Origin: Kordia jejudonensis
GTDB lineage: Bacteria > Bacteroidota > Bacteroidia > Flavobacteriales > Flavobacteriaceae
NCBI RefSeq assembly: GCF_001005315.1
Contig: NZ_LBMG01000010.1
Span: 1 to 64,000, forward strand
Reading direction: 5' to 3'
Length of the DNA stretch: 64,000 nt
Within the stretch, counting starts at the first letter, position 1. The number at the start of each line of letters is the position of its first letter. The translations under genes and the position numbers were made by a program. The notes under the pieces were generated by a model. The model did no database searches and was not told where the DNA came from. It saw nothing but the letters and a program-made list of their open reading frames with translations. This document shows positions 1 to 64,000 of the stretch, in pieces.

Positions 1-2
1 TA

Positions 3-167
3 AAATATCTTTTAAAAGAATTGCAAAATGACCAAATGTTAAAAACCAAAACAATAAAAACATTGGCTAAAAAGTTGGGTTTTACAAGTAGTGAAGTATT
101 TTCAAAAACATTTAAGAAACATACAGGAGTAAATCCTTCAAATTATTTGAATCGATTAAAATCATAA
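3..167 (+). CDS. C-terminal fragment of an AraC/XylS-family regulator (5' truncated by window edge)
   Basis: The open frame entering the window encodes 54 residues ending in TAA. It reads as the second helix-turn-helix of an AraC-type DNA-binding domain: TIKTLAKKLGF, then SSEVFSKTFKKHTGVNPSNY, which matches the family pattern of recognition helix followed by F-x-K-x-G-x-P-x-Y. The rest of the gene lies outside the window, so effector domain and target are unknown. It reads toward the RiPP-like locus that starts about 375 bp downstream, but there is no direct sign that it regulates it. Confidence 0.75.
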   Translation, partial: KYLLKELQNDQMLKTKTIKTLAKKLGFTSSEVFSKTFKKHTGVNPSNYLNRLKS

Positions 168-541
168 AAATACTTTTTTCAATTTTCTTGAACTGACAAG
201 TTCCTTCATCTAACCGAATACAGATGTTGGAACTTTTCTTTTTTTGACTAATATATTAATAGCTATAACACATCTTTTAATCATAGCAGACCATCAAAGC
301 AAACGACGTAACAATTACGTATTAGTTATCATAAAAAAGAAGCTTCACACATTAAATACAATCATAATCAATTGATAATCAATAAAAAAATAACACTTCA
401 TAAATAACATAAAATCGTCATTAGGTATTTTTAACTACCTAAAAAGTGATAATACTCAATCTCAAAACCAAGTAAATCTACGCATCTATTACACAGGTCT
501 TATTTGCAACTTTGAGAACCTAACCAACTTTATCATTTTTT
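168..541. other. Intergenic region upstream of the RiPP-like locus
   Basis: This is an AT-rich gap without a credible ORF. A small inverted repeat (GAACT-GACA-AGTTC) near 190-203 could help end the AraC-type transcript, but it lacks a clear T-run. A CAACTTTG at 507-514 differs by one base from the Bacteroidetes -7 consensus TAnnTTTG and sits about 28 bp before the peptidase start. It is the best, still weak, candidate promoter for the downstream operon. Confidence 0.4.
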
Positions 542-2071
542 ATGGAAACAAGTCAAGAAAACGCGCCACAAACCGATGTATTAGAAATTAAAGTATACGT
601 TCCTATTAACGAAGTCACAAAACGACAACAAGGAATGATCAACAATGCACTTCACAAACACCCTAAAGATCGTAAATACCTATCGAACACATCACATTCT
701 AAAATTTTCGCGCCTAGCAAAAATGATGCTGATGAAATTATTGAACATGCCAAAGCAAACAATTGGGAAGTACAATTTGATAAAATAGCACGCGAAATTA
801 CTATAAAAATAAACTCTGAAGACATTGCTAACGAAGATAGTCCTGTAACGCTGGAAGCCTTAAAATTCTTGAGCGAACAAGGCGATATTCATCTTGATGC
901 AAGTGGAAAAGAAAAAGATGGTGCTAATGCGGAAGATATTTTAAATCCTTCTCAAAAAACAGGTTTTATAAAAAATAATGCAGAAAAAAGAGTTGGTAAA
1001 GGACATATGGTACCAATTCAAGAACCAGCTCATGGACATAGTGCTATTGAAATTGCAGAAGCCTATAACTTTCCTGAAGGCGATGGGGAAAAACAAACCA
1101 TTGGAATCATAGAATTAGGCGGAAAATTTGAACAAAGTGATTTAGAAACTTACTTCAAAACGTATGATTTAGATGTTCCAGAAATTCAAATCGTTGGTGA
1201 GCCAGCTACAACACCCATAAATGATAATGTAGAAGTTACGGCAGACATTCAAGTCTTAGGAGCATTAGTTCCAAAAGCAAAATTGGTTGTGTATTACGGA
1301 ACTACAATTTTAAGTGCCATGAAAGCTGCTTTGGCAGATACTAAAAACAAACTCACCGTAATTTCTATCAGTTGGGCAGGATCAGAATTAGGATACTCTC
1401 AACAGGAAATCATGGAACTAAATAATGTTTTTCATGAAGCAGCGCTAAAAGGAATTACCGTTATAGGTGCTTCAGGAGACAATGGCGCTTTTAACAACAA
1501 AGAATATGCAAATGTGAATGTTCCTGTCAACTTCGAATACGTATTAGGCTGTGGAGGAACACGACTTGAAATACTTGAAGAAAGAATCATTGCTGAAACG
1601 GTTTGGAACGAAACTACACGACAAGCACAAATAGGAACTGGCGGCGGATTCAGTCAACGAGTAGCTGCACCACAATATCAAGAAAAAGCCATAGAAGAAT
1701 ACATTGAGCGATTCCCACAATTTGAACCGTACCAAAGAGCTGGCGGAAAAGGCATTCCTGATGTTGCCGCAAATGCAGCAGATGCAACAGGCTATGCCAT
1801 TTTATTTCAAGGAAACTGGGCAAAAATTGGCGGAACAAGTTTGGCAACGCCACTTTGGGCTGCTTTAGTTGCTCGCATGAATCAAAACCTTGGCTACCGA
1901 TTAGGATTTATTAGTAAACACTTATATGCCATCATGAATTCTGATGCATTTCGTCAAATTTTAGAAGGAAACAACAACCTATATGAAGCAGCTTCAGGAT
2001 GGAATGCATGTACAGGTTTAGGATCTCCTGACGGGAAAAAACTCATGGAAGCTATTAATGCTTTGGACTAA
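542..2071 (+). CDS. S53-family (sedolisin/kumamolisin-like) serine-carboxyl peptidase
   Basis: A 509-residue peptidase with a pro-kumamolisin-like N-terminal region (about residues 12-160), then a subtilisin-fold catalytic domain. The catalytic set is visible: E231 and D235 in EVTADIQ, the oxyanion-hole Asp D313 in GASGDNG, and the nucleophile S433 in GGTSLATP. The usual SGTS motif is GGTS here. A C-terminal GLGSPDG motif fits the family's calcium-binding end. There is no signal peptide, although most sedolisins are secreted acid peptidases. It is the first gene of a same-strand set, 32 bp before the 134-aa protein, and precedes a repeat protein with regularly spaced AQAQ motifs. I infer that it processes that product; this is not shown. 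The family call is firm, the substrate is speculative. Confidence 0.88.
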   Translation: METSQENAPQTDVLEIKVYVPINEVTKRQQGMINNALHKHPKDRKYLSNTSHSKIFAPSKNDADEIIEHAKANNWEVQFDKIAREITIKINSEDIANEDSPVTLEALKFLSEQGDIHLDASGKEKDGANAEDILNPSQKTGFIKNNAEKRVGKGHMVPIQEPAHGHSAIEIAEAYNFPEGDGEKQTIGIIELGGKFEQSDLETYFKTYDLDVPEIQIVGEPATTPINDNVEVTADIQVLGALVPKAKLVVYYGTTILSAMKAALADTKNKLTVISISWAGSELGYSQQEIMELNNVFHEAALKGITVIGASGDNGAFNNKEYANVNVPVNFEYVLGCGGTRLEILEERIIAETVWNETTRQAQIGTGGGFSQRVAAPQYQEKAIEEYIERFPQFEPYQRAGGKGIPDVAANAADATGYAILFQGNWAKIGGTSLATPLWAALVARMNQNLGYRLGFISKHLYAIMNSDAFRQILEGNNNLYEAASGWNACTGLGSPDGKKLMEAINALD

Positions 2072-2103
2072 AAGCACCTATAATCACACAAAAACACAAA
2101 ATC

Positions 2104-2508
2104 ATGGCAAAAAAATTAGCATTAGATGAACTTCCTAAACGCTTAATCATAGATGGAAAAAAAATAGAAGATGTGATGATGATCTACGGATTTGTTGCAG
2201 AAGGTCCTGATGAAGACAATATCACATTTTACTTAGATACACTACTAAAAACTTCTGTAATAATCAAAGATGAAGATATCATTCATGATGTAAATATCAC
2301 AAAAACACACAGTGCTATTGGCGGAACCATCATTTGGGTTAAAAATGCGTCTAGTTATTTGCAAGGAAACACAGCACAATCGCAACAAGATCACGCGCAA
2401 CAATTCTTTCAAGGAGATATCTATCAACAATATGCAAATACTGCGCAAGGAAATACTGCTACACAACCACAAGGTTCTATCTGTGGTTGCGGTCAATGTG
2501 GAAAATAA
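2104..2508 (+). CDS. 134-aa unrecognised protein with Gln/Ala-rich linker and Cys-rich tail; possible RiPP precursor or leader carrier
   Basis: I do not recognise the family. Residues 1-85 look like a small folded alpha/beta domain (MAKKLALDELPKRL..., acidic and hydrophobic). They are followed by a low-complexity Gln/Asn/Ala linker containing NTAQSQ and NTAQGN, and a tail ending SICGCGQCGK with three cysteines beside a Ser and nearby Thr. The N-terminal domain, linker and short Ser/Thr/Cys tail resemble a leader-core layout, and the NTAQ elements recall the NAQAQ separators of the next protein. It lies between the S53 peptidase and the repeat protein, 85 bp before the latter. It could be a second modified precursor, a leader acting in trans, or an unrelated structural protein. 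Confidence 0.6.
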   Translation: MAKKLALDELPKRLIIDGKKIEDVMMIYGFVAEGPDEDNITFYLDTLLKTSVIIKDEDIIHDVNITKTHSAIGGTIIWVKNASSYLQGNTAQSQQDHAQQFFQGDIYQQYANTAQGNTATQPQGSICGCGQCGK

Positions 2509-2593
2509 ATCATCAAAGAAAACTTAATTCCTTCAATACACGAAAATCATAAGGAGTTACAAATCATATTATTAACCTTTAAATTTAATTATT

Positions 2594-4030
2594 ATGTTTA
2601 CATTTTTTCATGGATGTGGAATACCTCCTGTTACCCTTACTTGCGGTAATGGCGGTGGTGCACATGCGCAAAATGTAGGACCAACAGGGACATACGGTTG
2701 TACGCAACCCGGTCATTGTTTTGGACCTACAGGAACGCAAGGTTGTACTGTTGTTACGGTACCTCCACATTGTTTAATTGGACCTACAGGAACACAAGGT
2801 TGTACACAACCTGGTCACTGTTTAGGACCTACAGGAACGCAAGGATGCACAGTTGTTGGACCTACAGGAACGCAAGGTTGTACACAACCACAAACTATTT
2901 TACCGCCAACAATACCAGTAGGTGCCTGTATACCAAATACAGTAGGCTGCACTGCAATTACACCGTGTCGTACTAGTGGAAATGCGCAAGCACAAACTAT
3001 TTTGCCGCCAACATTACCGCCAGCGTGTGTACCACACACAATTGGTTGTACTGCAATCACGCCTTGTCCAACTATTCCTTGTCCACAAGGGGGAAACGCA
3101 CAAGCGCAAACTATTTTACCGCCAACATTACCGCCAGCGTGTGTACCACACACAATTGGTTGTACTGCAATTACGCCTTGTCCAACTATTCCTTGTCCAC
3201 AAGGAGGAAATGCACAAGCACAAATAACTTTACCTCCAACTTGGTTTGGACAATGTGGAGTACCTCCAGTAACTTTAACGTGCCCGCAAAATAATGCTGC
3301 GCAAGCACAAAATGTAGGAATTACAGGATGGAGAGGATGTATTCAACCAACTGGAACACCACCAGCAACGGTTTGTCCACAGCCAACATATCTTTTAGGA
3401 TGTACAGGATACCAAGGATGTCTTACACCAACTGGAACACCTCCTGCTACGGTTTGCCCACAACCAACTGGTACTGCACAAGCACAGACGTTAGGACCAA
3501 CAGCCTACCAAGGATGTCAACAACATGGAACTGCGGCTACACTTTGTACGCAATCGCCAATGTGTGGACCAACTCATATTGGATGCACAGGATACGAAGG
3601 TTGTCACCAACAAAGTACATTGGCTACAGTGTGCACTCAAGTAGCATGTGATGGTGGAAATGCAGAAGCACAAACACTTGGACATACTGCTTATCCAGGT
3701 TGCGGACAGCATGGAACTGAAGCTACACTTTGTACTCAAATTGGATGCGGACCAACACATCTTATAGGATGTACAGGATATGAAGGTTGTCATGATGGTG
3801 GAAATGCACAAGCACAAACACTTGGACATACTGCTTACCAAGGTTGCGGACAACATGGAACTGAAGCTACAGTATGTACTCAGATTGGATGTGGACCAAC
3901 ACACCTTTTAGGATGTACAGGGTACGAAGGATGTCACAGTGATGGAAATGCACAAGCACAAGTTCACAGTATTCCAGTAGCTGACTGTATTCCTACACGT
4001 AGTTGTACAGGAGCATGGCCAGCATGTTAA
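2594..4030 (+). CDS. 478-aa Cys/Thr-rich modular repeat protein; putative multi-core substrate of the adjacent lanthipeptide-type enzymes
   Basis: A very unusual composition: about 48 Cys by my count, very rich in Thr, Gly, Pro and Gln, with no Lys seen in a Lys-rich genome. It divides into ten blocks separated by nine variants of a short motif (NAQAQ, NAEAQ, AAQAQ, TAQAQ, AHAQ). Blocks include collagen-like GPTGTQGCT units, two consecutive near-identical 38-residue blocks, two consecutive 48-residue blocks (TLGHTAY...), and an N-terminal GCGIPPVTLTC echoed internally as QCGVPPVTLTC. There is no leader, signal peptide or KGG motif; the repeats begin at the N-terminus. Upstream of kinase, HopA1 and LanC genes, the Thr-x(n)-Cys pattern fits methyllanthionine formation, which I infer. 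Alternatively it is a disulfide-rich structural or surface protein. Confidence 0.72.
   Translation: MFTFFHGCGIPPVTLTCGNGGGAHAQNVGPTGTYGCTQPGHCFGPTGTQGCTVVTVPPHCLIGPTGTQGCTQPGHCLGPTGTQGCTVVGPTGTQGCTQPQTILPPTIPVGACIPNTVGCTAITPCRTSGNAQAQTILPPTLPPACVPHTIGCTAITPCPTIPCPQGGNAQAQTILPPTLPPACVPHTIGCTAITPCPTIPCPQGGNAQAQITLPPTWFGQCGVPPVTLTCPQNNAAQAQNVGITGWRGCIQPTGTPPATVCPQPTYLLGCTGYQGCLTPTGTPPATVCPQPTGTAQAQTLGPTAYQGCQQHGTAATLCTQSPMCGPTHIGCTGYEGCHQQSTLATVCTQVACDGGNAEAQTLGHTAYPGCGQHGTEATLCTQIGCGPTHLIGCTGYEGCHDGGNAQAQTLGHTAYQGCGQHGTEATVCTQIGCGPTHLLGCTGYEGCHSDGNAQAQVHSIPVADCIPTRSCTGAWPAC
2678..2884 (+). repeat. In-frame collagen-like GPTGTQGCT repeat array
   Basis: Five copies of the coding unit for GPTGT(Q/Y)GCT occur within about 207 bp, spaced by TQPGHC or TVV segments. 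The units vary at the third codon position, so the repeats are kept at protein level. Confidence 0.85.
2996..3223 (+). repeat. Tandem duplication of a 114-bp coding block (38 aa) ending in GGNAQAQ
   Basis: Positions 2996-3109 and 3110-3223 encode the same 38-residue block, starting TILPPTLPPAC and ending CPQGGNAQAQ. The DNA differs at only a few sites, which points to a recent block duplication. Each block holds four Cys and several Thr. Confidence 0.9.
3674..3961 (+). repeat. Tandem duplication of a 144-bp coding block (48 aa) starting TLGHTAY
   Basis: Positions 3674-3817 and 3818-3961 encode 48-residue blocks that differ at a handful of residues (Pro/Gln, Leu/Val, Ile/Leu, Asp-Gly/Ser-Asp). 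Both end in GNAQAQ. A more divergent relative lies directly upstream (TLGPTAY...NAEAQ). Confidence 0.9.
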
Positions 4031-4069
4031 TCATAGCTTATCTTAATTAGATAAAGCTATTTTGTATAT

Positions 4070-4098
4070 AAAGCTGCCTGTAAATTGCAGGCAGCTTT
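4070..4098 (+). terminator. Strong hairpin between substrate gene and modification genes (possible attenuator or mRNA-stabilising stem)
   Basis: AAAGCTGCCTG (4070-4080) pairs perfectly with CAGGCAGCTTT (4088-4098) around a 7-nt loop. Only TTT, then an A-run, follows on the + strand, so it is not a textbook intrinsic terminator. Its place between the abundant-substrate gene and the enzyme genes suggests partial termination or 3'-end protection that sets stoichiometry. The hairpin also argues against the TTG at 4062 as the kinase start. Confidence 0.6.
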
Positions 4099-4124
4099 CA
4101 AAAAAAATCAAAAAAATTACATTT

Positions 4125-5204
4125 ATGCGCTTAACAAAGAAAAACATCACTCATTACCTACTAGACAAAGGTTTTCTTGAACCTTCTTCTTTCATGTCAG
4201 GAGATTATATGCTAACACAAACACAAAGCAGAAATTCTATATTCAAAATTCAACAAGAACAAGAAAAAGGATTATTTGTTAAGCAACTTATAGCACAAGA
4301 TGCTACCAATAGTTACTTAATGCAGAAAGATGCAACAAGTCACTATTTAATTCATCAATCAGAATTATACAAAGAAACAGCGAAACACATTCCAGATTAT
4401 TATGGATATGATCCGTATCACAACATCTTAGTTACCGAGTATTTTACCAATACCCAAAATATTCATGAAGTAACGTATAGAGATAAACAATTATCGAAAC
4501 CACATGCAGTTAAAATGGCGCATATTTTAGCTTCTTTTCATTTTGATATTTTAAAAGAAATTAAAGACAACAGTTCTTTACAATTTTTTAGCAAACAATT
4601 GCCTTGGATATTAAACACAGGACAACTACTAAATTCAAGCTCTAATGGTATTACAAATACGGTCATAGCCGAAATTCACAAACACCAAGACTTAGTTAAA
4701 AAAATAGAAAAAGTAGCAAATCAGTGGGAAACTACAAGCTTAATTCACGGCGATATCAAATGGATGAATTTTATTGTAATGCCAAACAATGAAGATGTTA
4801 AATTGGTAGACTGGGAGATTGCCGATTTGGGCGATCCTTTATGGGATGTTGCAGGCGTTTTTCAATCGTACTTTAGCGCGTGGGTTTTAAGCTTCAACAA
4901 TCAAAACATACAACATCATCAACAAATGCAAGGAAGCGAATTTCTTACTATAGATGCCATTACGCCAGTTGTAAAACTACTCTGGAACACCTATGCTGAA
5001 CAACAAAAATTTACACCTTCAGTATCCAAAGAAAAGCTACTAAAAACACTTTCTTACATGACAGTTCGTATGATTCAAACGGCTTTCGAAAACAATGTAG
5101 CACAACAACAATTGAACCCAAACTCTGTACGAATCTTACAATTTTGCAATCACGTACTAGAAAATCCAGAAGAAATTGCTAAACAGTGGAACTTAATAGA
5201 CTAA
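4125..5204 (+). CDS. Aminoglycoside phosphotransferase/choline-kinase-fold kinase (LanK-like component of a split lanthipeptide synthetase)
   Basis: A 359-residue APH-fold kinase. The catalytic loop H208-G209-D210 with N215 (HGDIKWMN) and the metal-binding D229 in VDWE are intact, followed by the family's DLGDPLWD segment. ATG 4125 is preferred over an in-frame TTG at 4062 that would place the start inside a hairpin. It is 4 bp upstream of the HopA1 gene and collinear with LanC. In class V lanthipeptide systems an APH-like kinase phosphorylates Ser/Thr of the precursor before HopA1-type elimination. By context this is the likely role, with the Thr-rich repeat protein as substrate. Antibiotic inactivation is an alternative but less likely here. 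Confidence 0.85.
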   Translation: MRLTKKNITHYLLDKGFLEPSSFMSGDYMLTQTQSRNSIFKIQQEQEKGLFVKQLIAQDATNSYLMQKDATSHYLIHQSELYKETAKHIPDYYGYDPYHNILVTEYFTNTQNIHEVTYRDKQLSKPHAVKMAHILASFHFDILKEIKDNSSLQFFSKQLPWILNTGQLLNSSSNGITNTVIAEIHKHQDLVKKIEKVANQWETTSLIHGDIKWMNFIVMPNNEDVKLVDWEIADLGDPLWDVAGVFQSYFSAWVLSFNNQNIQHHQQMQGSEFLTIDAITPVVKLLWNTYAEQQKFTPSVSKEKLLKTLSYMTVRMIQTAFENNVAQQQLNPNSVRILQFCNHVLENPEEIAKQWNLID

Positions 5205-5208
5205 GAAG

Positions 5209-6264
5209 ATGAAAGACACTACACATTCAAACCAAATAAAAGAAATTACCGAAGCCATTAAAATTACTTCGTTAAGCACGTATAAAGTTCACGGAGAAGA
5301 AGAATATGTAAAAAATCAGATGCCGTATCAAACTTTTGCAGAAGATTTTAAATCATTTGGAAGTAACGCTACAGTGGATGCACAACAACAACGTATCAAC
5401 TTAGTCAACGCACTTACAAATACGATATACACCAAATTTTACTGCGGCATCAAAAATGGAGATTATACTTCTAAAATTCCACCAAAAAATGAACGAGAAG
5501 CCTTTATGGATCAACTTTCACAAGCAAACACAACTACTAACGGATTCGATTATCATTGGAATATTTACAACATTGATGCTAAAACAGGAACCGCATATGT
5601 ACAAAAAAATGGCGAATTGCGTTGGTTGCAACCAAACGGTTATCAATTTGTAAATCCGCAACAAAAACAAGCGGCTGTAAACACAAAAGTTAACATATCA
5701 CGTCAAAAAGAACACCGAAACATTCAACCTGTATTCTACCATGTATTCAGTAATGAAATGTTTCCACAAGAAGTAGAACTCGGACGAATTTATTGGAACG
5801 TAACTCCTGAAGGCGCTGCACCACTCATCAATTTACTTACTACTACACTTAATGATTATAAAATTCCGTTTCAATTTAAGTGCCTAAATCATCCTGACCT
5901 TTACGTACGTTCGGACTCCGCAGTGTTATACCTCAGCAAAAAACACGTACAATTAGTGTCCATCATTCTAAAAAATGTAATTCCAAATTTAGAACCGTAT
6001 CTTGTAGACGAAATTCCGATGTTTACCAAACAACTTCACAAAGGTGTTGGCTACGCGGAAGATCCTGGGAAAGGGCAAAGTTTTGGAATGAGCAGATCAT
6101 CAACCATAGCAGAAGCGTTAGTTGATGCGTTTCAACAAGAAAAAAGCAAAAAGGAAACACTTGACACTGTAATCAACTTTCTATCACGTAAAGGAATGAC
6201 ATTAAATCGATTACACCTTAACAAACACACAACACTAACTCCAACGTTCCCAACTTATGAATAG
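5209..6264 (+). CDS. HopA1-family (T3SS effector HopA1-like) protein, probable phospho-Ser/Thr lyase
   Basis: A 351-residue protein whose C-terminal half carries the HopA1 signature: VGYAEDPGKGQSFGMSR followed by AEALVDAF, preceded by IYWNVTPEGAAPL. In bacteria outside the type III secretion setting, this domain acts in class V lanthipeptide synthesis (LanY) and is thought to remove phosphate to give dehydroamino acids. There is no secretion system here, and the gene sits tightly between an APH-fold kinase and a LanC cyclase, so an effector role is unlikely. It overlaps the next gene by 8 bp, which suggests translational coupling. Family assignment rests on motif recognition, not alignment. 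Confidence 0.8.
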   Translation: MKDTTHSNQIKEITEAIKITSLSTYKVHGEEEYVKNQMPYQTFAEDFKSFGSNATVDAQQQRINLVNALTNTIYTKFYCGIKNGDYTSKIPPKNEREAFMDQLSQANTTTNGFDYHWNIYNIDAKTGTAYVQKNGELRWLQPNGYQFVNPQQKQAAVNTKVNISRQKEHRNIQPVFYHVFSNEMFPQEVELGRIYWNVTPEGAAPLINLLTTTLNDYKIPFQFKCLNHPDLYVRSDSAVLYLSKKHVQLVSIILKNVIPNLEPYLVDEIPMFTKQLHKGVGYAEDPGKGQSFGMSRSSTIAEALVDAFQQEKSKKETLDTVINFLSRKGMTLNRLHLNKHTTLTPTFPTYE

Positions 6265-7522
6265 TATAGAAACCACACCAAAAAAAGACGTGCAGATGTA
6301 TGTAAAAACAGCGCATAACATTGGTAAATATTTAGCAAAAGAAGCCATTTGGTATAAAGATATGTGCAATTGGACAGGACATGAAGTTTCTCCAGTAAAT
6401 GGAAAATACGAAACGGTCGTAAAAGCATGCAGTATTGAACTCTATAGCGGACTCACAGGAATTGCCTTATTTCTTGCCGAACTATATGCCAAAACACAAG
6501 ATCCTATCATTTTTCATACGTTACAAGGTGCGTTAAATACAATTTATTTCAATCTTGACAAGGATAAAGTAAACAACTTCGGATACTATTCAGGAAAAAT
6601 TGGTGTTGGATATACCTTGTGGAAAATCGGAAAAAAACTAGGAAACGATGAAATTGCAGACAAAGGACTCAACTATGTTAAATCTGTAAAAGACAAAGAC
6701 GTCGCTGACTATGAAGTAGATATCATTTCTGGCGCAGCAGGATCAATTTCTGCTTTATTAAAATTACATTATGCTGAACAAGATGAAGCATGTTTAGAAA
6801 TTGCAAAAAAATGTGGTCAATTTCTTTTAAATAAAACCATCAAAAATGGAGATACATGTGCGTGGATGACGGTTGATGCTACAAACGCTCTAACAGGATA
6901 TTCGCATGGTGCTTCTGGTATTGCCTCAGCTCTCATGGAACTATACGCTACTACAAAAAGTGAAGAATATTGGCATGCGGCAATAGGCGGATATAACTAC
7001 GAAAAAAAGTGGTTTAACCAACAAACGCAAAACTGGCCAGACTTACGTGAATACAAAGGAGACAAAGCTTTAACTTACGGAACAATGTGGTGTCATGGTG
7101 CGCCAGGAATTGCCATTGCACAACTCAAAGCATACGAAATGACGAAGCATGAATACTTCTTGCAAGAAGCAAAAATTGCGTTAGAAACAACGAAAAGAGC
7201 CGTCATACAAGAAACGAATCCGAACTCAAAATCAAACTTTTCACTATGTCATGGTTTGGCAGGAAATGCTGATATTCTACTATATGGAAATCAAATACTA
7301 AACATTCCTGAATATGTAGAAATCGCTAAAAAAGCAGGTAACTTTGGTATTTCACAATACGATGCTACAGGCGTTACATTTCCAAGTGGTGTCAATGATC
7401 CTAGCGGATTAACCATAGGACAACAAGAAAATCCTGGACTCATGTTAGGACTTTCAGGAACAGGCATGTTTTACTTACGTTTAGAAGATGCAACCAATAT
7501 TCCTTCTGCGTTGGTGCCATAA
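6257..7522 (+). CDS. LanC-type lanthionine cyclase
   Basis: A 421-residue alpha/alpha-barrel protein with the LanC motif series. It has the catalytic-type H217 in YSHGASG, the zinc ligand C279 in WCHGAPG, and C331-H332 in LCHGLAG; earlier GLTG and GAAGS helices match the barrel repeats. All three zinc ligands and the proton-shuttling His are present, so a working thioether cyclase is expected. Its ATG lies within the HopA1 gene. Known class V systems typically use an unrelated cyclase component, so kinase + HopA1 + genuine LanC is a noteworthy arrangement. The product would add Cys thiols to Dha/Dhb to give lanthionine or methyllanthionine. Confidence 0.9.
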   Translation: MNSIETTPKKDVQMYVKTAHNIGKYLAKEAIWYKDMCNWTGHEVSPVNGKYETVVKACSIELYSGLTGIALFLAELYAKTQDPIIFHTLQGALNTIYFNLDKDKVNNFGYYSGKIGVGYTLWKIGKKLGNDEIADKGLNYVKSVKDKDVADYEVDIISGAAGSISALLKLHYAEQDEACLEIAKKCGQFLLNKTIKNGDTCAWMTVDATNALTGYSHGASGIASALMELYATTKSEEYWHAAIGGYNYEKKWFNQQTQNWPDLREYKGDKALTYGTMWCHGAPGIAIAQLKAYEMTKHEYFLQEAKIALETTKRAVIQETNPNSKSNFSLCHGLAGNADILLYGNQILNIPEYVEIAKKAGNFGISQYDATGVTFPSGVNDPSGLTIGQQENPGLMLGLSGTGMFYLRLEDATNIPSALVP

Positions 7523-7550
7523 AAAATAATTCAACCAACTAGCAACTATA

Positions 7551-7597
7551 AAATCTCAACTTCTTTGGTATAAAGGAGTTGAGATTTACTTTTATTC
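7551..7597 (+). terminator. Rho-independent terminator after the LanC operon
   Basis: AAATCTCAACT (7551-7561) pairs with AGTTGAGATTT (7577-7587), a perfect 11-bp stem extended by CTTT/AAAG inside the loop, followed by ACTTTTATT. It lies 29 bp after the LanC stop codon. Confidence 0.85.
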
Positions 7598-8036
7598 CTA
7601 CAAACAAAACTTCATAACAAGGGTTATTTTCCCTTTTATTTTTAAGGTATTCCCTAATCTCTAACTTCTTAGAAGCGCGTACATTTGACGCTTAAAGTTC
7701 GAAAAATAATCTGATCAGAAATGTATTTGTGAATAGAGGTTGTAGTCATTCATAAAATTATAAGTACATTTTAAAATCGAACTTCCGAAAATCCTAAGTC
7801 TGGCACTTAGGATTTTTATTTCAATAAAATACAAGATTGAAAAGCTTGCAAAGCAAACTCTAAATTGTTACAGTCTTTTAACTGAATTCACAAAATCATT
7901 TATCTTATGTATCTATCTTCTTGTATCTAAAAGCACAACGATCTTTTATCTTAAAAAAAACAACAAAAATTTTCTTTCATTTCCCTGTAAAGTTTCTAAA
8001 AAAAATTCGTCTTACTGTAGACTGTTTGATTTTGCG
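7598..8036 (+). ncRNA. Gene-free stretch ending a possible small RNA at a strong hairpin (7788-7817)
   Basis: No credible ORF lies between the LanC terminator and the next gene. A second strong hairpin, AAATCCTAAGT (7789-7799) with ACTTAGGATTT (7805-7815), followed by TTATTT, ends nothing annotated. This suggests a short untranslated RNA of up to about 200 nt reading + between roughly 7600 and 7820. No RNA family was recognised. The remaining 7820-8036 holds only AT-rich leader DNA. Confidence 0.3.
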
Positions 8037-8044
8037 TATTTTTG
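8037..8044 (+). promoter_or_regulatory. Bacteroidetes-type -7 element for the arsenosugar cluster
   Basis: TATTTTTG matches TAnnTTTG and lies 27 bp before the ATG at 8072. A clear -33 TTG at the usual spacing was not identified. Confidence 0.5.
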
Positions 8045-8071
8045 CAAATCTCAAATTAAAAAACGTACCAC

Positions 8072-8407
8072 ATGGATAAATCATACTATAACCCAAGAGA
8101 CTTAAAAAAATTCGGATCCATCACAGAATGGAGTGAAGAACTTGGAAATAAATTCTTTGAATACTACGGAAAAGTCTTCGAAGAAGGCGCATTAACACCG
8201 CGTGAAAAATCACTAATTGCTTTAGCTGTAGCACATACCGAACAATGTCCATACTGTATTGATGCGTATTCACAAGACGGTTTGCAACGTGGCATTACCA
8301 AAGAAGAAATGATGGAAGCCATTCACGTTGGTGCCGCCATAAAAAGTGGCGCAACCTTGGTTCACGGCGTACAAATGATGAACAAAGTAAATAAATTAGA
8401 GATGTAA
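8072..8407 (+). CDS. Arsenosugar biosynthesis-associated peroxidase-like protein (AhpD/carboxymuconolactone decarboxylase fold)
   Basis: A 111-residue all-helical protein of the AhpD-like family. The redox motif CPYC sits in HTEQCPYCIDAY and is followed by the conserved TKEEMMEAIHVGAAIKSGA helix. Within this family, a short version next to arsS is recognised as the arsenosugar-associated peroxidase-like protein, and the neighbour here is arsS. It is probably a cytoplasmic thiol peroxidase or reductant, perhaps handling arsenic thiol chemistry; its precise reaction is unknown. It is first in a same-strand cluster, 118 bp ahead of arsS. Confidence 0.85.
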   Translation: MDKSYYNPRDLKKFGSITEWSEELGNKFFEYYGKVFEEGALTPREKSLIALAVAHTEQCPYCIDAYSQDGLQRGITKEEMMEAIHVGAAIKSGATLVHGVQMMNKVNKLEM

Positions 8408-8525
8408 GTAGATTGTTAATTTTGCAGCGTAAAATTGTACAAGTCACTTATCCTGAGCGAAGTCGAAGGATATTTCTAATAGTAAATCCTATTAAAATAT
8501 AGGAACAAAAATCAAAAATTGATAC

Positions 8526-9581
8526 ATGGCGACAAAGTCCCTACAAAAAAGAGAAAGCGAACTCGCAAGCACGCAACGACAATTGGAAATTCTATCAAAT
8601 GGAATATTTCAAAGTGGCGAATTGCCAACGTTTGCAAACAAAATAAAAGAAACAAATCAATTTCCCCTAACGCCTAAAAAAGTCGAAATTCTTCAAATAA
8701 ATGTTGGCTACATGTGCAATCAAGTATGTTCACATTGTCATGTAGATGCTGGTCCAGATCGAAAAGAAATCATGACGCGCGAAACCATGCAACAATGTTT
8801 AGATGTCATTGAAAAAACGGGCGCACATACGCTCGATCTAACTGGTGGCGCGCCTGAAATGAATCCACACTTTCGTTGGTTTGTAGAAGAAGCTTCAAAA
8901 ATTGGTGTGAAAGATTTCATTGTCCGATCGAACCTCACCATCATTCGTGCAAACAAAAAATATCACGACTTACCTGAATTTTTCAAAAAACACAACGTAC
9001 ATGTCGTTTCCTCAATGCCACATTGGACACGCGGAAAAACAGACAAACAACGTGGCGACGGCGTTTTCGACAAATCAATCAAAGCCTTGCAGGAACTCAA
9101 TGCCGTTGGTTACGGAATGCCTGATAGCGACTTACGACTAGACTTAGTATACAATCCATCTGGAGCATTTTTACCTGGCGATCAAGTAGCGATGGAAAAA
9201 GATTTCAAAAAAGCATTATTTGACGATTTCGGTATTCAATTTCATAACCTATTTGCCATAACAAACTTGCCCATCAGTCGTTTCTTAGATTATCTCATTG
9301 CGTCTGAAAACTATGAAGATTACATGTATTCGTTAGTCGAAGCGTTCAATCCAAGTGCGGTTGCCAATGTAATGTGTACCAATACCATTTCCGTAAGTTG
9401 GGACGGCTGGTTATACGATTGTGATTTCAATCAAATGCTCGATCTAAAAGTGGCCAGCAAAGTAAAACACATCTCAGAATACAACGAAGAAGATTTAAGC
9501 AAACGAAACATCATCATCTCACAACATTGCTACGGTTGCACAGCTGGCGCAGGAAGTAGTTGCCAAGGAACGGTTGCGTAA
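8526..9581 (+). CDS. arsS: Arsenosugar biosynthesis radical SAM enzyme ArsS
   Basis: A 351-residue radical SAM protein with CNQVCSHCHVDAGP (CX3CX2C cluster motif), the DLTGGAPEMNP strand, and a C-terminal Cys-rich end (CYGCTAGAGSSC) typical of the DUF3641 ArsS family. ArsS transfers the adenosyl group of SAM to dimethylarsenite to give a dimethylarsinoyl deoxyadenosine, the key step toward arsenosugars. Its neighbours (peroxidase-like protein, TIGR04282 and TIGR04283 proteins, ArsM) are the recognised partners. The length is normal and the ATG start unambiguous. Confidence 0.93.
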   Translation: MATKSLQKRESELASTQRQLEILSNGIFQSGELPTFANKIKETNQFPLTPKKVEILQINVGYMCNQVCSHCHVDAGPDRKEIMTRETMQQCLDVIEKTGAHTLDLTGGAPEMNPHFRWFVEEASKIGVKDFIVRSNLTIIRANKKYHDLPEFFKKHNVHVVSSMPHWTRGKTDKQRGDGVFDKSIKALQELNAVGYGMPDSDLRLDLVYNPSGAFLPGDQVAMEKDFKKALFDDFGIQFHNLFAITNLPISRFLDYLIASENYEDYMYSLVEAFNPSAVANVMCTNTISVSWDGWLYDCDFNQMLDLKVASKVKHISEYNEEDLSKRNIIISQHCYGCTAGAGSSCQGTVA

Positions 9582-9624
9582 TAACACAATAGAAAATCAT
9601 TAATCTTGTCGGTTCGTAGTCAAG

Positions 9625-10164
9625 ATGCTATTAAAACTAAAAATGAAATATCTACTATCGTTTATAATTGTTTTCGCTTTCGCTTTCGCGAATGGACAAA
9701 CGGCGCTCGACAGTCTTCTACAAAAAGAAAATCAACAATCCATTCCATACATTACGGTGGAAGAATTAGTCAAAAAAGAAAATATCATACTGCTCGACAG
9801 TCGTGAAAAAATAGAATTTGAAACCAGTCACATAGAAAATGCTATCTGTGTAGGTTATGACAAATTCAAACTCAAAAAAATAAAAAAACTCCTTCCAAAA
9901 GATAAAAGCAAACCTATTGTTGTGTATTGCTCTTTAGGAATTCGCTCAGAAGATGTTGCCGAAAAACTCAAAAAAGCAGGATACACCAACGTTTACAATC
10001 TATACGGCGGTATATTTGAATGGAAAAATCAAGACAATCCTGTAGTTGACAATGATGGAGAAGCTACTGAAAATGTGCACACTTTCAATGAAGATTGGAG
10101 CATTTGGCTCAAAAAAGGCATCAAAATCTTCGAAAAGAAAAAATCAAAACAAGACAAGCAATAA
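9625..10164 (+). CDS. Exported rhodanese-like domain protein
   Basis: A hydrophobic N-terminal signal segment ends near FANGQ. A single rhodanese domain follows: LLDSREKIEFETSHIENA, and the active-site loop VVYCSLGIRSEDVA, where the Cys is the persulfide or arsenic-binding residue. The domain ends with YNLYGGIFEW. An alternative start at 9643 would give a shorter and more typical signal peptide. It lies inside the arsenosugar cluster, so a role in arsenic or sulfur handling in the periplasm is inferred. Rhodanese-fold arsenate reductases exist, but the loop does not prove that activity. Confidence 0.82.
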   Translation: MLLKLKMKYLLSFIIVFAFAFANGQTALDSLLQKENQQSIPYITVEELVKKENIILLDSREKIEFETSHIENAICVGYDKFKLKKIKKLLPKDKSKPIVVYCSLGIRSEDVAEKLKKAGYTNVYNLYGGIFEWKNQDNPVVDNDGEATENVHTFNEDWSIWLKKGIKIFEKKKSKQDKQ

Positions 10165-10166
10165 AC

Positions 10167-10775
10167 ATGCAACATAGCGAAACGCTCTTGATGACGTTTA
10201 CACGAAATCCTGAACTCGGAAAAGTGAAAACACGCTTAGCTAAAGGTATTGGCAAAGAAGCCGCTTTAGAAGTCTACATCAAACTTTTAGAACATACCGA
10301 ACATGTACTTCAAAACATACAGACAGACAAATGTGTATGGTATTCGGTGGCTGTTCGAGAAAACGATATATGGCGTGATGATTCTTATCAAAAAAAGGTG
10401 CAATTCGGGAACGATCTAGGAGAACGCATGCAAAACGCATTCAAAGATGCTTTTCAACACAACTATGAAAAAGTAATCATCATCGGAAGCGACTTGTATG
10501 ATTTACAACCAAAACACATTGAAGAAGCGATCGAAGCTTTAGATCAAAATGACATTGTCATTGGTCCTGCACAAGATGGCGGTTATTACTTATTAGGGAT
10601 GAAAACACTGCACGAAAAAACATTTGCACCTAAAAATTGGGGAACAGAAACCGTCTTGGCCGATACGCTAAAAGATCTAGGCAATCAAACAATTCATTTG
10701 TTAGAAACACTCAACGATATAGATCATGCAGAAGATTTAGTACCTTACCAAATATTTAAAAAATACATTTCATAA
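10167..10775 (+). CDS. TIGR04282-family arsenosugar biosynthesis glycosyltransferase (DUF2064/CofC-like)
   Basis: A 202-residue nucleotide-diphospho-sugar-transferase-like protein. It has TFTRNPELGKVKTRLA at the N-terminus (nucleotide loop), GERMQNAFKDAF, GSDLYDL, and GPAQDGGYYLLGM. This is the pattern of the DUF2064 family subgroup named for arsenosugar clusters. ATG 10167 is chosen; an upstream in-frame ATG at 10095 would overlap the rhodanese gene by 70 bp. It starts 3 bp after that gene and ends 9 bp before the nucleoside phosphorylase gene, so it is almost certainly cotranscribed. The donor and acceptor sugars are unknown. Confidence 0.88.
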   Translation: MQHSETLLMTFTRNPELGKVKTRLAKGIGKEAALEVYIKLLEHTEHVLQNIQTDKCVWYSVAVRENDIWRDDSYQKKVQFGNDLGERMQNAFKDAFQHNYEKVIIIGSDLYDLQPKHIEEAIEALDQNDIVIGPAQDGGYYLLGMKTLHEKTFAPKNWGTETVLADTLKDLGNQTIHLLETLNDIDHAEDLVPYQIFKKYIS

Positions 10776-10783
10776 TCATACGT

Positions 10784-11596
10784 ATGCTAAAACACATCAC
10801 AGAAACAACGGAATACTTATTAAACAAAGGATTTGACAAACCAGAAATCGGAATCGTTCTCGGTACAGGTTTAGGAAAACTCATTGACGAAATAGAAATC
10901 ATCGCGGAAGCGCATTACAACAACATTCCATACTTTCCATTAGCAACAGTCGAATTTCACACAGGAAAACTCATCTTTGGAAACTTGGCTGGCAAAAAAG
11001 TAATCGTAATGCAAGGACGTTTTCACTTGTATGAAGGCTATGATTTTATAGACATTACGTACCCAATTCGCATCATGCACCAATTAGGAATTCAAAAACT
11101 ATTGGTGTCAAATGCTGCGGGAGCTATCAATTTAAAATACAAAAAAGGAGACATTATGATTATTGACGATCATATCAACTTGCAAGGTGGCTCGCCGTTA
11201 GCATTCAAAGGTGTAAGCCAATTTGGCGAACGTTTTGTCGATATGAGCGCGCCGTACGATGCCGATATGATTGCAAAAGTGGAGCAAATTGCCGCAGAGC
11301 AAAACATTGATATTCAAAAAGGTGTGTACGCAAGTGTCGTTGGTCCACAACTAGAAACACGTGCCGAATATCGTATGCTCAAAATAATCGGAGCAGATGC
11401 TGTCGGAATGAGCACAGTGCCCGAAGTCATTGTTGCTAATCATCTCAACGTACCTTGTTTGGCAGTTTCAGTACTCACAGACGAATGCGATCCTGATAAC
11501 TTAGCACCTGTAAACATTGCCGAAATCATCGAAATTGCAGGAAAAACAGAACCAAAAATGATTACACTCTTCAGCGAGTTAATCAAAACACTATAA
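10784..11596 (+). CDS. Purine nucleoside phosphorylase (PNP, class I trimeric type)
   Basis: A 270-residue enzyme with the full PNP pattern: GTGLGKL, FHTGKLIFG, MQGRFHLYEGY, VSNAAGAIN, DDHINLQGGSPL, and GPQLETRAEYRML followed by GMSTVPEV. It phosphorolyses purine nucleosides. Position inside the arsenosugar operon suggests that it or a variant removes adenine from the ArsS product to expose the ribose; that is an inference, since a general salvage role is equally compatible with sequence. An extragenic palindrome follows the stop codon. Confidence 0.92.
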   Translation: MLKHITETTEYLLNKGFDKPEIGIVLGTGLGKLIDEIEIIAEAHYNNIPYFPLATVEFHTGKLIFGNLAGKKVIVMQGRFHLYEGYDFIDITYPIRIMHQLGIQKLLVSNAAGAINLKYKKGDIMIIDDHINLQGGSPLAFKGVSQFGERFVDMSAPYDADMIAKVEQIAAEQNIDIQKGVYASVVGPQLETRAEYRMLKIIGADAVGMSTVPEVIVANHLNVPCLAVSVLTDECDPDNLAPVNIAEIIEIAGKTEPKMITLFSELIKTL

Positions 11597-11601
11597 ATTT
11601 G

Positions 11602-11700
11602 GGCGTGTCCAAAACGCTTCACTACTACGGTGAAGCGTTTTCGCCGCGCTCTCGCTAGTCGCTTTAAAAAGAGCTCCAACAATAGCTCCATCGCTCACGC
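11602..11700 (+). repeat. GGGCGTGTCC-palindrome intergenic element (possible terminator)
   Basis: GGGCGTGTCC is followed by AAAACGCTTCAC (11611-11622) pairing perfectly with GTGAAGCGTTTT (11630-11641), then a GC-rich CGCCGCGCTCTCGCTAGTCGC segment. The architecture resembles the dispersed GGGCGT...CC/GTCGGGC elements seen in many Bacteroidetes genomes; that comparison is from memory. The hairpin could also terminate the PNP transcript. Confidence 0.5.
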
Positions 11701-11820
11701 AGAAGTTCCCGTGAAAATGAGAATCTCAAAATAGTTGTGAGTCATAAAAAAACAGATGAAAAAGATTGGCAAACAAACGAATCGACAAATCAACGAATTG
11801 ACAAAAAACAAAAAACATAC

Positions 11821-12789
11821 ATGAGCTATTTAGATACTACACACGACGTATACAAAGAAGCAGCATTAACTCCTGATGTTGGACTGTGTTGCACTACAAA
11901 TCCAATATGGGAATTGCCAGGATTAAAAATTCCGAGAATCATGCAAGAAATGAACTATGGCTGTGGAAGCACCGTACATGCGCGCGATTTAACAAACAAC
12001 CCAACCATGTTATATGTAGGTGTTGGTGGCGGAATGGAATTATTGCAATTTGCATACTTCAATCGCAACAAAGGTGGCGTTATCGGTTTAGATGTCGTTG
12101 ATGAAATGTTAGAAGCATCACGCAAAAACTTTGTGGAAGCGGAAGCGCAAAATGATTGGTTCAAAAGTGAATTTGTAGACCTTCGAAAAGGAGATGCACT
12201 CAACTTACCTGTAGATGATAACTCTATTGATGTTGCCGCACAAAATTGTTTATTCAACATCTTTAAAACAGACGATTTAAAAAAGGCAATTGCCGAAATG
12301 TATCGTGTGTTAAAACCAAATGGAAAACTCGTCATGAGCGATCCAACTTGCGAACAACCAATGAACGAAACACTTCGCAACGACGAACGCTTACGCGCAT
12401 TATGTCTAAGTGGAAGCTTGCCAATTGCAGAATACGTAAAAATGCTGACCGATGCTGGATTTGGAACCATCGAAATTCGTGCACGTAAACCATACAGAAT
12501 CTTAGATCCGAAAAACTATCCAACAGACGAACTTATCTACATAGAATCAATTGAAGTTGCTGCAATCAAAGATCCAATGCCAGCAGATGGTCCATGTATC
12601 TTTACTGGAAAAGCAGCAATCTATTTTGGTTCAGAAGACTATTTTGATGACGAAAAAGGACACATTCTACTAAAAAATCAGCCAATTGCTATCTGTGACA
12701 AAACAGCGCAAGCTTTAGCAGATTTAGGCAGAGATGATATCTTCATTTCAGATTCTACCTACCATTATGATGGTGGCGGATGTTGTTAA
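11821..12789 (+). CDS. arsM: Arsenosugar biosynthesis arsenite methyltransferase ArsM
   Basis: A 322-residue class I SAM methyltransferase. It has the arsenosugar-type ArsM N-terminus (YLDTTHDVYKEAAL, GLCCTTNP with the first arsenic-binding Cys pair), GVGGGMELLQFA as the SAM-binding loop, NCLFNIF, and a PTCEQPMNETL segment. It ends GGGCC. It methylates arsenite toward dimethylarsenite, the ArsS substrate. ATG 11821 is chosen; the in-frame GTG at 11737 would add a low-complexity Lys/Asn/Gln leader that looks intergenic. It shares direction and pathway with arsS but follows a 220-bp gap that may hold its own promoter. Confidence 0.92.
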   Translation: MSYLDTTHDVYKEAALTPDVGLCCTTNPIWELPGLKIPRIMQEMNYGCGSTVHARDLTNNPTMLYVGVGGGMELLQFAYFNRNKGGVIGLDVVDEMLEASRKNFVEAEAQNDWFKSEFVDLRKGDALNLPVDDNSIDVAAQNCLFNIFKTDDLKKAIAEMYRVLKPNGKLVMSDPTCEQPMNETLRNDERLRALCLSGSLPIAEYVKMLTDAGFGTIEIRARKPYRILDPKNYPTDELIYIESIEVAAIKDPMPADGPCIFTGKAAIYFGSEDYFDDEKGHILLKNQPIAICDKTAQALADLGRDDIFISDSTYHYDGGGCC

Positions 12790-12900
12790 TGGAAAGTATT
12801 GAGAAGTGAGATACTAGTAGTGAGATTTTTTAGTCTTTAAACTAGTGTCGTCACTTCAGTAATTTTTCGAAATAAAGTACTTTATAAAATGTGTGCTCTT

Positions 12901-13011
12901 GTCATTCCGCACCTGATGCGGAATCCATTTTATATATTTTAGATTCCTGCCTATACTGAATCTAGTTCAGCACAAACCGCAGGAAATCGAAGATTCGACG
13001 AAGTCAATGAC
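12901..13011. repeat. GTCATTCCGC...AATGAC nested palindromic element (full length)
   Basis: It begins GTCATTCCGCACCTGATGCGGAATCC, whose CCGCA/TGCGG arms form a hairpin, and ends GTCAATGAC, giving an outer GTCATT/AATGAC inverted pair. Related copies lie at 13090, 26807 and 27509. Confidence 0.8.
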
Positions 13012-13089
13012 AATCAAGAAGTACTTTGAAACAAAATATATTCATCATAAATCTAAATAAAATAAATCCAACGTACATTTTCTTTTCCT

Positions 13090-13121
13090 GTCATTCCGCA
13101 CCTGATGCGGAATCCATTTTA
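13090..13121. repeat. Half copy of the GTCATTCCGC palindromic element
   Basis: It is identical to the first 32 bp of the element at 12901, including the CCGCACCTGATGCGG hairpin, but lacks the right half. Confidence 0.8.
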
Positions 13122-13230
13122 AAACGATCTTGAAAAGTTAATTCTATGAAAGAAAATTTTACACCAATTCTTTTCAATGATACTATAATAAATATGATAT
13201 TTGATATCTAACTTTCGCAAACTTTTACAA

Positions 13231-13623
13231 ATGCACACATTTTCATTCAATCATATCGCACTTTCCGTAACAAACGTTGACAAATCAGTTGCGTTTTATC
13301 AAAAAATATTTCAATTCAAAGAAATTCAAAATACAGCTTCTACTTCTACAACAAGATGGTTAGCAATTGGCGATGGAAAACAACTGCATCTCATTCCGCG
13401 TCCAGATGCTGAAATAAAAACCAACAAAGCAGTTCATTTTGCACTAACCACCGTGAATTTTGACGCTTTTGTATCATTCTTAGAAAAACTAAACATTCCC
13501 TATTCTGATTGGCGCAATACGCCAAACAAAGGTTACATCCGAAACGATGGAATAAAACAAGTATATTTTCAAGATCCTGACAACTATTGGATTGAAGTAA
13601 ATAATGATATCCAACATAACTAA
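13231..13623 (+). CDS. VOC (glyoxalase/bleomycin-resistance) family protein
   Basis: A 130-residue single VOC module. FNHIALSVTNVDKSVAFYQKIF carries the first metal-ligand His, AVHFAL the second, and the C-terminal DPDNYWIEV the Glu ligand. It is probably a metal-dependent lyase, isomerase or binding protein. ATG 13231 is used; a TTG at 13201 is less likely. It lies within the arsenosugar cluster but after a repeat-filled gap, so membership is uncertain. VOC proteins include the organoarsenical lyase ArsI, but I see no arsenic-binding Cys pair here. Confidence 0.82.
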   Translation: MHTFSFNHIALSVTNVDKSVAFYQKIFQFKEIQNTASTSTTRWLAIGDGKQLHLIPRPDAEIKTNKAVHFALTTVNFDAFVSFLEKLNIPYSDWRNTPNKGYIRNDGIKQVYFQDPDNYWIEVNNDIQHN

Positions 13624-13728
13624 ATGAAAGGTTGCTTTCAAAAAAACGACAAATTTTAAATATTTTCTAAGAAGCTTATATTGTCAAACGAACAAAAAAT
13701 GAGCAGCACAAAAACGGAAAAGAATATG

Positions 13729-13736
13729 TAAATTTG
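13729..13736 (+). promoter_or_regulatory. -7 promoter element upstream of the sterol-desaturase-like gene
   Basis: TAAATTTG matches TAnnTTTG and lies 6 bp before ATG 13743, so the transcript would be nearly leaderless if this is used. Confidence 0.35.
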
Positions 13737-13742
13737 CACTGC

Positions 13743-14624
13743 ATGGAAAAGTATCTCGAAATCATCAAACAATCGTATAGCGACTATTGGAATTACTTTC
13801 AAGGACAAGTATTTTTTCAAAACTTGGAAAACTATTTTTATGGTTTAATTATCATTTCGTTACTCGTTTGGGTATTGGAAATTATCTTTCCTTGGCGTAA
13901 AAATCAATCGATCTTTCGTAAAGACTTTTGGTTAGATACATTTTATATGTTTTTCAACTTTTTCATCTTTAACCTCATCATTTTTGTGGCACTTTCCAAT
14001 ACAGCCGCAGCATTTTTTAATGATATTTTAGGCGTTGTTGGTTTGTCAATTGACAGTTTTCAACTATTTGACGTGGACGATTTGCCAACTTGGTTAGGAT
14101 TGCTCATCTTCTTCGTTGTGGCCGATTTTGTACAGTGGAATACACACCGAATGTTGCACCGAGTTGACTTCTTATGGAACTTTCACAAAGTACATCATTC
14201 TGTAAAAGAAATGGGCTTTGCCGCACACTTACGTTATCATTGGATGGAAACCGTTGTATACAAATCTATGTTGTACATTCCGCTTGCTATCATTGGCGGA
14301 TTTAGTGTAAATTATGTAGCTTTTGTATACTTTTTTACCATTGCTATCGGACATTTAAACCATGCAAATCTCGGTTGGGATTATGGTTTTTTAAAATATA
14401 TTTTCAACAATCCAAAAATGCACATTTGGCATCACAGTAAAGAATTGCCTGTACGTTATGGCGTCAATTTTGGACTTACGTTAAGTATTTGGGATTATCT
14501 ATTTAAAACGAATTACGTTCCAAAAAACGGACGTGATATTGAACTAGGTTTTGCAAACGACGAAACTTTTCCGCAAGATTTCATTCAACAAGAAATCTAT
14601 CCTATCAATCTAAAAAAAGACTAA
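13743..14624 (+). CDS. Sterol desaturase/fatty acid hydroxylase superfamily membrane protein
   Basis: A 293-residue integral membrane di-iron oxygenase. It has about four hydrophobic segments and the histidine clusters NTHRMLHR, KVHHS, HLNHAN and IWHHS that ligate the two irons. ATG 13743 is used rather than TTG 13734. It is 4 bp upstream of the DUF547 gene and reads toward the TIGR04283 glycosyltransferase, so it is probably part of the arsenosugar locus. A hydroxylase could act on a lipid that carries the arsenosugar; that is inference only. Confidence 0.87.
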   Translation: MEKYLEIIKQSYSDYWNYFQGQVFFQNLENYFYGLIIISLLVWVLEIIFPWRKNQSIFRKDFWLDTFYMFFNFFIFNLIIFVALSNTAAAFFNDILGVVGLSIDSFQLFDVDDLPTWLGLLIFFVVADFVQWNTHRMLHRVDFLWNFHKVHHSVKEMGFAAHLRYHWMETVVYKSMLYIPLAIIGGFSVNYVAFVYFFTIAIGHLNHANLGWDYGFLKYIFNNPKMHIWHHSKELPVRYGVNFGLTLSIWDYLFKTNYVPKNGRDIELGFANDETFPQDFIQQEIYPINLKKD

Positions 14625-14628
14625 TTTT

Positions 14629-15477
14629 ATGAAGCGATTACTATATATTTTGACAATTTCAATCTTGATAATTTCCTGTGATGGCGCGCAAGAAGTGTTA
14701 AAAAGTTCTATGAATGATGTTGCCAGAGTATCCAACAAAGCGATTGACTCCGTAAATTCAGAATTTGACAAAATTACCTTTAATGGTCCTTTTAAAGACG
14801 AAGAAACTGTTGCCGTAACTACTCAAAAAAAGGACAGTTTTCAACATACAATTTGGAATGATTTACTCCAAAAACACGTAACTGATGACGGAAAGGTGCG
14901 CTATACTGACTTCCAAAAAGATCATATTACTTTACAAACGTATATTACTTCGTTACAGCAAAATACACCGACGGAAAATTGGACACGAGAAGCAAAATTA
15001 GCCTATTGGATTAATGCGTATAATGCGTTGACCGTTGATTTAATTTTAAAAAATTATCCATTAAAAAGTATCAAAGATATTCGCAAACCTTGGCATCAAC
15101 GTTTGTGGCAATTGGGCGATAAAATGTACGATTTGGATGAAATAGAGCATTTCATATTGCGCAAAATGAACGAACCCAGAATTCACTTTGCCATCAATTG
15201 CGCATCATTTTCGTGTCCGCCATTATTGAATGTAGCCTTTACGGAAACGAAATTAGAAACACAATTGACGAAAGTAACTAAAGACTTTTTAGCAAACAAA
15301 ACTCACAATACGATTACAGCAGATGCAATTGAAATTTCAAGAATTTTCAAGTGGTTTGCTTCAGATTTTAAAGAAAATGGTTCATTGATCGATTTTTTAA
15401 ATCAATATAGTGACATCAAAATCAACGCAACTGCAAAGAAGAGTTACAAAGATTACAATTGGACTTTGAATGAATAG
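14629..15477 (+). CDS. DUF547-domain lipoprotein
   Basis: A 282-residue protein with a lipobox-type signal (LTISILIISC). The DUF547 domain follows: KLAYWINAYNALTVDLIL, NYPLKSIKDI, and FAINCASFSCPP. The Tyr/Asn and Cys/Ser motifs resemble a papain-like fold, but no activity is established. It overlaps the following glycosyltransferase gene by 8 bp and is thus translationally coupled to it. A paralogue lies at 22846-23562. DUF547 proteins recur in arsenosugar clusters from memory, with an unknown role. Confidence 0.85.
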   Translation: MKRLLYILTISILIISCDGAQEVLKSSMNDVARVSNKAIDSVNSEFDKITFNGPFKDEETVAVTTQKKDSFQHTIWNDLLQKHVTDDGKVRYTDFQKDHITLQTYITSLQQNTPTENWTREAKLAYWINAYNALTVDLILKNYPLKSIKDIRKPWHQRLWQLGDKMYDLDEIEHFILRKMNEPRIHFAINCASFSCPPLLNVAFTETKLETQLTKVTKDFLANKTHNTITADAIEISRIFKWFASDFKENGSLIDFLNQYSDIKINATAKKSYKDYNWTLNE

Positions 15478-16240
15478 TATTTCTATCATCATCCCAATTT
15501 TGAATGAAGCTGACAGCATTATTCCGCTTTTAGAAACTTTGTTGACACGTATAAAACGTACAAATCATGAAATTTTATTGATTGATGGCGGAAGTTCAGA
15601 TGGCACCGTAAATCTTCTCAATTCTTTTATTTCAAAACATCAAGCAGCACAACATTTTGACAAAAAAAGGTGTATTGATTCGTTGTTTGAAACAGAAAAT
15701 ACTACGATTCAAATTCAACTATTTTCTTCTGAAAAAGGACGTGCAAAACAACTAAATTTCGGCGCGCAGAAAGCTTCAAACGAAATTTTATACTTTTTAC
15801 ACGCAGACACAATTCCGCCAAAATATTTCGATACGTACATTCTCAAAGAAATAACCAAAGGCAATAAAGTAGGTTGTTTCCGCATGAAGTTTGATTATCC
15901 ACATCCTGTATTGTTAGTTTCTCAATTTTTTACCCGATTTAATGTAAATTGGTGTCGCGGCGGCGATCAATCATTGTTCATTGAAAAGTCATTTTTTGAC
16001 TCTTTACAAGGTTTCAATGAAGATTATATTATTTATGAAGATTGTGAATTTATCAATCGTGTGTATGAAAAAGAAACATTTACCATTATTCCAAAAAGTG
16101 TCAAAACTTCTGCGCGCAAGTATCGTGAAAGAGGCACTTGGAAATTGCAATATCATTTTGCGATGATTCACATTAAAAAATCAAAAGGTGCCACGCCTGA
16201 CGAACTTTACTCCTATTATCAAAAACACATCGCTGGCTAG
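15470..16240 (+). CDS. TIGR04283-family arsenosugar biosynthesis glycosyltransferase
   Basis: A 256-residue GT-A family 2 glycosyltransferase. It starts SIIIPILNEADSI, with LIDGGSSDGT, GRAKQLNFGA, a DxD-type FLHADT, and GGDQSLF; this is the signature of the TIGR04283 subgroup. It is expected to build the glycosidic side chain of the arsenosugar in the cytoplasm. It is the last gene of the cluster, overlapping the DUF547 gene. Between residues 55 and 75 it carries a Lys/His-rich insertion compared with the usual motif spacing. A 122-bp gap separates it from the small RiPP-like gene. Confidence 0.9.
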   Translation: MNSISIIIPILNEADSIIPLLETLLTRIKRTNHEILLIDGGSSDGTVNLLNSFISKHQAAQHFDKKRCIDSLFETENTTIQIQLFSSEKGRAKQLNFGAQKASNEILYFLHADTIPPKYFDTYILKEITKGNKVGCFRMKFDYPHPVLLVSQFFTRFNVNWCRGGDQSLFIEKSFFDSLQGFNEDYIIYEDCEFINRVYEKETFTIIPKSVKTSARKYRERGTWKLQYHFAMIHIKKSKGATPDELYSYYQKHIAG

Positions 16241-16362
16241 TCAGTTGAGAGGTATTTTCCCCTAAAGAAAAGGTTGTATATGGAACTAACTTAGTGTTTT
16301 TCCTATTTCAAAAATTTTTATTCGAACGTTTCTTTGTGCCGAAATTAAAAAATAGAAAACAA

Positions 16363-16578
16363 ATGAAAAAATTAAGAATCAACACTAGCTTACAATTAAA
16401 AAAATCGACCATTTCTGATTTGCAAACAAGTCAACTTAAAGGTGGATTGCCAACTACGCAACAATCAACAGTATTGACAATTCCAGACATTCCATTGCCT
16501 GTACCACAAGATCCAAGACCTATGACAATTAGCTATTCTAACTGTGGAAATTGTACTTCTTGGAAACCAACTTGCTAG
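16363..16578 (+). CDS. KGG-leader RiPP precursor peptide (class I lanthipeptide-like), orphan
   Basis: A 71-residue peptide. The leader MKKLRINTSLQLKKSTISDL ends SQLKGG, the Bacteroidetes leader pattern (Lys-rich N-terminus, LKK-T-I, then KGG for C39-type cleavage). The core, LPTTQQSTVLTIPDIP onward, is rich in Thr/Ser and Pro and ends with three cysteines (CGNCTSWKPTC), compatible with thioether rings. No LanB, radical SAM or peptidase-transporter gene lies nearby, so it is either served in trans or inactive. ATG 16363 is chosen; longer in-frame starts would add a Phe-rich segment without leader character. Confidence 0.72.
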   Translation: MKKLRINTSLQLKKSTISDLQTSQLKGGLPTTQQSTVLTIPDIPLPVPQDPRPMTISYSNCGNCTSWKPTC

Positions 16579-16605
16579 TACGAAATCACAAACAGAAACA
16601 AAAAA

Positions 16606-16763
16606 ACGAAGCTGTCTAAAAAGTATAAAAAAACGTCGTTCTGAACTATGTGCTGAACTTGATTCAGTATCAATTCAGAATCTCATTACACTGATTTTCA
16701 ATGATGATGAGAAACCGAATCAAGTTCGGCTTGACGAAAACTTAGCTTTTCAGACAGCTTCGT
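16606..16763. repeat. 158-bp nested inverted repeat (MITE-like or double terminator)
   Basis: ACGAAGCTGTCTAAAAAG (16606-16623) is the inverse of CTTTTCAGACAGCTTCGT (16746-16763) with one mismatch. Inside lies a second inverted pair running from GTCGTTCTGAAC at 16635 to a GTTCGGCTTGACG end at 16736, with CTGAACTTGATTCAG and related arms. It sits between the orphan RiPP precursor and the convergent RidA gene. Confidence 0.75.
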
Positions 16764-16789
16764 TATACTTTTCAGTATATATTATTTTC

Positions 16790-17257
16790 TTACTTCGCAG
16801 CAATGACATCAATTTCAATTTTTGCATTGGCGGCCAATCCGCCAGCAGCAAATGTTGTACGTGCAGGTTTGTTTGGAAAATACTGCACATACACGCTATT
16901 GAACGCTTTAAAATCGTTGATATCAGAAAGAATTACTGTACATTTTACCACACGATCTAATGACGAATTGTGTTGTGCTAACACTGCTTTTATATTTTCA
17001 ATTGCTTGCTTGGTTTCGGCTTCAATGCCACCAGTTGCCAACATTCCTTTTGCGTGATCTTTTCCTATTTGACCCGATAAAAACAATAAATTTTCCGTTT
17101 CTACAGCAGCACTAAACGGTGTATTTTGTCGTTGTGGCAAGTGCGATTTATGAAATGTTAGTTTTCCACTATCATTGTTGGTTGTATTGTTGTCGTTTGA
17201 AGTCTGACAGCTTGCTAAACATAAAAGTAAAAGACAAAGCGAAAAGATGGTTTTCAC
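16790..17257 (-). CDS. RidA/YjgF/UK114-family lipoprotein
   Basis: A 155-residue protein with a lipoprotein signal (LLLLCLASC), a short Asn/Thr linker, and a RidA domain: PFSAAVETENLLFLSGQIG, the NIKAVLAQHNSSLDRVVKCTV helix, and PARTTFAAGGLAANAKIEID. The usual PxR(T/S) ligand-binding Arg is present. RidA enzymes deaminate reactive enamines or imines in the cytosol; an exported lipoprotein version is less common and its substrate is unclear. It is convergent with the RiPP-like gene. Confidence 0.88.
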   Translation of the reverse strand: MKTIFSLCLLLLCLASCQTSNDNNTTNNDSGKLTFHKSHLPQRQNTPFSAAVETENLLFLSGQIGKDHAKGMLATGGIEAETKQAIENIKAVLAQHNSSLDRVVKCTVILSDINDFKAFNSVYVQYFPNKPARTTFAAGGLAANAKIEIDVIAAK

Positions 17258-17568
17258 AAGATTTGGTTTTTAGTTGAGCGTAAATTTAAGGAATCTTTAC
17301 AAGAATCTGTTTTTAGTAGTGATATTACTTTTTGTGATGGTTTAGATAAAATATTTCGACAAAGCAACCAGTTCTTTTAACTGTATTTACATTATTTTTA
17401 GCAACATATGTCATTATCATTTTTGAACTAAGCAATATTTTTTGATTTTATCTTAAAAACTATGTAAAACTAGGCTACATCTTATTAAAGATGATAATAC
17501 AAACACACTTAACTTCTTCTTCATCTTTAAATAAATTATTCTTAATATAGTTACCTTCTCAATTTTCG
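17258..17568. other. Intergenic region without gene
   Basis: This is the divergent gap between ridA and the T9SS protein gene. It is AT-rich DNA with no ORF or repeat of note; the only feature is the promoter-like element at its right end. Confidence 0.6.
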
Positions 17569-17576
17569 TAACTTTG
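17569..17576 (+). promoter_or_regulatory. -7 promoter element (TAACTTTG) for the T9SS-secreted protein
   Basis: TAACTTTG matches the Bacteroidetes consensus exactly and ends 26 bp before the ATG at 17603. Confidence 0.6.
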
Positions 17577-17602
17577 AATTCTAATTATATAATAAGAATC
17601 TT

Positions 17603-18523
17603 ATGAGAAAAATTACTTTTTTAGTATTCCTTTTTATCACTTCACTTTCATTTGGTCAAATTTTGATCGATGAAGATTTTGATTATCCGAATGGATCGCT
17701 TGTAGGCAACGGAACTTGGGCGTCGCATTCGGGTGCGGGAACAAATGCCATACAAGTCTCTAGCGGGGAAATTTCTATGTTACATGGAAGTGGAGTTAGG
17801 GAAGATGTAAACATTCCTTTTACAAGTACGTCCACAGTAAAATATGCTGGATTTGATATTACTGTTACGAACGGAGCGGCAATTAGTGGAACAGATAATG
17901 AGTATTTTGCACATTTTAATAGTACTGGTTTCAGAGCGCGTATAGATGTAGTTCCTCCAACTGGAGCAGGGGATTTTAGAATAGGAATTGCTTCTAATTC
18001 GAGTACAGCAGAAGCAACTTGGGCAACTGACTTAACATTTGGTGTAACATATAGAATTGTAGTAAGATATGATGAAACTAGCGGACAATCGCAATTATGG
18101 ATTGACCCATCGTTAGAAAGTGATACATCCATTTTAGGATCTGCAACTTCACCAACAGCAGTAACAAGCTTTTGTTTCAGACAATCAAATTCTTCATCTG
18201 ATGAAACAATCACAGTAGACAACCTAATCGTGAGCGAGAATTTTATGTCCAGTAGTACATTATCTACTCCACAAAATAATATCGGTAAAGATTTTTCATT
18301 GTATCCAAATCCTTTAAATGGAGCAACTTCTTTGACTATCCAAGGATTGACTAATAGAAATACTTCTGTGGTAATTTATGATATGCTCGGTAAAGAAGTT
18401 GTAAATACAACTGTTACGAACAATACATTAAATGTATCTTCATTAAATGCTGGTATTTACTTAGTGAAAATTCTTGAAGACAACAGTTCAAAATCAACAA
18501 TAAAGAAACTTATCGTACGTTAA
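17603..18523 (+). CDS. Secreted protein with type A type IX secretion (por) C-terminal domain
   Basis: A 306-residue protein. A signal peptide ends near SLSFGQ. A beta-rich region of about residues 22-215 begins with LIDEDFDYPNGSLVGNGTW, a lectin/LamG-like opening common in this family. The T9SS sorting domain is at about residues 228-306: LYPNPLNG, VVIYDMLGKEV, LNAGIYLVKI, and KKLIVR. It is exported through the type IX system and anchored or released at the cell surface. Ligand or enzymatic activity is unknown. It is monocistronic with its own promoter and terminator. Confidence 0.85.
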   Translation: MRKITFLVFLFITSLSFGQILIDEDFDYPNGSLVGNGTWASHSGAGTNAIQVSSGEISMLHGSGVREDVNIPFTSTSTVKYAGFDITVTNGAAISGTDNEYFAHFNSTGFRARIDVVPPTGAGDFRIGIASNSSTAEATWATDLTFGVTYRIVVRYDETSGQSQLWIDPSLESDTSILGSATSPTAVTSFCFRQSNSSSDETITVDNLIVSENFMSSSTLSTPQNNIGKDFSLYPNPLNGATSLTIQGLTNRNTSVVIYDMLGKEVVNTTVTNNTLNVSSLNAGIYLVKILEDNSSKSTIKKLIVR

Positions 18524-18551
18524 TAAGCTTTTCTTTCAAAAAAAATTAAAG

Positions 18552-18579
18552 ACACTTCTCAGCAATAGGAAGTGTTTTT
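18552..18579 (+). terminator. Rho-independent terminator after the T9SS protein gene
   Basis: ACACTTC (18552-18558) pairs with GAAGTGT (18569-18575), followed by TTTT. Confidence 0.7.
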
Positions 18580-18704
18580 CATGTATTGGTTAATTTGATA
18601 TTGATCCGTCATGTAAGCTTTACTGAAACATCTCTAAAAGCAAAGTAATCCAAATTCTAACAGCACAAGCGGTCTAACAACTGAGATTTCCACTTTCGTG
18701 AGAA

Positions 18705-19967
18705 TTAGAAATACTGTCCAATTCCGAAGACAATTCCGCTACTAGATTTTCTGGTAATTCCGTAACCATAATCGATTCGGAAAATTGCGTTAAAGATCCG
18801 TTTGTGAATAAATCGTAAACCAACACCAGGATAAATTCTGAAATTCCTACTTTCTACAAAATCGCCAAAATCGCCACCTGGATTTCGCCAAGTTCCTGCA
18901 TCTACAAAGCCGTTTCCTTGCAGAATAAACCAACCTTTTTCATACAATGTATAACGATATTCAGAATTTAACACCATACTTGCCGTTCCACGATCAATAA
19001 TGTTTCCTACACCACGAATATTCAAATTATTATCTACGGAAAAAGGTGCAAACGGACTTGCATTATTGGAAGCAACACCAAATCGGAAACGGTTTGCCCA
19101 ATTTCCTTTCGCGCCTACGCGTTCAAAATATAAAAAGTCGCTCCAACCAATTAAAAAGTTATCTTGAAAATCGTTTTCAGTCGTAACATATTGTAAGTAA
19201 AAGGTGTTTTTGATGCCTTCTACATATTGATAATCGTAGTTTAAATTGTCGTATTCATACACAAATTTCAACATTTGCTTGTCCAATGCTAAACTTTGCG
19301 GAATGGCATCCGAAGTGATTCCATTGAGATAACTATATTCTTCTTTAAAGACATTAACTCCAAATTGCAATCGATGTTTGAAATTTATTTGATACAACGC
19401 CAATACTTCAAATGAGGTATTGCTGTATTTGTAATTTGCCGAACCACCATCAAAAAATAACGGTTCTTCACTTGTCCAATTTTGATGATTGATGGCAACT
19501 CCAAAGTTTCGGGTAAACAAATTTGGCGCTCGTAAATTGATTCCATACGAATCAAATCCGTTATTTTGGTAAAATCCGCCAAAAGCAATATTTCTTCCCA
19601 AAAAATTATAATCATACAAACCTACTTTGTATGCAACTTGCTCATTTGTAGTTGTCCACACATTCACATTAGGAATCAGCGTAAAGTTTTCTTCTATATT
19701 AAAAAATACATTGTATAAGTTATCATGCGATAGAAATACTTGGTAATACGCATGTGAAACACCAGCCAAACGTTTTAATAATATGACATCTTGTTCGAGC
19801 TGCAGCGAATCTAATACATCGCCAGCACGAACGCTTACATATTTTTTCAGAAAGCCAACTTTGTTCTTTTTTTGTCCTTGAAATTTTACATCATACACAA
19901 TATTGTCCTGCGCAAATCCGTAGGAAGCAATTAAAAAAAATAGTAAAAGAAGTATTGTTTTTTTCAT
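18705..19967 (-). CDS. BamA/TamA-family (Omp85-like) outer membrane protein
   Basis: A 420-residue protein. A signal peptide ends near YGFAQ; one POTRA-like unit lies at about residues 24-95 (VSVRAGDVLDSLQLEQDVILLKRL); a beta-barrel follows, made of alternating aromatic strands and ending in FGIGQYF with the terminal aromatic expected for outer-membrane insertion. The RxRGxxN-like segment NNLNIRGVGN matches the family's lid region. It has fewer POTRA domains than BamA, so it is an accessory assembly or secretion barrel. It is 2 bp downstream of a lipoprotein gene and probably cotranscribed with it. Confidence 0.83.
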   Translation of the reverse strand: MKKTILLLLFFLIASYGFAQDNIVYDVKFQGQKKNKVGFLKKYVSVRAGDVLDSLQLEQDVILLKRLAGVSHAYYQVFLSHDNLYNVFFNIEENFTLIPNVNVWTTTNEQVAYKVGLYDYNFLGRNIAFGGFYQNNGFDSYGINLRAPNLFTRNFGVAINHQNWTSEEPLFFDGGSANYKYSNTSFEVLALYQINFKHRLQFGVNVFKEEYSYLNGITSDAIPQSLALDKQMLKFVYEYDNLNYDYQYVEGIKNTFYLQYVTTENDFQDNFLIGWSDFLYFERVGAKGNWANRFRFGVASNNASPFAPFSVDNNLNIRGVGNIIDRGTASMVLNSEYRYTLYEKGWFILQGNGFVDAGTWRNPGGDFGDFVESRNFRIYPGVGLRFIHKRIFNAIFRIDYGYGITRKSSSGIVFGIGQYF

Positions 19968-19969
19968 AG

Positions 19970-20737
19970 CTATTCAGCCATAAAGATACTCTGAAATACT
20001 GTATTTACCCAATTATCTTCACTGACATCCATGACTAAAAATTTATATGAATTTCCAGTTGTTAGCATTAGTGGATTTTCGGGAGTGATGTTTAAAACTA
20101 CATTGGAAGTGTTGTAGTATTGAAAGTGATTATCATATGTATAGGTTCCTGAAAGCAGTCCGTTATCAAGCGTTGAAACTACTTGAAAGTATATTTCGTT
20201 ATCGCCATTTGCGTTGTGTTCCCAAGTAAAATTTGGCATTTTTGGTGTTTGCTGATTCACAGTAATATCGTCTGTCCAAACGGTAGCTTTCGAGATATTT
20301 TTAGTTCTAATCGGATTGGAAAGTTTTACTTCGCCGTTGAGTTCAAAAGTAATAATTATCCATTGTTCCAACTCAAAAGGTCGTATAAATTGCTGAATAA
20401 AACCTTCATAAAGTGGTTGCGAGGTAATGGCTAATTTTTTATAATTGGAATAGTCATTTTGATCAACATTTAGGGTATTCGTTTCAAAAAACTGCACATT
20501 GGTAGCGCCTTCTTCTAAATAATAATACACATGTACGATTGCTGAATTGTCAATATCACTTGCCGCACAAGCAATTACAGCGCCAGTTTCAATGATTTGA
20601 TTGTCTATGATTTGAGATAATCTTGGGGAATTTTCGATCTGAATTGATTCCGAAGCATCATCAGACACACAGGAGACAATTGTAAAAAACAATGTGATAT
20701 ATATAAGTTGGGTTACAATTGTTTTAAAGGTATTCAT
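19970..20737 (-). CDS. Uncharacterised lipoprotein paired with the Omp85-like barrel
   Basis: A 255-residue protein with a lipobox (FTIVSC at about residues 18-23) followed by an acidic stretch typical of surface lipoproteins. The rest is beta-rich with no recognised motif: VHVYYYLEEG and PNFTWEHNANGDNEIYFQV look like two Ig-like sandwiches. The 2-bp gap to the Omp85-like gene suggests that it is a partner or cargo of that barrel. No enzymatic function can be assigned. Confidence 0.7.
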   Translation of the reverse strand: MNTFKTIVTQLIYITLFFTIVSCVSDDASESIQIENSPRLSQIIDNQIIETGAVIACAASDIDNSAIVHVYYYLEEGATNVQFFETNTLNVDQNDYSNYKKLAITSQPLYEGFIQQFIRPFELEQWIIITFELNGEVKLSNPIRTKNISKATVWTDDITVNQQTPKMPNFTWEHNANGDNEIYFQVVSTLDNGLLSGTYTYDNHFQYYNTSNVVLNITPENPLMLTTGNSYKFLVMDVSEDNWVNTVFQSIFMAE

Positions 20738-20744
20738 GTGTTTA

Positions 20745-21752
20745 TTATTGATGTAATTTATATTGCTGCCGAACGATTTCTTCAGCAGGTTTGTTTTGTG
20801 GTGTAAAATTAAAATCCTTCAAACCACCTGATTTTTCATAGTTGTGAAACCATTTCCAAATGAATCCGCCAGCAAACCATTCTTCGTTCCAAAATTCATT
20901 ATACATGGCTTGCAAAGCAACTTCTTGTGCTTTCAAATTGAGCGTTTTTCCTTTTCTGCTTGAATCCCACGGTTCTTTTCCTGTGTAATCTACACTACGA
21001 TATCCGTATTCGGTAAAAATCACTTTTCGGTTTAACTTTTTGGAAAGCGCTTGCATTTTTTCTTTGTGTGATTGCCAACCTTTTTGCAAACTTTCAACAG
21101 ATGGCATTTTTTCTTCACTCAATGGAAAATACGCATCAACTCCTATAAAATCAAGTTGTTCCCAAAACGGAACTTTGTCAAACGAATCCCAGTTTTCAGC
21201 GTAGGTTAATTTTCCTTTGTACACTTTTTGAACTTTACCGATAAACTCCTTCCAAAATGCTGGTCGAGCTGCAACAAATTTGTGCAATTCGGTACCAATA
21301 CAGAGCATTTCAGCGTTGATTTCTTCTGCCAAACTTGCGTATTCTAAAATAAAACGTTCGTATGACGCTTCAAACGCTTTCCAATCTGCTTCATTTTCCA
21401 TTGTAATGAACCCTGTAAACTCACCATTCCAAACCCAAATTTGCGGCTTAATCATGATTTTGATATTGTTTTTTTGTAAGAGTTCCGCATATTGCTTTGC
21501 TCCTTTTCTGGTTTCACCAAACCATTGTCGATCCGTATTGTGAATGATTTCAGTTGCCGCCAATTTTTTCATAAAACCAAATGGCATGATTGCGGCATAA
21601 TTTGCGTGAAGCTTTATGACAGGATCAATATTCGTTTGATCAATAGCGTTTGGAGCCGCTACAAAACTTACACCATTCATTTTTTGGGACTGACTTGTGC
21701 ATGAAAACAACAATAAGCCAACACATACGAAAAGAAGTCTACATTTCATCAA
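20745..21752 (-). CDS. Glycoside hydrolase GH113-like TIM-barrel lipoprotein
   Basis: A 335-residue protein with a lipoprotein signal (LLLFSC). The TIM barrel opens NGVSFVAAPN, and IMIKPQIWVWNGEFTG, IGTELHKF (acid/base Glu), FIGVDAYFPL, and VIFTEYGYRS (nucleophile Glu) follow. This matches GH113/GH5-like clan A beta-mannanases or related exo-hydrolases, and W-K-W near the C-terminus forms the sugar platform. It lies 7 bp upstream of the lipoprotein gene in the same operon. The substrate is not predictable. Confidence 0.85.
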   Translation of the reverse strand: MMKCRLLFVCVGLLLFSCTSQSQKMNGVSFVAAPNAIDQTNIDPVIKLHANYAAIMPFGFMKKLAATEIIHNTDRQWFGETRKGAKQYAELLQKNNIKIMIKPQIWVWNGEFTGFITMENEADWKAFEASYERFILEYASLAEEINAEMLCIGTELHKFVAARPAFWKEFIGKVQKVYKGKLTYAENWDSFDKVPFWEQLDFIGVDAYFPLSEEKMPSVESLQKGWQSHKEKMQALSKKLNRKVIFTEYGYRSVDYTGKEPWDSSRKGKTLNLKAQEVALQAMYNEFWNEEWFAGGFIWKWFHNYEKSGGLKDFNFTPQNKPAEEIVRQQYKLHQ

Positions 21753-21785
21753 TGATTTTTTTAGACTTCTAATGTACTATTATTA

Positions 21786-22715
21786 TTAAAAAATGGCTCT
21801 TAAACCTATGCTAAAAGTTTGTCCTAATCCTTGAAAATTATTTCCTCTTACAAATTTGTCAAATGACGCTTCTACGTTCAATACATCTGTTAATTGATAC
21901 TTACTTCCAATTCCTAATGAGGTTGAATTTTGTGCAAAATCGTTTCCTAAATCAATTAAGAAAGCTTGTTTTGTATTTCCATAAAACGTTAACTCAGGCG
22001 TTGGAAAGTAGCTTAAAAATACCGCCAATGGTAAAAATAAACTGTTGTTTGCAAAACGCTCGCTTATGTTCGCTGAGTTTGGATCTGCATCGCTACCTTT
22101 TTCTCCAAAATTGAATCCAAAATCAGCTTGTGTAAATAACTGCCATTTGTCTTGCCCGAAAGTTTTATCGTAGAAAAATTTAGTTTCCCAAAATACACTT
22201 CGTTTGTCTAAATATGGTGCATTTGCTTTGTCTTTAAAGATTGGTAAATACACAGAACTTGTAAAAGAGAAGTTCGAAATATTTTTGAAAGGTTGTACAC
22301 GAATAGAAGGCGCAATCGTCGTTAATCCGCTTCTAGCATTGTCATTATCTTTAAATTGCAATACGTCTAAAGCGCCAGCGCCACCAAATGTATTTGATCG
22401 TACTTGAAAAATAAATCCAATATTTACACGTCTATTATCACTAATTCCTGTGTAAATTTCTGTTGTGTTTGTAAAAAACGTTTCTCTCGGAATTGTTACC
22501 GAATTATTTCCTGCATCGGTTCGTTCGGTTTGTGTGTAAATACTATTGAAAAATTTTATATCCCATTGTCCTTTTTTCAATAATTTTGAAGGTGTAAACT
22601 CCTGAATATTATTTTTTTGATCTGCCGTATCATCATCTTGATCTTGATCTTGTGCAAAAGAGACGCCTACAAATAATAAGGCAAGTATGGTTACAAATAA
22701 ATTTTTAGTGTTCAT
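21786..22715 (-). CDS. Outer-membrane beta-barrel protein of unknown function
   Basis: A 309-residue protein. A signal peptide ends near GVSFAQ, with an Asp/Gln-rich spacer after it. Transmembrane beta strands follow: TEIYTGISDNRRVNIGF, ISNFSFTSSVYLPIF, and DFGFNFGEKG. It ends SIGLRAIF with the C-terminal Phe typical of barrels. It resembles transporter-type outer membrane proteins of Bacteroidetes without a clear named family. It is the upstream part of the envelope cluster on this strand. Confidence 0.72.
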   Translation of the reverse strand: MNTKNLFVTILALLFVGVSFAQDQDQDDDTADQKNNIQEFTPSKLLKKGQWDIKFFNSIYTQTERTDAGNNSVTIPRETFFTNTTEIYTGISDNRRVNIGFIFQVRSNTFGGAGALDVLQFKDNDNARSGLTTIAPSIRVQPFKNISNFSFTSSVYLPIFKDKANAPYLDKRSVFWETKFFYDKTFGQDKWQLFTQADFGFNFGEKGSDADPNSANISERFANNSLFLPLAVFLSYFPTPELTFYGNTKQAFLIDLGNDFAQNSTSLGIGSKYQLTDVLNVEASFDKFVRGNNFQGLGQTFSIGLRAIF

Positions 22716-22845
22716 GTTAGTTTGTATTTAGTAGTGTAATTAGTTTTTATTTCTTGTTTGATGTTGAATGCTAAATGTTGAGTTTTAAATTATTTACAAT
22801 TCAACATTTAAAATTTACAATGTCACATCGAGCGCAGTCGAGATG

Positions 22846-23562
22846 CTACTTTGTTTCATTCAATTTCCAGTTGTACGGATAGTAGCTAATTTTAGATTTT
22901 TCGGCTATTTTTTCTTCTCTATATTTGTTGATAAAATCGATTTCATTTCCGTTTTGCGTAAAATCTTCTTTATACCATTTCATAATTTCAGACAATTGTA
23001 CACGTTTTTTCTTTGCGTTTACCTTGATAAAATCATCGTTATTTAAGGCGATTCGCGTTTGTCTGTCTAATTGTGAATCTAAAGTGTTTGGCATATATGC
23101 TTCCGCGATGATTGGCGGACAACCTAAACCTGCACAAACCAATACAAAATGAAATCGTGCATCGTTGAAATTTCCACGTAGTAACTTGTGTTCTATATCA
23201 TTTAGCGTAATTTTCTTTCCACCAACTGCATGTTGTGTTTTATCAAAGAAACCGTTAATATCTAACGGAGATTTTACAGGATAATTTTCTACAATTCCTT
23301 TAATTACTGATAAATTATACACATTAATCCAAAATGCTTGAAACGTTTCGGCATCGCTTTTAGCAACCGAAATCGTATTGGTAGACGCTAAAATTTTATC
23401 CAATTCGGCTGTATTTTTTTTAATGGCTTTATAATTTACCTTTCCATCTTTTACATGTTCCTTAAAAAAAGCATCTGAAGCTTTAAAAAATGTAGCGGTA
23501 TCTTGCGCAAAACTTACTGTTGTAAATAATACCGTTAAAAATGTAATTGTGATATGTTTCAT
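22846..23562 (-). CDS. DUF547-domain secreted protein
   Basis: A 238-residue protein with a signal peptide ending near VSFAQ. The DUF547 domain follows: QAFWINVYNLSVIKGI, NYPVKSPLDI, and FVLVCAGLGCPP, ending FPYNWKLNE-like. ATG 23562 is used; an upstream in-frame start lacks signal-peptide sense. It is a paralogue of the DUF547 lipoprotein at 14629-15477, with the same motif order. Periplasmic location is expected; no activity is known. Confidence 0.85.
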   Translation of the reverse strand: MKHITITFLTVLFTTVSFAQDTATFFKASDAFFKEHVKDGKVNYKAIKKNTAELDKILASTNTISVAKSDAETFQAFWINVYNLSVIKGIVENYPVKSPLDINGFFDKTQHAVGGKKITLNDIEHKLLRGNFNDARFHFVLVCAGLGCPPIIAEAYMPNTLDSQLDRQTRIALNNDDFIKVNAKKKRVQLSEIMKWYKEDFTQNGNEIDFINKYREEKIAEKSKISYYPYNWKLNETK

Positions 23563-23830
23563 AAGTATGAATTTCAATTTGTAATGCTGGGTAAGTCCAC
23601 AAAACTTTTAGGAACTTACAAATCTTTCAAAAAAAAAATTTCGCTGTATGCATTTGATTTTCAAGCGCAAAACGAGTTGTTGTTTTCTTTAAAACCTTAC
23701 AATTGATTTTTAATTTATAATTATTCTAAATTCAAACTCAAAATATAAGTTCTTAACTTTACTAGCGACAGAATCCTCGACACAAACCAATTCCTGCACA
23801 ACAGGAAGTTAAAAAACCAACCGCATTTAT

Positions 23831-25180
23831 ATGGAACACATTGTTATTATAGGAAATGGAATTTCTGGAGTTACGGCTGCCAGACATATCCGAAAACTTT
23901 CCGATAAACGGATTACTATTATCTCCGCTGAAACGGAATATTTCTTCTCACGTACTGCGCTCATGTACATTTATATGGGACATATGAAGTTTGAACATAC
24001 ACAACCGTACGAAAATTGGTTTTGGAAAAAGAATCGTATCGAACTTAAAAAAGGATATGTGGAACAGATAAAAGACGCTTCTAAAGAATTGATTTTTGTC
24101 AATGGAGAAACCATGAGTTACGATAAGTTAATCATTGCTACAGGTTCAAAACCGAACAAATTTGGTTGGCCAGGACAAGATTTAGACGGCGTAATGGGTA
24201 TGTATCACAAGCAAGATTTAGAAAATTTGGAAACATATGCACCTAATAATAAAGTATGTCAACGTGCGGTTATTGTTGGTGGCGGACTTATCGGAATTGA
24301 ATTGGCAGAAATGCTTCAAAGTAGAGATATTAAAGTTACTTTTTTGGTACGTGAAAGTAGTTTTTGGAATGGCGTGTTGCCTGCTGGCGAATCAGAAATG
24401 ATTAATCAACATATAAAAGAACATCATATTGATTTACGCTTGGGCGTGAATTTACAAGAAATAAAAGCAGACGAAAACGGAAAAGTAAAGTCTATAATCA
24501 TCAAAGAAACTGGCGAAGAAATTCCATGCACAGTTGTCGGATTAACGGCTGGAGTTTCGCCAAATGTAGATTTCTTGAAAACTTCCAATATTGAAATTGG
24601 ACGTGGCGTCAAAGTGAATCGAAAATTAGAAACAAATGTTCCTGACATTTATGCAATTGGCGATTGTGCCGAACAACATGAAGCTATTGGAAATCGCAGA
24701 CCTATTGAAGCCGTTTGGTATACAGGTCGTATGATGGGCGAAACGGTTGCACAAACCATTTGCGGAAATCCGAAGGAATACAATCCTGGGCATTGGTTCA
24801 ATTCAGCGAAGTTTTTAGACATTGAATATCAAACCTACGGTTGGGTTTTTGGCGAACGTGGACGACCTGATTATGAACAGCATTTTCACTGGAAACATCC
24901 TGAACAACATCTCTGCATTACCATTGCGTATCACAAAGAAACTAACAAGTTCTTAGGAATTAATACGTTTGGAATTCGCATGCGTCATCACAGTTTTGAT
25001 ACATGGCTCAACGAAGGACGTTCGGTAGCATATGTGTTGGAACATTTGGCGGATGCTAATTTTGATCCTGAATTTTACAAACTTCACGAAAAAGAAATCG
25101 TAGCACAATTCAACAAAGAAAACAACACAAATATCCAACTCAAAAAGAGAAGTTGGAAACGTATTTTTCAATTCTCTTAA
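23831..25180 (+). CDS. FAD/NAD(P)-dependent oxidoreductase (nitrite/rubredoxin reductase-like)
   Basis: A 449-residue flavoprotein. The N-terminal FAD Rossmann motif is VIIGNGISGVTAA; the NAD(P) motif is VIVGGGLIGIELAEML; the FAD-binding C-terminal element is DIYAIGDCAE. The family includes rubredoxin-, ferredoxin- and nitrite-reductase flavin subunits. It is followed after 9 bp by a membrane polyferredoxin, which suggests that they form an electron-transfer pair moving electrons between NAD(P)H and a membrane-bound iron-sulfur protein. A TAACTTTA about 70 bp upstream is a possible promoter. Confidence 0.88.
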   Translation: MEHIVIIGNGISGVTAARHIRKLSDKRITIISAETEYFFSRTALMYIYMGHMKFEHTQPYENWFWKKNRIELKKGYVEQIKDASKELIFVNGETMSYDKLIIATGSKPNKFGWPGQDLDGVMGMYHKQDLENLETYAPNNKVCQRAVIVGGGLIGIELAEMLQSRDIKVTFLVRESSFWNGVLPAGESEMINQHIKEHHIDLRLGVNLQEIKADENGKVKSIIIKETGEEIPCTVVGLTAGVSPNVDFLKTSNIEIGRGVKVNRKLETNVPDIYAIGDCAEQHEAIGNRRPIEAVWYTGRMMGETVAQTICGNPKEYNPGHWFNSAKFLDIEYQTYGWVFGERGRPDYEQHFHWKHPEQHLCITIAYHKETNKFLGINTFGIRMRHHSFDTWLNEGRSVAYVLEHLADANFDPEFYKLHEKEIVAQFNKENNTNIQLKKRSWKRIFQFS

Positions 25181-25189
25181 CCAACTATT

Positions 25190-26779
25190 ATGAAAACATT
25201 ACAACATATAGGATTGAGTTTACTATTAGTAGGACTCGCCATTTTTACCATACTTCCATTTGTAGGTTCATACGAACTGAACGCTGAAAAATTTGACGAA
25301 ATTGTCAAAAACAAAGGCATTAAAAGCGAATTGTTTATTGAAGATTTAAAAGCAACCACAGTTGACAAAGAATTTTCAAATCCGTTTTCTTTTTCATCAA
25401 ACATTACAACTGCCATTGCTGACGCGAATGAAAAACACAAAGCAAATAGCGAGTGGGACAAAGTAATTTGGAATAAACCACACAGTTTTTCATACGAAAT
25501 TGCCAAAGATGTCGGTTCAGGACCTGTAAAGGAACATAAAGGATTGTTTTGGTTTTTAACCTTCGGTTTGGGAATAATTGGTGCTTTACTCTTCATCATT
25601 CCACAACTCTACTTGAAACCAATTCCTGGAATTAAAAACAATGGAATTTGGCTCAATGCTTCCACCAATAGAGGTTGGATCGCTTGGTTTGTCTTTGTGT
25701 TCCTTGTCGGATTTTACATTTTGCTCTACTTCTACCCTGATTATATTGTGAACTGGACTTATTTGGTAGATCCGATAAGTCAAAGTATCAGCGGCAATTT
25801 GGCAAGTCAATGGTTTTTATACGGATTCCTATATTGTACAGTAATGACGGTAATGGCAATTCGTATGTATATAAAATATCGTCATAATAAATATCAAATG
25901 CTACGAACGACTTCGGTATTGTTCTTTCAAATTGTATTTGCATTCTTGATTCCAGAAATAATGGTAAGTTTTGAAATGCCTTGGTACGATTTTAAAAATG
26001 CGTTTCCACTAGATTATGATTTCTTTTTCCAATGGAACTTGAAAGAATTAATCAATAGTGGCGCTATCGGAATTTTTATCCTTGTTTGGGGAATTTTATT
26101 AACGATCGTCGTCGTGCCTGTCATGGTGTATTTCTTTGGAAAACGTTGGTACTGTTCATGGGTTTGTGGTTGTGGTGGATTGGCAGAAACACTCGGAGAT
26201 CCGTACCGACAATTATCAGACAAATCCTTAAGATCATGGCAAGTAGAACGTTGGTTGATTCATGGCGTGTTGGTTTTTGCCATCATAATGACAGGAATGA
26301 CTTTGTACGCCTATTTTACGGGAGCAGATATGATATTAGGAATCAAAACACAAACCGTTCAAGATACGTACGGATTCTTAATCGGATCTATCTTTGCGGG
26401 CGTTATCGGAACAGGATTCTACCCAATTTTCGGAAACAGAGTTTGGTGTCGTTTCGGTTGCCCGTTAGCTGCTTATTTGGGAATTGTACAACGTTTCAAA
26501 TCGAAATTTAGAATTACAACGAATGGCGGACAATGTATTTCTTGTGGAAACTGTTCTACGTATTGCGAACAAGGAATTGACGTGAGAGCGTATGCACAAA
26601 AAGGACAAAATATTGTGCGATCATCATGTGTTGGTTGTGGAATTTGTAGTGCCGTTTGCCCAAGAGGAGTTTTAAAATTAGAAAATGGAAGCGACGACGG
26701 AGCAACACGTCACAAAGTTCCTGAAGTTATGTTAGGAAACGATGTTGATTTGTTTCAAATGTTGGAGGATAATAAGTAA
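25190..26779 (+). CDS. Membrane 4Fe-4S polyferredoxin (NapH/CcoG-like)
   Basis: A 529-residue protein with about six transmembrane segments. Cys motifs at CSWVCGCGGLAE and CRFGCPLAA resemble the NapH/NosR-type membrane CX3CP sites, and two ferredoxin clusters follow: CISCGNCSTYCEQ and CVGCGICSAVCPRG. It ends in the cytoplasm. It probably takes electrons from the flavoprotein encoded 9 bp upstream and passes them across or within the membrane. The terminal acceptor is not visible. It could also be an iron-sulfur membrane reductase of the NosR type, but there is no FMN-binding domain. Confidence 0.87.
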   Translation: MKTLQHIGLSLLLVGLAIFTILPFVGSYELNAEKFDEIVKNKGIKSELFIEDLKATTVDKEFSNPFSFSSNITTAIADANEKHKANSEWDKVIWNKPHSFSYEIAKDVGSGPVKEHKGLFWFLTFGLGIIGALLFIIPQLYLKPIPGIKNNGIWLNASTNRGWIAWFVFVFLVGFYILLYFYPDYIVNWTYLVDPISQSISGNLASQWFLYGFLYCTVMTVMAIRMYIKYRHNKYQMLRTTSVLFFQIVFAFLIPEIMVSFEMPWYDFKNAFPLDYDFFFQWNLKELINSGAIGIFILVWGILLTIVVVPVMVYFFGKRWYCSWVCGCGGLAETLGDPYRQLSDKSLRSWQVERWLIHGVLVFAIIMTGMTLYAYFTGADMILGIKTQTVQDTYGFLIGSIFAGVIGTGFYPIFGNRVWCRFGCPLAAYLGIVQRFKSKFRITTNGGQCISCGNCSTYCEQGIDVRAYAQKGQNIVRSSCVGCGICSAVCPRGVLKLENGSDDGATRHKVPEVMLGNDVDLFQMLEDNK

Positions 26780-26806
26780 TGAGAAATTAGTATTGAGATA
26801 GAACTT

Positions 26807-26871
26807 TCATTCCGCACTTATTGCAGAATCCAAGAACTATTAATATAGATTCCTGCCTGCGCAGGAATGAC
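26807..26871. repeat. TCATTCCGC...GGAATGAC palindromic element (copy)
   Basis: A 65-bp copy: TCATTCCGCACTTATTGCAGAATCC on the left and GATTCCTGCCTGCGCAGGAATGAC on the right, whose CCTGC-GCAGG arms form a hairpin. It lies just after the polyferredoxin stop codon. Confidence 0.8.
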
Positions 26872-26891
26872 AAAATTATAGAATAAGAATT

Positions 26892-27368
26892 ATGAAACAC
26901 CTATTAATCATTATATGTTTCTGCGTCACATTCAGCGTAAGCGGACAAAAAAAATATCATAAAAGTTATTACGACAACGGACAATTGAAGGAAGAAGGTT
27001 GGATGAAAAATAATATCAAAACCAACTATTGGAAGTTTTATTACGAAAATGGTGTTGTGCAAAAAGAAGGTAGTTTCAAAAATGGGAAACCAAACAAATA
27101 TTGGTACTTTTATCGCGAAAATAAAACGAAGCTACGCGAAGGACATTATGTGAAAGGTGTAAAAAGTAAATGGTGGCTTTTTTATGATGAAAATGAAAAA
27201 GTAAATCATAAATGCCAATTGAAAAACAATCAAAAAAATGGATACTGTTTACGATATAAAAATGAAGAACTCGTAAGCGCTGAAAAGTATAAAAACGGCA
27301 AAAAAATTGGCGAGTGGACAGATTTGAAGAGTTTTAAAAAAGAAAATAGTGTTTGGGATTTGAGGTAG
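26892..27368 (+). CDS. YwqK/MORN-like repeat protein, secreted
   Basis: A 158-residue protein with a signal peptide (MKHLLIIICFCVTFSVSG). About five tandem units of the MORN-like type follow: YYDNGQLKEEGW, YYENGVVQKEGSF, YRENKTKLREGHY, YDENEKVNHKC, and YKNEELVSAEKY. Database entries call such proteins YwqK-family antitoxins, but the relationship to a toxin is not established, and I see no toxin gene next to it. It is likely an envelope repeat protein. It is flanked by palindromic repeats on both sides. Confidence 0.75.
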   Translation: MKHLLIIICFCVTFSVSGQKKYHKSYYDNGQLKEEGWMKNNIKTNYWKFYYENGVVQKEGSFKNGKPNKYWYFYRENKTKLREGHYVKGVKSKWWLFYDENEKVNHKCQLKNNQKNGYCLRYKNEELVSAEKYKNGKKIGEWTDLKSFKKENSVWDLR

Positions 27369-27508
27369 ATTGGTTTTTTGGTTTTGGGTCTTGGGTCTTG
27401 GGTTTTCAACAAAACGTCAGTTCGAATGTCCTGAACTTGATTTAGGATCTATCGAAAACTCCTTTTAAAACTAGAAATACCAAAAAAAAACTAAAACTGA
27501 GAAGATGT

Positions 27509-27575
27509 GTCATTCAGCACTTGATGCGGAATCCACTTTGAATTAAATATAGATTCCTGCCTGCACAGGAATGAC
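27509..27575. repeat. GTCATTCAGC...GGAATGAC palindromic element (copy)
   Basis: A 67-bp copy with left GTCATTCAGCACTTGATGCGGAATCC and right GATTCCTGCCTGCACAGGAATGAC, immediately upstream of the glycosyltransferase operon. A related degenerate piece (GTCAGTTCGAATGTCCTGAAC) lies at about 27416. Confidence 0.8.
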
Positions 27576-27594
27576 AAAACAGAAGTAAAATAAT

Positions 27595-28281
27595 ATGATT
27601 ATAAAAGTCATTATTCCTGCATACAATGAAGAGGATTCTATTGCGAATGTGATACAGGAAATACCAAAAAATGTAACGGAAGTTATTGTGGTCAGCAATA
27701 ATTCAACAGATAATACTGAACTAAATGCACAAACGGCTGGTGCAACAGTTTTAAAAGAACCCCAAAAAGGCTATGGATATGCTTGTTTAAAAGGAATGGA
27801 ATACATTGCTAATCAACATGTAAAACCTGATATTTTAGTGTTTTTGGATGGCGATTATTCCGATTATCCAGAAGAATTGACAAAAATAGTTGCCCCAATT
27901 ATTGAAGATGATATCGATTTTGTTATTGGTTCAAGAGTAAAAAAATTACGCGAAGACGGTTCCATGACACCACAACAAGTCTTCGGAAACTGGCTTGCTA
28001 CCTTTTTGATGAAACTATTTTTTGGCGCTAAATTTACAGACTTAGGTCCATTTAGAGCTATAAAATACCAGAAGCTTTTACAGTTGCAAATGGAAGACAA
28101 AACTTATGGCTGGACGGTAGAAATGCAGCTCAAAGCATTGAAACAGAAATTATCATACACAGAAGTTCCTGTAAAATATAAGAAGAGAATTGGCGTCTCA
28201 AAAGTTTCAGGAACCGTAAAAGGTACTATATTTGCTGGCGTAAAAATTTTAGGTTGGATTTTTAAATATAGTTTTAAATAG
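27595..28281 (+). CDS. Family 2 glycosyltransferase (dolichyl-phosphate mannosyltransferase/GtrB-like)
   Basis: A 228-residue GT-A enzyme: VIIPAYNEEDSIANVI, VVSNNSTDNTE, and the DxD motif in VFLDGDYSDYP. A GPFRAIKY segment follows, and VPVKYKKRIGVSKVSG matches polyprenyl-phosphate sugar transferases. It lacks C-terminal membrane helices, so it is soluble or peripheral. The next gene begins right after the stop codon and a third overlaps by 4 bp, so the three act in one pathway, probably making a lipid-linked sugar and an envelope glycan. Confidence 0.88.
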   Translation: MIIKVIIPAYNEEDSIANVIQEIPKNVTEVIVVSNNSTDNTELNAQTAGATVLKEPQKGYGYACLKGMEYIANQHVKPDILVFLDGDYSDYPEELTKIVAPIIEDDIDFVIGSRVKKLREDGSMTPQQVFGNWLATFLMKLFFGAKFTDLGPFRAIKYQKLLQLQMEDKTYGWTVEMQLKALKQKLSYTEVPVKYKKRIGVSKVSGTVKGTIFAGVKILGWIFKYSFK

Positions 28282-29787
28282 ATGGAATTTGATGCAGAGT
28301 TTTTTAAACTAGCGTTGTCTTTTTTTATAATGGCAATATATTCAATTGCGCTGATACTGATTTTAATGTACAGTTTGGCACAGTTGAACTTGTTAGTCAA
28401 TTACTTGAAAGCAAAAAAGAATGAAGATACATGCCCAAAGTTTGATTTAAACAATCCAAATGAAGTTCCGTATGTAACTATTCAGCTTCCTGTGTACAAC
28501 GAATTGTATGTTATGGAACGTTTGCTCGATAATATTGCTGAAATCGATTATCCAACCGAGAAACTTGAAATTCAAGTGTTAGACGATTCCACAGATGAAT
28601 CCGTACTTTCTACAGCTGAAAAAATTAACGAACTCAAAGCAAAAGGACTTGATATTTTACACATTCGTCGTGAAGATCGTACAGGTTTTAAAGCTGGTGC
28701 ATTGAAAGAAGGCTTAGTTGACGCCAAAGGAGAATTCATTGCTATTTTTGATGCTGATTTCTTGCCGAAAAAAGATTGGCTCAAACAAACGATTCCGTAT
28801 TTTAAAGATGAAGAAATCGGCGTGGTACAAACACGTTGGGGACATATAAACCGCGATTATTCATTGTTAACCAAGATTCAGGCATTCGCGCTCGACGCAC
28901 ATTTTACGCTAGAACAAGTAGGGAGAAATTCTAAAGGACATTTTATCAACTTTAATGGAACTGCCGGAATTTGGCGTAAAACCTGCATTATTGACGCGGG
29001 AAACTGGGAAGGCGACACCTTAACCGAAGATTTAGATTTGAGTTACCGCGCACAGTTGAAAAACTGGAAGTTTAAGTATTTAGAAGATGTAGAAACGCCT
29101 GCCGAATTGCCTGTAGTGATTAGTGCGGCACGTTCGCAACAATTCCGCTGGAATAAAGGTGGCGCAGAGAATTTCCGAAAAATGATAAAGCGAGTTATTT
29201 TTTCAAAAAACATCTCTTTTAAAACAAAAATTCACGGAATTTTACACTTACTCAATAGTACCATGTTTTTAAATGTGTTGATTGTTGGCGTGTTGAGCAT
29301 TCCCATGTTATACATCAAAAACACCTACGGACATTTAGAAATTTACTTTACCATTTCAAGTTTCTTTATCATTAGTACCATCATATTTTTCGTGTGTTTT
29401 TGGTTTCCATACAAACGCGTACAAGGTGGCGGTTTCCTAAATTTTATAGATTATATAAAGATGTTTTTTACTTTTTTTTCTGTAGCGATGGGATTTTCCG
29501 TTCACAACTCAGTTGCCGTGTTGGAAGGTCATATGGGAAAACGAAGTGAATTTGTACGAACACCAAAATTCAACATTAAAACGTTGAAAGATTCTTGGAA
29601 AAACAACAAATACATCAAAAAGAAAATTTCAACAAATACGATTATTGAAGCGTTTTTAATGATCTATTTTTTGTTCGGAATGTACAGCGCATATCCGTTA
29701 AATGACTTCGGATTATTTCCGTTTCACTTAATGTTATTCTTAGGCTTTGCCTTTGTGTTTTTTAATTCGATTCGTTCCAAAGTGTGA
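28282..29787 (+). CDS. Membrane-embedded processive family 2 glycosyltransferase (cellulose-synthase-like)
   Basis: A 501-residue protein. There is one N-terminal membrane helix, then a GT-A domain with VLDDSTDES, the DxD motif FDADFLP, TEDLDLSYRA, and QQFRWNKGG (QxxRW). Several C-terminal membrane helices follow. The D, DxD, TED, QxxRW set marks a processive beta-glycan synthase of the BcsA/CslA type. There is no PilZ domain, so cyclic-di-GMP control is not evident. It directly abuts the upstream gene and overlaps the downstream GTG start. Confidence 0.88.
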   Translation: MEFDAEFFKLALSFFIMAIYSIALILILMYSLAQLNLLVNYLKAKKNEDTCPKFDLNNPNEVPYVTIQLPVYNELYVMERLLDNIAEIDYPTEKLEIQVLDDSTDESVLSTAEKINELKAKGLDILHIRREDRTGFKAGALKEGLVDAKGEFIAIFDADFLPKKDWLKQTIPYFKDEEIGVVQTRWGHINRDYSLLTKIQAFALDAHFTLEQVGRNSKGHFINFNGTAGIWRKTCIIDAGNWEGDTLTEDLDLSYRAQLKNWKFKYLEDVETPAELPVVISAARSQQFRWNKGGAENFRKMIKRVIFSKNISFKTKIHGILHLLNSTMFLNVLIVGVLSIPMLYIKNTYGHLEIYFTISSFFIISTIIFFVCFWFPYKRVQGGGFLNFIDYIKMFFTFFSVAMGFSVHNSVAVLEGHMGKRSEFVRTPKFNIKTLKDSWKNNKYIKKKISTNTIIEAFLMIYFLFGMYSAYPLNDFGLFPFHLMLFLGFAFVFFNSIRSKV

Positions 29788-31181
29788 TTGCTTCCGCAGC
29801 GAAATATCACAAAATTTCCATTGTACTTGTGCTTCTCAGCGCCTTTGTATACTACTACATTGGCTATCCATTAATTCGAACTGATGTTACCATTTTAATT
29901 TCGGTATACAGTATTGCTTTTCTAAGTTTTCTTGGATTGATTACGTTAGAAAAGTCCAATTTTATGTTCCTTACGGGAATTGCCATTGTGCTGAGATTGG
30001 TTTTTGCAGGAAGTATTCCAAACTTATCACAAGATTTTTACCGTTTTATTTGGGATGGAAGAATGCTCATTGCTGGCTGGAATCCGTATTTGTACTTGCC
30101 AAACGATTTGATGGCTTCTGGAACGGCACCAATCGCGGAAGCGCAAGAATTATTTGACGGAATGGGCAATTTGAGTGCTTCACATTACACCAATTATCCG
30201 CCTATAAATCAATTGTGTTTTGCAATTGCTGGTTTCTTTTCAGGAAAAAGCATCCTAGGTTCCGTTGTCATTTTACGAATGATCATCATTGCAGCAGACA
30301 TTGGAACGCTGTATTTCGGCAAGAAATTATTGGAACGCTTAAATATTCCTATCAAAAATATTTGGTTGTACATTCTGAATCCGTTTATTATTATTGAACT
30401 TACAGGAAATCTACATTTTGAAGGTGTTATGATTTTCTTTTTAGTTTGGAGTTTGTATTTGTTACACAAAGGATTTTGGAAATGGGCAGCCGTTGTATTG
30501 GCATTATCCATTTCTGTAAAATTGATTCCGCTGATTTTTCTACCGCTATTTTTTCAATGGTTTACCAAGCATACAGTTTCAGAATTCTCTAAAAATACTT
30601 TTTCAACCATTTGGAAAGGAATATTACAATTGCTTGTTTTTTACGCAATTGTCATCGGCACCATTGTCGTTTTATTTTTACCGTTTCTTTCTCAACAATT
30701 TATTGAAAACTATCAAGCGACTGTTGGATTGTGGTTTCAAAATTTCGAATTCAACGCAAGTATATATTACATTGTACGCTGGATTGGTTATCAAATGGTA
30801 GGTTGGAATATGATTGCTACTATTGGTAAAATTATACCAATTATCGTATTGCTTTTCGTTATCGGAATCAGTCTATTTCGAAATAATACAAGTTTTCAAA
30901 AAACGATTACGGCCTTCCTTTTTGGGCTTTCGTTTTACTTTTTTACGACGACAACCATGCATCCTTGGTATTTGGCAACTTTGCTTGTGTTGAGTGTTTT
31001 TACCAATTATCGTTTTACGGTTGTTTGGTCATTTATGATCATTTTTAGTTATACCGCATATAGAAATGAAGGTTATGCAGAAAATTTAGCGTTTGTAGCA
31101 TTTGAATATGTCGTTGTATATGGTTTTATAGTGTACGAAATTTGGAATCAGACGAAGAAAAAACCACTACTTTCTTCTTAA
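29784..31181 (+). CDS. GT-C-type membrane glycosyltransferase (GT87/DUF2029-like mannosyltransferase)
   Basis: A 465-residue polytopic protein with about 11-12 hydrophobic helices. An acidic loop motif, DFYRFIWDGRMLIAGWNPYLYLP, follows the first helices and is typical of GT-C enzymes using polyprenyl-phosphate sugars. It starts with GTG (GTGA overlap with the upstream stop). The likely donor is the lipid-linked sugar made by the GT2 encoded first in the operon. The acceptor is probably a periplasmic glycan or lipid. Confidence 0.82.
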   Translation: MIASAAKYHKISIVLVLLSAFVYYYIGYPLIRTDVTILISVYSIAFLSFLGLITLEKSNFMFLTGIAIVLRLVFAGSIPNLSQDFYRFIWDGRMLIAGWNPYLYLPNDLMASGTAPIAEAQELFDGMGNLSASHYTNYPPINQLCFAIAGFFSGKSILGSVVILRMIIIAADIGTLYFGKKLLERLNIPIKNIWLYILNPFIIIELTGNLHFEGVMIFFLVWSLYLLHKGFWKWAAVVLALSISVKLIPLIFLPLFFQWFTKHTVSEFSKNTFSTIWKGILQLLVFYAIVIGTIVVLFLPFLSQQFIENYQATVGLWFQNFEFNASIYYIVRWIGYQMVGWNMIATIGKIIPIIVLLFVIGISLFRNNTSFQKTITAFLFGLSFYFFTTTTMHPWYLATLLVLSVFTNYRFTVVWSFMIIFSYTAYRNEGYAENLAFVAFEYVVVYGFIVYEIWNQTKKKPLLSS

Positions 31182-31243
31182 ATCGCTGATTTTCTTCACT
31201 TTTTTTCAGTAATTTTATAGTGAAACCAATATTTTATTTTGTT

Positions 31244-31966
31244 ATGAAAATAGTACGACTGTTACCAATAGCCTTTTTATTCATGTTTAGTGCTTCATTA
31301 TTTGCACAAATTAGTGGCGCACCGAGAGAGTTTGAAAGTACGTCACAGATTTATGATAAACTCCGAGATTTTTTAAATCAAAAAGAAAAAGATCCGTATG
31401 AAATTGATTGGGATAATGTAAAAGGAAGTCCGTATTTGTATGAAAAATATAAAGTAGGAACATTTTTTATTGGAGATAAATCGTATGGACAATTAATGGT
31501 GAGATTTAACACTTATAGTGATGAAATTGAACTACTTACTGAAGATGGAGAAGAAACTGGCGCATTGAGAAAAGTAGAAAATTCTAGAGTTGAATTTGGA
31601 AATGAAACTTTAAAATTATTCAAATATAATACTGAAGAAGGATACGAAGAAGAAGGTTATTTTTTGGTATTGAGTGAACAGGAAAATATTTCTTTATTAC
31701 TCCGAAAAAAATGTGTGTTTTCTCCTAATGAGAAGGCATTAACAGCAAATCAGGCAGATAGAGCGGCAAAATTTACACAATACGATCGCTATTATATTGT
31801 GAAAGATGGTGCCAAACCAGTACAAGTTGATCCAAAAAAGAAAGCTATTTTGAAGTTATTTCCAGCTAAGAAAGAGGAAATTAAAAAATATATAAAGTCT
31901 GAAAATTTAAAATTAAAAAGACAAGAAGATTTTGCGAAATTGATAACCTATTTAGCGTCTATTTAG
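31244..31966 (+). CDS. Uncharacterised secreted protein
   Basis: A 240-residue protein with a signal peptide ending near SLFAQ. ATG 31244 gives a standard signal, whereas the upstream GTG (31220) does not. The rest is charged and beta-strand rich: YLYEKYKVGTFFIGDKSYG, VRFNTYSDEIELL, followed by a Lys-rich helical C-terminus. I do not recognise a named family, although this layout occurs in many Flavobacteriaceae envelope proteins. It is convergent with the response regulator gene across a shared terminator. Confidence 0.68.
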   Translation: MKIVRLLPIAFLFMFSASLFAQISGAPREFESTSQIYDKLRDFLNQKEKDPYEIDWDNVKGSPYLYEKYKVGTFFIGDKSYGQLMVRFNTYSDEIELLTEDGEETGALRKVENSRVEFGNETLKLFKYNTEEGYEEEGYFLVLSEQENISLLLRKKCVFSPNEKALTANQADRAAKFTQYDRYYIVKDGAKPVQVDPKKKAILKLFPAKKEEIKKYIKSENLKLKRQEDFAKLITYLASI

Positions 31967-31989
31967 CAAAAGATACGACATCCTATAAC

Positions 31990-32034
31990 AAAAATCCGTT
32001 TCAAATGTTTTGCACAGAAAGTAACGGATTTTTT
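31990..32034. terminator. Bidirectional terminator between convergent genes
   Basis: AAAATCCGTT (31991-32000) pairs with AACGGATTTT (32023-32032), with a T-run after the right arm and an A-run before the left, so it can end transcripts from both sides. Confidence 0.75.
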
Positions 32035-32040
32035 GTTTTT

Positions 32041-32706
32041 TTAGATCAAACCTAAATCTTTTGCATTAGCTATTAAATGCACAGCATTGTTGGCTTTGAA
32101 GTAAATTTTAAGCTTACTTACACGCTTTTCTATGGTACTTAAGCTATTTGGCGAAATGCTGCGTTCGCGTAAATCTTCTGCAATTTCATCTTGATTCATT
32201 CCTTGAGAAAGTAATTTTAGCAATCCAATGTCGTAATCATCGATTTCCATATTCTTTTTATTGCTCAACGCTATTTTTACTTCAGGAGAAAGATGCGTTT
32301 TTCCATTTGAAACGGCTTTGATAGCTTTGATTAGTTCTTTTAAACTTTTACGACCTTTACACACATACGCATCAATTTTATGCTTGTTGAAAAGTCTACG
32401 TACACGTTGTAGTTTATCTTCCACGGAATATACAATTACTTTAATGTCTGGTTGATCTTCTTTTATTTTTATGAGTAACTCTTCTCCAGAAGTTAATTGT
32501 TGTTTTCTGTGATCTTCTTTAAAAGATAAATCTGTGATTAACAATTGGTACGGCGCATTGTCTTTGCGAGCTTTTCTGGCTTTTAGATCAGCATCATCAC
32601 AATACTGAGCTTGGTCAATTGTAGCGATTTCCAATTCGGAAAGTGCAGTTAGGACACCTGTATTGATGTCATCCATATCTTCGGCAATTAATACTTTAGT
32701 AAACAT
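32041..32706 (-). CDS. LuxR/NarL-type response regulator
   Basis: A 221-residue regulator. The receiver domain has KVLIAEDMDDIN (acidic pocket), LLITDLSF (phospho-acceptor Asp), VIVYSVED, and a conserved Lys near VCKGRKS. The C-terminal HTH contains LKLLSQGMNQDEIAEDL and SPNSLSTIEKRVSKLKIYF, as in LuxR-type domains. Start at 32706, 10 bp after the histidine kinase stop codon; longer in-frame starts would overlap the kinase gene. It is clearly the cognate regulator of the upstream TPR histidine kinase. Targets are unknown. Confidence 0.85.
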   Translation of the reverse strand: MFTKVLIAEDMDDINTGVLTALSELEIATIDQAQYCDDADLKARKARKDNAPYQLLITDLSFKEDHRKQQLTSGEELLIKIKEDQPDIKVIVYSVEDKLQRVRRLFNKHKIDAYVCKGRKSLKELIKAIKAVSNGKTHLSPEVKIALSNKKNMEIDDYDIGLLKLLSQGMNQDEIAEDLRERSISPNSLSTIEKRVSKLKIYFKANNAVHLIANAKDLGLI

Positions 32707-32716
32707 AGGCAATCTA

Positions 32717-34675
32717 TCATAATGGAACATTGATATTAAACTTACATCCTTGATGAAATTCTGTATCAAAAGTAAGTTTTCCTTTAATTGCATGAATACG
32801 GTTTTCCGCATTCTTAAGTCCTCCCTTGGAAATTTTTTCTGAAAAACCATCTCCATTATCCGAAAATTGAATCAATAATTCTTTTTTCTTTTTTTCTATA
32901 GAAACCGCCACAAGCGTAGCATTGCTGTGCTTTTTCGTATTGGTCAACAATTCTTGCAGTACTCGATATAAGGTAATTTTGACATGTGAAGAAATTCCGT
33001 TCCAAATAGTTTCATCATAGCGTTTTAGAATCACATTTACGGTATCAGATTGGTAACTAGTAAACAAATTGATCAATTCATCAGGGAATTCTTTACCAGT
33101 TTCTACACTTCTATTTTGCTTAGAAATATCGCGTGCATTGTGATAAATCATTTCTAATTTGTCCAATACATTTTCTTTATCTGGATCAGATGTTTCTAAT
33201 TTTGCCAACAAATTATGAATATCATTGGCGAGTTCGTCGTGTACTTTCGCAGAAATACGTACTTCTGTATTGTGAACTGTTTTTACTTTTTCAATTTTAT
33301 GACGACGTTTTATTTTTTGGTAGATGAAGTAGGTTGCTATAATTAGTATAAGCAGCGTAAGCAATAAAAGTAAATTACCTGCTTTTGTTTTTTCAGCAGC
33401 TCTACTTGTTTCTAGTTCTTTCCGTTCTGCCGCAAGTCTTTTCTTTTCTGAGGAATCAAAGTCAAATTTCACATTCGCAATCAAACTCTGCATTGTATAC
33501 TCTTTTTGCTTAATTCTTTTTCTTATGTTTTGATATTCATGAAAATCACTAACATTGAAACTAATATCCATTCTTGTTGCTAATGCTTCACTTACTGCAT
33601 TTTTATTTTCTAATCCTCTAGCATAAAAAATAGATTCATTAATATATTCAATAGCTTTAGGTTTGTTGTATTCTTTATATAACTGCGCTAATTTTAAATA
33701 AATTGAATGTAAACCCGATTTATATCCTAACTTTTTATTAACAGCTAAAGATTTCATTAATAATGAATTAGAATTCTCATTATATCCCTTTTGCTTATAA
33801 ATAGCATGTGCTAAATTCCCATTAATACGTGCTATTTGTTGTTCAGACAGTTTGTCTCTTTTATTTACTAATAAATCTTCGTAAACTTTTATTGCCTCAT
33901 CATATAATTCTTTTTCTTTAAGAATATTTGCCTTTGTATTATTGTAGTCAATTAAAGTTTTTAATTTTATTTTTTTAATAACTTCTGGAGCTTTCACTAA
34001 ATTTAATGCTTGATTTATTCTATGTTCCGCGGTAGCTAAATCTCCCTGCTCTTTTGCAGAAACAGCAATGCTATAGTAAAGCTTACTTTTGAGTATATAT
34101 TCAGAAGTATTTTCAATATATTTTAATCCTTCTAATGCTGATGACTGACTTTCTCCAAAACTTCCTATTTTTTTTTCAAGTTCAGATATAGCCAAGAGCG
34201 TATTAGCAACTTCTTTTGCATCTCCAATTTTTAGAAATAATTCTTTTGAAGAGGTATAGTTTTTATAGGCTAATTCAAAATTCCCGATACTTTTCTTAAT
34301 AAAGCCTTTACGATGTAAAGCCTTCGCCATTCCAAAACTATCTTTCATTTTTCCAGAAAATGCATAATATTTGTCTGAATATGCAAATGCAGAATCATAC
34401 ATTTTTTGATTTTCATAAAGATGAGATAGACTAGAATACTCAAATTGTATAGAAATTGAGTCTTTTAATTTAAGTGCTTCTTTAAGTGCTTTCTTTTGGA
34501 ATAAAACGGCTTTTTGATATTCTCTTTTCTTTAAATATATAGCCGCAGAATCTTCATGCTGAATGATAATAGGCGCAAACACAGGCTTTTCAGTAGTTAC
34601 TTTATCATCACAAGAGACAAAAAAGGTCATTCCTAATACAAATAAAAAGAAGGATGTCACTGGTAGTAGTTTCAT
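32717..34675 (-). CDS. TPR-containing sensor histidine kinase (NarL-system type), lipoprotein-like N-terminus
   Basis: A 652-residue kinase. The N-terminus carries a signal with a VSC lipobox-type Cys. Residues about 50-400 form TPR repeats (EYQKAVLFQKKALKEAL and similar). A transmembrane helix (LLLLLTLLILIIATYFIYQ) follows, then a HisKA_3-like dimerisation segment (ISAKVHDELANDIHNLLAKL, with the phospho-His), and a HATPase domain with ELLTNTKKHSNA (N-box) and FSDNGDGF (G-box). The TPR region is a periplasmic sensor of unknown ligand. It is followed by its regulator and preceded by a tiny lipoprotein. Confidence 0.88.
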   Translation of the reverse strand: MKLLPVTSFFLFVLGMTFFVSCDDKVTTEKPVFAPIIIQHEDSAAIYLKKREYQKAVLFQKKALKEALKLKDSISIQFEYSSLSHLYENQKMYDSAFAYSDKYYAFSGKMKDSFGMAKALHRKGFIKKSIGNFELAYKNYTSSKELFLKIGDAKEVANTLLAISELEKKIGSFGESQSSALEGLKYIENTSEYILKSKLYYSIAVSAKEQGDLATAEHRINQALNLVKAPEVIKKIKLKTLIDYNNTKANILKEKELYDEAIKVYEDLLVNKRDKLSEQQIARINGNLAHAIYKQKGYNENSNSLLMKSLAVNKKLGYKSGLHSIYLKLAQLYKEYNKPKAIEYINESIFYARGLENKNAVSEALATRMDISFNVSDFHEYQNIRKRIKQKEYTMQSLIANVKFDFDSSEKKRLAAERKELETSRAAEKTKAGNLLLLLTLLILIIATYFIYQKIKRRHKIEKVKTVHNTEVRISAKVHDELANDIHNLLAKLETSDPDKENVLDKLEMIYHNARDISKQNRSVETGKEFPDELINLFTSYQSDTVNVILKRYDETIWNGISSHVKITLYRVLQELLTNTKKHSNATLVAVSIEKKKKELLIQFSDNGDGFSEKISKGGLKNAENRIHAIKGKLTFDTEFHQGCKFNINVPL

Positions 34676-34705
34676 CCTTCTAAAATAGTAAAAATATCAT
34701 TACAA

Positions 34706-34879
34706 TTATGATCCGTCTCCCTTTGTTGGTGGATCTCCTCCATCAGAGACTTCTCCATCATCGCCTTCGGTTGCTTGTTGTTCAAATTGTATTTCGTCCT
34801 CTGCAATTGAGGTCGGTGTGCAAGAAAATATTGCCGCATTGAGGAAAACCGTAAGTATTATTAAGCTGAATTTTTTCAT
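34706..34879 (-). CDS. Small (57-aa) lipoprotein with acidic Gly/Asp-rich tail
   Basis: A signal with lipobox-type FSC followed by a short acidic stretch ending DGGDPPTKGDGS. ATG 34879 is preferred. It is not a recognised family. It lies 30 bp upstream of the TPR histidine kinase in the same orientation, so it could be the ligand, sensor partner or regulated product. The real coding status is moderately supported by the signal sequence. Confidence 0.6.
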   Translation of the reverse strand: MKKFSLIILTVFLNAAIFSCTPTSIAEDEIQFEQQATEGDDGEVSDGGDPPTKGDGS

Positions 34880-35262
34880 TTTGTTAGAATTAAAATTGGA
34901 CATAAGTGTTGCTGTCCGAGAAATACTCAGGTATTCATGTGCAGCAACGCATCGAAATAGAAAAGGCGCCGTTTTCTTGTGTTTTGGGAAGTGTAGAGAC
35001 AATAACAAATAGAGTAGCTACTTCCAGGAGCCGTCCTATTGCTTCTTATCTCAAGAATAAACCGAGTATAATGCAGGAGATCAAGTTGATTAAAACCTCA
35101 GTTTGAGAAATATTTCTGAAGCAAATTAACTGAGGATTTGCTGGAATTAATGGAAGGTTTAGGGAAGAGTTTGGGAAAGTTTAGGGAAAGTTATTTCCCT
35201 GTATTTTTCTATGTAATTCTAATTGACGCTTTGTTAAAAAAAGAAACCTAAAACTACAAATC
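34880..35262. other. Divergent intergenic region with inverted and direct repeats
   Basis: No gene is supported. It holds a CCTCAGTT...AACTGAGG inverted repeat (35096-35135) enclosing the 12-bp palindrome AGAAATATTTCT (35106-35117), and a purine-rich run (about 35150-35195) of repeated GTTTAGGGAA and GTTTGGGAAA units ending TTATTTCCCTG. Both could regulate the flanking divergent genes. Confidence 0.5.
35096..35135. promoter_or_regulatory. Nested inverted repeat in the divergent gap
   Basis: CCTCAGTT (35096-35103) and AACTGAGG (35128-35135) flank AGAAATATTTCT. It may form a hairpin or a regulator site; no regulator is assigned. Confidence 0.45.
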
Positions 35263-36027
35263 ATGCATAGAGAATTAGTATTAAGTGCTTTTAAGAAAGC
35301 AAGAGAAGAAGCAAAAACAGCAACTGGTGTAAATATGTCAGTTACCGCATTAGCTAAAAAAATTTCAGATTATATGTTGGAAGAATGTCGATTTCAATAT
35401 CATGAAAAAAGCCTGCGAAATAAGTATAATTTAGCGTTGAAAGCTACTGAAAATCTAGAGCTGAAAAGCGCTGTAGCCAACTGTCTTTGTTGCTATTTGG
35501 GCTATAAAAATTATGAAGAGTTTGTAATTAAAAATGATGTACAAGCAGAAACGTTCTCAGTAACGGAACATAAAATTAGTGCTCCTGTAAAGACCGCAAA
35601 AACAGTAAAACCCGAACCAACTTCTTTTGGAGAAAAATTGAAAATTGTAATTCATAAAAATAAGGTAACACTCATTTTCTGTTCGCTTATTTTTTTACTC
35701 TATTTTGGGTTGTATGCAGTTAATCGGCAACGGTGGATGATTTGGAATGATACTCATTATGTAGAAGTACCTTTTGACGTAGATAAGTACGGAATGAAAA
35801 ATTTAAAGCTCTACAAACATGAACGGATTAAGGGTTTTCAAAAAGTAACACCTGATTGTAATTACACTTTTTTTAATCCTGATGGAAGTGAAAATTTATG
35901 GTATCAAAAGTCTGTAAGTGGACAATTAGAGTTTTTTAGTTCATTTGGATTACATCCCGAAACTGGAAAGACATTGAAAAAAATAACTCCATATATGATT
36001 CGAAAGTATATTTGTGAATCGTTTTAA
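35263..36027 (+). CDS. Uncharacterised protein with N-terminal helical region and one transmembrane segment
   Basis: A 254-residue protein. Residues 1-90 are a charged helical region (LSAFKKAREEAKTATG, TALAKKISDYML, RNKYNLALKA), with a GYKNYEEF motif. A membrane helix lies at about residues 130-152 (LIFCSLIFLLYFGLYAV). The periplasmic rest contains FDVDKYGMKNLKLYKHE. I do not recognise the family. It is divergent from the small lipoprotein/histidine kinase operon, with the repeat-rich gap between. Function unknown. Confidence 0.65.
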   Translation: MHRELVLSAFKKAREEAKTATGVNMSVTALAKKISDYMLEECRFQYHEKSLRNKYNLALKATENLELKSAVANCLCCYLGYKNYEEFVIKNDVQAETFSVTEHKISAPVKTAKTVKPEPTSFGEKLKIVIHKNKVTLIFCSLIFLLYFGLYAVNRQRWMIWNDTHYVEVPFDVDKYGMKNLKLYKHERIKGFQKVTPDCNYTFFNPDGSENLWYQKSVSGQLEFFSSFGLHPETGKTLKKITPYMIRKYICESF

Positions 36028-36030
36028 ACT

Positions 36031-36060
36031 AAAAAAACCTCCCAAAATTGAGAGGCTTTC
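36031..36060. terminator. Weak convergent hairpin
   Basis: CCTC and GAGG, separated by CCAAAATTGA, are flanked by an A-run on the left and TTTCC on the right. The stem is only about 4 bp, so this call is tentative. Confidence 0.35.
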
Positions 36061-36062
36061 CT

Positions 36063-36962
36063 TTATAAGTTTTTTAAATTTATGACTTCCTGAGCTGTCA
36101 AATGTCGCCAATTACTTCGCGGTAAATCTTTCTTCGTTAATCCCGCAAAAACTACTCTATCTAACCGAGCAACAGTATACGACAAATGTTCAAAAATAGC
36201 TTTTACCAATCCATTACTTCCTGTGCTGAGCTTGATGCCAACTTCACGTTTTGAAGCACCTTGAATCCAAGAAATTTCATCAACTTCATACACATCTCCT
36301 CGAATATTGACACCATCTTTTATTTTGTTGAAATCTGCTTGACTCAAATTTCTATCCAACTCTACATGGTATATTTTACGAACTTTCTGATTCGGATCTG
36401 TCAATTTTCTTGCCAACTCACCATCATTGGTAAACAACAGCAAACCGGTTGATTGACGCTCTAAACGTCCTACAGGTACAATTCTAGATTTTGTAGCGGC
36501 TGCCACCAAATCCATCACTGTTTTACGATCTTTTTCGTCCTTTGTAGTCACTAAGAAACCTTTTGGTTTGTTGAGTAATACATATTCTATTTTTTCAGGA
36601 TTTATAATACGTCCATCAAAACGAACTTCATCAGTCAACTGAACTTTATAACCCATTTCTGTGATTACTTTTCCATTAACCGTTACGCTTCCGATAGAAA
36701 TATGCATATCTGCTTCACGACGTGAGCAAATACCTGAATTTGAAATATACTTGTTTAAACGAATTTCATTCGGATTGCTTGATGATTTCGCTTTTGGAGC
36801 TGTTGATTTCTTTCTGTAATTTGGCTTTTTTAGATCAAAAGGCTTCTTTCCTTGAAAAGATTGTTTTTCCTCAGAAGTTTTGTTTTTCTTGAAAGGCTTT
36901 TTTCCTCCAGGATCTTTACTGCCTGACTTCGCTTTGCTCTTTCCGTGTCTTTCTTTTGCCAT
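36063..36962 (-). CDS. rluB: RluB/RsuA-family pseudouridine synthase with Lys-rich N-terminal extension
   Basis: A 299-residue protein. Residues 1-65 are very basic (KKPFKKNKTSEEK) and probably bind rRNA. An S4 domain follows (RLNKYISNSGICSRREAD). The synthase core shows LLNKPKGFLVTT, VPVGRLERQSTGLLLFTNDG, and KIYHVEL. The motif position that carries the catalytic Asp in this family (GRLD) is Glu here (E168 of GRLER), read from the codon GAG. It probably modifies 23S rRNA, or it is altered in activity. An RluF paralogue with the usual GRLD lies at 44487. Confidence 0.85.
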   Translation of the reverse strand: MAKERHGKSKAKSGSKDPGGKKPFKKNKTSEEKQSFQGKKPFDLKKPNYRKKSTAPKAKSSSNPNEIRLNKYISNSGICSRREADMHISIGSVTVNGKVITEMGYKVQLTDEVRFDGRIINPEKIEYVLLNKPKGFLVTTKDEKDRKTVMDLVAAATKSRIVPVGRLERQSTGLLLFTNDGELARKLTDPNQKVRKIYHVELDRNLSQADFNKIKDGVNIRGDVYEVDEISWIQGASKREVGIKLSTGSNGLVKAIFEHLSYTVARLDRVVFAGLTKKDLPRSNWRHLTAQEVINLKNL

Positions 36963-36987
36963 TGTACTTAATGCTATAAATTTTGCG

Positions 36988-36995
36988 CAAAGATA
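36988..36995 (-). promoter_or_regulatory. -7 promoter element for rluB
   Basis: CAAAGATA on the + strand reads TATCTTTG on the minus strand, an exact TAnnTTTG match 25 bp before the start codon at 36962. Confidence 0.6.
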
Positions 36996-37070
36996 CTTTT
37001 TAATTTATGATAAACGAATCTAAGTTCAATTATTCGTTTTATAGTATTAGAAAAGATAATGCATTCAGCA

Positions 37071-38039
37071 TCAACTACTAAACGAATCGTTAATTTTAAT
37101 TGTACGTTGACGTTCTCTGTTTAGAGTCAATTGTGTCACATCTGGGCGCGAATAATGTCCGACAGCATCAAAGTTTTGTCGTTCTTCTAAAACGAGATTA
37201 AAATCGAGCGTAGCAATAATTAAACCTTCTTTGTGCAATACTGGCGGAATTAACCATTCGCCATCAGGACTTGCAATACACGATCCTCCATTTGCGAGTT
37301 CGTCAGGTACATTGTTCAATATTTCGTCTACATGCGGAATATTGGAAGGAATATCACTTTTACGCATCAAACTAGACACAGAAATTACGTAGGAACGTGA
37401 TTCGCGGGCTATAAATCGTGTAATATCTTTGGTATTAGCTTCGCTTCCTGGCCAGACTGCAATGTGCAAATTTTCGCCCATTCCATACAAAGCTGCTCTT
37501 GGTAACGGCATCCAGTTTTCCCAACAATTGAGTCCGCCAACGGTAAAATCTTTTAATGGATGCACTCGCAAACCATTTCCATCACCGCTTGCCCACGTGA
37601 GTCGTTCTTCATACGTTGGCATTAGTTTTCTGTGCATCGATTCAATGCTTCCTGCTTGATTTATGTATGCCAACGAACAGTAAATACTGTGCCCACCACG
37701 ATCTGCTGCGCGTTCCATTAAACCTAAATAAATAGCAATGTTATGCTCTTTAGCCAAATTGCAAACTGCATCTAAATCGCCTTTTTCTACTTGAATTGAA
37801 TTTTGCACATAATGACGATGAATTTCTTTCTGCGTCGTTGAATTGAATGCAGCGCCGTTGGTATTAGCAACCCAAAACGGATAGCCTGGCAATAGTGCTT
37901 CTCCAAAAACGATAAGTTCACAATTTTGTTGACTTGCGTCAAGAATTTGCTGTTTTATTTTGTCTAATGTTTTTGATTTATCTAACCAAACTGGAGCAAT
38001 TTGCGCTAAGGCAACTTTTAATTCATGTGAAGATGACAT
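37071..38039 (-). CDS. Nitrilase (carbon-nitrogen hydrolase family)
   Basis: A 322-residue enzyme of the true nitrilase branch. The catalytic triad is seen as E47 (FGEALLPGYP), K138 (HRKLMPTYEERLTW) and C172 (GGLNCWENWMPL). The CWEN motif is typical of nitrilases, rather than amidases or N-carbamoylases. It hydrolyses nitriles to acids and ammonia; the substrate is unpredictable. It has no signal peptide, so it is cytoplasmic. It lies between rluB and the isoprenoid genes without obvious pathway linkage. Confidence 0.88.
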   Translation of the reverse strand: MSSSHELKVALAQIAPVWLDKSKTLDKIKQQILDASQQNCELIVFGEALLPGYPFWVANTNGAAFNSTTQKEIHRHYVQNSIQVEKGDLDAVCNLAKEHNIAIYLGLMERAADRGGHSIYCSLAYINQAGSIESMHRKLMPTYEERLTWASGDGNGLRVHPLKDFTVGGLNCWENWMPLPRAALYGMGENLHIAVWPGSEANTKDITRFIARESRSYVISVSSLMRKSDIPSNIPHVDEILNNVPDELANGGSCIASPDGEWLIPPVLHKEGLIIATLDFNLVLEERQNFDAVGHYSRPDVTQLTLNRERQRTIKINDSFSS

Positions 38040-38126
38040 AGATTTATTTTTTATAGTTTGACGATATTTTTGCTGATGCTTTCAATGAAACGTAAAAAAT
38101 TCTTGAACATCACTTTCTTCTTTACA

Positions 38127-39041
38127 TTACAAAACCGTATTTATTTTATTTAAAATGGCTTCTATATTTAATAGTGGAATGCTAAAAACTCCTGCGACAA
38201 TGGCAAATTTTAAAATGTTATGCAATATTAAATAGTGTGATTTTGAAGTTGCTTTGTGTAGTATGAAAATAGAAATTAGTAATAGAAGAATGCTGCCATA
38301 AAAGTAAAATCGCATGTAACCCAAATCATATTGAGAAGTTAGAAATATCGTTACAAATATTGCAATAGCTGCAAATAGTGTGATGAATCCTTTGGAGACT
38401 TTTTCGCCGTAGATAACAGGAATTGTTTTGTAATTCTGAGCCAAATCACCTTTGATATTTTCCAAATCTTTGATGAATTCGCGAATAAGAATGAGCAAAA
38501 ATAAAAAGGTTGCATGCACAAAAATAACGCTGCTGAGATTTCCGTAGTAGATAAAAACGGCAAAAAATGGCGTAATGACTAACATTGCCGAAGTAAGATT
38601 TCCTAAGAGTGGAATTTTCTTCATTTTATGCGAATAGAACCAAATTCCAAAAATGTAAGCTGAGAAAAAAATTACAGCATTCAACGAGACAAAACTTGCA
38701 ATGACAGCCGAAATGAAATTCAACGTAAAGTATGCCATAATTTTGGTTCGCTGACTTACCAAACGATCTAACATGGACTTTTTGGGTCTGTTGATTAAAT
38801 CTTTTTCTGCATCGTAAAAATTATTGATGATATATCCTGCGGCGATGGCTACTGCGGAAGCAAAAATTAACGCAAATAAATGTCCGTCAAAAGCAACTTC
38901 CATAAAGCCTTTATTGGGCGCTAAAATAAACTTAGCTGCCAAATATTGTGCTATTACGATAATGAGAATATTGTAGCCTCTTACAACAGAGAACAAGCTG
39001 AAGAGTTTGTAATAAAATAGCTTGCGTTTTCTAGATAACAT
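38127..39041 (-). CDS. UbiA-family membrane prenyltransferase
   Basis: A 304-residue protein with eight or nine membrane helices. The two Asp-rich motifs are NNFYDAEKDLINRPKKS (NxxxD-type) and REFIKDLENIKGD. The family transfers prenyl groups to aromatic or glycerol phosphate acceptors; this branch is often annotated geranylgeranylglycerol-phosphate geranylgeranyltransferase-like in Flavobacteriaceae. The following mevalonate kinase and decarboxylase genes supply its prenyl diphosphate precursors. The acceptor is not visible from the sequence. Confidence 0.85.
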   Translation of the reverse strand: MLSRKRKLFYYKLFSLFSVVRGYNILIIVIAQYLAAKFILAPNKGFMEVAFDGHLFALIFASAVAIAAGYIINNFYDAEKDLINRPKKSMLDRLVSQRTKIMAYFTLNFISAVIASFVSLNAVIFFSAYIFGIWFYSHKMKKIPLLGNLTSAMLVITPFFAVFIYYGNLSSVIFVHATFLFLLILIREFIKDLENIKGDLAQNYKTIPVIYGEKVSKGFITLFAAIAIFVTIFLTSQYDLGYMRFYFYGSILLLLISIFILHKATSKSHYLILHNILKFAIVAGVFSIPLLNIEAILNKINTVL

Positions 39042-39054
39042 GTGTGTCTAAACT

Positions 39055-39984
39055 TTAGAAGTTATAGACTACTTCAAGTTTGTAATCTTTTAATGTTTCT
39101 TTTGTTTTTTCGATATTTTGTGTGAATCCTAAAATGTATCCACCACCACCAGAACCACAAAGTTTCAGGTAATAATCGTTGGTTTCAATTCCTTGTTTCC
39201 AAAGCGAATGAAATTGTTTTGGAATCATCGGTTTGAAATTATTGAACACTACTTTTGATAAAGATTTAAGATTTCCAAACAATGATTTTACATCTCCTTT
39301 TAGGAAATCTTCCACACAGGAATCTGTATGTTTTATAAATTGATCTTTTAGCATGTTACGGAAACCTTCTTTCTTCATATTTTCCATAAAAATGTTGACC
39401 ATCGGCGCAGTTTCGCCAATAATTCCGCTATCTAATAAAAATACGGCACCGTTTCCAACTTCGTTTTGAGAAGGAATTCCTGTAGGTTCAATATTGTCTT
39501 TCGAATTGATCAAAATTGGCAAACTCAAGTAACTGTTTAGTGGATCTAAACCAGAACTTTTTCCATGAAAGAATGATTCCATCGCACCAAAAATTTCCTT
39601 CAATTTTAGCAACTTTTCTCTCGTCAAGTTTTCTAAAACGGTAATTTTATCATGTGCATATTTATCATAAATAGAAGCCACCAAAGCACCAGAACTTCCA
39701 ACTCCGTATCCTTGTGGAATAGAAGAATCAAAATACATTCCTTTCGCTAAATCATCTTTTAAGATTTCAATATCAAACGTTACTAATTCATTATCTAATG
39801 CATCTAAATGATCTGCGAATTTTACCAAGCTTTTGTTTGATTCAATGGCTTCTTGCGAAGGATTTTCATCAATTTTCAACGCTCCTTTGTAGAAATTGTA
39901 AGGAATAGATAATCCTTTAGAATCTTTGATGATTCCATATTCTCCAAAGAGTAAAATTTTTGAATAAAAAAGTGGTCCTTTCAT
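39055..39984 (-). CDS. GHMP-family mevalonate kinase
   Basis: A 309-residue GHMP kinase. The N-terminus is KILLFGEYGIIKDSKG; the ATP loop is PQGYGVGSSGALVASIY; the C-terminal motif is LCGSGGGGYILGF. It sits beside diphosphomevalonate decarboxylase in the same orientation, so mevalonate kinase is the best assignment; phosphomevalonate kinase is an alternative. It is the kinase of the mevalonate route to isopentenyl diphosphate. The gene precedes the UbiA prenyltransferase gene by 13 bp. Confidence 0.83.
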   Translation of the reverse strand: MKGPLFYSKILLFGEYGIIKDSKGLSIPYNFYKGALKIDENPSQEAIESNKSLVKFADHLDALDNELVTFDIEILKDDLAKGMYFDSSIPQGYGVGSSGALVASIYDKYAHDKITVLENLTREKLLKLKEIFGAMESFFHGKSSGLDPLNSYLSLPILINSKDNIEPTGIPSQNEVGNGAVFLLDSGIIGETAPMVNIFMENMKKEGFRNMLKDQFIKHTDSCVEDFLKGDVKSLFGNLKSLSKVVFNNFKPMIPKQFHSLWKQGIETNDYYLKLCGSGGGGYILGFTQNIEKTKETLKDYKLEVVYNF

Positions 39985-40022
39985 TATTGCTACTTTGTTT
40001 GAGGCTTTTTATATATGTAAAA

Positions 40023-41105
40023 TTACGCTTTTTTTGCTCCAAAACCTATTCTGTCACAAATGTGATGTCCATTTTGGCAAAATTTTACCAATTCTTCCTG
40101 AATAAATGGATATATGCTATCTTTTTCACTTTCAGGATATAATATATGAACGTTTGCTCCTGCATCGAGCGTGAAACAAATATGCGTTCCTGATTCTTGA
40201 CGAAATTTCCAAATGCGATTGATGATTTCCAACGTATTTGGCTTCATTAAGATAAAATATGGCATTGACGTCATCATCATGGCATGAAGCGTTAAGGCTT
40301 CACTTTCAACAATAGCGATAAATGCGTCCAAATCGCCATCTGCTAAAACGGACTGAATTTTTGTTAGGTTTTCATGTGCTTGCGCAAAACGTTGTGCAGC
40401 AAACGGATGATTGTGCATCAAATTATGTCCAACTGTACTACTGACTTGCTTTTCGCCTTTGTCGACTAATAAAATAGTGTCGTGAAAGTTTTTGAAAACA
40501 TCATGAACTTTGTACGGATATTTTACCGCGTATAAATCGTTGCTTCCAAACGTATCTTCGTGTGTTCCCCAAACTATTAAATCGCCTTCTATACTTCTAC
40601 TTGCACTTCCAGAACCCAAGCGTGCTAAAAACGATGCTTTTTTGTTAAATTCTTCATCAGTCATACTCGGATTGAGTTCTTTTTCTAAACTCATTAAACA
40701 TAACGCCAACGCGCTCATTCCTGATGCAGAAGATGCAATCCCGCTACTGTGTGGAAACGAATTTGAGGTTTCTATCGTGAAATCGTATTCTTTTAAAAAT
40801 GGAAGGTATTGTGCTATTCGGTTTAAAAATGTATTGATTTTTGGTTTAAAATCATCTTTTTGTTTTCCTTCAAAGAATAATTCAAAAGAGAATTCTTCAG
40901 ATACAGTTTCACGTTTTTTGTACGTCAATGTTGTAGTGGTTGCGCAGGCATCAAGTGTAAAACTGATCGAAGGATTTTGCGGAATTTGGTCTTCCTTTTT
41001 CCCCCAATATTTGATTAATGCAATGTTGCTTGGCGATTTCCAAGTGACGTTTCCGTTTTCAATACTTTTTGTGTATGCTTTCGGTAGAAATGTAGCTATT
41101 TCCAT
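40023..41105 (-). CDS. mvaD: Diphosphomevalonate decarboxylase
   Basis: A 360-residue GHMP enzyme. The N-terminal NIALIKYWGKKEDQIPQNPSIS, the phosphate loop PHSSGIASSASG, SGSASRS, and FTLDAGANVHIL identify diphosphomevalonate decarboxylase, which converts mevalonate diphosphate to isopentenyl diphosphate. The MDD-type WGK motif and Asp in LDAGAN are present. It is the first gene of the isoprenoid cluster, with mevalonate kinase 38 bp downstream. A good -7 element lies just upstream. Confidence 0.93.
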   Translation of the reverse strand: MEIATFLPKAYTKSIENGNVTWKSPSNIALIKYWGKKEDQIPQNPSISFTLDACATTTTLTYKKRETVSEEFSFELFFEGKQKDDFKPKINTFLNRIAQYLPFLKEYDFTIETSNSFPHSSGIASSASGMSALALCLMSLEKELNPSMTDEEFNKKASFLARLGSGSASRSIEGDLIVWGTHEDTFGSNDLYAVKYPYKVHDVFKNFHDTILLVDKGEKQVSSTVGHNLMHNHPFAAQRFAQAHENLTKIQSVLADGDLDAFIAIVESEALTLHAMMMTSMPYFILMKPNTLEIINRIWKFRQESGTHICFTLDAGANVHILYPESEKDSIYPFIQEELVKFCQNGHHICDRIGFGAKKA

Positions 41106-41486
41106 GGACGATTTTAAAATTTATGCAAAGATAAGGATTTTGGTATATTCGTATTGGCTTTGCCTGTTAGTATTTTAGTATCGCTTCGCTATGAGCACAA
41201 AGTAGAACGTACTTAACAGCTTAAAAAGCTATGGAATACAAATGAGAAACTCGCGTTTGCTTCTCGATACAATTTTCTTTATTTCATTTCAAAATTACTC
41301 GAAGTGATGGTGTTCGGTGTTCAAAACTACTTTGATATTTATAATTCAACATTCAGCATTTATTATTTTAGTCACGAATGATGTTCTTTGTTCTTTGTCA
41401 AGTTGTTGAGTTGTTGAGTTGTTGAAATACTTTAACATTTTGCATTTGAAAGCTCTTCTCAATACTCACTTCTAACTACTCAATTC
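41106..41486. other. Intergenic region with simple repeats
   Basis: It contains GTTGTTGAG in three tandem copies at about 41400-41425, an ATTCAACATTCAGCATTT micro-repeat near 41345, and a GTATTGAGAAG...GTATTGAG-type direct repeat cluster on the minus strand at about 41458-41503. No ORF is credible. Confidence 0.6.
41126..41133 (-). promoter_or_regulatory. -7 promoter element for mvaD
   Basis: CAAAGATA on + reads TATCTTTG on the minus strand, 20 bp before the start codon of mvaD. Confidence 0.6.
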
Positions 41487-42698
41487 TCAAAACTCAATAC
41501 TATTCGCTACAATATAACTTCCTGTCCAAGCATTTTGAAAGTTAAATCCGCCAGTAATGGCATCAATGTTTAGAATTTCGCCGGCAAAGTATAGGTTTTT
41601 ATGTTTGCGACTTTCAAAGGTTTTGAAGTTTACTTCTTTGAGATCAATGCCGCCAGCCGTGACAAATTCTTCTTTGAATGTACTTTTTCCTTTTACATTG
41701 AAAATTGCTTCTGTGAGTTGACTCGCCAATTGTTCTGTTTGTTGTTTGTTTAAATCTGCCCAGCGTGTTTGATCTTTAATTCCAGCTGCTTCGATGATTC
41801 GATGCCACAATCGTTTTGGCAATTCGAATGGATTGTTTTTTTGAACCGTTTTTTTAGCGAGTTCTATTTTAAAGTCTTTTATGTTGGTCATACAATCTTC
41901 TTTTGAAACCTCATCTAACCAATTGACTTTTATTTGAAAGTTATAGTTTTTATCTGCTAAAATTCGTGCGCCCCAAGCTGAAAGTTTAAGAATTCCTGGT
42001 CCACTCATTCCCCAATGTGTTATTAATAAAGGTCCGTTAGATTCTAGTTTTGTATCAACAACTGTTACACTTGCTTGTGTCGCAATTCCGAGCAAATCTT
42101 TGATGCGCGGATCTTTTATGTTGAATGTAAATAGTGAAGGAACCGCAGGAATAATCTTATGTCCGAGCGTTTCCAGTAAATTCCACATTTTTGGATTGCT
42201 TCCTGTTGTGAAAATTACGTTTGTAGCTTCCAGCGTTCCCTGATTTGTTTCTACCTGCCACAAATGGTTTGTTTTTGACACATTTTTTACGGCATGGTTG
42301 GTTCTAAAATCTACATTGTACATTCGCGCTTGACGCAAAAAACAATCAATAATCGTCTGCGAAGAATTTGTTACGGGAAATATTCGTCCATCATCTTCAA
42401 TTTTGAGTTCCACGCCACGTTCTTCAAACCAGCCCATCGTATCGCCGCAACAAAACTGATGAAATGGTCCTAAAAGTTCTTTTTCGCCTCTTGGATAGTA
42501 ATTTGTGAGTTCTTTAGGATCAAAACAAGCATGAGTAACATTGCAACGTCCGCCACCAGAAATACGTACTTTGGTCAAAAATTCTTTTCCTCTTTCGAGA
42601 ATAACTACAGATTTCTCAGGATGTTTTTCTGCACAGTTAATTGCTGTGAAAAATCCTGCCGCGCCGCCGCCAATGATGAGTACGTCTATAGGTTGCAT
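41487..42698 (-). CDS. YhiN/HI0933-family flavoprotein
   Basis: A 403-residue FAD-binding protein with VLIIGGGAAGFFTAI at the N-terminus, SGGGRCNVTHACF, GRIFPVTNSS, and a C-terminal LYFAGEILNIDAITGGFNFQNAWTGSYIV. It matches the HI0933/YhiN family, annotated aminoacetone oxidase family FAD-binding enzymes, for which the physiological role is unclear. Start ATG 42698 is used; a longer in-frame start adds eight residues. It is monocistronic within a repeat-flanked region. Confidence 0.88.
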   Translation of the reverse strand: MQPIDVLIIGGGAAGFFTAINCAEKHPEKSVVILERGKEFLTKVRISGGGRCNVTHACFDPKELTNYYPRGEKELLGPFHQFCCGDTMGWFEERGVELKIEDDGRIFPVTNSSQTIIDCFLRQARMYNVDFRTNHAVKNVSKTNHLWQVETNQGTLEATNVIFTTGSNPKMWNLLETLGHKIIPAVPSLFTFNIKDPRIKDLLGIATQASVTVVDTKLESNGPLLITHWGMSGPGILKLSAWGARILADKNYNFQIKVNWLDEVSKEDCMTNIKDFKIELAKKTVQKNNPFELPKRLWHRIIEAAGIKDQTRWADLNKQQTEQLASQLTEAIFNVKGKSTFKEEFVTAGGIDLKEVNFKTFESRKHKNLYFAGEILNIDAITGGFNFQNAWTGSYIVANSIEF

Positions 42699-42868
42699 GT
42701 TTGATTTGATTAAAAGATTCAAAGATTCAAAGATCGTAAAGAAATACTTTTTATTTTAAAATTCAACATTTTACGTTTATAATTTCTAAATCATAAACTC
42801 TTCTTAATACGCATGTAAAATTTCGTCTTCCGTAAGGAAAGCAGTATTTTTACAAAAACCCATGATAC

Positions 42869-43726
42869 ATGATACTTACATTTTTTAAACGTTTATCGAT
42901 TATTTTATTGTTTACACATTGCACTGTTAATTACGGTCAACTCAATATGATTGCCCATTTGCAAGGCGATTTACAGGAGGTTTCAGGAGTTGAGATGACA
43001 AGTGATTCTAATGGTTTTTATATGATAAATGATGGCGGAAATGGTTCAAAATTGTATTTTGTAAATTCAAAAGGAAAGATTGAAAAAACGGCAAATATTC
43101 AAGCAAAGAATAATGATTGGGAAGATTTAACCACTGATTCCGAAGGAAATTTATATGTGGGTGATTTTGGAAATAACGAAAATGAACGAAAGCATTTGAA
43201 AATTTATAAGTTGTCGGCATCGGATTTGGCAACTAAGAAAAATATTGATCCGATAACAATTGAGTTTTCGTTTCCAGATCAGAAAAAGTTTCCACCAAAG
43301 AAGAATGATAGACATTTTGATGTAGAGTCGTTTTTTCACCATAATGGGAACTTGTATTTGTTTACAAAAAGTCGTTCAAAAAAAGCATACGGACGTACAA
43401 ATTTGTATAAAATTCCTGCAACAGCTGGAAAACACAAAGCGCAATTTATTAGCACATTTACTACTTGTGACGACATGGATTGTTGGGTAACTTCCGCCGC
43501 TATAAGTCCTGATGGAAAAAAAGTAGTATTACTTTCGCATGAAAATGTATGGCAGTTTACCAATTTTAAAGGAGATGACTTTTTGAATGGAAAGATGACA
43601 AAGTTTGATTTGGATCACAAGTCACAGAAAGAAGGCATTTGTTTTAAAGACACTAATACGGTATACATTACCGACGAAGGCTCACATGGTAAAGGACGAA
43701 ATTTATACGTATTTCCACTTGATTAA
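42869..43726 (+). CDS. Secreted beta-propeller-like protein
   Basis: A 285-residue protein with a signal peptide ending near VNYGQ. The body contains repeated strand motifs (GFYMINDGGNGSKLYF, GNLYVGDFGNNENER, GNLYLFTKSRSK, VYITDEGSHGKGRNLY) that suggest a five- or six-bladed propeller, with Asp/Asn-rich metal-type turns. No catalytic signature is evident. A TATTTTTA lies about 15 bp upstream of the start and could be the promoter. It shares orientation with the GH25 gene but follows a separate leader. Confidence 0.72.
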   Translation: MILTFFKRLSIILLFTHCTVNYGQLNMIAHLQGDLQEVSGVEMTSDSNGFYMINDGGNGSKLYFVNSKGKIEKTANIQAKNNDWEDLTTDSEGNLYVGDFGNNENERKHLKIYKLSASDLATKKNIDPITIEFSFPDQKKFPPKKNDRHFDVESFFHHNGNLYLFTKSRSKKAYGRTNLYKIPATAGKHKAQFISTFTTCDDMDCWVTSAAISPDGKKVVLLSHENVWQFTNFKGDDFLNGKMTKFDLDHKSQKEGICFKDTNTVYITDEGSHGKGRNLYVFPLD

Positions 43727-43794
43727 TGGGTATTATTTTCTTGTGAAGTAGTTTTTCCGTAATTTGATTGTTATTAATCTATTAAATTACCACC

Positions 43795-44430
43795 ATGTCT
43801 AACTACGTAAAAGGAATTGACATTTCATACAATCAAGGAAATTTGATTGATGCTATTGACACCAATAATACCGATATATCGTTTGTAATTTGCAAAGCAA
43901 CTGGCGGAATTACGATTCAAGATCCAGATTTTGCACACAATTGGGAAACCATTCCTCAAAAGGGTTTTATTAGAGGAACCTACCATTTTTATTATACCAA
44001 CGATGCCGCACAATCGCAAGCAGATAACTTTTTTAATGTCGTTGGAAATAGTTATCCAACGGACGCGTTGCCGCCAATTGTTGATTTTGAAGAATCGAGT
44101 ATTAAAACGACAGATAAAAGTCAAATTGTAGAAGATTTGTTATCTTTTTTAAATCTTATAGCGCAAAAATACGGTCGTACTCCAATGATTTATAGCAATG
44201 CAAATACGGCAAACGAGTATTTAAACGATCAACGACTTGCCGCGTATCCACTTTGGGTTGCCAATCCTGATGCTTCCGAACCGACATTGCCAACTAATTG
44301 GACAAATTGGACATTATGGCAATATAGTTTTACAGGAAATATTAATGGTGTTACGGTGGATGAAGATTATTTTAATGGAAATTTACAAGCTATGAAACGA
44401 TTTATTTCACAAAGTATCATTTCTAGTTAA
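43795..44430 (+). CDS. GH25 lysozyme-like muramidase
   Basis: A 211-residue GH25 domain spanning nearly the entire protein. The N-terminal KGIDISYNQG holds the first Asp, FVICKATGG follows, IRGTYHFYY, and PPIVDFEESS carries the catalytic Asp/Glu pair. There is no signal peptide, hydrophobic anchor or cell-wall-binding domain, so export by a standard route is not apparent. Possible roles are cell-wall remodelling after leakage or secretion by another pathway, or as an antibacterial effector. No phage genes or secretion machinery were seen nearby. Confidence 0.85.
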   Translation: MSNYVKGIDISYNQGNLIDAIDTNNTDISFVICKATGGITIQDPDFAHNWETIPQKGFIRGTYHFYYTNDAAQSQADNFFNVVGNSYPTDALPPIVDFEESSIKTTDKSQIVEDLLSFLNLIAQKYGRTPMIYSNANTANEYLNDQRLAAYPLWVANPDASEPTLPTNWTNWTLWQYSFTGNINGVTVDEDYFNGNLQAMKRFISQSIISS

Positions 44431-44459
44431 GTCTGTAAATACGGCATGTTTATTTTGCG

Positions 44460-44467
44460 TAGCTTTG
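44460..44467 (+). promoter_or_regulatory. -7 promoter element for rluF
   Basis: TAGCTTTG matches TAnnTTTG, 19 bp before the ATG at 44487. Confidence 0.55.
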
Positions 44468-44486
44468 CATTTTGAAAGGAAATTAA

Positions 44487-45227
44487 ATGAGCGATATACA
44501 ATTGACACGAATCAATAAGTTTTTAAGTGAAGCCGGTTACTGTTCGCGCAGAGCTGCTGATAAATTAATTGAACAACGACGCGTTACGATTAACGGTGTA
44601 GTGCCTGCAATGGGAACTAAAATTGCACCTGGCGATGAAGTACGTGTGGACGGCAAATTGATTTCTGATCCGAAAGAGAAACCTGTGTATTTGGCGTTTA
44701 ATAAACCTGTTGGAATTGTGTGTACAACCGACACAAAAGTTGAGAAGGATAATATTATTGATTATATTAATTATCCGAGTCGAATTTTTCCTATTGGTCG
44801 TTTAGATAAGCCTAGTGAAGGTTTAATTTTCCTTACAAGTGACGGCGATATTGTGAATAAAATTTTGCGTGCGCGAAATAATCATGAGAAAGAATACGAA
44901 GTAACGGTAAATCGTCCTATAACCGATGATTTTATTCAAAAAATGGGCGATGGAATTCCTATTTTGGGAACGCTGACACGACAATGTGAAGTGGAACAAC
45001 TTACGAAGTATACTTTCAAAATTATCTTAACACAAGGGTTGAATCGTCAAATTCGAAGAATGTGTGAGTATTTGGATTATAATGTGGTAAAGTTGAAACG
45101 TACGCGAATTATGCACATTCCATTAGATGTTCCTGTTGGACAATGGCGTGATTTGACTGCGGAAGAACTGCAAGGTATTTATGATTCTACAAATCATTCT
45201 TCAAAAACGCATCTTGATAAAACTTAA
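44487..45227 (+). CDS. rluF: 23S rRNA pseudouridine synthase RluF
   Basis: A 246-residue enzyme. An S4 domain (RINKFLSEAGYCSRRAADKLI) is followed by the synthase core: LAFNKPVGIVCTTD, PIGRLDKPSEGLIFLTSDG (catalytic Asp in GRLD), and GLNRQIRRMCEYL. This is the RluF subgroup, which makes pseudouridine 2604 of 23S rRNA. The length is close to the family usual; the catalytic Asp is intact, in contrast to the RluB-like paralogue at 36063. It has its own promoter. Confidence 0.92.
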   Translation: MSDIQLTRINKFLSEAGYCSRRAADKLIEQRRVTINGVVPAMGTKIAPGDEVRVDGKLISDPKEKPVYLAFNKPVGIVCTTDTKVEKDNIIDYINYPSRIFPIGRLDKPSEGLIFLTSDGDIVNKILRARNNHEKEYEVTVNRPITDDFIQKMGDGIPILGTLTRQCEVEQLTKYTFKIILTQGLNRQIRRMCEYLDYNVVKLKRTRIMHIPLDVPVGQWRDLTAEELQGIYDSTNHSSKTHLDKT

Positions 45228-45333
45228 TAAGGTATTTAGTGTAGCTTAACGTCAGTTCGATATAAGTGATTCAATTCATATTTATAATTGAGCTTAGAAA
45301 CTCCTTACTAAACACCACTTTTTCAGTATTTTA

Positions 45334-45378
45334 TTTTCATTTTCTTTGCTTTCCCAAAGAAAAGAAACAAAAGAAAAG
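45334..45378. repeat. CTTTGCTTTCCCAAAG-type intergenic repeat (copy 1)
   Basis: A 45-bp segment containing CTTTGCTTTCCCAAAG and GAAACAAAAGAAAAG that is nearly identical to 62336-62381. The core CTTTG...CAAAG is an inverted repeat. Confidence 0.75.
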
Positions 45379-45405
45379 TATCGAACTAAATTTTTAACGT
45401 CGAAA

Positions 45406-46413
45406 TCAGGTTAGCTTATATTCAAAATCAGGAATTTCCTTTATTACATAGTCCATGGAGATACTATTTACTGTTGGTTTGACATCTGCAATGTTCAAGA
45501 TTCTTTTAGGAATTGTCAAACTACTTAAATCTATATGAATCCATTCATCTCTGTATACTTGAATGGACGTTAACATTGCCAATCTATCAAATGTATTGTT
45601 GGTTTCTTCTATAAATTGTAACCCTTCACACAATTCAATTCGGTTGCTTCGCTTTATTTTTTCTGCGTTTGTATGAATGAACTCAGTGTCAAATTCCAAG
45701 ACGGTTTTTAACACTTTAAATCGTGATTCAAATTTATTGTTGATTATTAATTCCGTATCTGCATTCATCAATGTCAAGTCTAACTTTATGTTTTGCGGAA
45801 TCATAATGACATCTTTTCGCAATTGAGAAACTAGATTTAGTGCTATTGGCACTTGTTGTTCTTTTACCAAACCAAACTGCATCGTTTCACTTATGAAAAT
45901 GTCTATTTCTTCTTTTTTGTTTGTTTTGTGTTTGGAAGCATCTTCTTGTATAATTTCCGCAACGTATTCTTCTATTTCTAACTTCTTTATCAATCTTTTT
46001 AAACAAGCAATTGTATCCTTATTGACTTCTAATAACGTTAGTTGTAATTGATCACTCGTATATTTTGTGAGTAATGGCAGAATGAGCATTGCAAACGGAC
46101 CTGTACCTGCATACATGATTTTTATTGTTGTCGATTTTTGTTGTTGCACGTGTTGTACAGCTTTCAAAATTCCTCTAATAAATTGTCGTGTACGAATAAT
46201 ATCTACCACACACATGGCAGCATCTCGTGTGTTTAAAGCAATACCGTTTTCAAACTGAATGTCTGCATCTTTGATGGGCTCATGAAACTCCAATTGCGTA
46301 AGTTCTATTAAAAACTTCATAAATTCTTGCAACTTATCTCTTAGTGATTGATAATTGATATCGTCTAACAATAGTTCCTCTGTGATATTTTCTATAATTT
46401 CTCTGTGTTGCAT
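45406..46413 (-). CDS. SAM-dependent methyltransferase-like protein
   Basis: A 335-residue protein with a Rossmann-type SAM loop KIMYAGTGPFAMLILPL, LTLLEVNKDTIACLKRL (ribose-binding acidic residue), and DIFISETMQFGLV, which recalls the double-E loop of protein arginine methyltransferases but with a single Glu. N-terminal 100 residues are helical. It is on the same strand as, and 9 bp downstream of, the LytTR regulator, so probably cotranscribed. The substrate is unknown; I cannot tell whether it modifies protein or a small molecule. Confidence 0.65.
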   Translation of the reverse strand: MQHREIIENITEELLLDDINYQSLRDKLQEFMKFLIELTQLEFHEPIKDADIQFENGIALNTRDAAMCVVDIIRTRQFIRGILKAVQHVQQQKSTTIKIMYAGTGPFAMLILPLLTKYTSDQLQLTLLEVNKDTIACLKRLIKKLEIEEYVAEIIQEDASKHKTNKKEEIDIFISETMQFGLVKEQQVPIALNLVSQLRKDVIMIPQNIKLDLTLMNADTELIINNKFESRFKVLKTVLEFDTEFIHTNAEKIKRSNRIELCEGLQFIEETNNTFDRLAMLTSIQVYRDEWIHIDLSSLTIPKRILNIADVKPTVNSISMDYVIKEIPDFEYKLT

Positions 46414-46422
46414 TGCGATGTA

Positions 46423-47145
46423 TTAAAAGCCAAAGATATCTTTAAATTTATACGATTGACGTCGAGAAACTTCAATTTGTTGTCCAGAATTTTTCATCAC
46501 GGCTTTTAACTTTCCGTTGAACCAAGGAATTACTTTTTCTATATGGTTGAGATTGATGATTTGTTGTCGATTCACTCTAAAAAAAGTTTCTTCAGGTAGT
46601 TTCGCTTCTATTTGATTGAGCGATTTGTAGATTAACGGTGTGTGATCTTCAAAATATACACGTGTGTAGTTTCCAACGATTTCAAAAACAGCAATTTCAG
46701 CAATTTTTATCAACCAACAGTTTTCGCCATCTTTTATAAATATCTGACGATGCAATTCAAACGGTTTTTCATCAGTTGCTTCTTTTTCAATAGTTGCCAC
46801 TACTTTTTCTATTGTTTTGGAAAATCGATCTTGATTGATGGGTTTTAGCAAGTAATCAAACGCATTGTATTCAAACGATTTTATAGCATATTCATCATAC
46901 GCTGTGGTAAAAATTGTAAGTGGTACATTTTCTAACATTTCCAACAATTCAAAACCATTTTTTTCTGGCATATTGATGTCTAAAAACAGAATTTGTGGTT
47001 GCACATCGTTTATTAAATCATACGCTTTATCTACATTTTCAGCTTCGCCAAGCAATTCAATTTGCGGATGTTTTTTGAGCAATTCTTTTAATTCGTTTCG
47101 TGCCAAACGAGAATCTTCTACGATAACTGCGGTGATATTTTCCAT
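46423..47145 (-). CDS. LytTR-type response regulator
   Basis: A 240-residue regulator. The receiver has AVIVEDSRLARNEL, the phospho-acceptor Asp in ILFLDINMPEKNGFE, and TTAYDEYAIKSFEYNAFDYLLKP. The C-terminal LytTR DNA-binding domain includes IFVKDG-like IFIKDGENC and FFRVNRQQIINLNHI. The start at 47145 lies one base past the stop codon of the histidine kinase gene; longer starts are inside that gene. It forms a two-component pair with the LytS-like kinase and is followed by a methyltransferase-like gene. Confidence 0.9.
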   Translation of the reverse strand: MENITAVIVEDSRLARNELKELLKKHPQIELLGEAENVDKAYDLINDVQPQILFLDINMPEKNGFELLEMLENVPLTIFTTAYDEYAIKSFEYNAFDYLLKPINQDRFSKTIEKVVATIEKEATDEKPFELHRQIFIKDGENCWLIKIAEIAVFEIVGNYTRVYFEDHTPLIYKSLNQIEAKLPEETFFRVNRQQIINLNHIEKVIPWFNGKLKAVMKNSGQQIEVSRRQSYKFKDIFGF

Positions 47146-47146
47146 A

Positions 47147-48208
47147 CTACGATACAGGTATTTGAATGATGGCATGTACTTCGTCTGCAACTTCTTTTAG
47201 TGTAAAATTTGCATCATTTCCATAGTGTAATTCCAAGCGTTTTTTAATATTGTTTAATCCGATTTGAGTAGAATCTGTCTCCGTTTGAAGCGTTCCTGTA
47301 TTGTTGACTTGCAGGATAATTTTATCATTATTATCTGTGACAATCAAGGTTATTTTTCCACCATTTTTTTGATTGGAAACTCCATGTTTGATGGCATTTT
47401 CGACCAACATTTGCAAAATCATTGGCGGAATTTTAATTTGTGTGAGCTCATTTTTTACTTCTTGCACATATTCCAATCGATCTTCTAGTTGTATTTTGGA
47501 TAATGCTATGTAATTGTCTACAATTTCGAGTTCTTCTTCGATACGAATGACATCAACTTTATTCATGTTTAGCGAATAGCGTAACATTTCCGAAAGTCGT
47601 GTGAGCATGTCTCTTGCTTTGTCAACATCTTCTAACATTAATCCGCGAATATTGTTGAGACTGTTGAACATAAAGTGCGGATTCAGTTGTCCTTTTAGCG
47701 TATTTAGTTGTGAATCTTTTAGTTCAGTTTCAAGCCGTAAACGATCAATTTTGTTTTTGCGCAAGCGTGCTAATGACTTGATTACGATGTAAAAGATGAG
47801 CCAAAAGAAGATAAAAATAGCAATATTTAGCGTTGTTGATAAGAATTCTAATGCTGAAATTTCTAATGATCTTCCGTTGATATATGAAAATGCATAGTAC
47901 GATCCTCCAATGAGTAGTATGGTAAAAATCCAAGAAGCCAATCCGTATGCGATGAATACTCGTATGTAGTTTTTTTGATTTTGATTGGCGACAAAATTAA
48001 TTCGTTTTAGATAATTTCTAAGAAGTGTCGTCAACCCAATTCCTAAGACGATAAAAAACAATCCTTCAAAGAAAAAGTAGATGGCTTTGCTTTTTTCTTC
48101 GGGCACAAAGTACATTTTGGACCAAACATTTGCGGCGGTTATAAATCCCCAACCTATAATTTGTAATACCCAGAATAGTATTGTGTTTATTTTGGATGAA
48201 TTTGCCAT
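47147..48208 (-). CDS. LytS/YehU-type sensor histidine kinase
   Basis: A 353-residue kinase with four N-terminal membrane helices (about residues 10-160). The His_kinase domain follows: LKGQLNPHFMFNSLNNIRGLM (phospho-His), PPMILQMLVENAIKHG (N-box), and an ATPase G-box. No extracellular sensor domain is visible, so the signal may be sensed in the membrane. It is directly followed by the LytTR regulator. A long hairpin lies upstream at 48234. Confidence 0.9.
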   Translation of the reverse strand: MANSSKINTILFWVLQIIGWGFITAANVWSKMYFVPEEKSKAIYFFFEGLFFIVLGIGLTTLLRNYLKRINFVANQNQKNYIRVFIAYGLASWIFTILLIGGSYYAFSYINGRSLEISALEFLSTTLNIAIFIFFWLIFYIVIKSLARLRKNKIDRLRLETELKDSQLNTLKGQLNPHFMFNSLNNIRGLMLEDVDKARDMLTRLSEMLRYSLNMNKVDVIRIEEELEIVDNYIALSKIQLEDRLEYVQEVKNELTQIKIPPMILQMLVENAIKHGVSNQKNGGKITLIVTDNNDKIILQVNNTGTLQTETDSTQIGLNNIKKRLELHYGNDANFTLKEVADEVHAIIQIPVS

Positions 48209-48233
48209 GGCTTAAATATACTTGTAAAATTTG

Positions 48234-48280
48234 AAATGCACTTTTTGACGAACTTTATTTGGCGTCAAAAAAGTGCATTT
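48234..48280. terminator. Long inverted repeat (17-bp stem), terminator
   Basis: AAATGCACTTTTTGACG (48234-48250) pairs with CGTCAAAAAAGTGCATTT (48263-48280) with a one-base bulge. A T-run follows the right arm on the + strand. It lies between the alpha/beta hydrolase gene and the LytS gene and can end transcripts in both directions. Confidence 0.7.
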
Positions 48281-48294
48281 TTTTGGGTTGGTTA

Positions 48295-49704
48295 TTAGAA
48301 TCGTTTGTTGATCCAGTTTGAAATGTATGTCAACGCTACTGGAGCAAATGTTTCTTCTATTTCTGAGTATTCGCTTAAAGCGCCTGTTTCTGAAGTTTGA
48401 AATAAATGATTTAAATCTTTAAACTGTTTGATGGTAACATCGTTATTGTTTTTCAAGCCTTTTTCAATAGACTTTAGATTTAATTCTGGCAGTACTTGAA
48501 AATCTTTTTCTCCATTGACCGCTAATACAGGACAAGTTACTTTTGGTAATGTTGTTTGTGGATTGTATCCTAAAAAAGTTCTCATCCAAGGAGCGGTAAT
48601 CATTGTTACTTGTGTAGTTATAGCCGATTCTGTAAATTCTGTTTTCGCTTTTTCAGAAGTCATCTTAGCACGTAACTCTTCAAAGAGTTTAGTGATTTCT
48701 TTTTTTGAAGCTTCACCTTTGTAATTGTCGATAATTTCAAATACTTTGACATATGTTTTCTGAGAATTTTCTATATCAATTGCTGGATAATTTTCCAACT
48801 CGGAAGCTCTTTTGGCTTGTGTTAGTAATACTTCTTTTCCATCAACTCCAGGACCTGCAAGCAATACACAAAATGCTACATTGTTGTTTCTTGCAGCAAC
48901 AATTGGTGCAATGAGTCCACCTTCACTATGACCAACCAAACCTATTTTATTGGTATCAACAACGTCTTTTCTTGTTTGTAAATATGCCATTGCAGCTTCT
49001 ACATCTGTTGCAAAGTCAAATGACGTTGCAGATGCGAAATCGCCTTCTGATTGTGCGGTTCCTCTATCGTCATAACGTAAAACTGCAATTCCGTTTCGCG
49101 TTAAATGATCTGCCAAAACTAAAAATGGTTTGTGTCCCAATAATTCTTCATTCCGATTTTGTGGACCTGAACCGCTGATAAGAATTACAACTGGTGGATT
49201 TTTCACATTTTGTGGCAAAGTTAAGGTTCCTGCAAGTTTGATGTTTCCTGCTTTAGCATTTTCAAAAGTGATATCTTCTGAAGCGTATGGATAGGGTTTT
49301 TTAGGTTCTTGTGGTTTTGGTTTTTTTTCTGTTTTTTCTACTTTTTCGCCTTTTTCTAAATCTAATGGAAATACTTGTCCTGATTGTTTAAATGTTCCTT
49401 TGAACATTCCACCTTCATAGGTTGCTGTATATTCCATTCCCATTTGACTTTGTGAAATTGTCAATTGATTGTTTTCAAACGTAGTTTTATCAATCGGAAT
49501 TCCAAAGGCACCTTGTTTTGGACTGTCTAATGTAGCCGAATATTCGCCATCAGCTTCTGAAATATTGAGTGCTAATGGAAGTTCCATTCCTTGTACTTTT
49601 AAAGCACCTTTCCAAGTTCCTGAAATGTCTTGCGCGGAAGCTAAAACGGTAGCTAAGAAAAACGCTATTGTAAAAACAATTTTGTATAAAGTAAATGATT
49701 GCAT
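48295..49704 (-). CDS. Secreted alpha/beta hydrolase with N-terminal beta domain
   Basis: A 469-residue protein. A signal peptide ends near LASAQ. Residues 25-125 form a small beta domain (ISGTWKGALKVQG...PLALNI, FKGTFKQSG), then a Lys/Pro linker, then an alpha/beta hydrolase fold with nucleophile Ser in IGLVGHSEGG, VILISGSGPQNR, AVLRYDDRGTAQS, and a C-terminal His in LNHLFQ. It is probably a periplasmic or outer-membrane esterase or peptidase; substrate unknown. The beta domain is a family trait. Confidence 0.85.
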   Translation of the reverse strand: MQSFTLYKIVFTIAFFLATVLASAQDISGTWKGALKVQGMELPLALNISEADGEYSATLDSPKQGAFGIPIDKTTFENNQLTISQSQMGMEYTATYEGGMFKGTFKQSGQVFPLDLEKGEKVEKTEKKPKPQEPKKPYPYASEDITFENAKAGNIKLAGTLTLPQNVKNPPVVILISGSGPQNRNEELLGHKPFLVLADHLTRNGIAVLRYDDRGTAQSEGDFASATSFDFATDVEAAMAYLQTRKDVVDTNKIGLVGHSEGGLIAPIVAARNNNVAFCVLLAGPGVDGKEVLLTQAKRASELENYPAIDIENSQKTYVKVFEIIDNYKGEASKKEITKLFEELRAKMTSEKAKTEFTESAITTQVTMITAPWMRTFLGYNPQTTLPKVTCPVLAVNGEKDFQVLPELNLKSIEKGLKNNNDVTIKQFKDLNHLFQTSETGALSEYSEIEETFAPVALTYISNWINKRF

Positions 49705-49865
49705 GTCTGTTTGTTTTTTGATTACGATGTAAAAGTAGTCTGCAACGTCGTTTTACACAACGAAATTATGACGAACGGAAATTAGCTTATGCCGAACGGT
49801 TTTTGAACTATTGAATGTTGAAAAAAGAGCTGAACATTCTATATTTGACTTCAAAAGTGTAATGG

Positions 49866-50774
49866 TTATTGCCAAATATCGTTATACATTACTGAAAAAT
49901 CATCAACCTCAACTACTTCTATACCAACTGATTTTAAGAAAAATTTCTTTCCAGCAGTTCCTGGATTGTTTTCTGAAGCGGGCATTATATACCAACCTTT
50001 GTGACTGAAATTTGGAAAGCGTTTGAAAAACTTGGCACGTTGAATGAGTAACCAACGGAAGAAAACTTCGGTTTCATCTAAGCCTAATCCAAAAATACAA
50101 ATCGATTTGTTGAATATGATGTCTATCCACGTGTTGTTCGTATTCCAAGGATTGACACCTTCCGTGATAGTTTGACCGTAATTGTTGTTAACCAATTTTC
50201 GAGCGCGTTCTACATTTCCCATATATTCAGACAAACCAAGTTTGATACTTCTGTGGTATTTTATCATTCCATTTACATACCAAACTCCAAAACCGTCTAG
50301 TGGACTTTTTAGTTTGTTTGGCGCGTAGTACGAAGTCCAAGGATAGAAGTCTGTAAAACTTGTTCCTAAGATTTTATGTGCTGATAATTGCATTGATTTT
50401 GGAATGAGATCGTCAAAGTTTGTCGTCAGAATTGGCGCATCAAACGATTTTATTTTATCCAATATTAAATTTTGATCATTATTGGGTTGCCAATCGCGCA
50501 TACTACTTTGTACATCTTTTTGCAATTGTGTAGAAAATCCTGTTTGGGTTACGTTTTGCAAATTGAGCGCGTCATAAAATTCTATAAATGATATCCCTGC
50601 TGGAATTTCCGAAATGGGTTCTTCTGAGTGTTTTTTCCATAAATCAAGCAGCAAATCGTTCCAAGAAATATTATCTTTTTGAAAACTTAAATTGATTCCG
50701 TTTCCTATGACAAATGCCAAATCATTTTCGTTATCGGAAAATAGTTGTTTGATTTCTGCTGCTGTTTTTTTCAT
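49866..50774 (-). CDS. SIR2-like NAD-binding-fold protein
   Basis: A 302-residue protein with the SIR2-like pattern: N-terminal FVIGNGIN (nucleotide loop), PILTTNFDDLIP, and SICIFGLGLDETEVFFRW, as in SIR2_2-type proteins. Standalone SIR2-like proteins often deplete NAD in antiphage defence systems, but this one has no recognised partner (no Argonaute, HerA or TIR). The NTNFDD-type Asn/Asp motif is preserved, so NAD-binding is plausible. It lies between a hydrolase and a DUF6090 gene, so it is not in an obvious defence island. Confidence 0.65.
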   Translation of the reverse strand: MKKTAAEIKQLFSDNENDLAFVIGNGINLSFQKDNISWNDLLLDLWKKHSEEPISEIPAGISFIEFYDALNLQNVTQTGFSTQLQKDVQSSMRDWQPNNDQNLILDKIKSFDAPILTTNFDDLIPKSMQLSAHKILGTSFTDFYPWTSYYAPNKLKSPLDGFGVWYVNGMIKYHRSIKLGLSEYMGNVERARKLVNNNYGQTITEGVNPWNTNNTWIDIIFNKSICIFGLGLDETEVFFRWLLIQRAKFFKRFPNFSHKGWYIMPASENNPGTAGKKFFLKSVGIEVVEVDDFSVMYNDIWQ

Positions 50775-50802
50775 GGTTTTCAGTAGTTTTGGTTATAAAA
50801 AA

Positions 50803-51519
50803 TCATTCTTTTTTTCGCTTCCCTATTTCTTCTAGTATGACTTTTGCTTGTTTTTTAAATTTTTCTAATTCGGGTAAGAATACTTTATAGGTTATGAAAT
50901 AAATCGTTGCAACTCTGTTTTTATAGTCAGGATCTTTTAATGCATATGCTACAAATTCTTTGTTGGGTTTAAAAGAGATTAAATCTGCCCACCATGTATA
51001 GTTTTTCTTGAAGTGTGAGTAGTTTTCTTTGAAATCAGTAGCACGCATGTCGTCATCAATCTTTATTTCACGCAAACGTTCTGTATAAAATTCTATGATT
51101 TGCGTTGGCAAACTATCAGTATAACTATCGGTATTAAAGTCTGTAAGCTGATTGTATCCGCGTTTGTTGAATGTAATTTCGGGAAAACCAATGGTTAGGT
51201 ATGTGTACTGCGGATTTATCACATAATCGATAGCACGCACAGAATCATTGAGGATTTTTGTGTACAATGGATCAACCGTTTTGTAAAAGCTTTGAATTTC
51301 GTCTATTTCTTTTAAATCATTTTGTAAATCGCTCTCAATAATACCGTAAATGTTGAGTAATTGTTGTTTTTCTTTTCTACTAGAATTCCAATTGTTTAGT
51401 GAAACTGCAATTAGAATTCCTATCACAACCAAAATAATTTCTCCTGTAGCGTACGCGATGTATTTCCCTATTTTTTTGTTTTTCAAAAGCTGGCTTCTTT
51501 GGTTTCTGAATAGTTTCAT
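50803..51519 (-). CDS. DUF6090-family membrane protein
   Basis: A 238-residue protein. The N-terminal signature KIGKYIAYATGEIILVVIGI contains a conserved membrane helix with GEIxLVVIGILIAVSLNNWN. A helical soluble region follows, with Asp/Lys-rich helices. The family is common in Flavobacteriaceae and its function is unknown. It shares orientation with the SIR2-like gene (28 bp apart) and with the 1229-aa lipoprotein. Confidence 0.8.
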   Translation of the reverse strand: MKLFRNQRSQLLKNKKIGKYIAYATGEIILVVIGILIAVSLNNWNSSRKEKQQLLNIYGIIESDLQNDLKEIDEIQSFYKTVDPLYTKILNDSVRAIDYVINPQYTYLTIGFPEITFNKRGYNQLTDFNTDSYTDSLPTQIIEFYTERLREIKIDDDMRATDFKENYSHFKKNYTWWADLISFKPNKEFVAYALKDPDYKNRVATIYFITYKVFLPELEKFKKQAKVILEEIGKRKKE

Positions 51520-51533
51520 ATGGTTCGATTTGG

Positions 51534-54500
51534 TTAGAATCCGAATCCTACACCAAATGCAAAACGTCCGCCATCATCAGAACTAAATAGTGAGAAACGC
51601 GCTGTTAGCATGTCTGCTCCACTAAGCCAAATTCCGCCACCGAGCGAAGTATTCCATTTTTTTGAAGGATCATTTTCAGCCCAGACTCTACCGTAATCAA
51701 ATCCGCCAAAAAGACCAACATTTACAGGTAACAGTCTTGTTTTTATTTTGCGAAGATTTAATCGAATGTCCGTAGATTGTACAAAGGCACTTTTACCCGT
51801 AAAGCGTTCGTGTCTGAAACCTCGTAAACCCGTGCGTGCGCCTAAAGAAGCACCTTGATAGAACTCAAATTCGTCTCCAAAATTAACATGTCCGCGTAAT
51901 TTTGTCGCTAATACTAATTGTCCGCTTGCTATTAATCGATGATCTATAGAAAATTCTGGAATTACATACGCAAACCCTTTGGAAGTACTTACATTGTTTT
52001 TGTATCCTGTTTCTAAACTTACTTCGATTCCCATGGTTGGAAATGCTGCATTGTCCACATTTTTAAAGTGATATTTTGCGTTGACGCCAAAGAAATCTTG
52101 TTGATCAAACACACTTGAATTTGCAGGGAAATTTTGTTCTAAAAAGCGTCCAGGTGTACGTTCTATTTCATTGCTTTCGTATGATAATCCTGCTCGAAAG
52201 CTTCCACCAAGTTGACCGCGCCATATTAATGATGGTGTAAATCGTATGGTTCGTATTTTTACACGATTGTAATCTAAATCGACATCCAAACCATCGTTTT
52301 CATCTGCTTCTGGATTTGGCGTGTTATTTCCAAATCCGAAGAAGTTTACGGCGTAGTTTGGACTGGTAAAATCTAGATTTAATAATAAATTCCAACGTCC
52401 GATAACGTTTCCAAATTCGCCTGTATATCCAAAGTCAAATCCGCTAGTAGCGAAATAGTATGAACCTCTAAAGGTATGACGCGATGTAAATGGATTGCGT
52501 TCAAAACCGTAGTCAGTAATGGTTGTAGCGAATCCTAGTTTGAAACCATCATCAGGATTGAATCCTAAAGTTGGTAATATTTGTGTAGCACCGTTTTTTA
52601 TCTTTTTGTAATCGTATACATTGGTATCGTAATTGTCGGTTAATATTCTGTTTCCTTTTGTCGTTAGAAAGGTATTTTTCTTTGATTTGTAATCGTAATA
52701 AGTAATTTTTTTCCCGTTTCTAATTTTGTATGTGTCGTTATTTTGGCCACCAATTAAACGAATTTTAATGTATTCATCTCCTATTCCGTATACATCAAAA
52801 ACGTCATCATCGTCTAAAGCGTAAATCCAAATTTCTTCTGTTTCTTCACTATTATATGTACGTTCATGAAAGATGTCTTTCCGTTTTCCATCTTTTATTC
52901 TGTATGCTGTTACTTTGGTTTTACCATTTGGCAAACGTTGCACATCAAACCAATCGTCTTTGTTGGTTCCTTTTATAATAGCAAGTTTGTTGAGCAATTT
53001 ATAGTAACGATCTGAGATCGCCTGAAGATTTTCGCGTCTTGAACTCAACTTTTGTTTAATGGATTCCATTTGCGCATCGCGTACAGCTTCTGGAAATTGT
53101 AAGAATGCTTTTTCAATAACTTCATCCGTCAAGCCTTCTTGAATTGCTTTTACTTGCGCATCCCAAACATCTTTTCCTGATTGTAAAATTAACGTCATAT
53201 CTAATGGATATGGCTCAACATTGATACCTTTTACATCTTTTAGATCGCCACTGTATTCTCGTAATAAACGTGCAGTTGGAATTATTTTTACAGCTGTAGA
53301 AAGTAAGAATCCATCTGACATTTTGGAAAAAGCCTGATCGCGATCTCTCGGCAATGGACGAAATACACGTTGTCCGTTTTCTCTGAATTCTATCCAACGC
53401 CATTGATCTTGGTGTCTGTCCCAATCACCAATTAGCATATCAAATAAACGCGCACGAATGTAAGATGCTTCATCTAATATAACGTCTTCATCTTTGTCGA
53501 GCTTTTTTAGCATGTCATCCGTACTTTCTAAATCGTTTTGAAATCCGAAACTCGCTTTGTCATCGTGACCTTCAGAAGTATGTTCTTCAATCATATACAA
53601 TTCGCCACCAAAATCGTCATTGAAATCTCCGAGTGCTTTTTGTTTTGGAACATAGTATAAAACAGGATTTGTGTGGTAAACGCCAACAGCATCTGCCAAC
53701 GTACCTACGGCAAATGGTGCGTATGGATGTGCTCCAGAGAACACATCTAAAAGCAAGTCTTCTGTAACCGTATCGTCAAATTGTCCTTTTATGAATTGAT
53801 CTTTGAATAAAACCGCTTGTAAATAGCGTAGTGCTTGTTTTCGCAAGGCTCGCATAACGTATTGCGCTCCGTTTTTGTCTTCTAGTCGTAACGATTTTGA
53901 TTGGTTTCCACCACCTTTTCGAACAGGTTTTAGTCCACCAAACAAGGTATCTAAATCAACCGTTGGCGCAGTTACTGGTGTGCTGTATTGTTCACGATAA
54001 CGTTCGCCCCAAAGAAACTTGTAAAATCCAGACTTATTAGTTTCCTCTTTTGTATAGATTGATGCCGAAACTTCTTTTGGAAATGTTTCAGGATATACAA
54101 CATCAACTTCTGCTGCTTCTTTTCTGATGACTTGTGTTTCATATACAATTTTATTGTCTACCGCACTGTAAAAACGCACATATGATGAACCGTCTTTAAA
54201 GACATCTAAACGTGCAAATCCATACGTTCCGTAGGTGAATTTTGCGCCACCAACTCTGCGAGTTCCAGACATTTTAGCTCCAGAACCACTTACGATTTGT
54301 CGCAAATTATCTTCTACAATATATTGTAAACTGTGTTCGTGTCCTGAAACAAAAATGACTTTATCGTTTTCTTGCGATAAGGTAATGATGCGTTTTCTTA
54401 GTTCGTTGTAACGTTTGTTGGACTGATCAACGTTTGCTGTTCCGCTAGTAGAACGCACTAAGTTTTTTATAGTTCCCAAAATTGGAACTGGCGACATATG

Positions 54501-55223
54501 AGTGTTGAAGGTGTATTGTGCATTGTGAGGTCCGTACGTATACATTGGATGGTGTAAAGCAACTATGGTAGTTTTTCCACGTGCTTTTTTGACCAAACTG
54601 CTATATTCTTCTAGAAATTTTGTGCGTGTTTTTATTTGACAATCGTCATTCATTGTTGGATGGTAATCCCAATTGGTAATGTACCACTGTGTATCAATTA
54701 AAATGAGTTCTATGTCATCACTTATGTGAATTTTTTCTATTGGACAACCGTTTTCGGGTAGAAATGTGTTTTTCCCAAGAATATCCTCAATATATTTTTC
54801 TTGTCGTTTTAGTCCTTCTAAACCTTTGCTATACCAATCGTGATTCCCAGGAATAAAAATAGTTTCTCCTTCGAAATTTTTTACAATGCTAGTTTGCGCA
54901 TCTAATTGATGTGCCGCAAATTCTCTTTTTTTATTTGATTTTTTTGGTAAACCTAAAGGATAAATATTATCTCCTAAAAAAATTGCCGTACTATTTTTGG
55001 AAGCTTTTTGCAGTTCTTTTTCCATCATCTGCAAGGCAATGGCTTTTTTACCTAATGCAGAGTTTCCTGCATCTCCAATTAAATAGAAAGAGTGTTTTAT
55101 TTCCTTATCTTTAGGGAAAGTACTAGGAACCTGATCATTAGCGTATTGTGCTTCGAAGGTTGCGCATGCAGTAAACATTAATAAAAGAACTATTATTCCT
55201 ACCGATTGTAACGATTTTATCAT
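51534..55223 (-). CDS. 1229-aa lipoprotein: calcineurin-like phosphoesterase + kinase-like domain + outer-membrane beta-barrel
   Basis: A lipobox Cys20 (LLMFTAC) is followed by a metallophosphoesterase (residues 45-350): YLIGDAGN, FLGDNIY, PGNHDW, ALHHPMY, GHEHS. A middle region (about 425-700) shows kinase-like features: a Gly-rich RKGGGNQSKS, YVMRALRKQ with a possible ATP-binding Lys, ELYMIEEH, a catalytic-type loop GDWDRHQDQW (600-608), and a metal-type PRDRDQAF. The C-terminal part (about 890-1229) consists of alternating aromatic strands with an Omp85-like GLRGFRHERF segment, ending GFGF. The domain combination is seen directly; the kinase reading is inference by analogy with HipA/Fam20-type kinases. 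It would act at the outer membrane on exported or surface substrates. Confidence 0.78.
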   Translation of the reverse strand: MIKSLQSVGIIVLLLMFTACATFEAQYANDQVPSTFPKDKEIKHSFYLIGDAGNSALGKKAIALQMMEKELQKASKNSTAIFLGDNIYPLGLPKKSNKKREFAAHQLDAQTSIVKNFEGETIFIPGNHDWYSKGLEGLKRQEKYIEDILGKNTFLPENGCPIEKIHISDDIELILIDTQWYITNWDYHPTMNDDCQIKTRTKFLEEYSSLVKKARGKTTIVALHHPMYTYGPHNAQYTFNTHMSPVPILGTIKNLVRSTSGTANVDQSNKRYNELRKRIITLSQENDKVIFVSGHEHSLQYIVEDNLRQIVSGSGAKMSGTRRVGGAKFTYGTYGFARLDVFKDGSSYVRFYSAVDNKIVYETQVIRKEAAEVDVVYPETFPKEVSASIYTKEETNKSGFYKFLWGERYREQYSTPVTAPTVDLDTLFGGLKPVRKGGGNQSKSLRLEDKNGAQYVMRALRKQALRYLQAVLFKDQFIKGQFDDTVTEDLLLDVFSGAHPYAPFAVGTLADAVGVYHTNPVLYYVPKQKALGDFNDDFGGELYMIEEHTSEGHDDKASFGFQNDLESTDDMLKKLDKDEDVILDEASYIRARLFDMLIGDWDRHQDQWRWIEFRENGQRVFRPLPRDRDQAFSKMSDGFLLSTAVKIIPTARLLREYSGDLKDVKGINVEPYPLDMTLILQSGKDVWDAQVKAIQEGLTDEVIEKAFLQFPEAVRDAQMESIKQKLSSRRENLQAISDRYYKLLNKLAIIKGTNKDDWFDVQRLPNGKTKVTAYRIKDGKRKDIFHERTYNSEETEEIWIYALDDDDVFDVYGIGDEYIKIRLIGGQNNDTYKIRNGKKITYYDYKSKKNTFLTTKGNRILTDNYDTNVYDYKKIKNGATQILPTLGFNPDDGFKLGFATTITDYGFERNPFTSRHTFRGSYYFATSGFDFGYTGEFGNVIGRWNLLLNLDFTSPNYAVNFFGFGNNTPNPEADENDGLDVDLDYNRVKIRTIRFTPSLIWRGQLGGSFRAGLSYESNEIERTPGRFLEQNFPANSSVFDQQDFFGVNAKYHFKNVDNAAFPTMGIEVSLETGYKNNVSTSKGFAYVIPEFSIDHRLIASGQLVLATKLRGHVNFGDEFEFYQGASLGARTGLRGFRHERFTGKSAFVQSTDIRLNLRKIKTRLLPVNVGLFGGFDYGRVWAENDPSKKWNTSLGGGIWLSGADMLTARFSLFSSDDGGRFAFGVGFGF

Positions 55224-55270
55224 TGGTTAGCGTTTTAGCACCTTAAAGATACTGATTCATTTGCAAAATG

Positions 55271-55525
55271 TTAATATATGATGCTGTAGTTTTCTAAAAA
55301 GTGAATGACTTTCTGTTCGGGCATTTCACAAGGTTTTAAAATTTCATGCTGACTTGTACAATAGTAATTAAGACTTATGAAATTGTTTCCTCCTAATTCT
55401 TCCGCATAAATTTTGAAACTATTGCCTGAGTTAAATTCACTTTTAGTGACACCATATTTTTTGTCATTATAATGTACTTCCGAATACCCAAGTGGCAATT
55501 GTTGAATTTTTTCTAGTAGTTTCAT
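55271..55525 (-). CDS. Small 84-aa protein, translationally coupled to a glutaredoxin-like gene
   Basis: It starts MKLLEKIQQLPLGYSEVHYN and continues beta-rich: VTKSEFNSGNSFKIYAEELGGNNFISLNYY. No family is recognised, but the layout resembles small peptide-methionine or stress-related proteins. ATG 55525 overlaps the stop codon of the upstream glutaredoxin-like gene by 4 bp (ATGA), which suggests that the two products act together. Function unknown. Confidence 0.65.
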   Translation of the reverse strand: MKLLEKIQQLPLGYSEVHYNDKKYGVTKSEFNSGNSFKIYAEELGGNNFISLNYYCTSQHEILKPCEMPEQKVIHFLENYSIIY

Positions 55526-55779
55526 TTGATTAGTTTTTGCAACCATTTTTCCAATTCTTCTTTACGCGGATTTCGAAGTTTTTTATGTCCAATAGTTAGT
55601 GTTGGAAAGTTTAACTTCCTATTTTCGTATAGATTTCGTAGTGCTTCCGCGTGTGCTTCATTTTCTCTGACATCTAAAAATTGATATGAAAGTTCTTTCT
55701 CTTCAAGCAGCGCTTTGTAATAATTAGTTTTGTGGCAACTTGCCGTTCCGTATAATTTTATTTCAGGAAAATGTTTCAT
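55522..55779 (-). CDS. Glutaredoxin-like protein (monothiol, CHKT motif)
   Basis: An 85-residue thioredoxin-fold protein: IKLYGTASCHKTNYYKALLEEKELSYQFLDV, NFPTLTIGHKKLRNP. The family Cys is present but the second is replaced by Thr (CHKT rather than CPxC), so it is monothiol-type. The TxxCxxT pattern resembles ArsC-related and glutaredoxin-like proteins such as NrdH. Glutathione handling or metal-cluster delivery is possible. It is coupled to the following small gene. Confidence 0.75.
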   Translation of the reverse strand: MKHFPEIKLYGTASCHKTNYYKALLEEKELSYQFLDVRENEAHAEALRNLYENRKLNFPTLTIGHKKLRNPRKEELEKWLQKLIK

Positions 55780-55938
55780 ATAATTATAGTCTTCTCTTTT
55801 AGTTAAACTTACATAAAAAATATTTCAAAAAATCTTAGAAATTATGTCTTAAAATAAATACTTTATCGCTACGTTTTATGCATCTTTCGCAAACATTAAT
55901 TAAAGTTTAGTATTTTTACTCAAATTAAAGAAACCTAT

Positions 55939-57156
55939 ATGGAAACTCTTATTGTTGAAGTTGAAAAGTATGTTGTTGATTTTCTGAATAAAAAAGTAGA
56001 TCAATCATACGTATATCACAATTTAACGCACACAAAAGCTGTTGTTGCCAAAACGCAAGAGCTTATTGAAGGACTTGAAATTGAAGAAACACAAGCAAAT
56101 CAGCTGATTATTGCCGCTTGGTTTCACGATACAGGATATGTAAACGGAATTAATGACCACGAAATTGAAAGCGTACGAATTGCTACGGAGTTTCTAAAAA
56201 AACATAATATTTCAGACGCTGATTTACAAGTGATTAGTGATCTTATTTTGGCAACAAAAATGGGGCGTAAACCTGAAAATCTGCTTGAACAAATTATCTC
56301 TGATGCCGATTGTGGACATATTGGAAGCAAAAATTTTGAGGAAGTTACCGAATTGCTTCGAAAGGAAATTGAATTGACGCAAAACGAATCTATTTCTGAA
56401 TCTGATTGGCTGAAGGAAAATATTAGGTTTTTATCTGAAGATCATACGTTTCACACTACATATGCTTCAAAAAATTGGCAGAAACGCAAAGGAAAAAATC
56501 TCGCCAAATTATTGAAAACAAAAAATAAGGTTTCAAAAGAGGTAAAAAAGTTGAAGCAGAAGAAAGCCGAATTGAAGTATAAGAAAACAAAAATTAATAC
56601 TCCCGAACGTGGAATTGAAACCATGTTTCGTGTTACATTAAAAAATCATATTGAACTAAGTAATATTGCTGATACCAAAGCAAATATACTTTTATCGGTA
56701 AATGCCATTATTATTTCTTTGGTTTTATCGACCTTGGTATCAAAGTTGGATAAAGCTGATAACGAACACTTGATTATACCAACAATAATTTTTACGCTAT
56801 TTACCGTAATTTCGATGGTATTATCTATTCTAGCAACGCGACCAAATGTAACGGAAGGCAAATTTGACAAGAAAGATGTTGAAGCGAAGAAGGTAAATTT
56901 ATTGTTTTTTGGAAATTTCCATAAGATGAGTCTCCCCGATTTTGAATGGGCAATTGGCGAAGTAATGCAAGACAGAGATTATTTGTATGGATCACTTACC
57001 AAGGATTTGTATTTTTTAGGAAAAGTACTGAATAGAAAGTATAAGATTCTGCGATTGACATATTTGGTTTTTATGATCGGAATTATCGTGTCCGTAATAG
57101 CGTTTGCAATAGCATTTGCATTGCGTCCAGAAACACTACCAATAATTACTTCATAA
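55939..57156 (+). CDS. HD domain fused to a Pycsar-effector-like (DUF5706) transmembrane region
   Basis: A 405-residue protein. Residues 25-175 form an HD phosphohydrolase domain: YVYHNLTH, H63-D64 in AWFHDTGYVNG, and ISDADCGHIG. A basic coiled linker (KEVKKLKQKKAELKYKK) follows. The C-terminal DUF5706-type region has HIELSNIADTKANILLSVNA and three membrane helices, the family used as a membrane-damaging effector in Pycsar antiphage systems. No cyclase gene is adjacent, and the HD fusion is common in Bacteroidetes, so a role in nucleotide or membrane signalling independent of defence is possible. Promoter-like TATTTTTA lies upstream. Confidence 0.8.
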   Translation: METLIVEVEKYVVDFLNKKVDQSYVYHNLTHTKAVVAKTQELIEGLEIEETQANQLIIAAWFHDTGYVNGINDHEIESVRIATEFLKKHNISDADLQVISDLILATKMGRKPENLLEQIISDADCGHIGSKNFEEVTELLRKEIELTQNESISESDWLKENIRFLSEDHTFHTTYASKNWQKRKGKNLAKLLKTKNKVSKEVKKLKQKKAELKYKKTKINTPERGIETMFRVTLKNHIELSNIADTKANILLSVNAIIISLVLSTLVSKLDKADNEHLIIPTIIFTLFTVISMVLSILATRPNVTEGKFDKKDVEAKKVNLLFFGNFHKMSLPDFEWAIGEVMQDRDYLYGSLTKDLYFLGKVLNRKYKILRLTYLVFMIGIIVSVIAFAIAFALRPETLPIITS

Positions 57157-57157
57157 T

Positions 57158-57194
57158 AAAAAGCCTTCTGCATATGAACATCAGAAGGCTTTTT
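57158..57194. terminator. Bidirectional terminator between convergent genes
   Basis: AAAAAGCCTTCTG (57158-57170) pairs with CAGAAGGCTTTTT (57182-57194), a perfect 13-bp stem with an 11-nt loop. It ends both the HD-DUF5706 gene and the opposing GAF-protein gene. Confidence 0.9.
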
Positions 57195-57218
57195 AACTAT
57201 TTTATGGTTTGATTATTT

Positions 57219-59591
57219 CTATTTGAGTTCTTCCATGAGTTGATCAATAGTTAACGATGATTTTTCATTAAAATCTTCTTGATATATCACTTCTACACGT
57301 AACGCACGTAAACCTGAAACTCCTTGTAAATCTTCTATTTCAAGCTTTTCAAGTTCGCCAAAGTAATTTTTGGCTTGCATGTATTTGATATATTTTATGT
57401 ACTCAAGCGCGTCTTTGTCTTGCGAATATACGATAGCAATTTTTCCAGGCACCGTCAAGCGTTCTGTGGTGTTTTTTATATTCGCTTTATCGATACGTTT
57501 TTTAATAATTTCGTAACGAATATTGTATGCGCCATCAACATCAAACTGCTTTTCGTCCATGCGAAATTTAATTGCCAAAGGACTGCTATGCACTAAAATT
57601 AAGGAAGCTACTTGTAAATCGTGATCCATTTCTTTTCGGGCATTATGCGCAACTTGTTCCATTTCGTACATGTTTTGCAATTGCCACAAACGCAAGTTGT
57701 ACAAATAGAGTTTGTGAAATGTTTTGTCTTTTACCAACGATTGTCCAATGTACATGTTGTACTCAACACCATCCGTTTTGTAACGCTCAAAATAATGTGG
57801 AAACATGAGTTGTGCTTCTTCTTGTTTTTTATCAATATAAGCTGACAACTTTGTGTTTATAATTGCAACACTATCTTCGTATGCTTTTCGCTTTTCGTAC
57901 ACAACTTTTAGATTTTCATCCAAGCTATTGATGTATTCTGCAATAAGCAAAGCTAGTTTTGAATCTGTTGCTTTTAAGTGATTGAATACAGGATAAATAT
58001 CTTTCTTTAAAAATTGTAAAATTCCTAATTCATCGCCCGCTTTTAAGCCTTCTTGCGTATCACTTAAATATGTTGATACTCTAAAGATTAACTCTTCATA
58101 AATTGGAAGTTTGTGTCGCTTTAAGGCTGCTTCCAATACTCTAATTGCCAATTGCAATTGTTTTGTTAAGTCGTCTTTGATGGCTTCATTGCGTGCCAAC
58201 GAAGAACCTTTTATATCGCTTTGTCCAAATAGTGGATATATATCTTCGAATACAATATCTTCAATTTGAGGATTTTCTTTGTTTTCTGTCAACTGATGTT
58301 GGTAATTTTCAGCGGCATCATAAAAACGCCACTTTACCGAAGGATGAATGGACGTATATTGTTCTTGAATCGTTGCTTCTAAGGTATTTTGAAAATCTTC
58401 TGAAGCACGTGAAACAGCCGCTTCAAATACAGGAATAATGTCTCGTAATTTTTGTTGATTTACAGAATTGAGTTCATAAGCTCTTGGCGAAGCAATTTCT
58501 AACACCGCCAAATCTCTTCCTTTGGAAGCCAATATCGGAATTAGTATGATACTTTGTACTCCTTGTTCTTTCAGACGTTTGTAAAATCCGTTTTTACCTG
58601 AGAGTTCACCATATCTTTCAATATCGGAAATTGCAATTTCTTCGTTCTTTTTGAAGATATGTTCCGTAATTCCTTTGCAGAAAAATTCACTACAAGAAAC
58701 TTCATGTTCATTTTTAAACAGTAAACTTTCAGAACGTTTTATATGACTTCTAAATGTATTTTTATCTAAGTTTCCAAATACGGAAAATCCTAGTTTTAAA
58801 TCTCTTATGTTAAAAAATTCACTTAGGTTTTTACGCAAAGAAGCTACCAAGTTGTCATCACTTCTCAACAAGTTTTCTCGAATAGACGACAGCGTTTCAT
58901 CAAAAGTAACATCAAATAGATTCATAATTCCAAATCCTTTGAATATGTAACTATCTAGTGGAAATTTTTGTTTCCAAACTTCAATATTATCGTAATTATC
59001 TAACAATAAGTGAACATCTTCTTTGGTAATTTTCGGCGCATTTTCGGTAGGTATTACTTGGCAAAAATCGCCATTAAAAGCAACTCTGTAATGTTTGGTA
59101 ATCCCTAAATTTTTATCTGGAATGTCAAAATAAAAAGGTCGTTTTAAATCGATTGTATAGCCGTAACACACATTTAAGATTAATACGCAGGCATGCAAAT
59201 ACAATTCTTTTTCATCTAAATTTCGAGCTGTAAAATCGTACTCGCCTCCTGCATTTTTTAGAATATTTTTGAGTCGATTGGAATATTTAAACGATTGAAA
59301 CGAAAATGGAATAGTTGCCACTTTGATTTCGTTATCGGTTAGTATTTCTGGAAATAATCCTTCCAAAACTAAATCAATTTGTTCTTCATATTTAGCTAAT
59401 TTGGAGAAATCAGTAAATCCTTCACGTAATTCAGGATAGTTGTCTAAATATTCTGTTATTTCAATGGCAGATTTATGATATGGATGACTTTCATCCTCCA
59501 CATATCTACTATAGAAAGATATAACTTGATCAAAACTGATAACCAATTGTAACGGTAAGTTTAAGCTCTGACTTTTATTTTTTTGCCCCAT
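57219..59591 (-). CDS. Large GAF-domain-containing protein
   Basis: A 790-residue soluble protein. Start ATG 59591 is chosen over an in-frame TTG at 59621 because a promoter -7 element overlaps the longer leader. The N-terminal 230 residues are helical. A GAF-like region follows at about residues 250-420 (IRENLLRSDDNLVASLRKNLSEFF, IILIPILASKGRDLAVLEIASPRAY), then a long helical C-terminus. No output domain is recognised. It is convergent with the HD-DUF5706 gene; adjacency suggests but does not prove joint signalling. Function unknown. Confidence 0.72.
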   Translation of the reverse strand: MGQKNKSQSLNLPLQLVISFDQVISFYSRYVEDESHPYHKSAIEITEYLDNYPELREGFTDFSKLAKYEEQIDLVLEGLFPEILTDNEIKVATIPFSFQSFKYSNRLKNILKNAGGEYDFTARNLDEKELYLHACVLILNVCYGYTIDLKRPFYFDIPDKNLGITKHYRVAFNGDFCQVIPTENAPKITKEDVHLLLDNYDNIEVWKQKFPLDSYIFKGFGIMNLFDVTFDETLSSIRENLLRSDDNLVASLRKNLSEFFNIRDLKLGFSVFGNLDKNTFRSHIKRSESLLFKNEHEVSCSEFFCKGITEHIFKKNEEIAISDIERYGELSGKNGFYKRLKEQGVQSIILIPILASKGRDLAVLEIASPRAYELNSVNQQKLRDIIPVFEAAVSRASEDFQNTLEATIQEQYTSIHPSVKWRFYDAAENYQHQLTENKENPQIEDIVFEDIYPLFGQSDIKGSSLARNEAIKDDLTKQLQLAIRVLEAALKRHKLPIYEELIFRVSTYLSDTQEGLKAGDELGILQFLKKDIYPVFNHLKATDSKLALLIAEYINSLDENLKVVYEKRKAYEDSVAIINTKLSAYIDKKQEEAQLMFPHYFERYKTDGVEYNMYIGQSLVKDKTFHKLYLYNLRLWQLQNMYEMEQVAHNARKEMDHDLQVASLILVHSSPLAIKFRMDEKQFDVDGAYNIRYEIIKKRIDKANIKNTTERLTVPGKIAIVYSQDKDALEYIKYIKYMQAKNYFGELEKLEIEDLQGVSGLRALRVEVIYQEDFNEKSSLTIDQLMEELK

Positions 59592-59610
59592 AACATATTC
59601 ATTTAATTTA

Positions 59611-59618
59611 CAAAGATA
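59611..59618 (-). promoter_or_regulatory. -7 promoter element for the GAF protein gene
   Basis: CAAAGATA on + reads TATCTTTG on the minus strand, 19 bp before ATG 59591. Confidence 0.55.
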
Positions 59619-59816
59619 CAAAATCCTCAGTTTTAAAGGTATTGAAGCGGAGAAACCACTACATACAGAGAAATCGTAAACTTCAAAATAAGATCCTAGT
59701 ATATAGACGTTTATAGTAGTTTTATGTTACATCATTTGAGTTTTTATTATGTTATTGAGTTATTCTTGTATTAGAAAAAAGTTTTTTCACGATATTTAAC
59801 TTGTTAAAATATATGT

Positions 59817-60716
59817 ATGTCATCAAAAACCCGCTTGACAAGAGCTTATCTAGAAGCACTCAAAATTCCGTTTGATCACACTGCTAAACTTGTGTTATTT
59901 AGCGATTGTCATCGTGGTGATAATAGTTTTGCGGACGATTTTGCCAATAACCGAAACATCTACTTTCATGCGTTAAAGCAGTATTATAAAAAAGGATTTA
60001 CGTATTGCGAACTTGGCGATGGAGACGAACTTTGGGAAAATTTGAGTTTTGAATCTATTTTTAAAACGCACAAAAATGTGTACATGATTTTAAAAGATTT
60101 TCATGAAGATAACCGATTGCATCTCATTTGGGGAAATCATGACATGGTTTATCGTAACGAAAAGTATGTGCAAAAACATTTGTCTACCTATTTTGATCCA
60201 AAAACGGGAACCGATAAGCCGCTGTTTACCGATTTGAAATATCATGAAGGAATTGTGCTGAAACATTCCGAAACGGGACAAGAACTATTTTTAACACACG
60301 GACATCAAGCCGATTGGTGGAATTATATTTTTTGGAAATGGAGCCGATTTATGGTTCGTGCATTGTGGGCACCTTTGCAAATTATGGGAATTCACGATCC
60401 TACAAGTCCTGCAAAGAATTACAAAAATTTAATTAAGGTTGAACGAAGAATTAAGAAGTGGATTATTGATAATGACAATATCATTACGATTACAGGTCAT
60501 ACGCATCGTCCACGATTTCCCAATCCTGATGAAATTTCTTTTTTTAATGATGGAAGTTGTGTGCATCCGCGAAGTATTACAGGAATTGAAATTGAAAACG
60601 ACGCCATTTCGTTGATTAAATGGTATACAGCAACAACTGACGATGGCATATTAAAGATTGAACGCGAAGTGTTGGAAGGACCGCGAAAGTTGAGTGACTA
60701 TCAGGCTAGGTTTTAG
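59817..60716 (+). CDS. Calcineurin-like metallophosphoesterase
   Basis: A 299-residue enzyme: LVLFSDCHRGDN (motif 1), ELGDGDELWE (motif 2), IWGNHDMVY (motif 3), LTHGHQADWW, and TITGHTHRPRFP (motif 5). This is the complete metal-binding set. The ligand pattern resembles UDP-2,3-diacylglucosamine hydrolase (LpxH)-type or other phosphodiesterases; specificity is unclear. No signal peptide, so cytoplasmic. A heptamer tandem repeat begins right after the stop codon. Confidence 0.85.
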   Translation: MSSKTRLTRAYLEALKIPFDHTAKLVLFSDCHRGDNSFADDFANNRNIYFHALKQYYKKGFTYCELGDGDELWENLSFESIFKTHKNVYMILKDFHEDNRLHLIWGNHDMVYRNEKYVQKHLSTYFDPKTGTDKPLFTDLKYHEGIVLKHSETGQELFLTHGHQADWWNYIFWKWSRFMVRALWAPLQIMGIHDPTSPAKNYKNLIKVERRIKKWIIDNDNIITITGHTHRPRFPNPDEISFFNDGSCVHPRSITGIEIENDAISLIKWYTATTDDGILKIEREVLEGPRKLSDYQARF

Positions 60717-60717
60717 G

Positions 60718-60805
60718 TTTGTTGTTTGTGGTTTGTTGTTTGTTGTTTGTTGTTTGTTGTTTGTTGTTTGTTGTTTGTTGTTTGTTGTTTGTTGTTTGTT
60801 GTTTG
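60718..60805. repeat. TTTGTTG heptamer tandem repeat
   Basis: About 12 copies of a 7-bp unit in a row, one altered (GTTTGTGG), directly after the phosphoesterase stop codon. This is a G/T-biased minisatellite prone to length change. Confidence 0.9.
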
Positions 60806-60883
60806 AAAGAAACACTTTTACATTTAAAATTTAGCGTTTTATATTTGAAATTTATTTTAGACTTCCAATTGTTTCACACTTAC

Positions 60884-60950
60884 GTCACACTGAACTTGAT
60901 TCAGTGTCTCACGCGCTTTTTATGCGATGCTGAATCGAGTTCAGCATGAC
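60884..60950. repeat. GTCACACTGAACTTGATTCAG...AGTTCAGCATGAC palindromic element
   Basis: A 67-bp element with two hairpins: CTGAACTTGATTCAG on the left and GCTGAATCGAGTTCAGC on the right, inside an outer GTCA/TGAC pair. It ends 4 bp before the SymE-like gene's stop codon and could act as its terminator. It is related in design to the GTCATTCCGC repeats. Confidence 0.75.
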
Positions 60951-60954
60951 GAAA

Positions 60955-61143
60955 CTATACTTCACTTTTATCTAATGCAATGACTAATTTATTTTTTTGT
61001 TGATGAATAACAACTTCATTTCCTGTTGTAAAACCTAGATTTTCTAACCATTTTCCTTCTAATCGTATTGTTGGAATTAGGATTCTATCGTATTCTCTTT
61101 CTCTGAATTTAGAATGTATTTTAAGTTTTCTTGTTTTTTCCAT
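60955..61143 (-). CDS. SymE-like toxin-family protein
   Basis: A 62-residue protein with the SymE-type pattern: RKLKIHSKFRER, IPTIRLEGKWLENLGFTTGNEVVI and a terminal KLVIAL. This AbrB-like fold toxin family in Enterobacteria is controlled by an antisense RNA; here it is divergent from an XRE regulator instead. Its start lies 10 bp from the first operator. The family match is good over the entire length; whether it is toxic here is unknown. Confidence 0.78.
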   Translation of the reverse strand: MEKTRKLKIHSKFREREYDRILIPTIRLEGKWLENLGFTTGNEVVIHQQKNKLVIALDKSEV

Positions 61144-61153
61144 AATAAAATAT

Positions 61154-61169
61154 GTTCGCTATAACGAAC
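61154..61169. promoter_or_regulatory. Operator 1: perfect palindrome GTTCG-N6-CGAAC
   Basis: GTTCGCTATAACGAAC lies in the divergent gap between the SymE-like gene and the XRE regulator, 10 bp from the former's start codon. A 16-bp relative lies at 61195. Confidence 0.72.
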
Positions 61170-61194
61170 ACAAGATATGAAAAAAATTATCGAA

Positions 61195-61210
61195 ATTCGC
61201 AATAGTGAAC
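61195..61210. promoter_or_regulatory. Operator 2: ATTCGCAATAGTGAAC overlapping the XRE start codon
   Basis: It matches operator 1 at 12 of 16 positions (TTCGC-ATA--GAAC preserved) and covers the GTG start at 61205. Binding there would block the XRE gene's own translation-initiation region or promoter, giving autoregulation. Confidence 0.65.
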
Positions 61211-61447
61211 ATAAAAGAAGAAAAATACCTCAAAAAATTAGGAGATCGAATTCAAAAGTTAAGAATTGCGAGAGGAGTTGACCAAAATTCATTTGCAGAA
61301 AAACATGGAATCAGCCGAACGCAATTGTATATGATTGAAAATGGCAAAACGAATCCGCGTTTAATGACTTTACTAAAAATTGCTGATGGACTTGAAGTTG
61401 AATTGAGTGAGCTTTTGAAGAATTTAAAAGAAAACAATAATGATTGA
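61205..61447 (+). CDS. XRE-family helix-turn-helix regulator
   Basis: An 80-residue protein with an HTH_3 fold: LGDRIQKLRIARGVDQNSFAEKHGISRTQLYMIENGKTNPRL (HTH at about residues 10-60; stated here only as positions and key parts GISRTQ and ENGKTNP). It starts with GTG and overlaps operator 2. It most likely represses itself and the divergent SymE-like gene. The following membrane-protein gene overlaps its stop by 8 bp, so it is coupled. Confidence 0.85.
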   Translation: MNIKEEKYLKKLGDRIQKLRIARGVDQNSFAEKHGISRTQLYMIENGKTNPRLMTLLKIADGLEVELSELLKNLKENNND

Positions 61448-61964
61448 AATTATCCTACAAGCGATATTAACCGTAATTTTAAATATCTTATTTTATTTAT
61501 TTATAAAAAAACGCATTGATCGTTCTATTGAAGAATACAAAATAGCTTATAGTGGTATTTTTAAAGAAAAGATTGAAGTTTATCGTGAAATTTTAGATAA
61601 ATCTTACCGAATAATGACGTTAGTTGGTCGCTATCATATTTCTTCAAATGAAGATCAAAAAGATGAGTTTCTTAAAGAGATTGAAACTTTTATAAATTAC
61701 TACTTAAAAAATCAACCCTTTCTATCTGAAAACATGCTCGATAAATTAAAAAAAATACGAGCAGAGTTTCAATTTGTCTTTGATAACTCAAGTATGTATT
61801 TCTCTATATCAGATAACAGAGGAATTTCTAAAGAAATGCGAACTGAAATAACTTCAAAATTTTTTGAAGCTGGAAACAAGTTGAAAAAAAATAATTCTTT
61901 TGATGAACTGATTAAAGTAGTAGTTAAAGAGATGAGAGAAGATTTAAAAACCGATAAATCATAA
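61440..61964 (+). CDS. One-TM helical protein cotranscribed with the XRE regulator
   Basis: A 174-residue protein. The N-terminal membrane helix (about residues 2-24: IILQAILTVILNILFYLFI) is followed by a charged, fully helical cytoplasmic region. No family is recognised. It overlaps the regulator gene by 8 bp. Its membership in a SymE-like module suggests a role as antitoxin partner, effector or immunity component; that is inference. Confidence 0.65.
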   Translation: MIEIILQAILTVILNILFYLFIKKRIDRSIEEYKIAYSGIFKEKIEVYREILDKSYRIMTLVGRYHISSNEDQKDEFLKEIETFINYYLKNQPFLSENMLDKLKKIRAEFQFVFDNSSMYFSISDNRGISKEMRTEITSKFFEAGNKLKKNNSFDELIKVVVKEMREDLKTDKS

Positions 61965-61967
61965 ACT

Positions 61968-62300
61968 CTAACTCTCAGGCGCCAACTCCACTTCCAAACC
62001 ATCCAGTTCAGGTGTCATTTGAATTTGACAACCTAAGCGACTGTTTTCTTCTACGTAGAATGCTTCCGCAAGCATCATGTCTTCATCAACGCTCATTTCT
62101 GGCAACTCATGATCGGAATGTACATAACATTGACAAGAAGCACACATTGCCATGCCGCCACAAATTCCAATGGTTCCTTCGGGCGCAAGCTCATACGAAC
62201 GTACAACTTCCATTAAATTCATTGCCATATCAGTTGGCGCTACGATTTTGTGTGTAACGCCTTCCCGATCTGTTATTTTTATATTGATGTCTTGTGACAT
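61968..62300 (-). CDS. 2Fe-2S ferredoxin (adrenodoxin type)
   Basis: A 110-residue ferredoxin. The cluster ligands are visible as CGGMAMCASCQC followed by a later Cys in RLGCQIQ. The long loop and C-terminal region match the adrenodoxin/putidaredoxin group. It is convergent with the preceding membrane-protein gene with only 3 bp between them. It probably receives electrons from the FNR-like flavoprotein whose gene lies 230 bp upstream on the same strand. Confidence 0.9.
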   Translation of the reverse strand: MSQDINIKITDREGVTHKIVAPTDMAMNLMEVVRSYELAPEGTIGICGGMAMCASCQCYVHSDHELPEMSVDEDMMLAEAFYVEENSRLGCQIQMTPELDGLEVELAPES

Positions 62301-62335
62301 GATATTTTACTTTATTGTAAATTTATGACTATTAA

Positions 62336-62381
62336 TTTTCATTTTCTTTGCTTGCCCAAAGAAAACGAAACAAAAGAAAAG
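62336..62381. repeat. CTTTGCTTGCCCAAAG-type intergenic repeat (copy 2)
   Basis: A 46-bp copy of the element at 45334, with one substitution (G for T) and one inserted C. The gap 62301-62532 otherwise holds AT-rich DNA and a GTTTTC...GAAAAC stem near 62410. Confidence 0.75.
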
Positions 62382-62532
62382 GCACTTTTTCTGGCAGGTA
62401 TTTTTAGTTTTCTCGCTGGAAAACTAAAACCAAAAATGTTTTGCTAAATTTCCTCCAAGGCTTCAAAAATTCTTAACGCAAAACCTTTTCTATACTTCAG
62501 AAAAAGAATGAACTACCGACAAACTATTTTCT

Positions 62533-63588
62533 TTAATTTATCGCTTTTACAACCGCTTTTGGTGCTTCTTTACGAGTTCCGTCAAAACCATCAATTCCGC
62601 TTACGGTTGTGTATTTCATGACATATTTTTTGTCAGGAAAGATTCGCTGATACGCACTTTGACACATTAAGGTAGCTTCGTGAAATCCACAAAGAATCAA
62701 CTTCAATTTCCCTGGATAGGTATTTACATCACCAATGGCATAGATTCCTGGAATGTTTGTTTGATAGTCTAATGTATTGTCAACTTTGATGGCGTTTTTC
62801 TCAATTTCCAATCCCCAATCGCCAATTGGCCCTAATTTTGGTGCCAATCCGAATAATGGAATGAAATGATCGGTTTCCAACGTAAATGAATCTTCTCCTT
62901 TTTTGGTAATTTCAACACCAGTTACGTGGTCTTCGCCATGAATTCCTGTAATTTCCGCAGGTGTAATAAGGTTGATTTTTCCAAGATTTTTCAGTTCTTG
63001 TACTTTTTCAACTGAATCCAAAGCGCCACGAAATTCCGTTCGTCTGTGTACCAACGTTACTTCCGAAGCAACATCTGTTAGAAAGATACTCCAATCCAAC
63101 GCAGAATCGCCTCCACCAGCAATGACCACTTTTTTGTTACGATAGATTTCTGGATCACGAATGATGTATTCTACACCTTTGTCTTCGTAGTTTGCTAGGT
63201 TTTGAATAGGTGGTTTTCTTGGCTCAAAACTTCCCAATCCGCCAGCAATGGCAACTATTGGCGCATGATGTTTTGTTCCTTTATTTGTAGTAACGATGAA
63301 ACTTCCATCGTCTAATTTTTCAATCGTTTCGGCGCGTTCTCCTAAGGTAAATGTAGGTTCGAACGGCTCAATTTGTTTCATTAAATTGTCTACCAAATCG
63401 CCCGCTAATACTTCAGGATATCCTGGAATATCATAGATAGGTTTTTTGGGATAAATTTCTGAGCATTGTCCACCAGGTTGTGGCAAAGCATCTATCAAGT
63501 GACATTTTAATTTTAACAATCCTGCTTCAAAAACAGTAAATAGTCCTGTAGGACCAGCTCCAATAATGAGAATATCGGTTTTAATCAT
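62533..63588 (-). CDS. Ferredoxin-NADP reductase-like flavoprotein (thioredoxin-reductase fold)
   Basis: A 351-residue enzyme. FAD loop DILIIGAGPTGLFTVFEAG; NADPH loop VVIAGGGDSALDWSIFL with HRRTEFRGA (NADPH phosphate Arg pair); GIYAIGDVNTYPGKLKLIL for FAD. There is no CxxC redox pair, so it is the ferredoxin-NADP reductase type rather than thioredoxin reductase. It is likely the reductant for the neighbouring 2Fe-2S ferredoxin. A good -7 element lies upstream. Confidence 0.88.
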   Translation of the reverse strand: MIKTDILIIGAGPTGLFTVFEAGLLKLKCHLIDALPQPGGQCSEIYPKKPIYDIPGYPEVLAGDLVDNLMKQIEPFEPTFTLGERAETIEKLDDGSFIVTTNKGTKHHAPIVAIAGGLGSFEPRKPPIQNLANYEDKGVEYIIRDPEIYRNKKVVIAGGGDSALDWSIFLTDVASEVTLVHRRTEFRGALDSVEKVQELKNLGKINLITPAEITGIHGEDHVTGVEITKKGEDSFTLETDHFIPLFGLAPKLGPIGDWGLEIEKNAIKVDNTLDYQTNIPGIYAIGDVNTYPGKLKLILCGFHEATLMCQSAYQRIFPDKKYVMKYTTVSGIDGFDGTRKEAPKAVVKAIN

Positions 63589-63611
63589 TTTTCTTTAAAT
63601 ATATTCTGATA

Positions 63612-63619
63612 CAAAAATA
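63612..63619 (-). promoter_or_regulatory. -7 promoter element for the FNR-like gene
   Basis: CAAAAATA on + reads TATTTTTG on the minus strand, 23 bp before the ATG at 63588. Confidence 0.55.
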
Positions 63620-63655
63620 AGTGGCACGTTTGTGTATTTTTATGACATTCGTCAA

Positions 63656-63895
63656 TTATTCCACACTGATTACCTTTTCAATTTGTGGCACATGCTTTTT
63701 GATCGTCATTTCAACACCTGATTTCAGTGTCATTTGGTTTACACTACATCCGACGCAAGCTCCTTCTAACTGAACTTTTACCAACGTGTCATTTTCGATT
63801 TCAACGAGTCTTATATCGCCGCCATCGCTTTGAAGAAAAGGACGAATTTCGTCTAATGCCTTTTCAACGCTGTCTTTTATTTCTTCACTTGTCAT
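63656..63895 (-). CDS. NifU C-terminal-domain iron-sulfur scaffold protein
   Basis: A 79-residue protein: VEKALDEIRPFLQSDGGDIRLVEI, then the CX2C cluster motif in GACVGCSVNQMTLKSGVE. It is the standalone NifU-C (NfuA-type) scaffold for assembling and transferring Fe-S clusters. Its neighbours, ferredoxin and FNR-like reductase, need such clusters or electrons. It follows 20 bp after another gene's stop codon on the same strand. Confidence 0.92.
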   Translation of the reverse strand: MTSEEIKDSVEKALDEIRPFLQSDGGDIRLVEIENDTLVKVQLEGACVGCSVNQMTLKSGVEMTIKKHVPQIEKVISVE

Positions 63896-63915
63896 CTTTA
63901 ATTTTGTTTACGTGA

Positions 63916-64000
63916 TTATTTTTTTACTGCTGAACAACCAGCCATTGTTGTTATTTTTATGGCTTCTGTAGCTGGTAAACTTTCGTTTCTGTTAACTACT
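63916..64000 (-). CDS. C-terminal fragment of an unidentified protein (5' truncated by window edge)
   Basis: The frame entering from the right edge on the minus strand encodes at least 27 residues ending ITTMAGCSAVKK with TAA. It is too short to identify. It lies 20 bp upstream of the NifU-C gene, so it is probably in the same operon. Confidence 0.5.
   Translation of the reverse strand, partial: VVNRNESLPATEAIKITTMAGCSAVKK

What the first reader, a model, noticed from the sequence alone, without database searches (positions are those of the whole stretch)
542..7522. Split lanthipeptide synthetase (kinase + HopA1 + LanC) next to a giant leaderless repeat substrate
Sequence shows an APH-fold kinase (HGD/VDWE), a HopA1-family protein and a LanC with all zinc ligands in tight order, directly after a 478-aa protein with about 48 Cys and very many Thr. 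Class V lanthipeptide systems use separate kinase and HopA1-type lyase, but their known substrates are short leader-core peptides and their cyclase component is not normally a plain LanC. A long, repetitive, leaderless substrate in a Bacteroidetes would be a distinct system: either many ring-bearing peptides from one protein or a heavily thioether-crosslinked surface polymer.
Basis: partly seen in the sequence, partly recalled or inferred. Interest (0 to 1): 0.92.

Follow-up and report, generated by a model that had tools for sequence, protein, structure and literature searches.

The report
Giant repeat lanthipeptide substrate in Kordia
A marine bacterium, and almost all its sequenced relatives in the genus, carries a set of thioether ring-making enzymes next to a very long cysteine- and threonine-rich repeat protein that looks like their substrate, with the usual guide sequence apparently moved to a separate small protein.

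Summary
Confirmed and extended. The window lies in a Kordia genome. An operon (542-7522, +) encodes a kumamolisin-like protease, a small protein (ORF2, 134 aa), a 478-aa repeat protein (48 Cys, 79 Thr), an APH-fold kinase, a HopA1-type lyase and a LanC cyclase; the catalytic residues checked are kept. The kinase/lyase/LanC set is the published class Vb lanthipeptide set. Two things are unusual. First, the apparent substrate has 282-585 aa, no ordinary leader, and varying beads joined by A(Q/H/E/G)AQ linkers; 355 of 355 Cys in ten orthologues have a Thr/Ser 2-6 residues upstream (shuffles: mean 222, maximum 252), mostly Thr at -5. Second, ORF2 carries a motif, FFQGDI, whose pattern occurs in 3 of 2040 open stretches examined: ORF2 and the precursor-position proteins of the Deinococcus and Pseudonocardia clusters. 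I read ORF2 as a detached leader. Lyase, protease and repeat protein each match the same 10 of 11 Kordia genomes; the eleventh lacks all three. Best reading: many methyllanthionine rings are put into a bead-string protein, guided in trans by ORF2, and the protease trims or cuts it. No chemistry has been shown.

The parts
3..164 (+). C-terminal part of an AraC-type regulator, cut by the start of contig C2; a longer copy lies just upstream of the operon in the eight other Kordia loci read
   Evidence: motif search, 9 of 9 Kordia loci, cut in the window; not found in L013 by that search; the K. algicida copy matches HTH_18 9e-17 and HTH_AraC 4.2e-8
542..2071 (+). sedolisin/kumamolisin-type (S53) serine-carboxyl protease, 509 aa, E231, D235, D313, S433; no signal peptide seen by eye
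   Evidence: (kumamolisin 1.3e-69)
2104..2508 (+). ORF2, 134 aa: predicted five-stranded beta domain, FFQGDIY motif, Gln-rich stretch, CGCG(K/Q)CG tail; proposed detached leader
2594..4030 (+). 478-aa repeat protein, proposed multi-core lanthipeptide substrate: 48 Cys, 79 Thr, 9 A(Q/H/E/G)AQ linkers, conserved N- and C-terminal segments; no Pfam match
4125..5204 (+). LanK-like APH-fold kinase, 359 aa (HGDIKWMN, VDWE)
   Evidence: (weak LxmK match 1.2e-18, far below cut-off)
5209..6264 (+). LanY-like HopA1-family phosphothreonine/phosphoserine lyase, 351 aa (R193, K224, R234, Y241)
6257..7522 (+). LanC cyclase, 421 aa (H217, C279, C331, H332), overlaps the lyase gene by 8 bases
7551..7587 (+). 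17-pair hairpin followed by T-rich sequence: possible operon terminator
   Evidence: 6 such sites found, 5.3 expected in shuffles, so the count is not above chance; this one has the longest stem

Best explanation
The operon is a class Vb-type (LanK + LanY + LanC) lanthipeptide system whose substrate is not a leader-core peptide but a bead-string protein. Proposed steps: (1) ORF2, a protein carrying the leader motif FFQGDIY next to a small beta domain, binds the kinase/lyase/cyclase complex and brings in the repeat protein in trans (inferred). (2) The kinase phosphorylates many Thr and the HopA1-type lyase removes the phosphates, giving dehydrobutyrines (inferred from family chemistry and kept residues). 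(3) LanC adds each Cys to the Dhb on its N-terminal side, most often five residues away (T-x4-C), making up to some 27-60 methyllanthionine rings per molecule (inferred from the Thr-Cys spacing). (4) The co-encoded sedolisin-type protease processes the product, most simply at the A(Q/H/E/G)AQ linkers, which lie 14-108 residues apart, releasing a set of ring peptides (inferred; least certain step). The gene set, co-inheritance, motif and spacing are shown; the chemistry is not. The confidence given is for steps 2-3 on the repeat protein together with at least one of steps 1 and 4.
For: Fixed order protease-ORF2-substrate-kinase-lyase-LanC in 9 of 9 Kordia loci read. Lyase, protease and substrate each in the same 10 of 11 Kordia genomes; G774 lacks all three, and at its matching site, found by the downstream peroxidase gene, has a sortilin-like 856-aa gene and no trace of seven signature words of the cluster. 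Another Flavobacteriaceae genus (G079, L013) has protease, a 308-aa repeat protein and LanC in the same order, with kinase and lyase present but interrupted by N runs or a stop. Lyase residues match those tested or named in CaoY (PMC9486802 passages): K-R spacing 10 and K-Y spacing 17 are the same, R-K is 31 against 32. Thr/Ser at -2 to -6 of 355 of 355 Cys against at most 252 in 1000 shuffles; the downstream side gives 213. Thr at -5 in 241 of 355 Cys, 172 of 253 distinct contexts. F[FL]QG[DAT][IM] in 3 of 2040 stretches, which are window ORF2, Deinococcus P0007 and Pseudonocardia P0004. ORF2 and P0007 align over the beta domain and motif (blastp 7e-4; hhalign E 1.3e-4, probability only 53.5). 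An 80-aa ORF with three Cys/Thr repeats and no evident leader precedes the Aliiroseovarius trio.
Against: No mass spectrometry or enzyme data. The leader motif was noticed after the fact, in few clusters; Rhizobium has only a partial likeness (FVGEY), and for Aliiroseovarius and the two cyanobacterial clusters no precursor with it was found. ORF2 was not found between protease and substrate in L013, from an 81%-complete assembly, nor its motif elsewhere in that stretch. By eye the protease and substrate show no export signal, and no transporter is among the six genes, so where cleavage occurs is unclear. In K. aestuariivivens (L022) the substrate frame stops before the conserved C-terminus. 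The substrate N-terminus FF(H/Q)G could itself be the recognition site. The kinase match to the LxmK model is far below that model's cut-off. Repeats within a protein are not independent, so the shuffle figures overstate significance. One substrate (L023) shows little excess of silent change between its repeat units (pS 0.27, pN 0.17).
Confidence: 0.6

Rival explanations
1. Same chemistry, but the product is used whole: a long, nearly uncharged, thioether-crosslinked protein (surface or matrix polymer); the protease only trims an end or removes ORF2. (Overlaps with the best explanation in its chemistry.)
For: Substrate length varies from 282 to 585 aa while the C-terminal segment is kept in 9 of 10 orthologues and the N-terminal one in 10 of 10, as expected for a polymer with functional ends; few charged residues.
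Against: A protease gene is kept in 9 of 9 Kordia loci and in L013; linkers recur while beads differ.
Confidence: 0.25
2. ORF2 is the real precursor (leader domain plus CGCG(K/Q)CG core) and the repeat protein is an unmodified partner.
For: ORF2 resembles a leader-bearing precursor-like ORF in Deinococcus that ends in a Cys-containing stretch.
Against: The ORF2 tail has three Cys and the nearest invariant Thr/Ser is T113, 14 residues before the first of them, so rings of usual size are not to be expected; the Thr-Cys register belongs to the repeat protein.
Confidence: 0.1
3. The repeat protein carries its own mini-leader (MFTFF(H/Q)GCGIPP) and ORF2 does something else, such as chaperoning, metal supply or attachment of the product through its Cys tail. 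(Overlaps with the best explanation in its chemistry.)
For: N-terminal 17 codons have pN/pS 0.10 over 45 pairs; FF(H/Q)G resembles the leader motif (seen).
Against: Similar segments recur inside the protein as ordinary beads (such as TWF..CG(I/V)PPVTLTC), so it may just be a bead.
Confidence: 0.25
4. The repeat protein is disulfide-bonded or metal-binding and the enzymes act on another peptide.
For: Cys-rich repeat proteins of these kinds are common (general knowledge); no product is known.
Against: Co-occurrence in 10 of 11 Kordia genomes and joint absence in the eleventh, one operon, Thr/Ser upstream of 355 of 355 Cys with Ser scarce.
Confidence: 0.1

Closest known systems
Class Vb lanthipeptide synthetases (LanK + LanY + LanC; mSmoA)
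   Same: Separate APH-fold kinase, HopA1-family lyase and LanC cyclase, as stated in PMC12291118 (passages).
   Different: The review PMC12328550 (passages) says class V was so far only found in actinobacteria; PMC9486802 (passages) also lists cyanobacterial precursor candidates. Short leader-core precursors are the described form. Here: Bacteroidota, a 282-585 aa substrate, and the leader motif in another protein. The SmoA paper (Pei 2022) was not held, so I could not compare with it directly.
Class Va lanthipeptides (cacaoidin, lexapeptide)
   Same: Kinase + HopA1-type lyase with the CaoY residues R/K/R/Y.
   Different: No second kinase-like (LanX) or cysteine decarboxylase (LanD) gene among the six; a LanC is present.
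Multi-core RiPP precursors (microviridin-type, PMC5934393; fungal KEX2-processed repeat proteins, PMC9769878 and PMC7329392)
   Same: Several cores in one polypeptide (search listings with the start of the abstract only).
   Different: Different chemistry; those carry leader or signal on the same chain (recalled).
Aliiroseovarius crassostreae plasmid cluster (L019)
   Same: Kinase + HopA1 + LanC directly after an 80-aa ORF made of three Cys/Thr repeats without evident leader.
   Different: Much shorter substrate; no ORF2-like motif found and no sedolisin among the annotated neighbours.

Membership tests
Class V lanthipeptide system | stand-alone APH-fold kinase (PF01636) beside a HopA1-family lyase (PF17914) | tested here: met
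Class V lanthipeptide system | lyase active-site Arg, Lys, Arg, Tyr of CaoY | tested here: met
   R193, K224, R234, Y241, invariant in 7 sequences; R-K 31 against 32 in CaoY, K-R 10 and K-Y 17 in both. CaoY itself was not aligned
Class V lanthipeptide system | kinase over the curated cut-off of the NCBIfam LxmK model | tested here: not met
   67.3 bits against 315; the model is an equivalog named after the lexapeptide (class Va) kinase, and it is not a defining feature of class Vb
Class Vb subgroup | LanC cyclase with zinc ligands | tested here: met
   C279, C331, H332, H217
Class Vb subgroup | short precursor with N-terminal leader and C-terminal core on one chain | tested here: not met
   substrate 282-585 aa without such a leader; leader-like motif sits in ORF2. 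I therefore call it class Vb-like, a variant
Class Vb subgroup | product contains lanthionine or methyllanthionine | not testable with these tools
   needs mass spectrometry
Kumamolisin-type sedolisin (S53) | Glu-Asp-Asp-Ser catalytic set | tested here: met
   E231, D235, D313, S433 lie in the stretches aligned to kumamolisin; which residues are catalytic is recalled

The most novel reading that the evidence does not exclude
A natural lanthipeptide system in which leader and core have separated into two genes: a small beta-domain protein guides the class Vb-type enzymes in trans over a several-hundred-residue bead-string, giving either a library of methyllanthionine peptides from one chain or a protein polymer with dozens of thioether crosslinks, possibly joined to the guide through its CGCGKCG tail.
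Probability: 0.4. Interest if true: 0.88.

Novelty: new variant of a known kind. Interest (0 to 1): 0.78.

Why it matters
Lanthipeptide enzymes are thought of as working on short peptides tethered to a leader. If this reading holds, nature has already untied leader from core and scaled the substrate to 27-60 cysteines per chain, which would make leader recognition, processivity and thioether-crosslinked protein materials directly testable with four or five genes from cultured Kordia. It also takes the class Vb enzyme set into Bacteroidota and gives a pattern (repeat Cys/Thr ORF beside LanK-LanY-LanC) for finding more, as in Aliiroseovarius.

Tried and rejected
Weak hits looked at and set aside: the G105 HopA1 match (2e-4) lies among genes that by eye are unrelated; the G388 match to ORF2 (4.4e-4) lies in a universal stress protein (Usp 4.6e-14); the G190 match to the substrate (5.4e-5) runs through three stops; the G935 match to the lyase (7.8e-5) covers only residues 62-127 (not followed up). 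The HopA1 search of the phylum found only the window genome (1 of 395). A scan of viral contigs with the lyase alignment confirmed none of 23 candidate stretches. Plasmid searches with ORF2 and with the repeat protein gave nothing, and the Deinococcus precursor-like ORF found only itself. The full-length ORF2 model was poor (pLDDT 49) and its fold search not usable; the beta domain alone modelled well (pLDDT 86) but its best PDB match, an SH3 barrel, is weak (E 0.3). The Runella plasmid has a kinase and a HopA1 gene lying in two frames, and no LanC among the annotated neighbours. Seven further proteins were run on Pfam while checking this report: no family matched the Deinococcus ORF, the K. 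periserrulae repeat protein or the Aliiroseovarius repeat ORF. Paper searches: 'sedolisin' with 'lanthipeptide' 0 papers; Kordia with lanthipeptide 5 papers, of which I saw passages of two: one lists an antiSMASH lanthipeptide cluster in K. antarctica and one a proteusin-like Kordia cluster; the other three were seen as listings only. None of the passages seen describes this substrate. Other searches on class V and multi-core precursors. Passages only were also seen of PMC12141560 and PMC9415263. Only open-licence papers are held, so absence from print is not established.
Full report
What is there. The window starts at the first base of contig C2 of its genome. The genus is Kordia (Flavobacteriaceae): the eight records that a scan of named genomes confirmed as relatives of the lyase gene are all Kordia, at 70-91% identity. 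On the + strand lie, tightly packed, a kumamolisin-like protease (542-2071), ORF2 (2104-2508), a 478-aa repeat protein (2594-4030), an APH-fold kinase (4125-5204), a HopA1-type lyase (5209-6264) and a LanC (6257-7522); gaps are 32, 85, 94, 4 and -8 bases. A 17-pair hairpin follows LanC (hairpins of this kind are no more frequent in the region than in shuffles) and the tail of an AraC-type regulator precedes the operon.

Enzymes. Pfam matches are over cut-off for APH, HopA1 and LANC_like. The lyase profile matches a chain called 'Lyase' (9dk1, 7.4e-20) and HopA1 (1.1e-6) in the Protein Data Bank. PMC9486802 (start of the text and passages seen) shows by mutation that CaoY needs R187 and K219 and partly R229, and names the conserved Y236; the window has R193, K224, R234, Y241, invariant in seven sequences. 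The K-R and K-Y spacings (10 and 17) are the same, R-K is 31 here and 32 in CaoY. LanC keeps H217, C279, C331, H332. The kinase keeps HGDIKWMN and VDWE but scores only 67 bits on the LxmK model whose cut-off is 315. The protease keeps the Glu, Asp, Asp and Ser that I recall as the kumamolisin catalytic set, in stretches aligned to kumamolisin.

The enzyme set is known. PMC12291118 (passages) states that class V uses stand-alone LanK and LanY and that class Vb adds LanC. Among 72,556 plasmid records the lyase found 13; of these I read seven neighbourhoods: kinase + lyase + LanC in Aliiroseovarius, kinase + fused lyase-LanC in Deinococcus, Rhizobium and Pseudonocardia, and kinase + lyase without LanC within the flanks read in two cyanobacteria and Runella (the Nostoc kinase is annotated 'hypothetical' and was recognised).

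Distribution. HopA1: 5 of 397 genomes of the family (three Kordia, G079 and one weak match in an unrelated setting), 1 of 395 of the phylum, and with the window lyase 2 of 366 of the order, one of them weak and partial. Within Kordia, lyase, protease and repeat protein each match 10 of 11 genomes, and the same genome, G774, lacks all three. I read the neighbourhoods of nine of the ten positive genomes (window and L020-L027; L011 and L012 are second copies of L024 and L021; G775 was not read): all nine have protease, ORF2, repeat protein, kinase, lyase and LanC in this order and the AraC-type gene upstream (only the K. algicida copy was run on Pfam). G774 has the downstream neighbour genes, but upstream of them a sortilin-like 856-aa gene and none of seven signature words of the cluster in the 12 kb read. 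In the family, the repeat protein matches 5 of 397 genomes, four credible (three Kordia and G079) and one through three stops; ORF2 matches 4 of 397, three Kordia and one stress protein. No credible match of the repeat protein was found without the enzymes in these searches.

The repeat protein. Ten orthologues (nine Kordia, L013) have 282-585 aa, 27-60 Cys, 44-102 Thr, 2-9 Ser and 1-5 Lys/Arg. Beads are separated by 6-10 linkers of the form A(Q/H/E/G)AQ, and 9 of 10 keep the C-terminal segment ending GAWP(V/A)C; L022 stops before it. Of 355 Cys, 355 have a Thr or Ser 2-6 residues upstream; residue shuffles give 222 on average and at most 252 in 1000, and the downstream side has 213. Thr at -5 dominates: 31 of 48 in the window against 7.8 expected, 0 of 2000 shuffles as high. 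Repeats inflate these figures, but 172 of 253 distinct contexts still have Thr at -5. At the DNA level copies of one unit within a gene differ mostly silently (pS 0.27-0.65, pN 0.06-0.18 in ten genes, weakest in L023), so the amino acids appear to be under selection. A Thr N-terminal of Cys is what methyllanthionine formation in the usual direction needs (general knowledge of the family).

ORF2. Nine Kordia copies were found: eight are in alignment A4 and the ninth, L025, was read. The eight share FFQGDIY and a CGCG(K/Q)CG tail; L025 has FFQGDIYQQF and ends CGCGKCR. The only invariant Thr/Ser near the tail is T113, 14 residues before its first Cys (window numbering). The Deinococcus cluster has, just before its kinase, a 189-aa ORF missing from the (incomplete) PLSDB gene table, which aligns with ORF2 over the beta domain and continues into FLQGTM and a C-terminal stretch with several Cys and Ser (blastp 7e-4; hhalign E 1.3e-4 but probability only 53.5). 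The Pseudonocardia precursor-like ORF has FFQGAM. In the stop-to-stop stretches of at least 40 aa of nine loci and the window, F[FL]QG[DAT][IM] occurs in 3 of 2040, namely these three proteins, and the looser F[FL]QG in 10. The motif was defined after seeing it, so this is a lead with a control rather than a test; Rhizobium has only FVGEY and the other clusters none. The beta domain alone is modelled well by AlphaFold2 (pLDDT 86), with five strands; it has only a weak SH3 match.

Reading. A precursor protein seems to have split: ORF2 keeps the leader part, and the cores moved to a repeat protein that grows and shrinks by whole beads. That the enzymes modify the repeat protein I hold at about 0.75; that ORF2 guides them in trans at about 0.5; that the protease cuts at the linkers at about 0.5; the 0.6 given for the best explanation is for the first together with at least one of the other two. 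Against: no chemistry, no export route among the six genes, no ORF2 at the expected place in L013, and the substrate's own FF(H/Q)G start as an alternative guide.

Novelty. The kind (class Vb-like lanthipeptide system) is known; substrate architecture and the detached leader are not described in the passages I could see (searches). I therefore rate it a new variant of a known kind.

Noticed in passing
L019:4623-4865: 80-aa ORF of three CVSVxFTAGC-like repeats (the third diverged), without evident leader, directly before the kinase-lyase-LanC trio of an Aliiroseovarius crassostreae plasmid; five plasmid records of this species match the lyase, one was read.
   Followed up: partly
L016:5138-5704: Precursor-like ORF missing from the gene table (beta domain, FLQGTM, Cys-containing end) upstream of a Deinococcus kinase, fused HopA1-LanC and S8 protease.
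   Followed up: partly
L002 and L003 (own genome, contigs C160 and C143): Two further full-length LanC genes; the genome's only HopA1 match is the window's. In L002 a GG-leader-like Cys-rich 84-aa ORF lies near.
   Followed up: no
L022:8600-8930: The substrate frame of K. aestuariivivens ends early; bead-like sequence follows in the same frame after the stop.
   Followed up: partly
L023 and L024 against the other Kordia loci: The same cassette, with its AraC-type gene, sits beside different downstream genes in these two species, so it seems to have changed place within the genus.
   Followed up: no
L015 (Runella rosea plasmid): Kinase and HopA1-type gene next to a protein-glutaminase-family gene and sensor/regulator genes, without LanC among the annotated neighbours; the HopA1 gene appears to lie in two frames.
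   Followed up: no
window:8072-9581: Arsenosugar biosynthesis-associated peroxidase-like gene (NCBIfam 3.6e-57) followed by a Radical_SAM/DUF3641 gene; the pair lies downstream of the operon in the window, L020-L022 and L025-L027.
   Followed up: no
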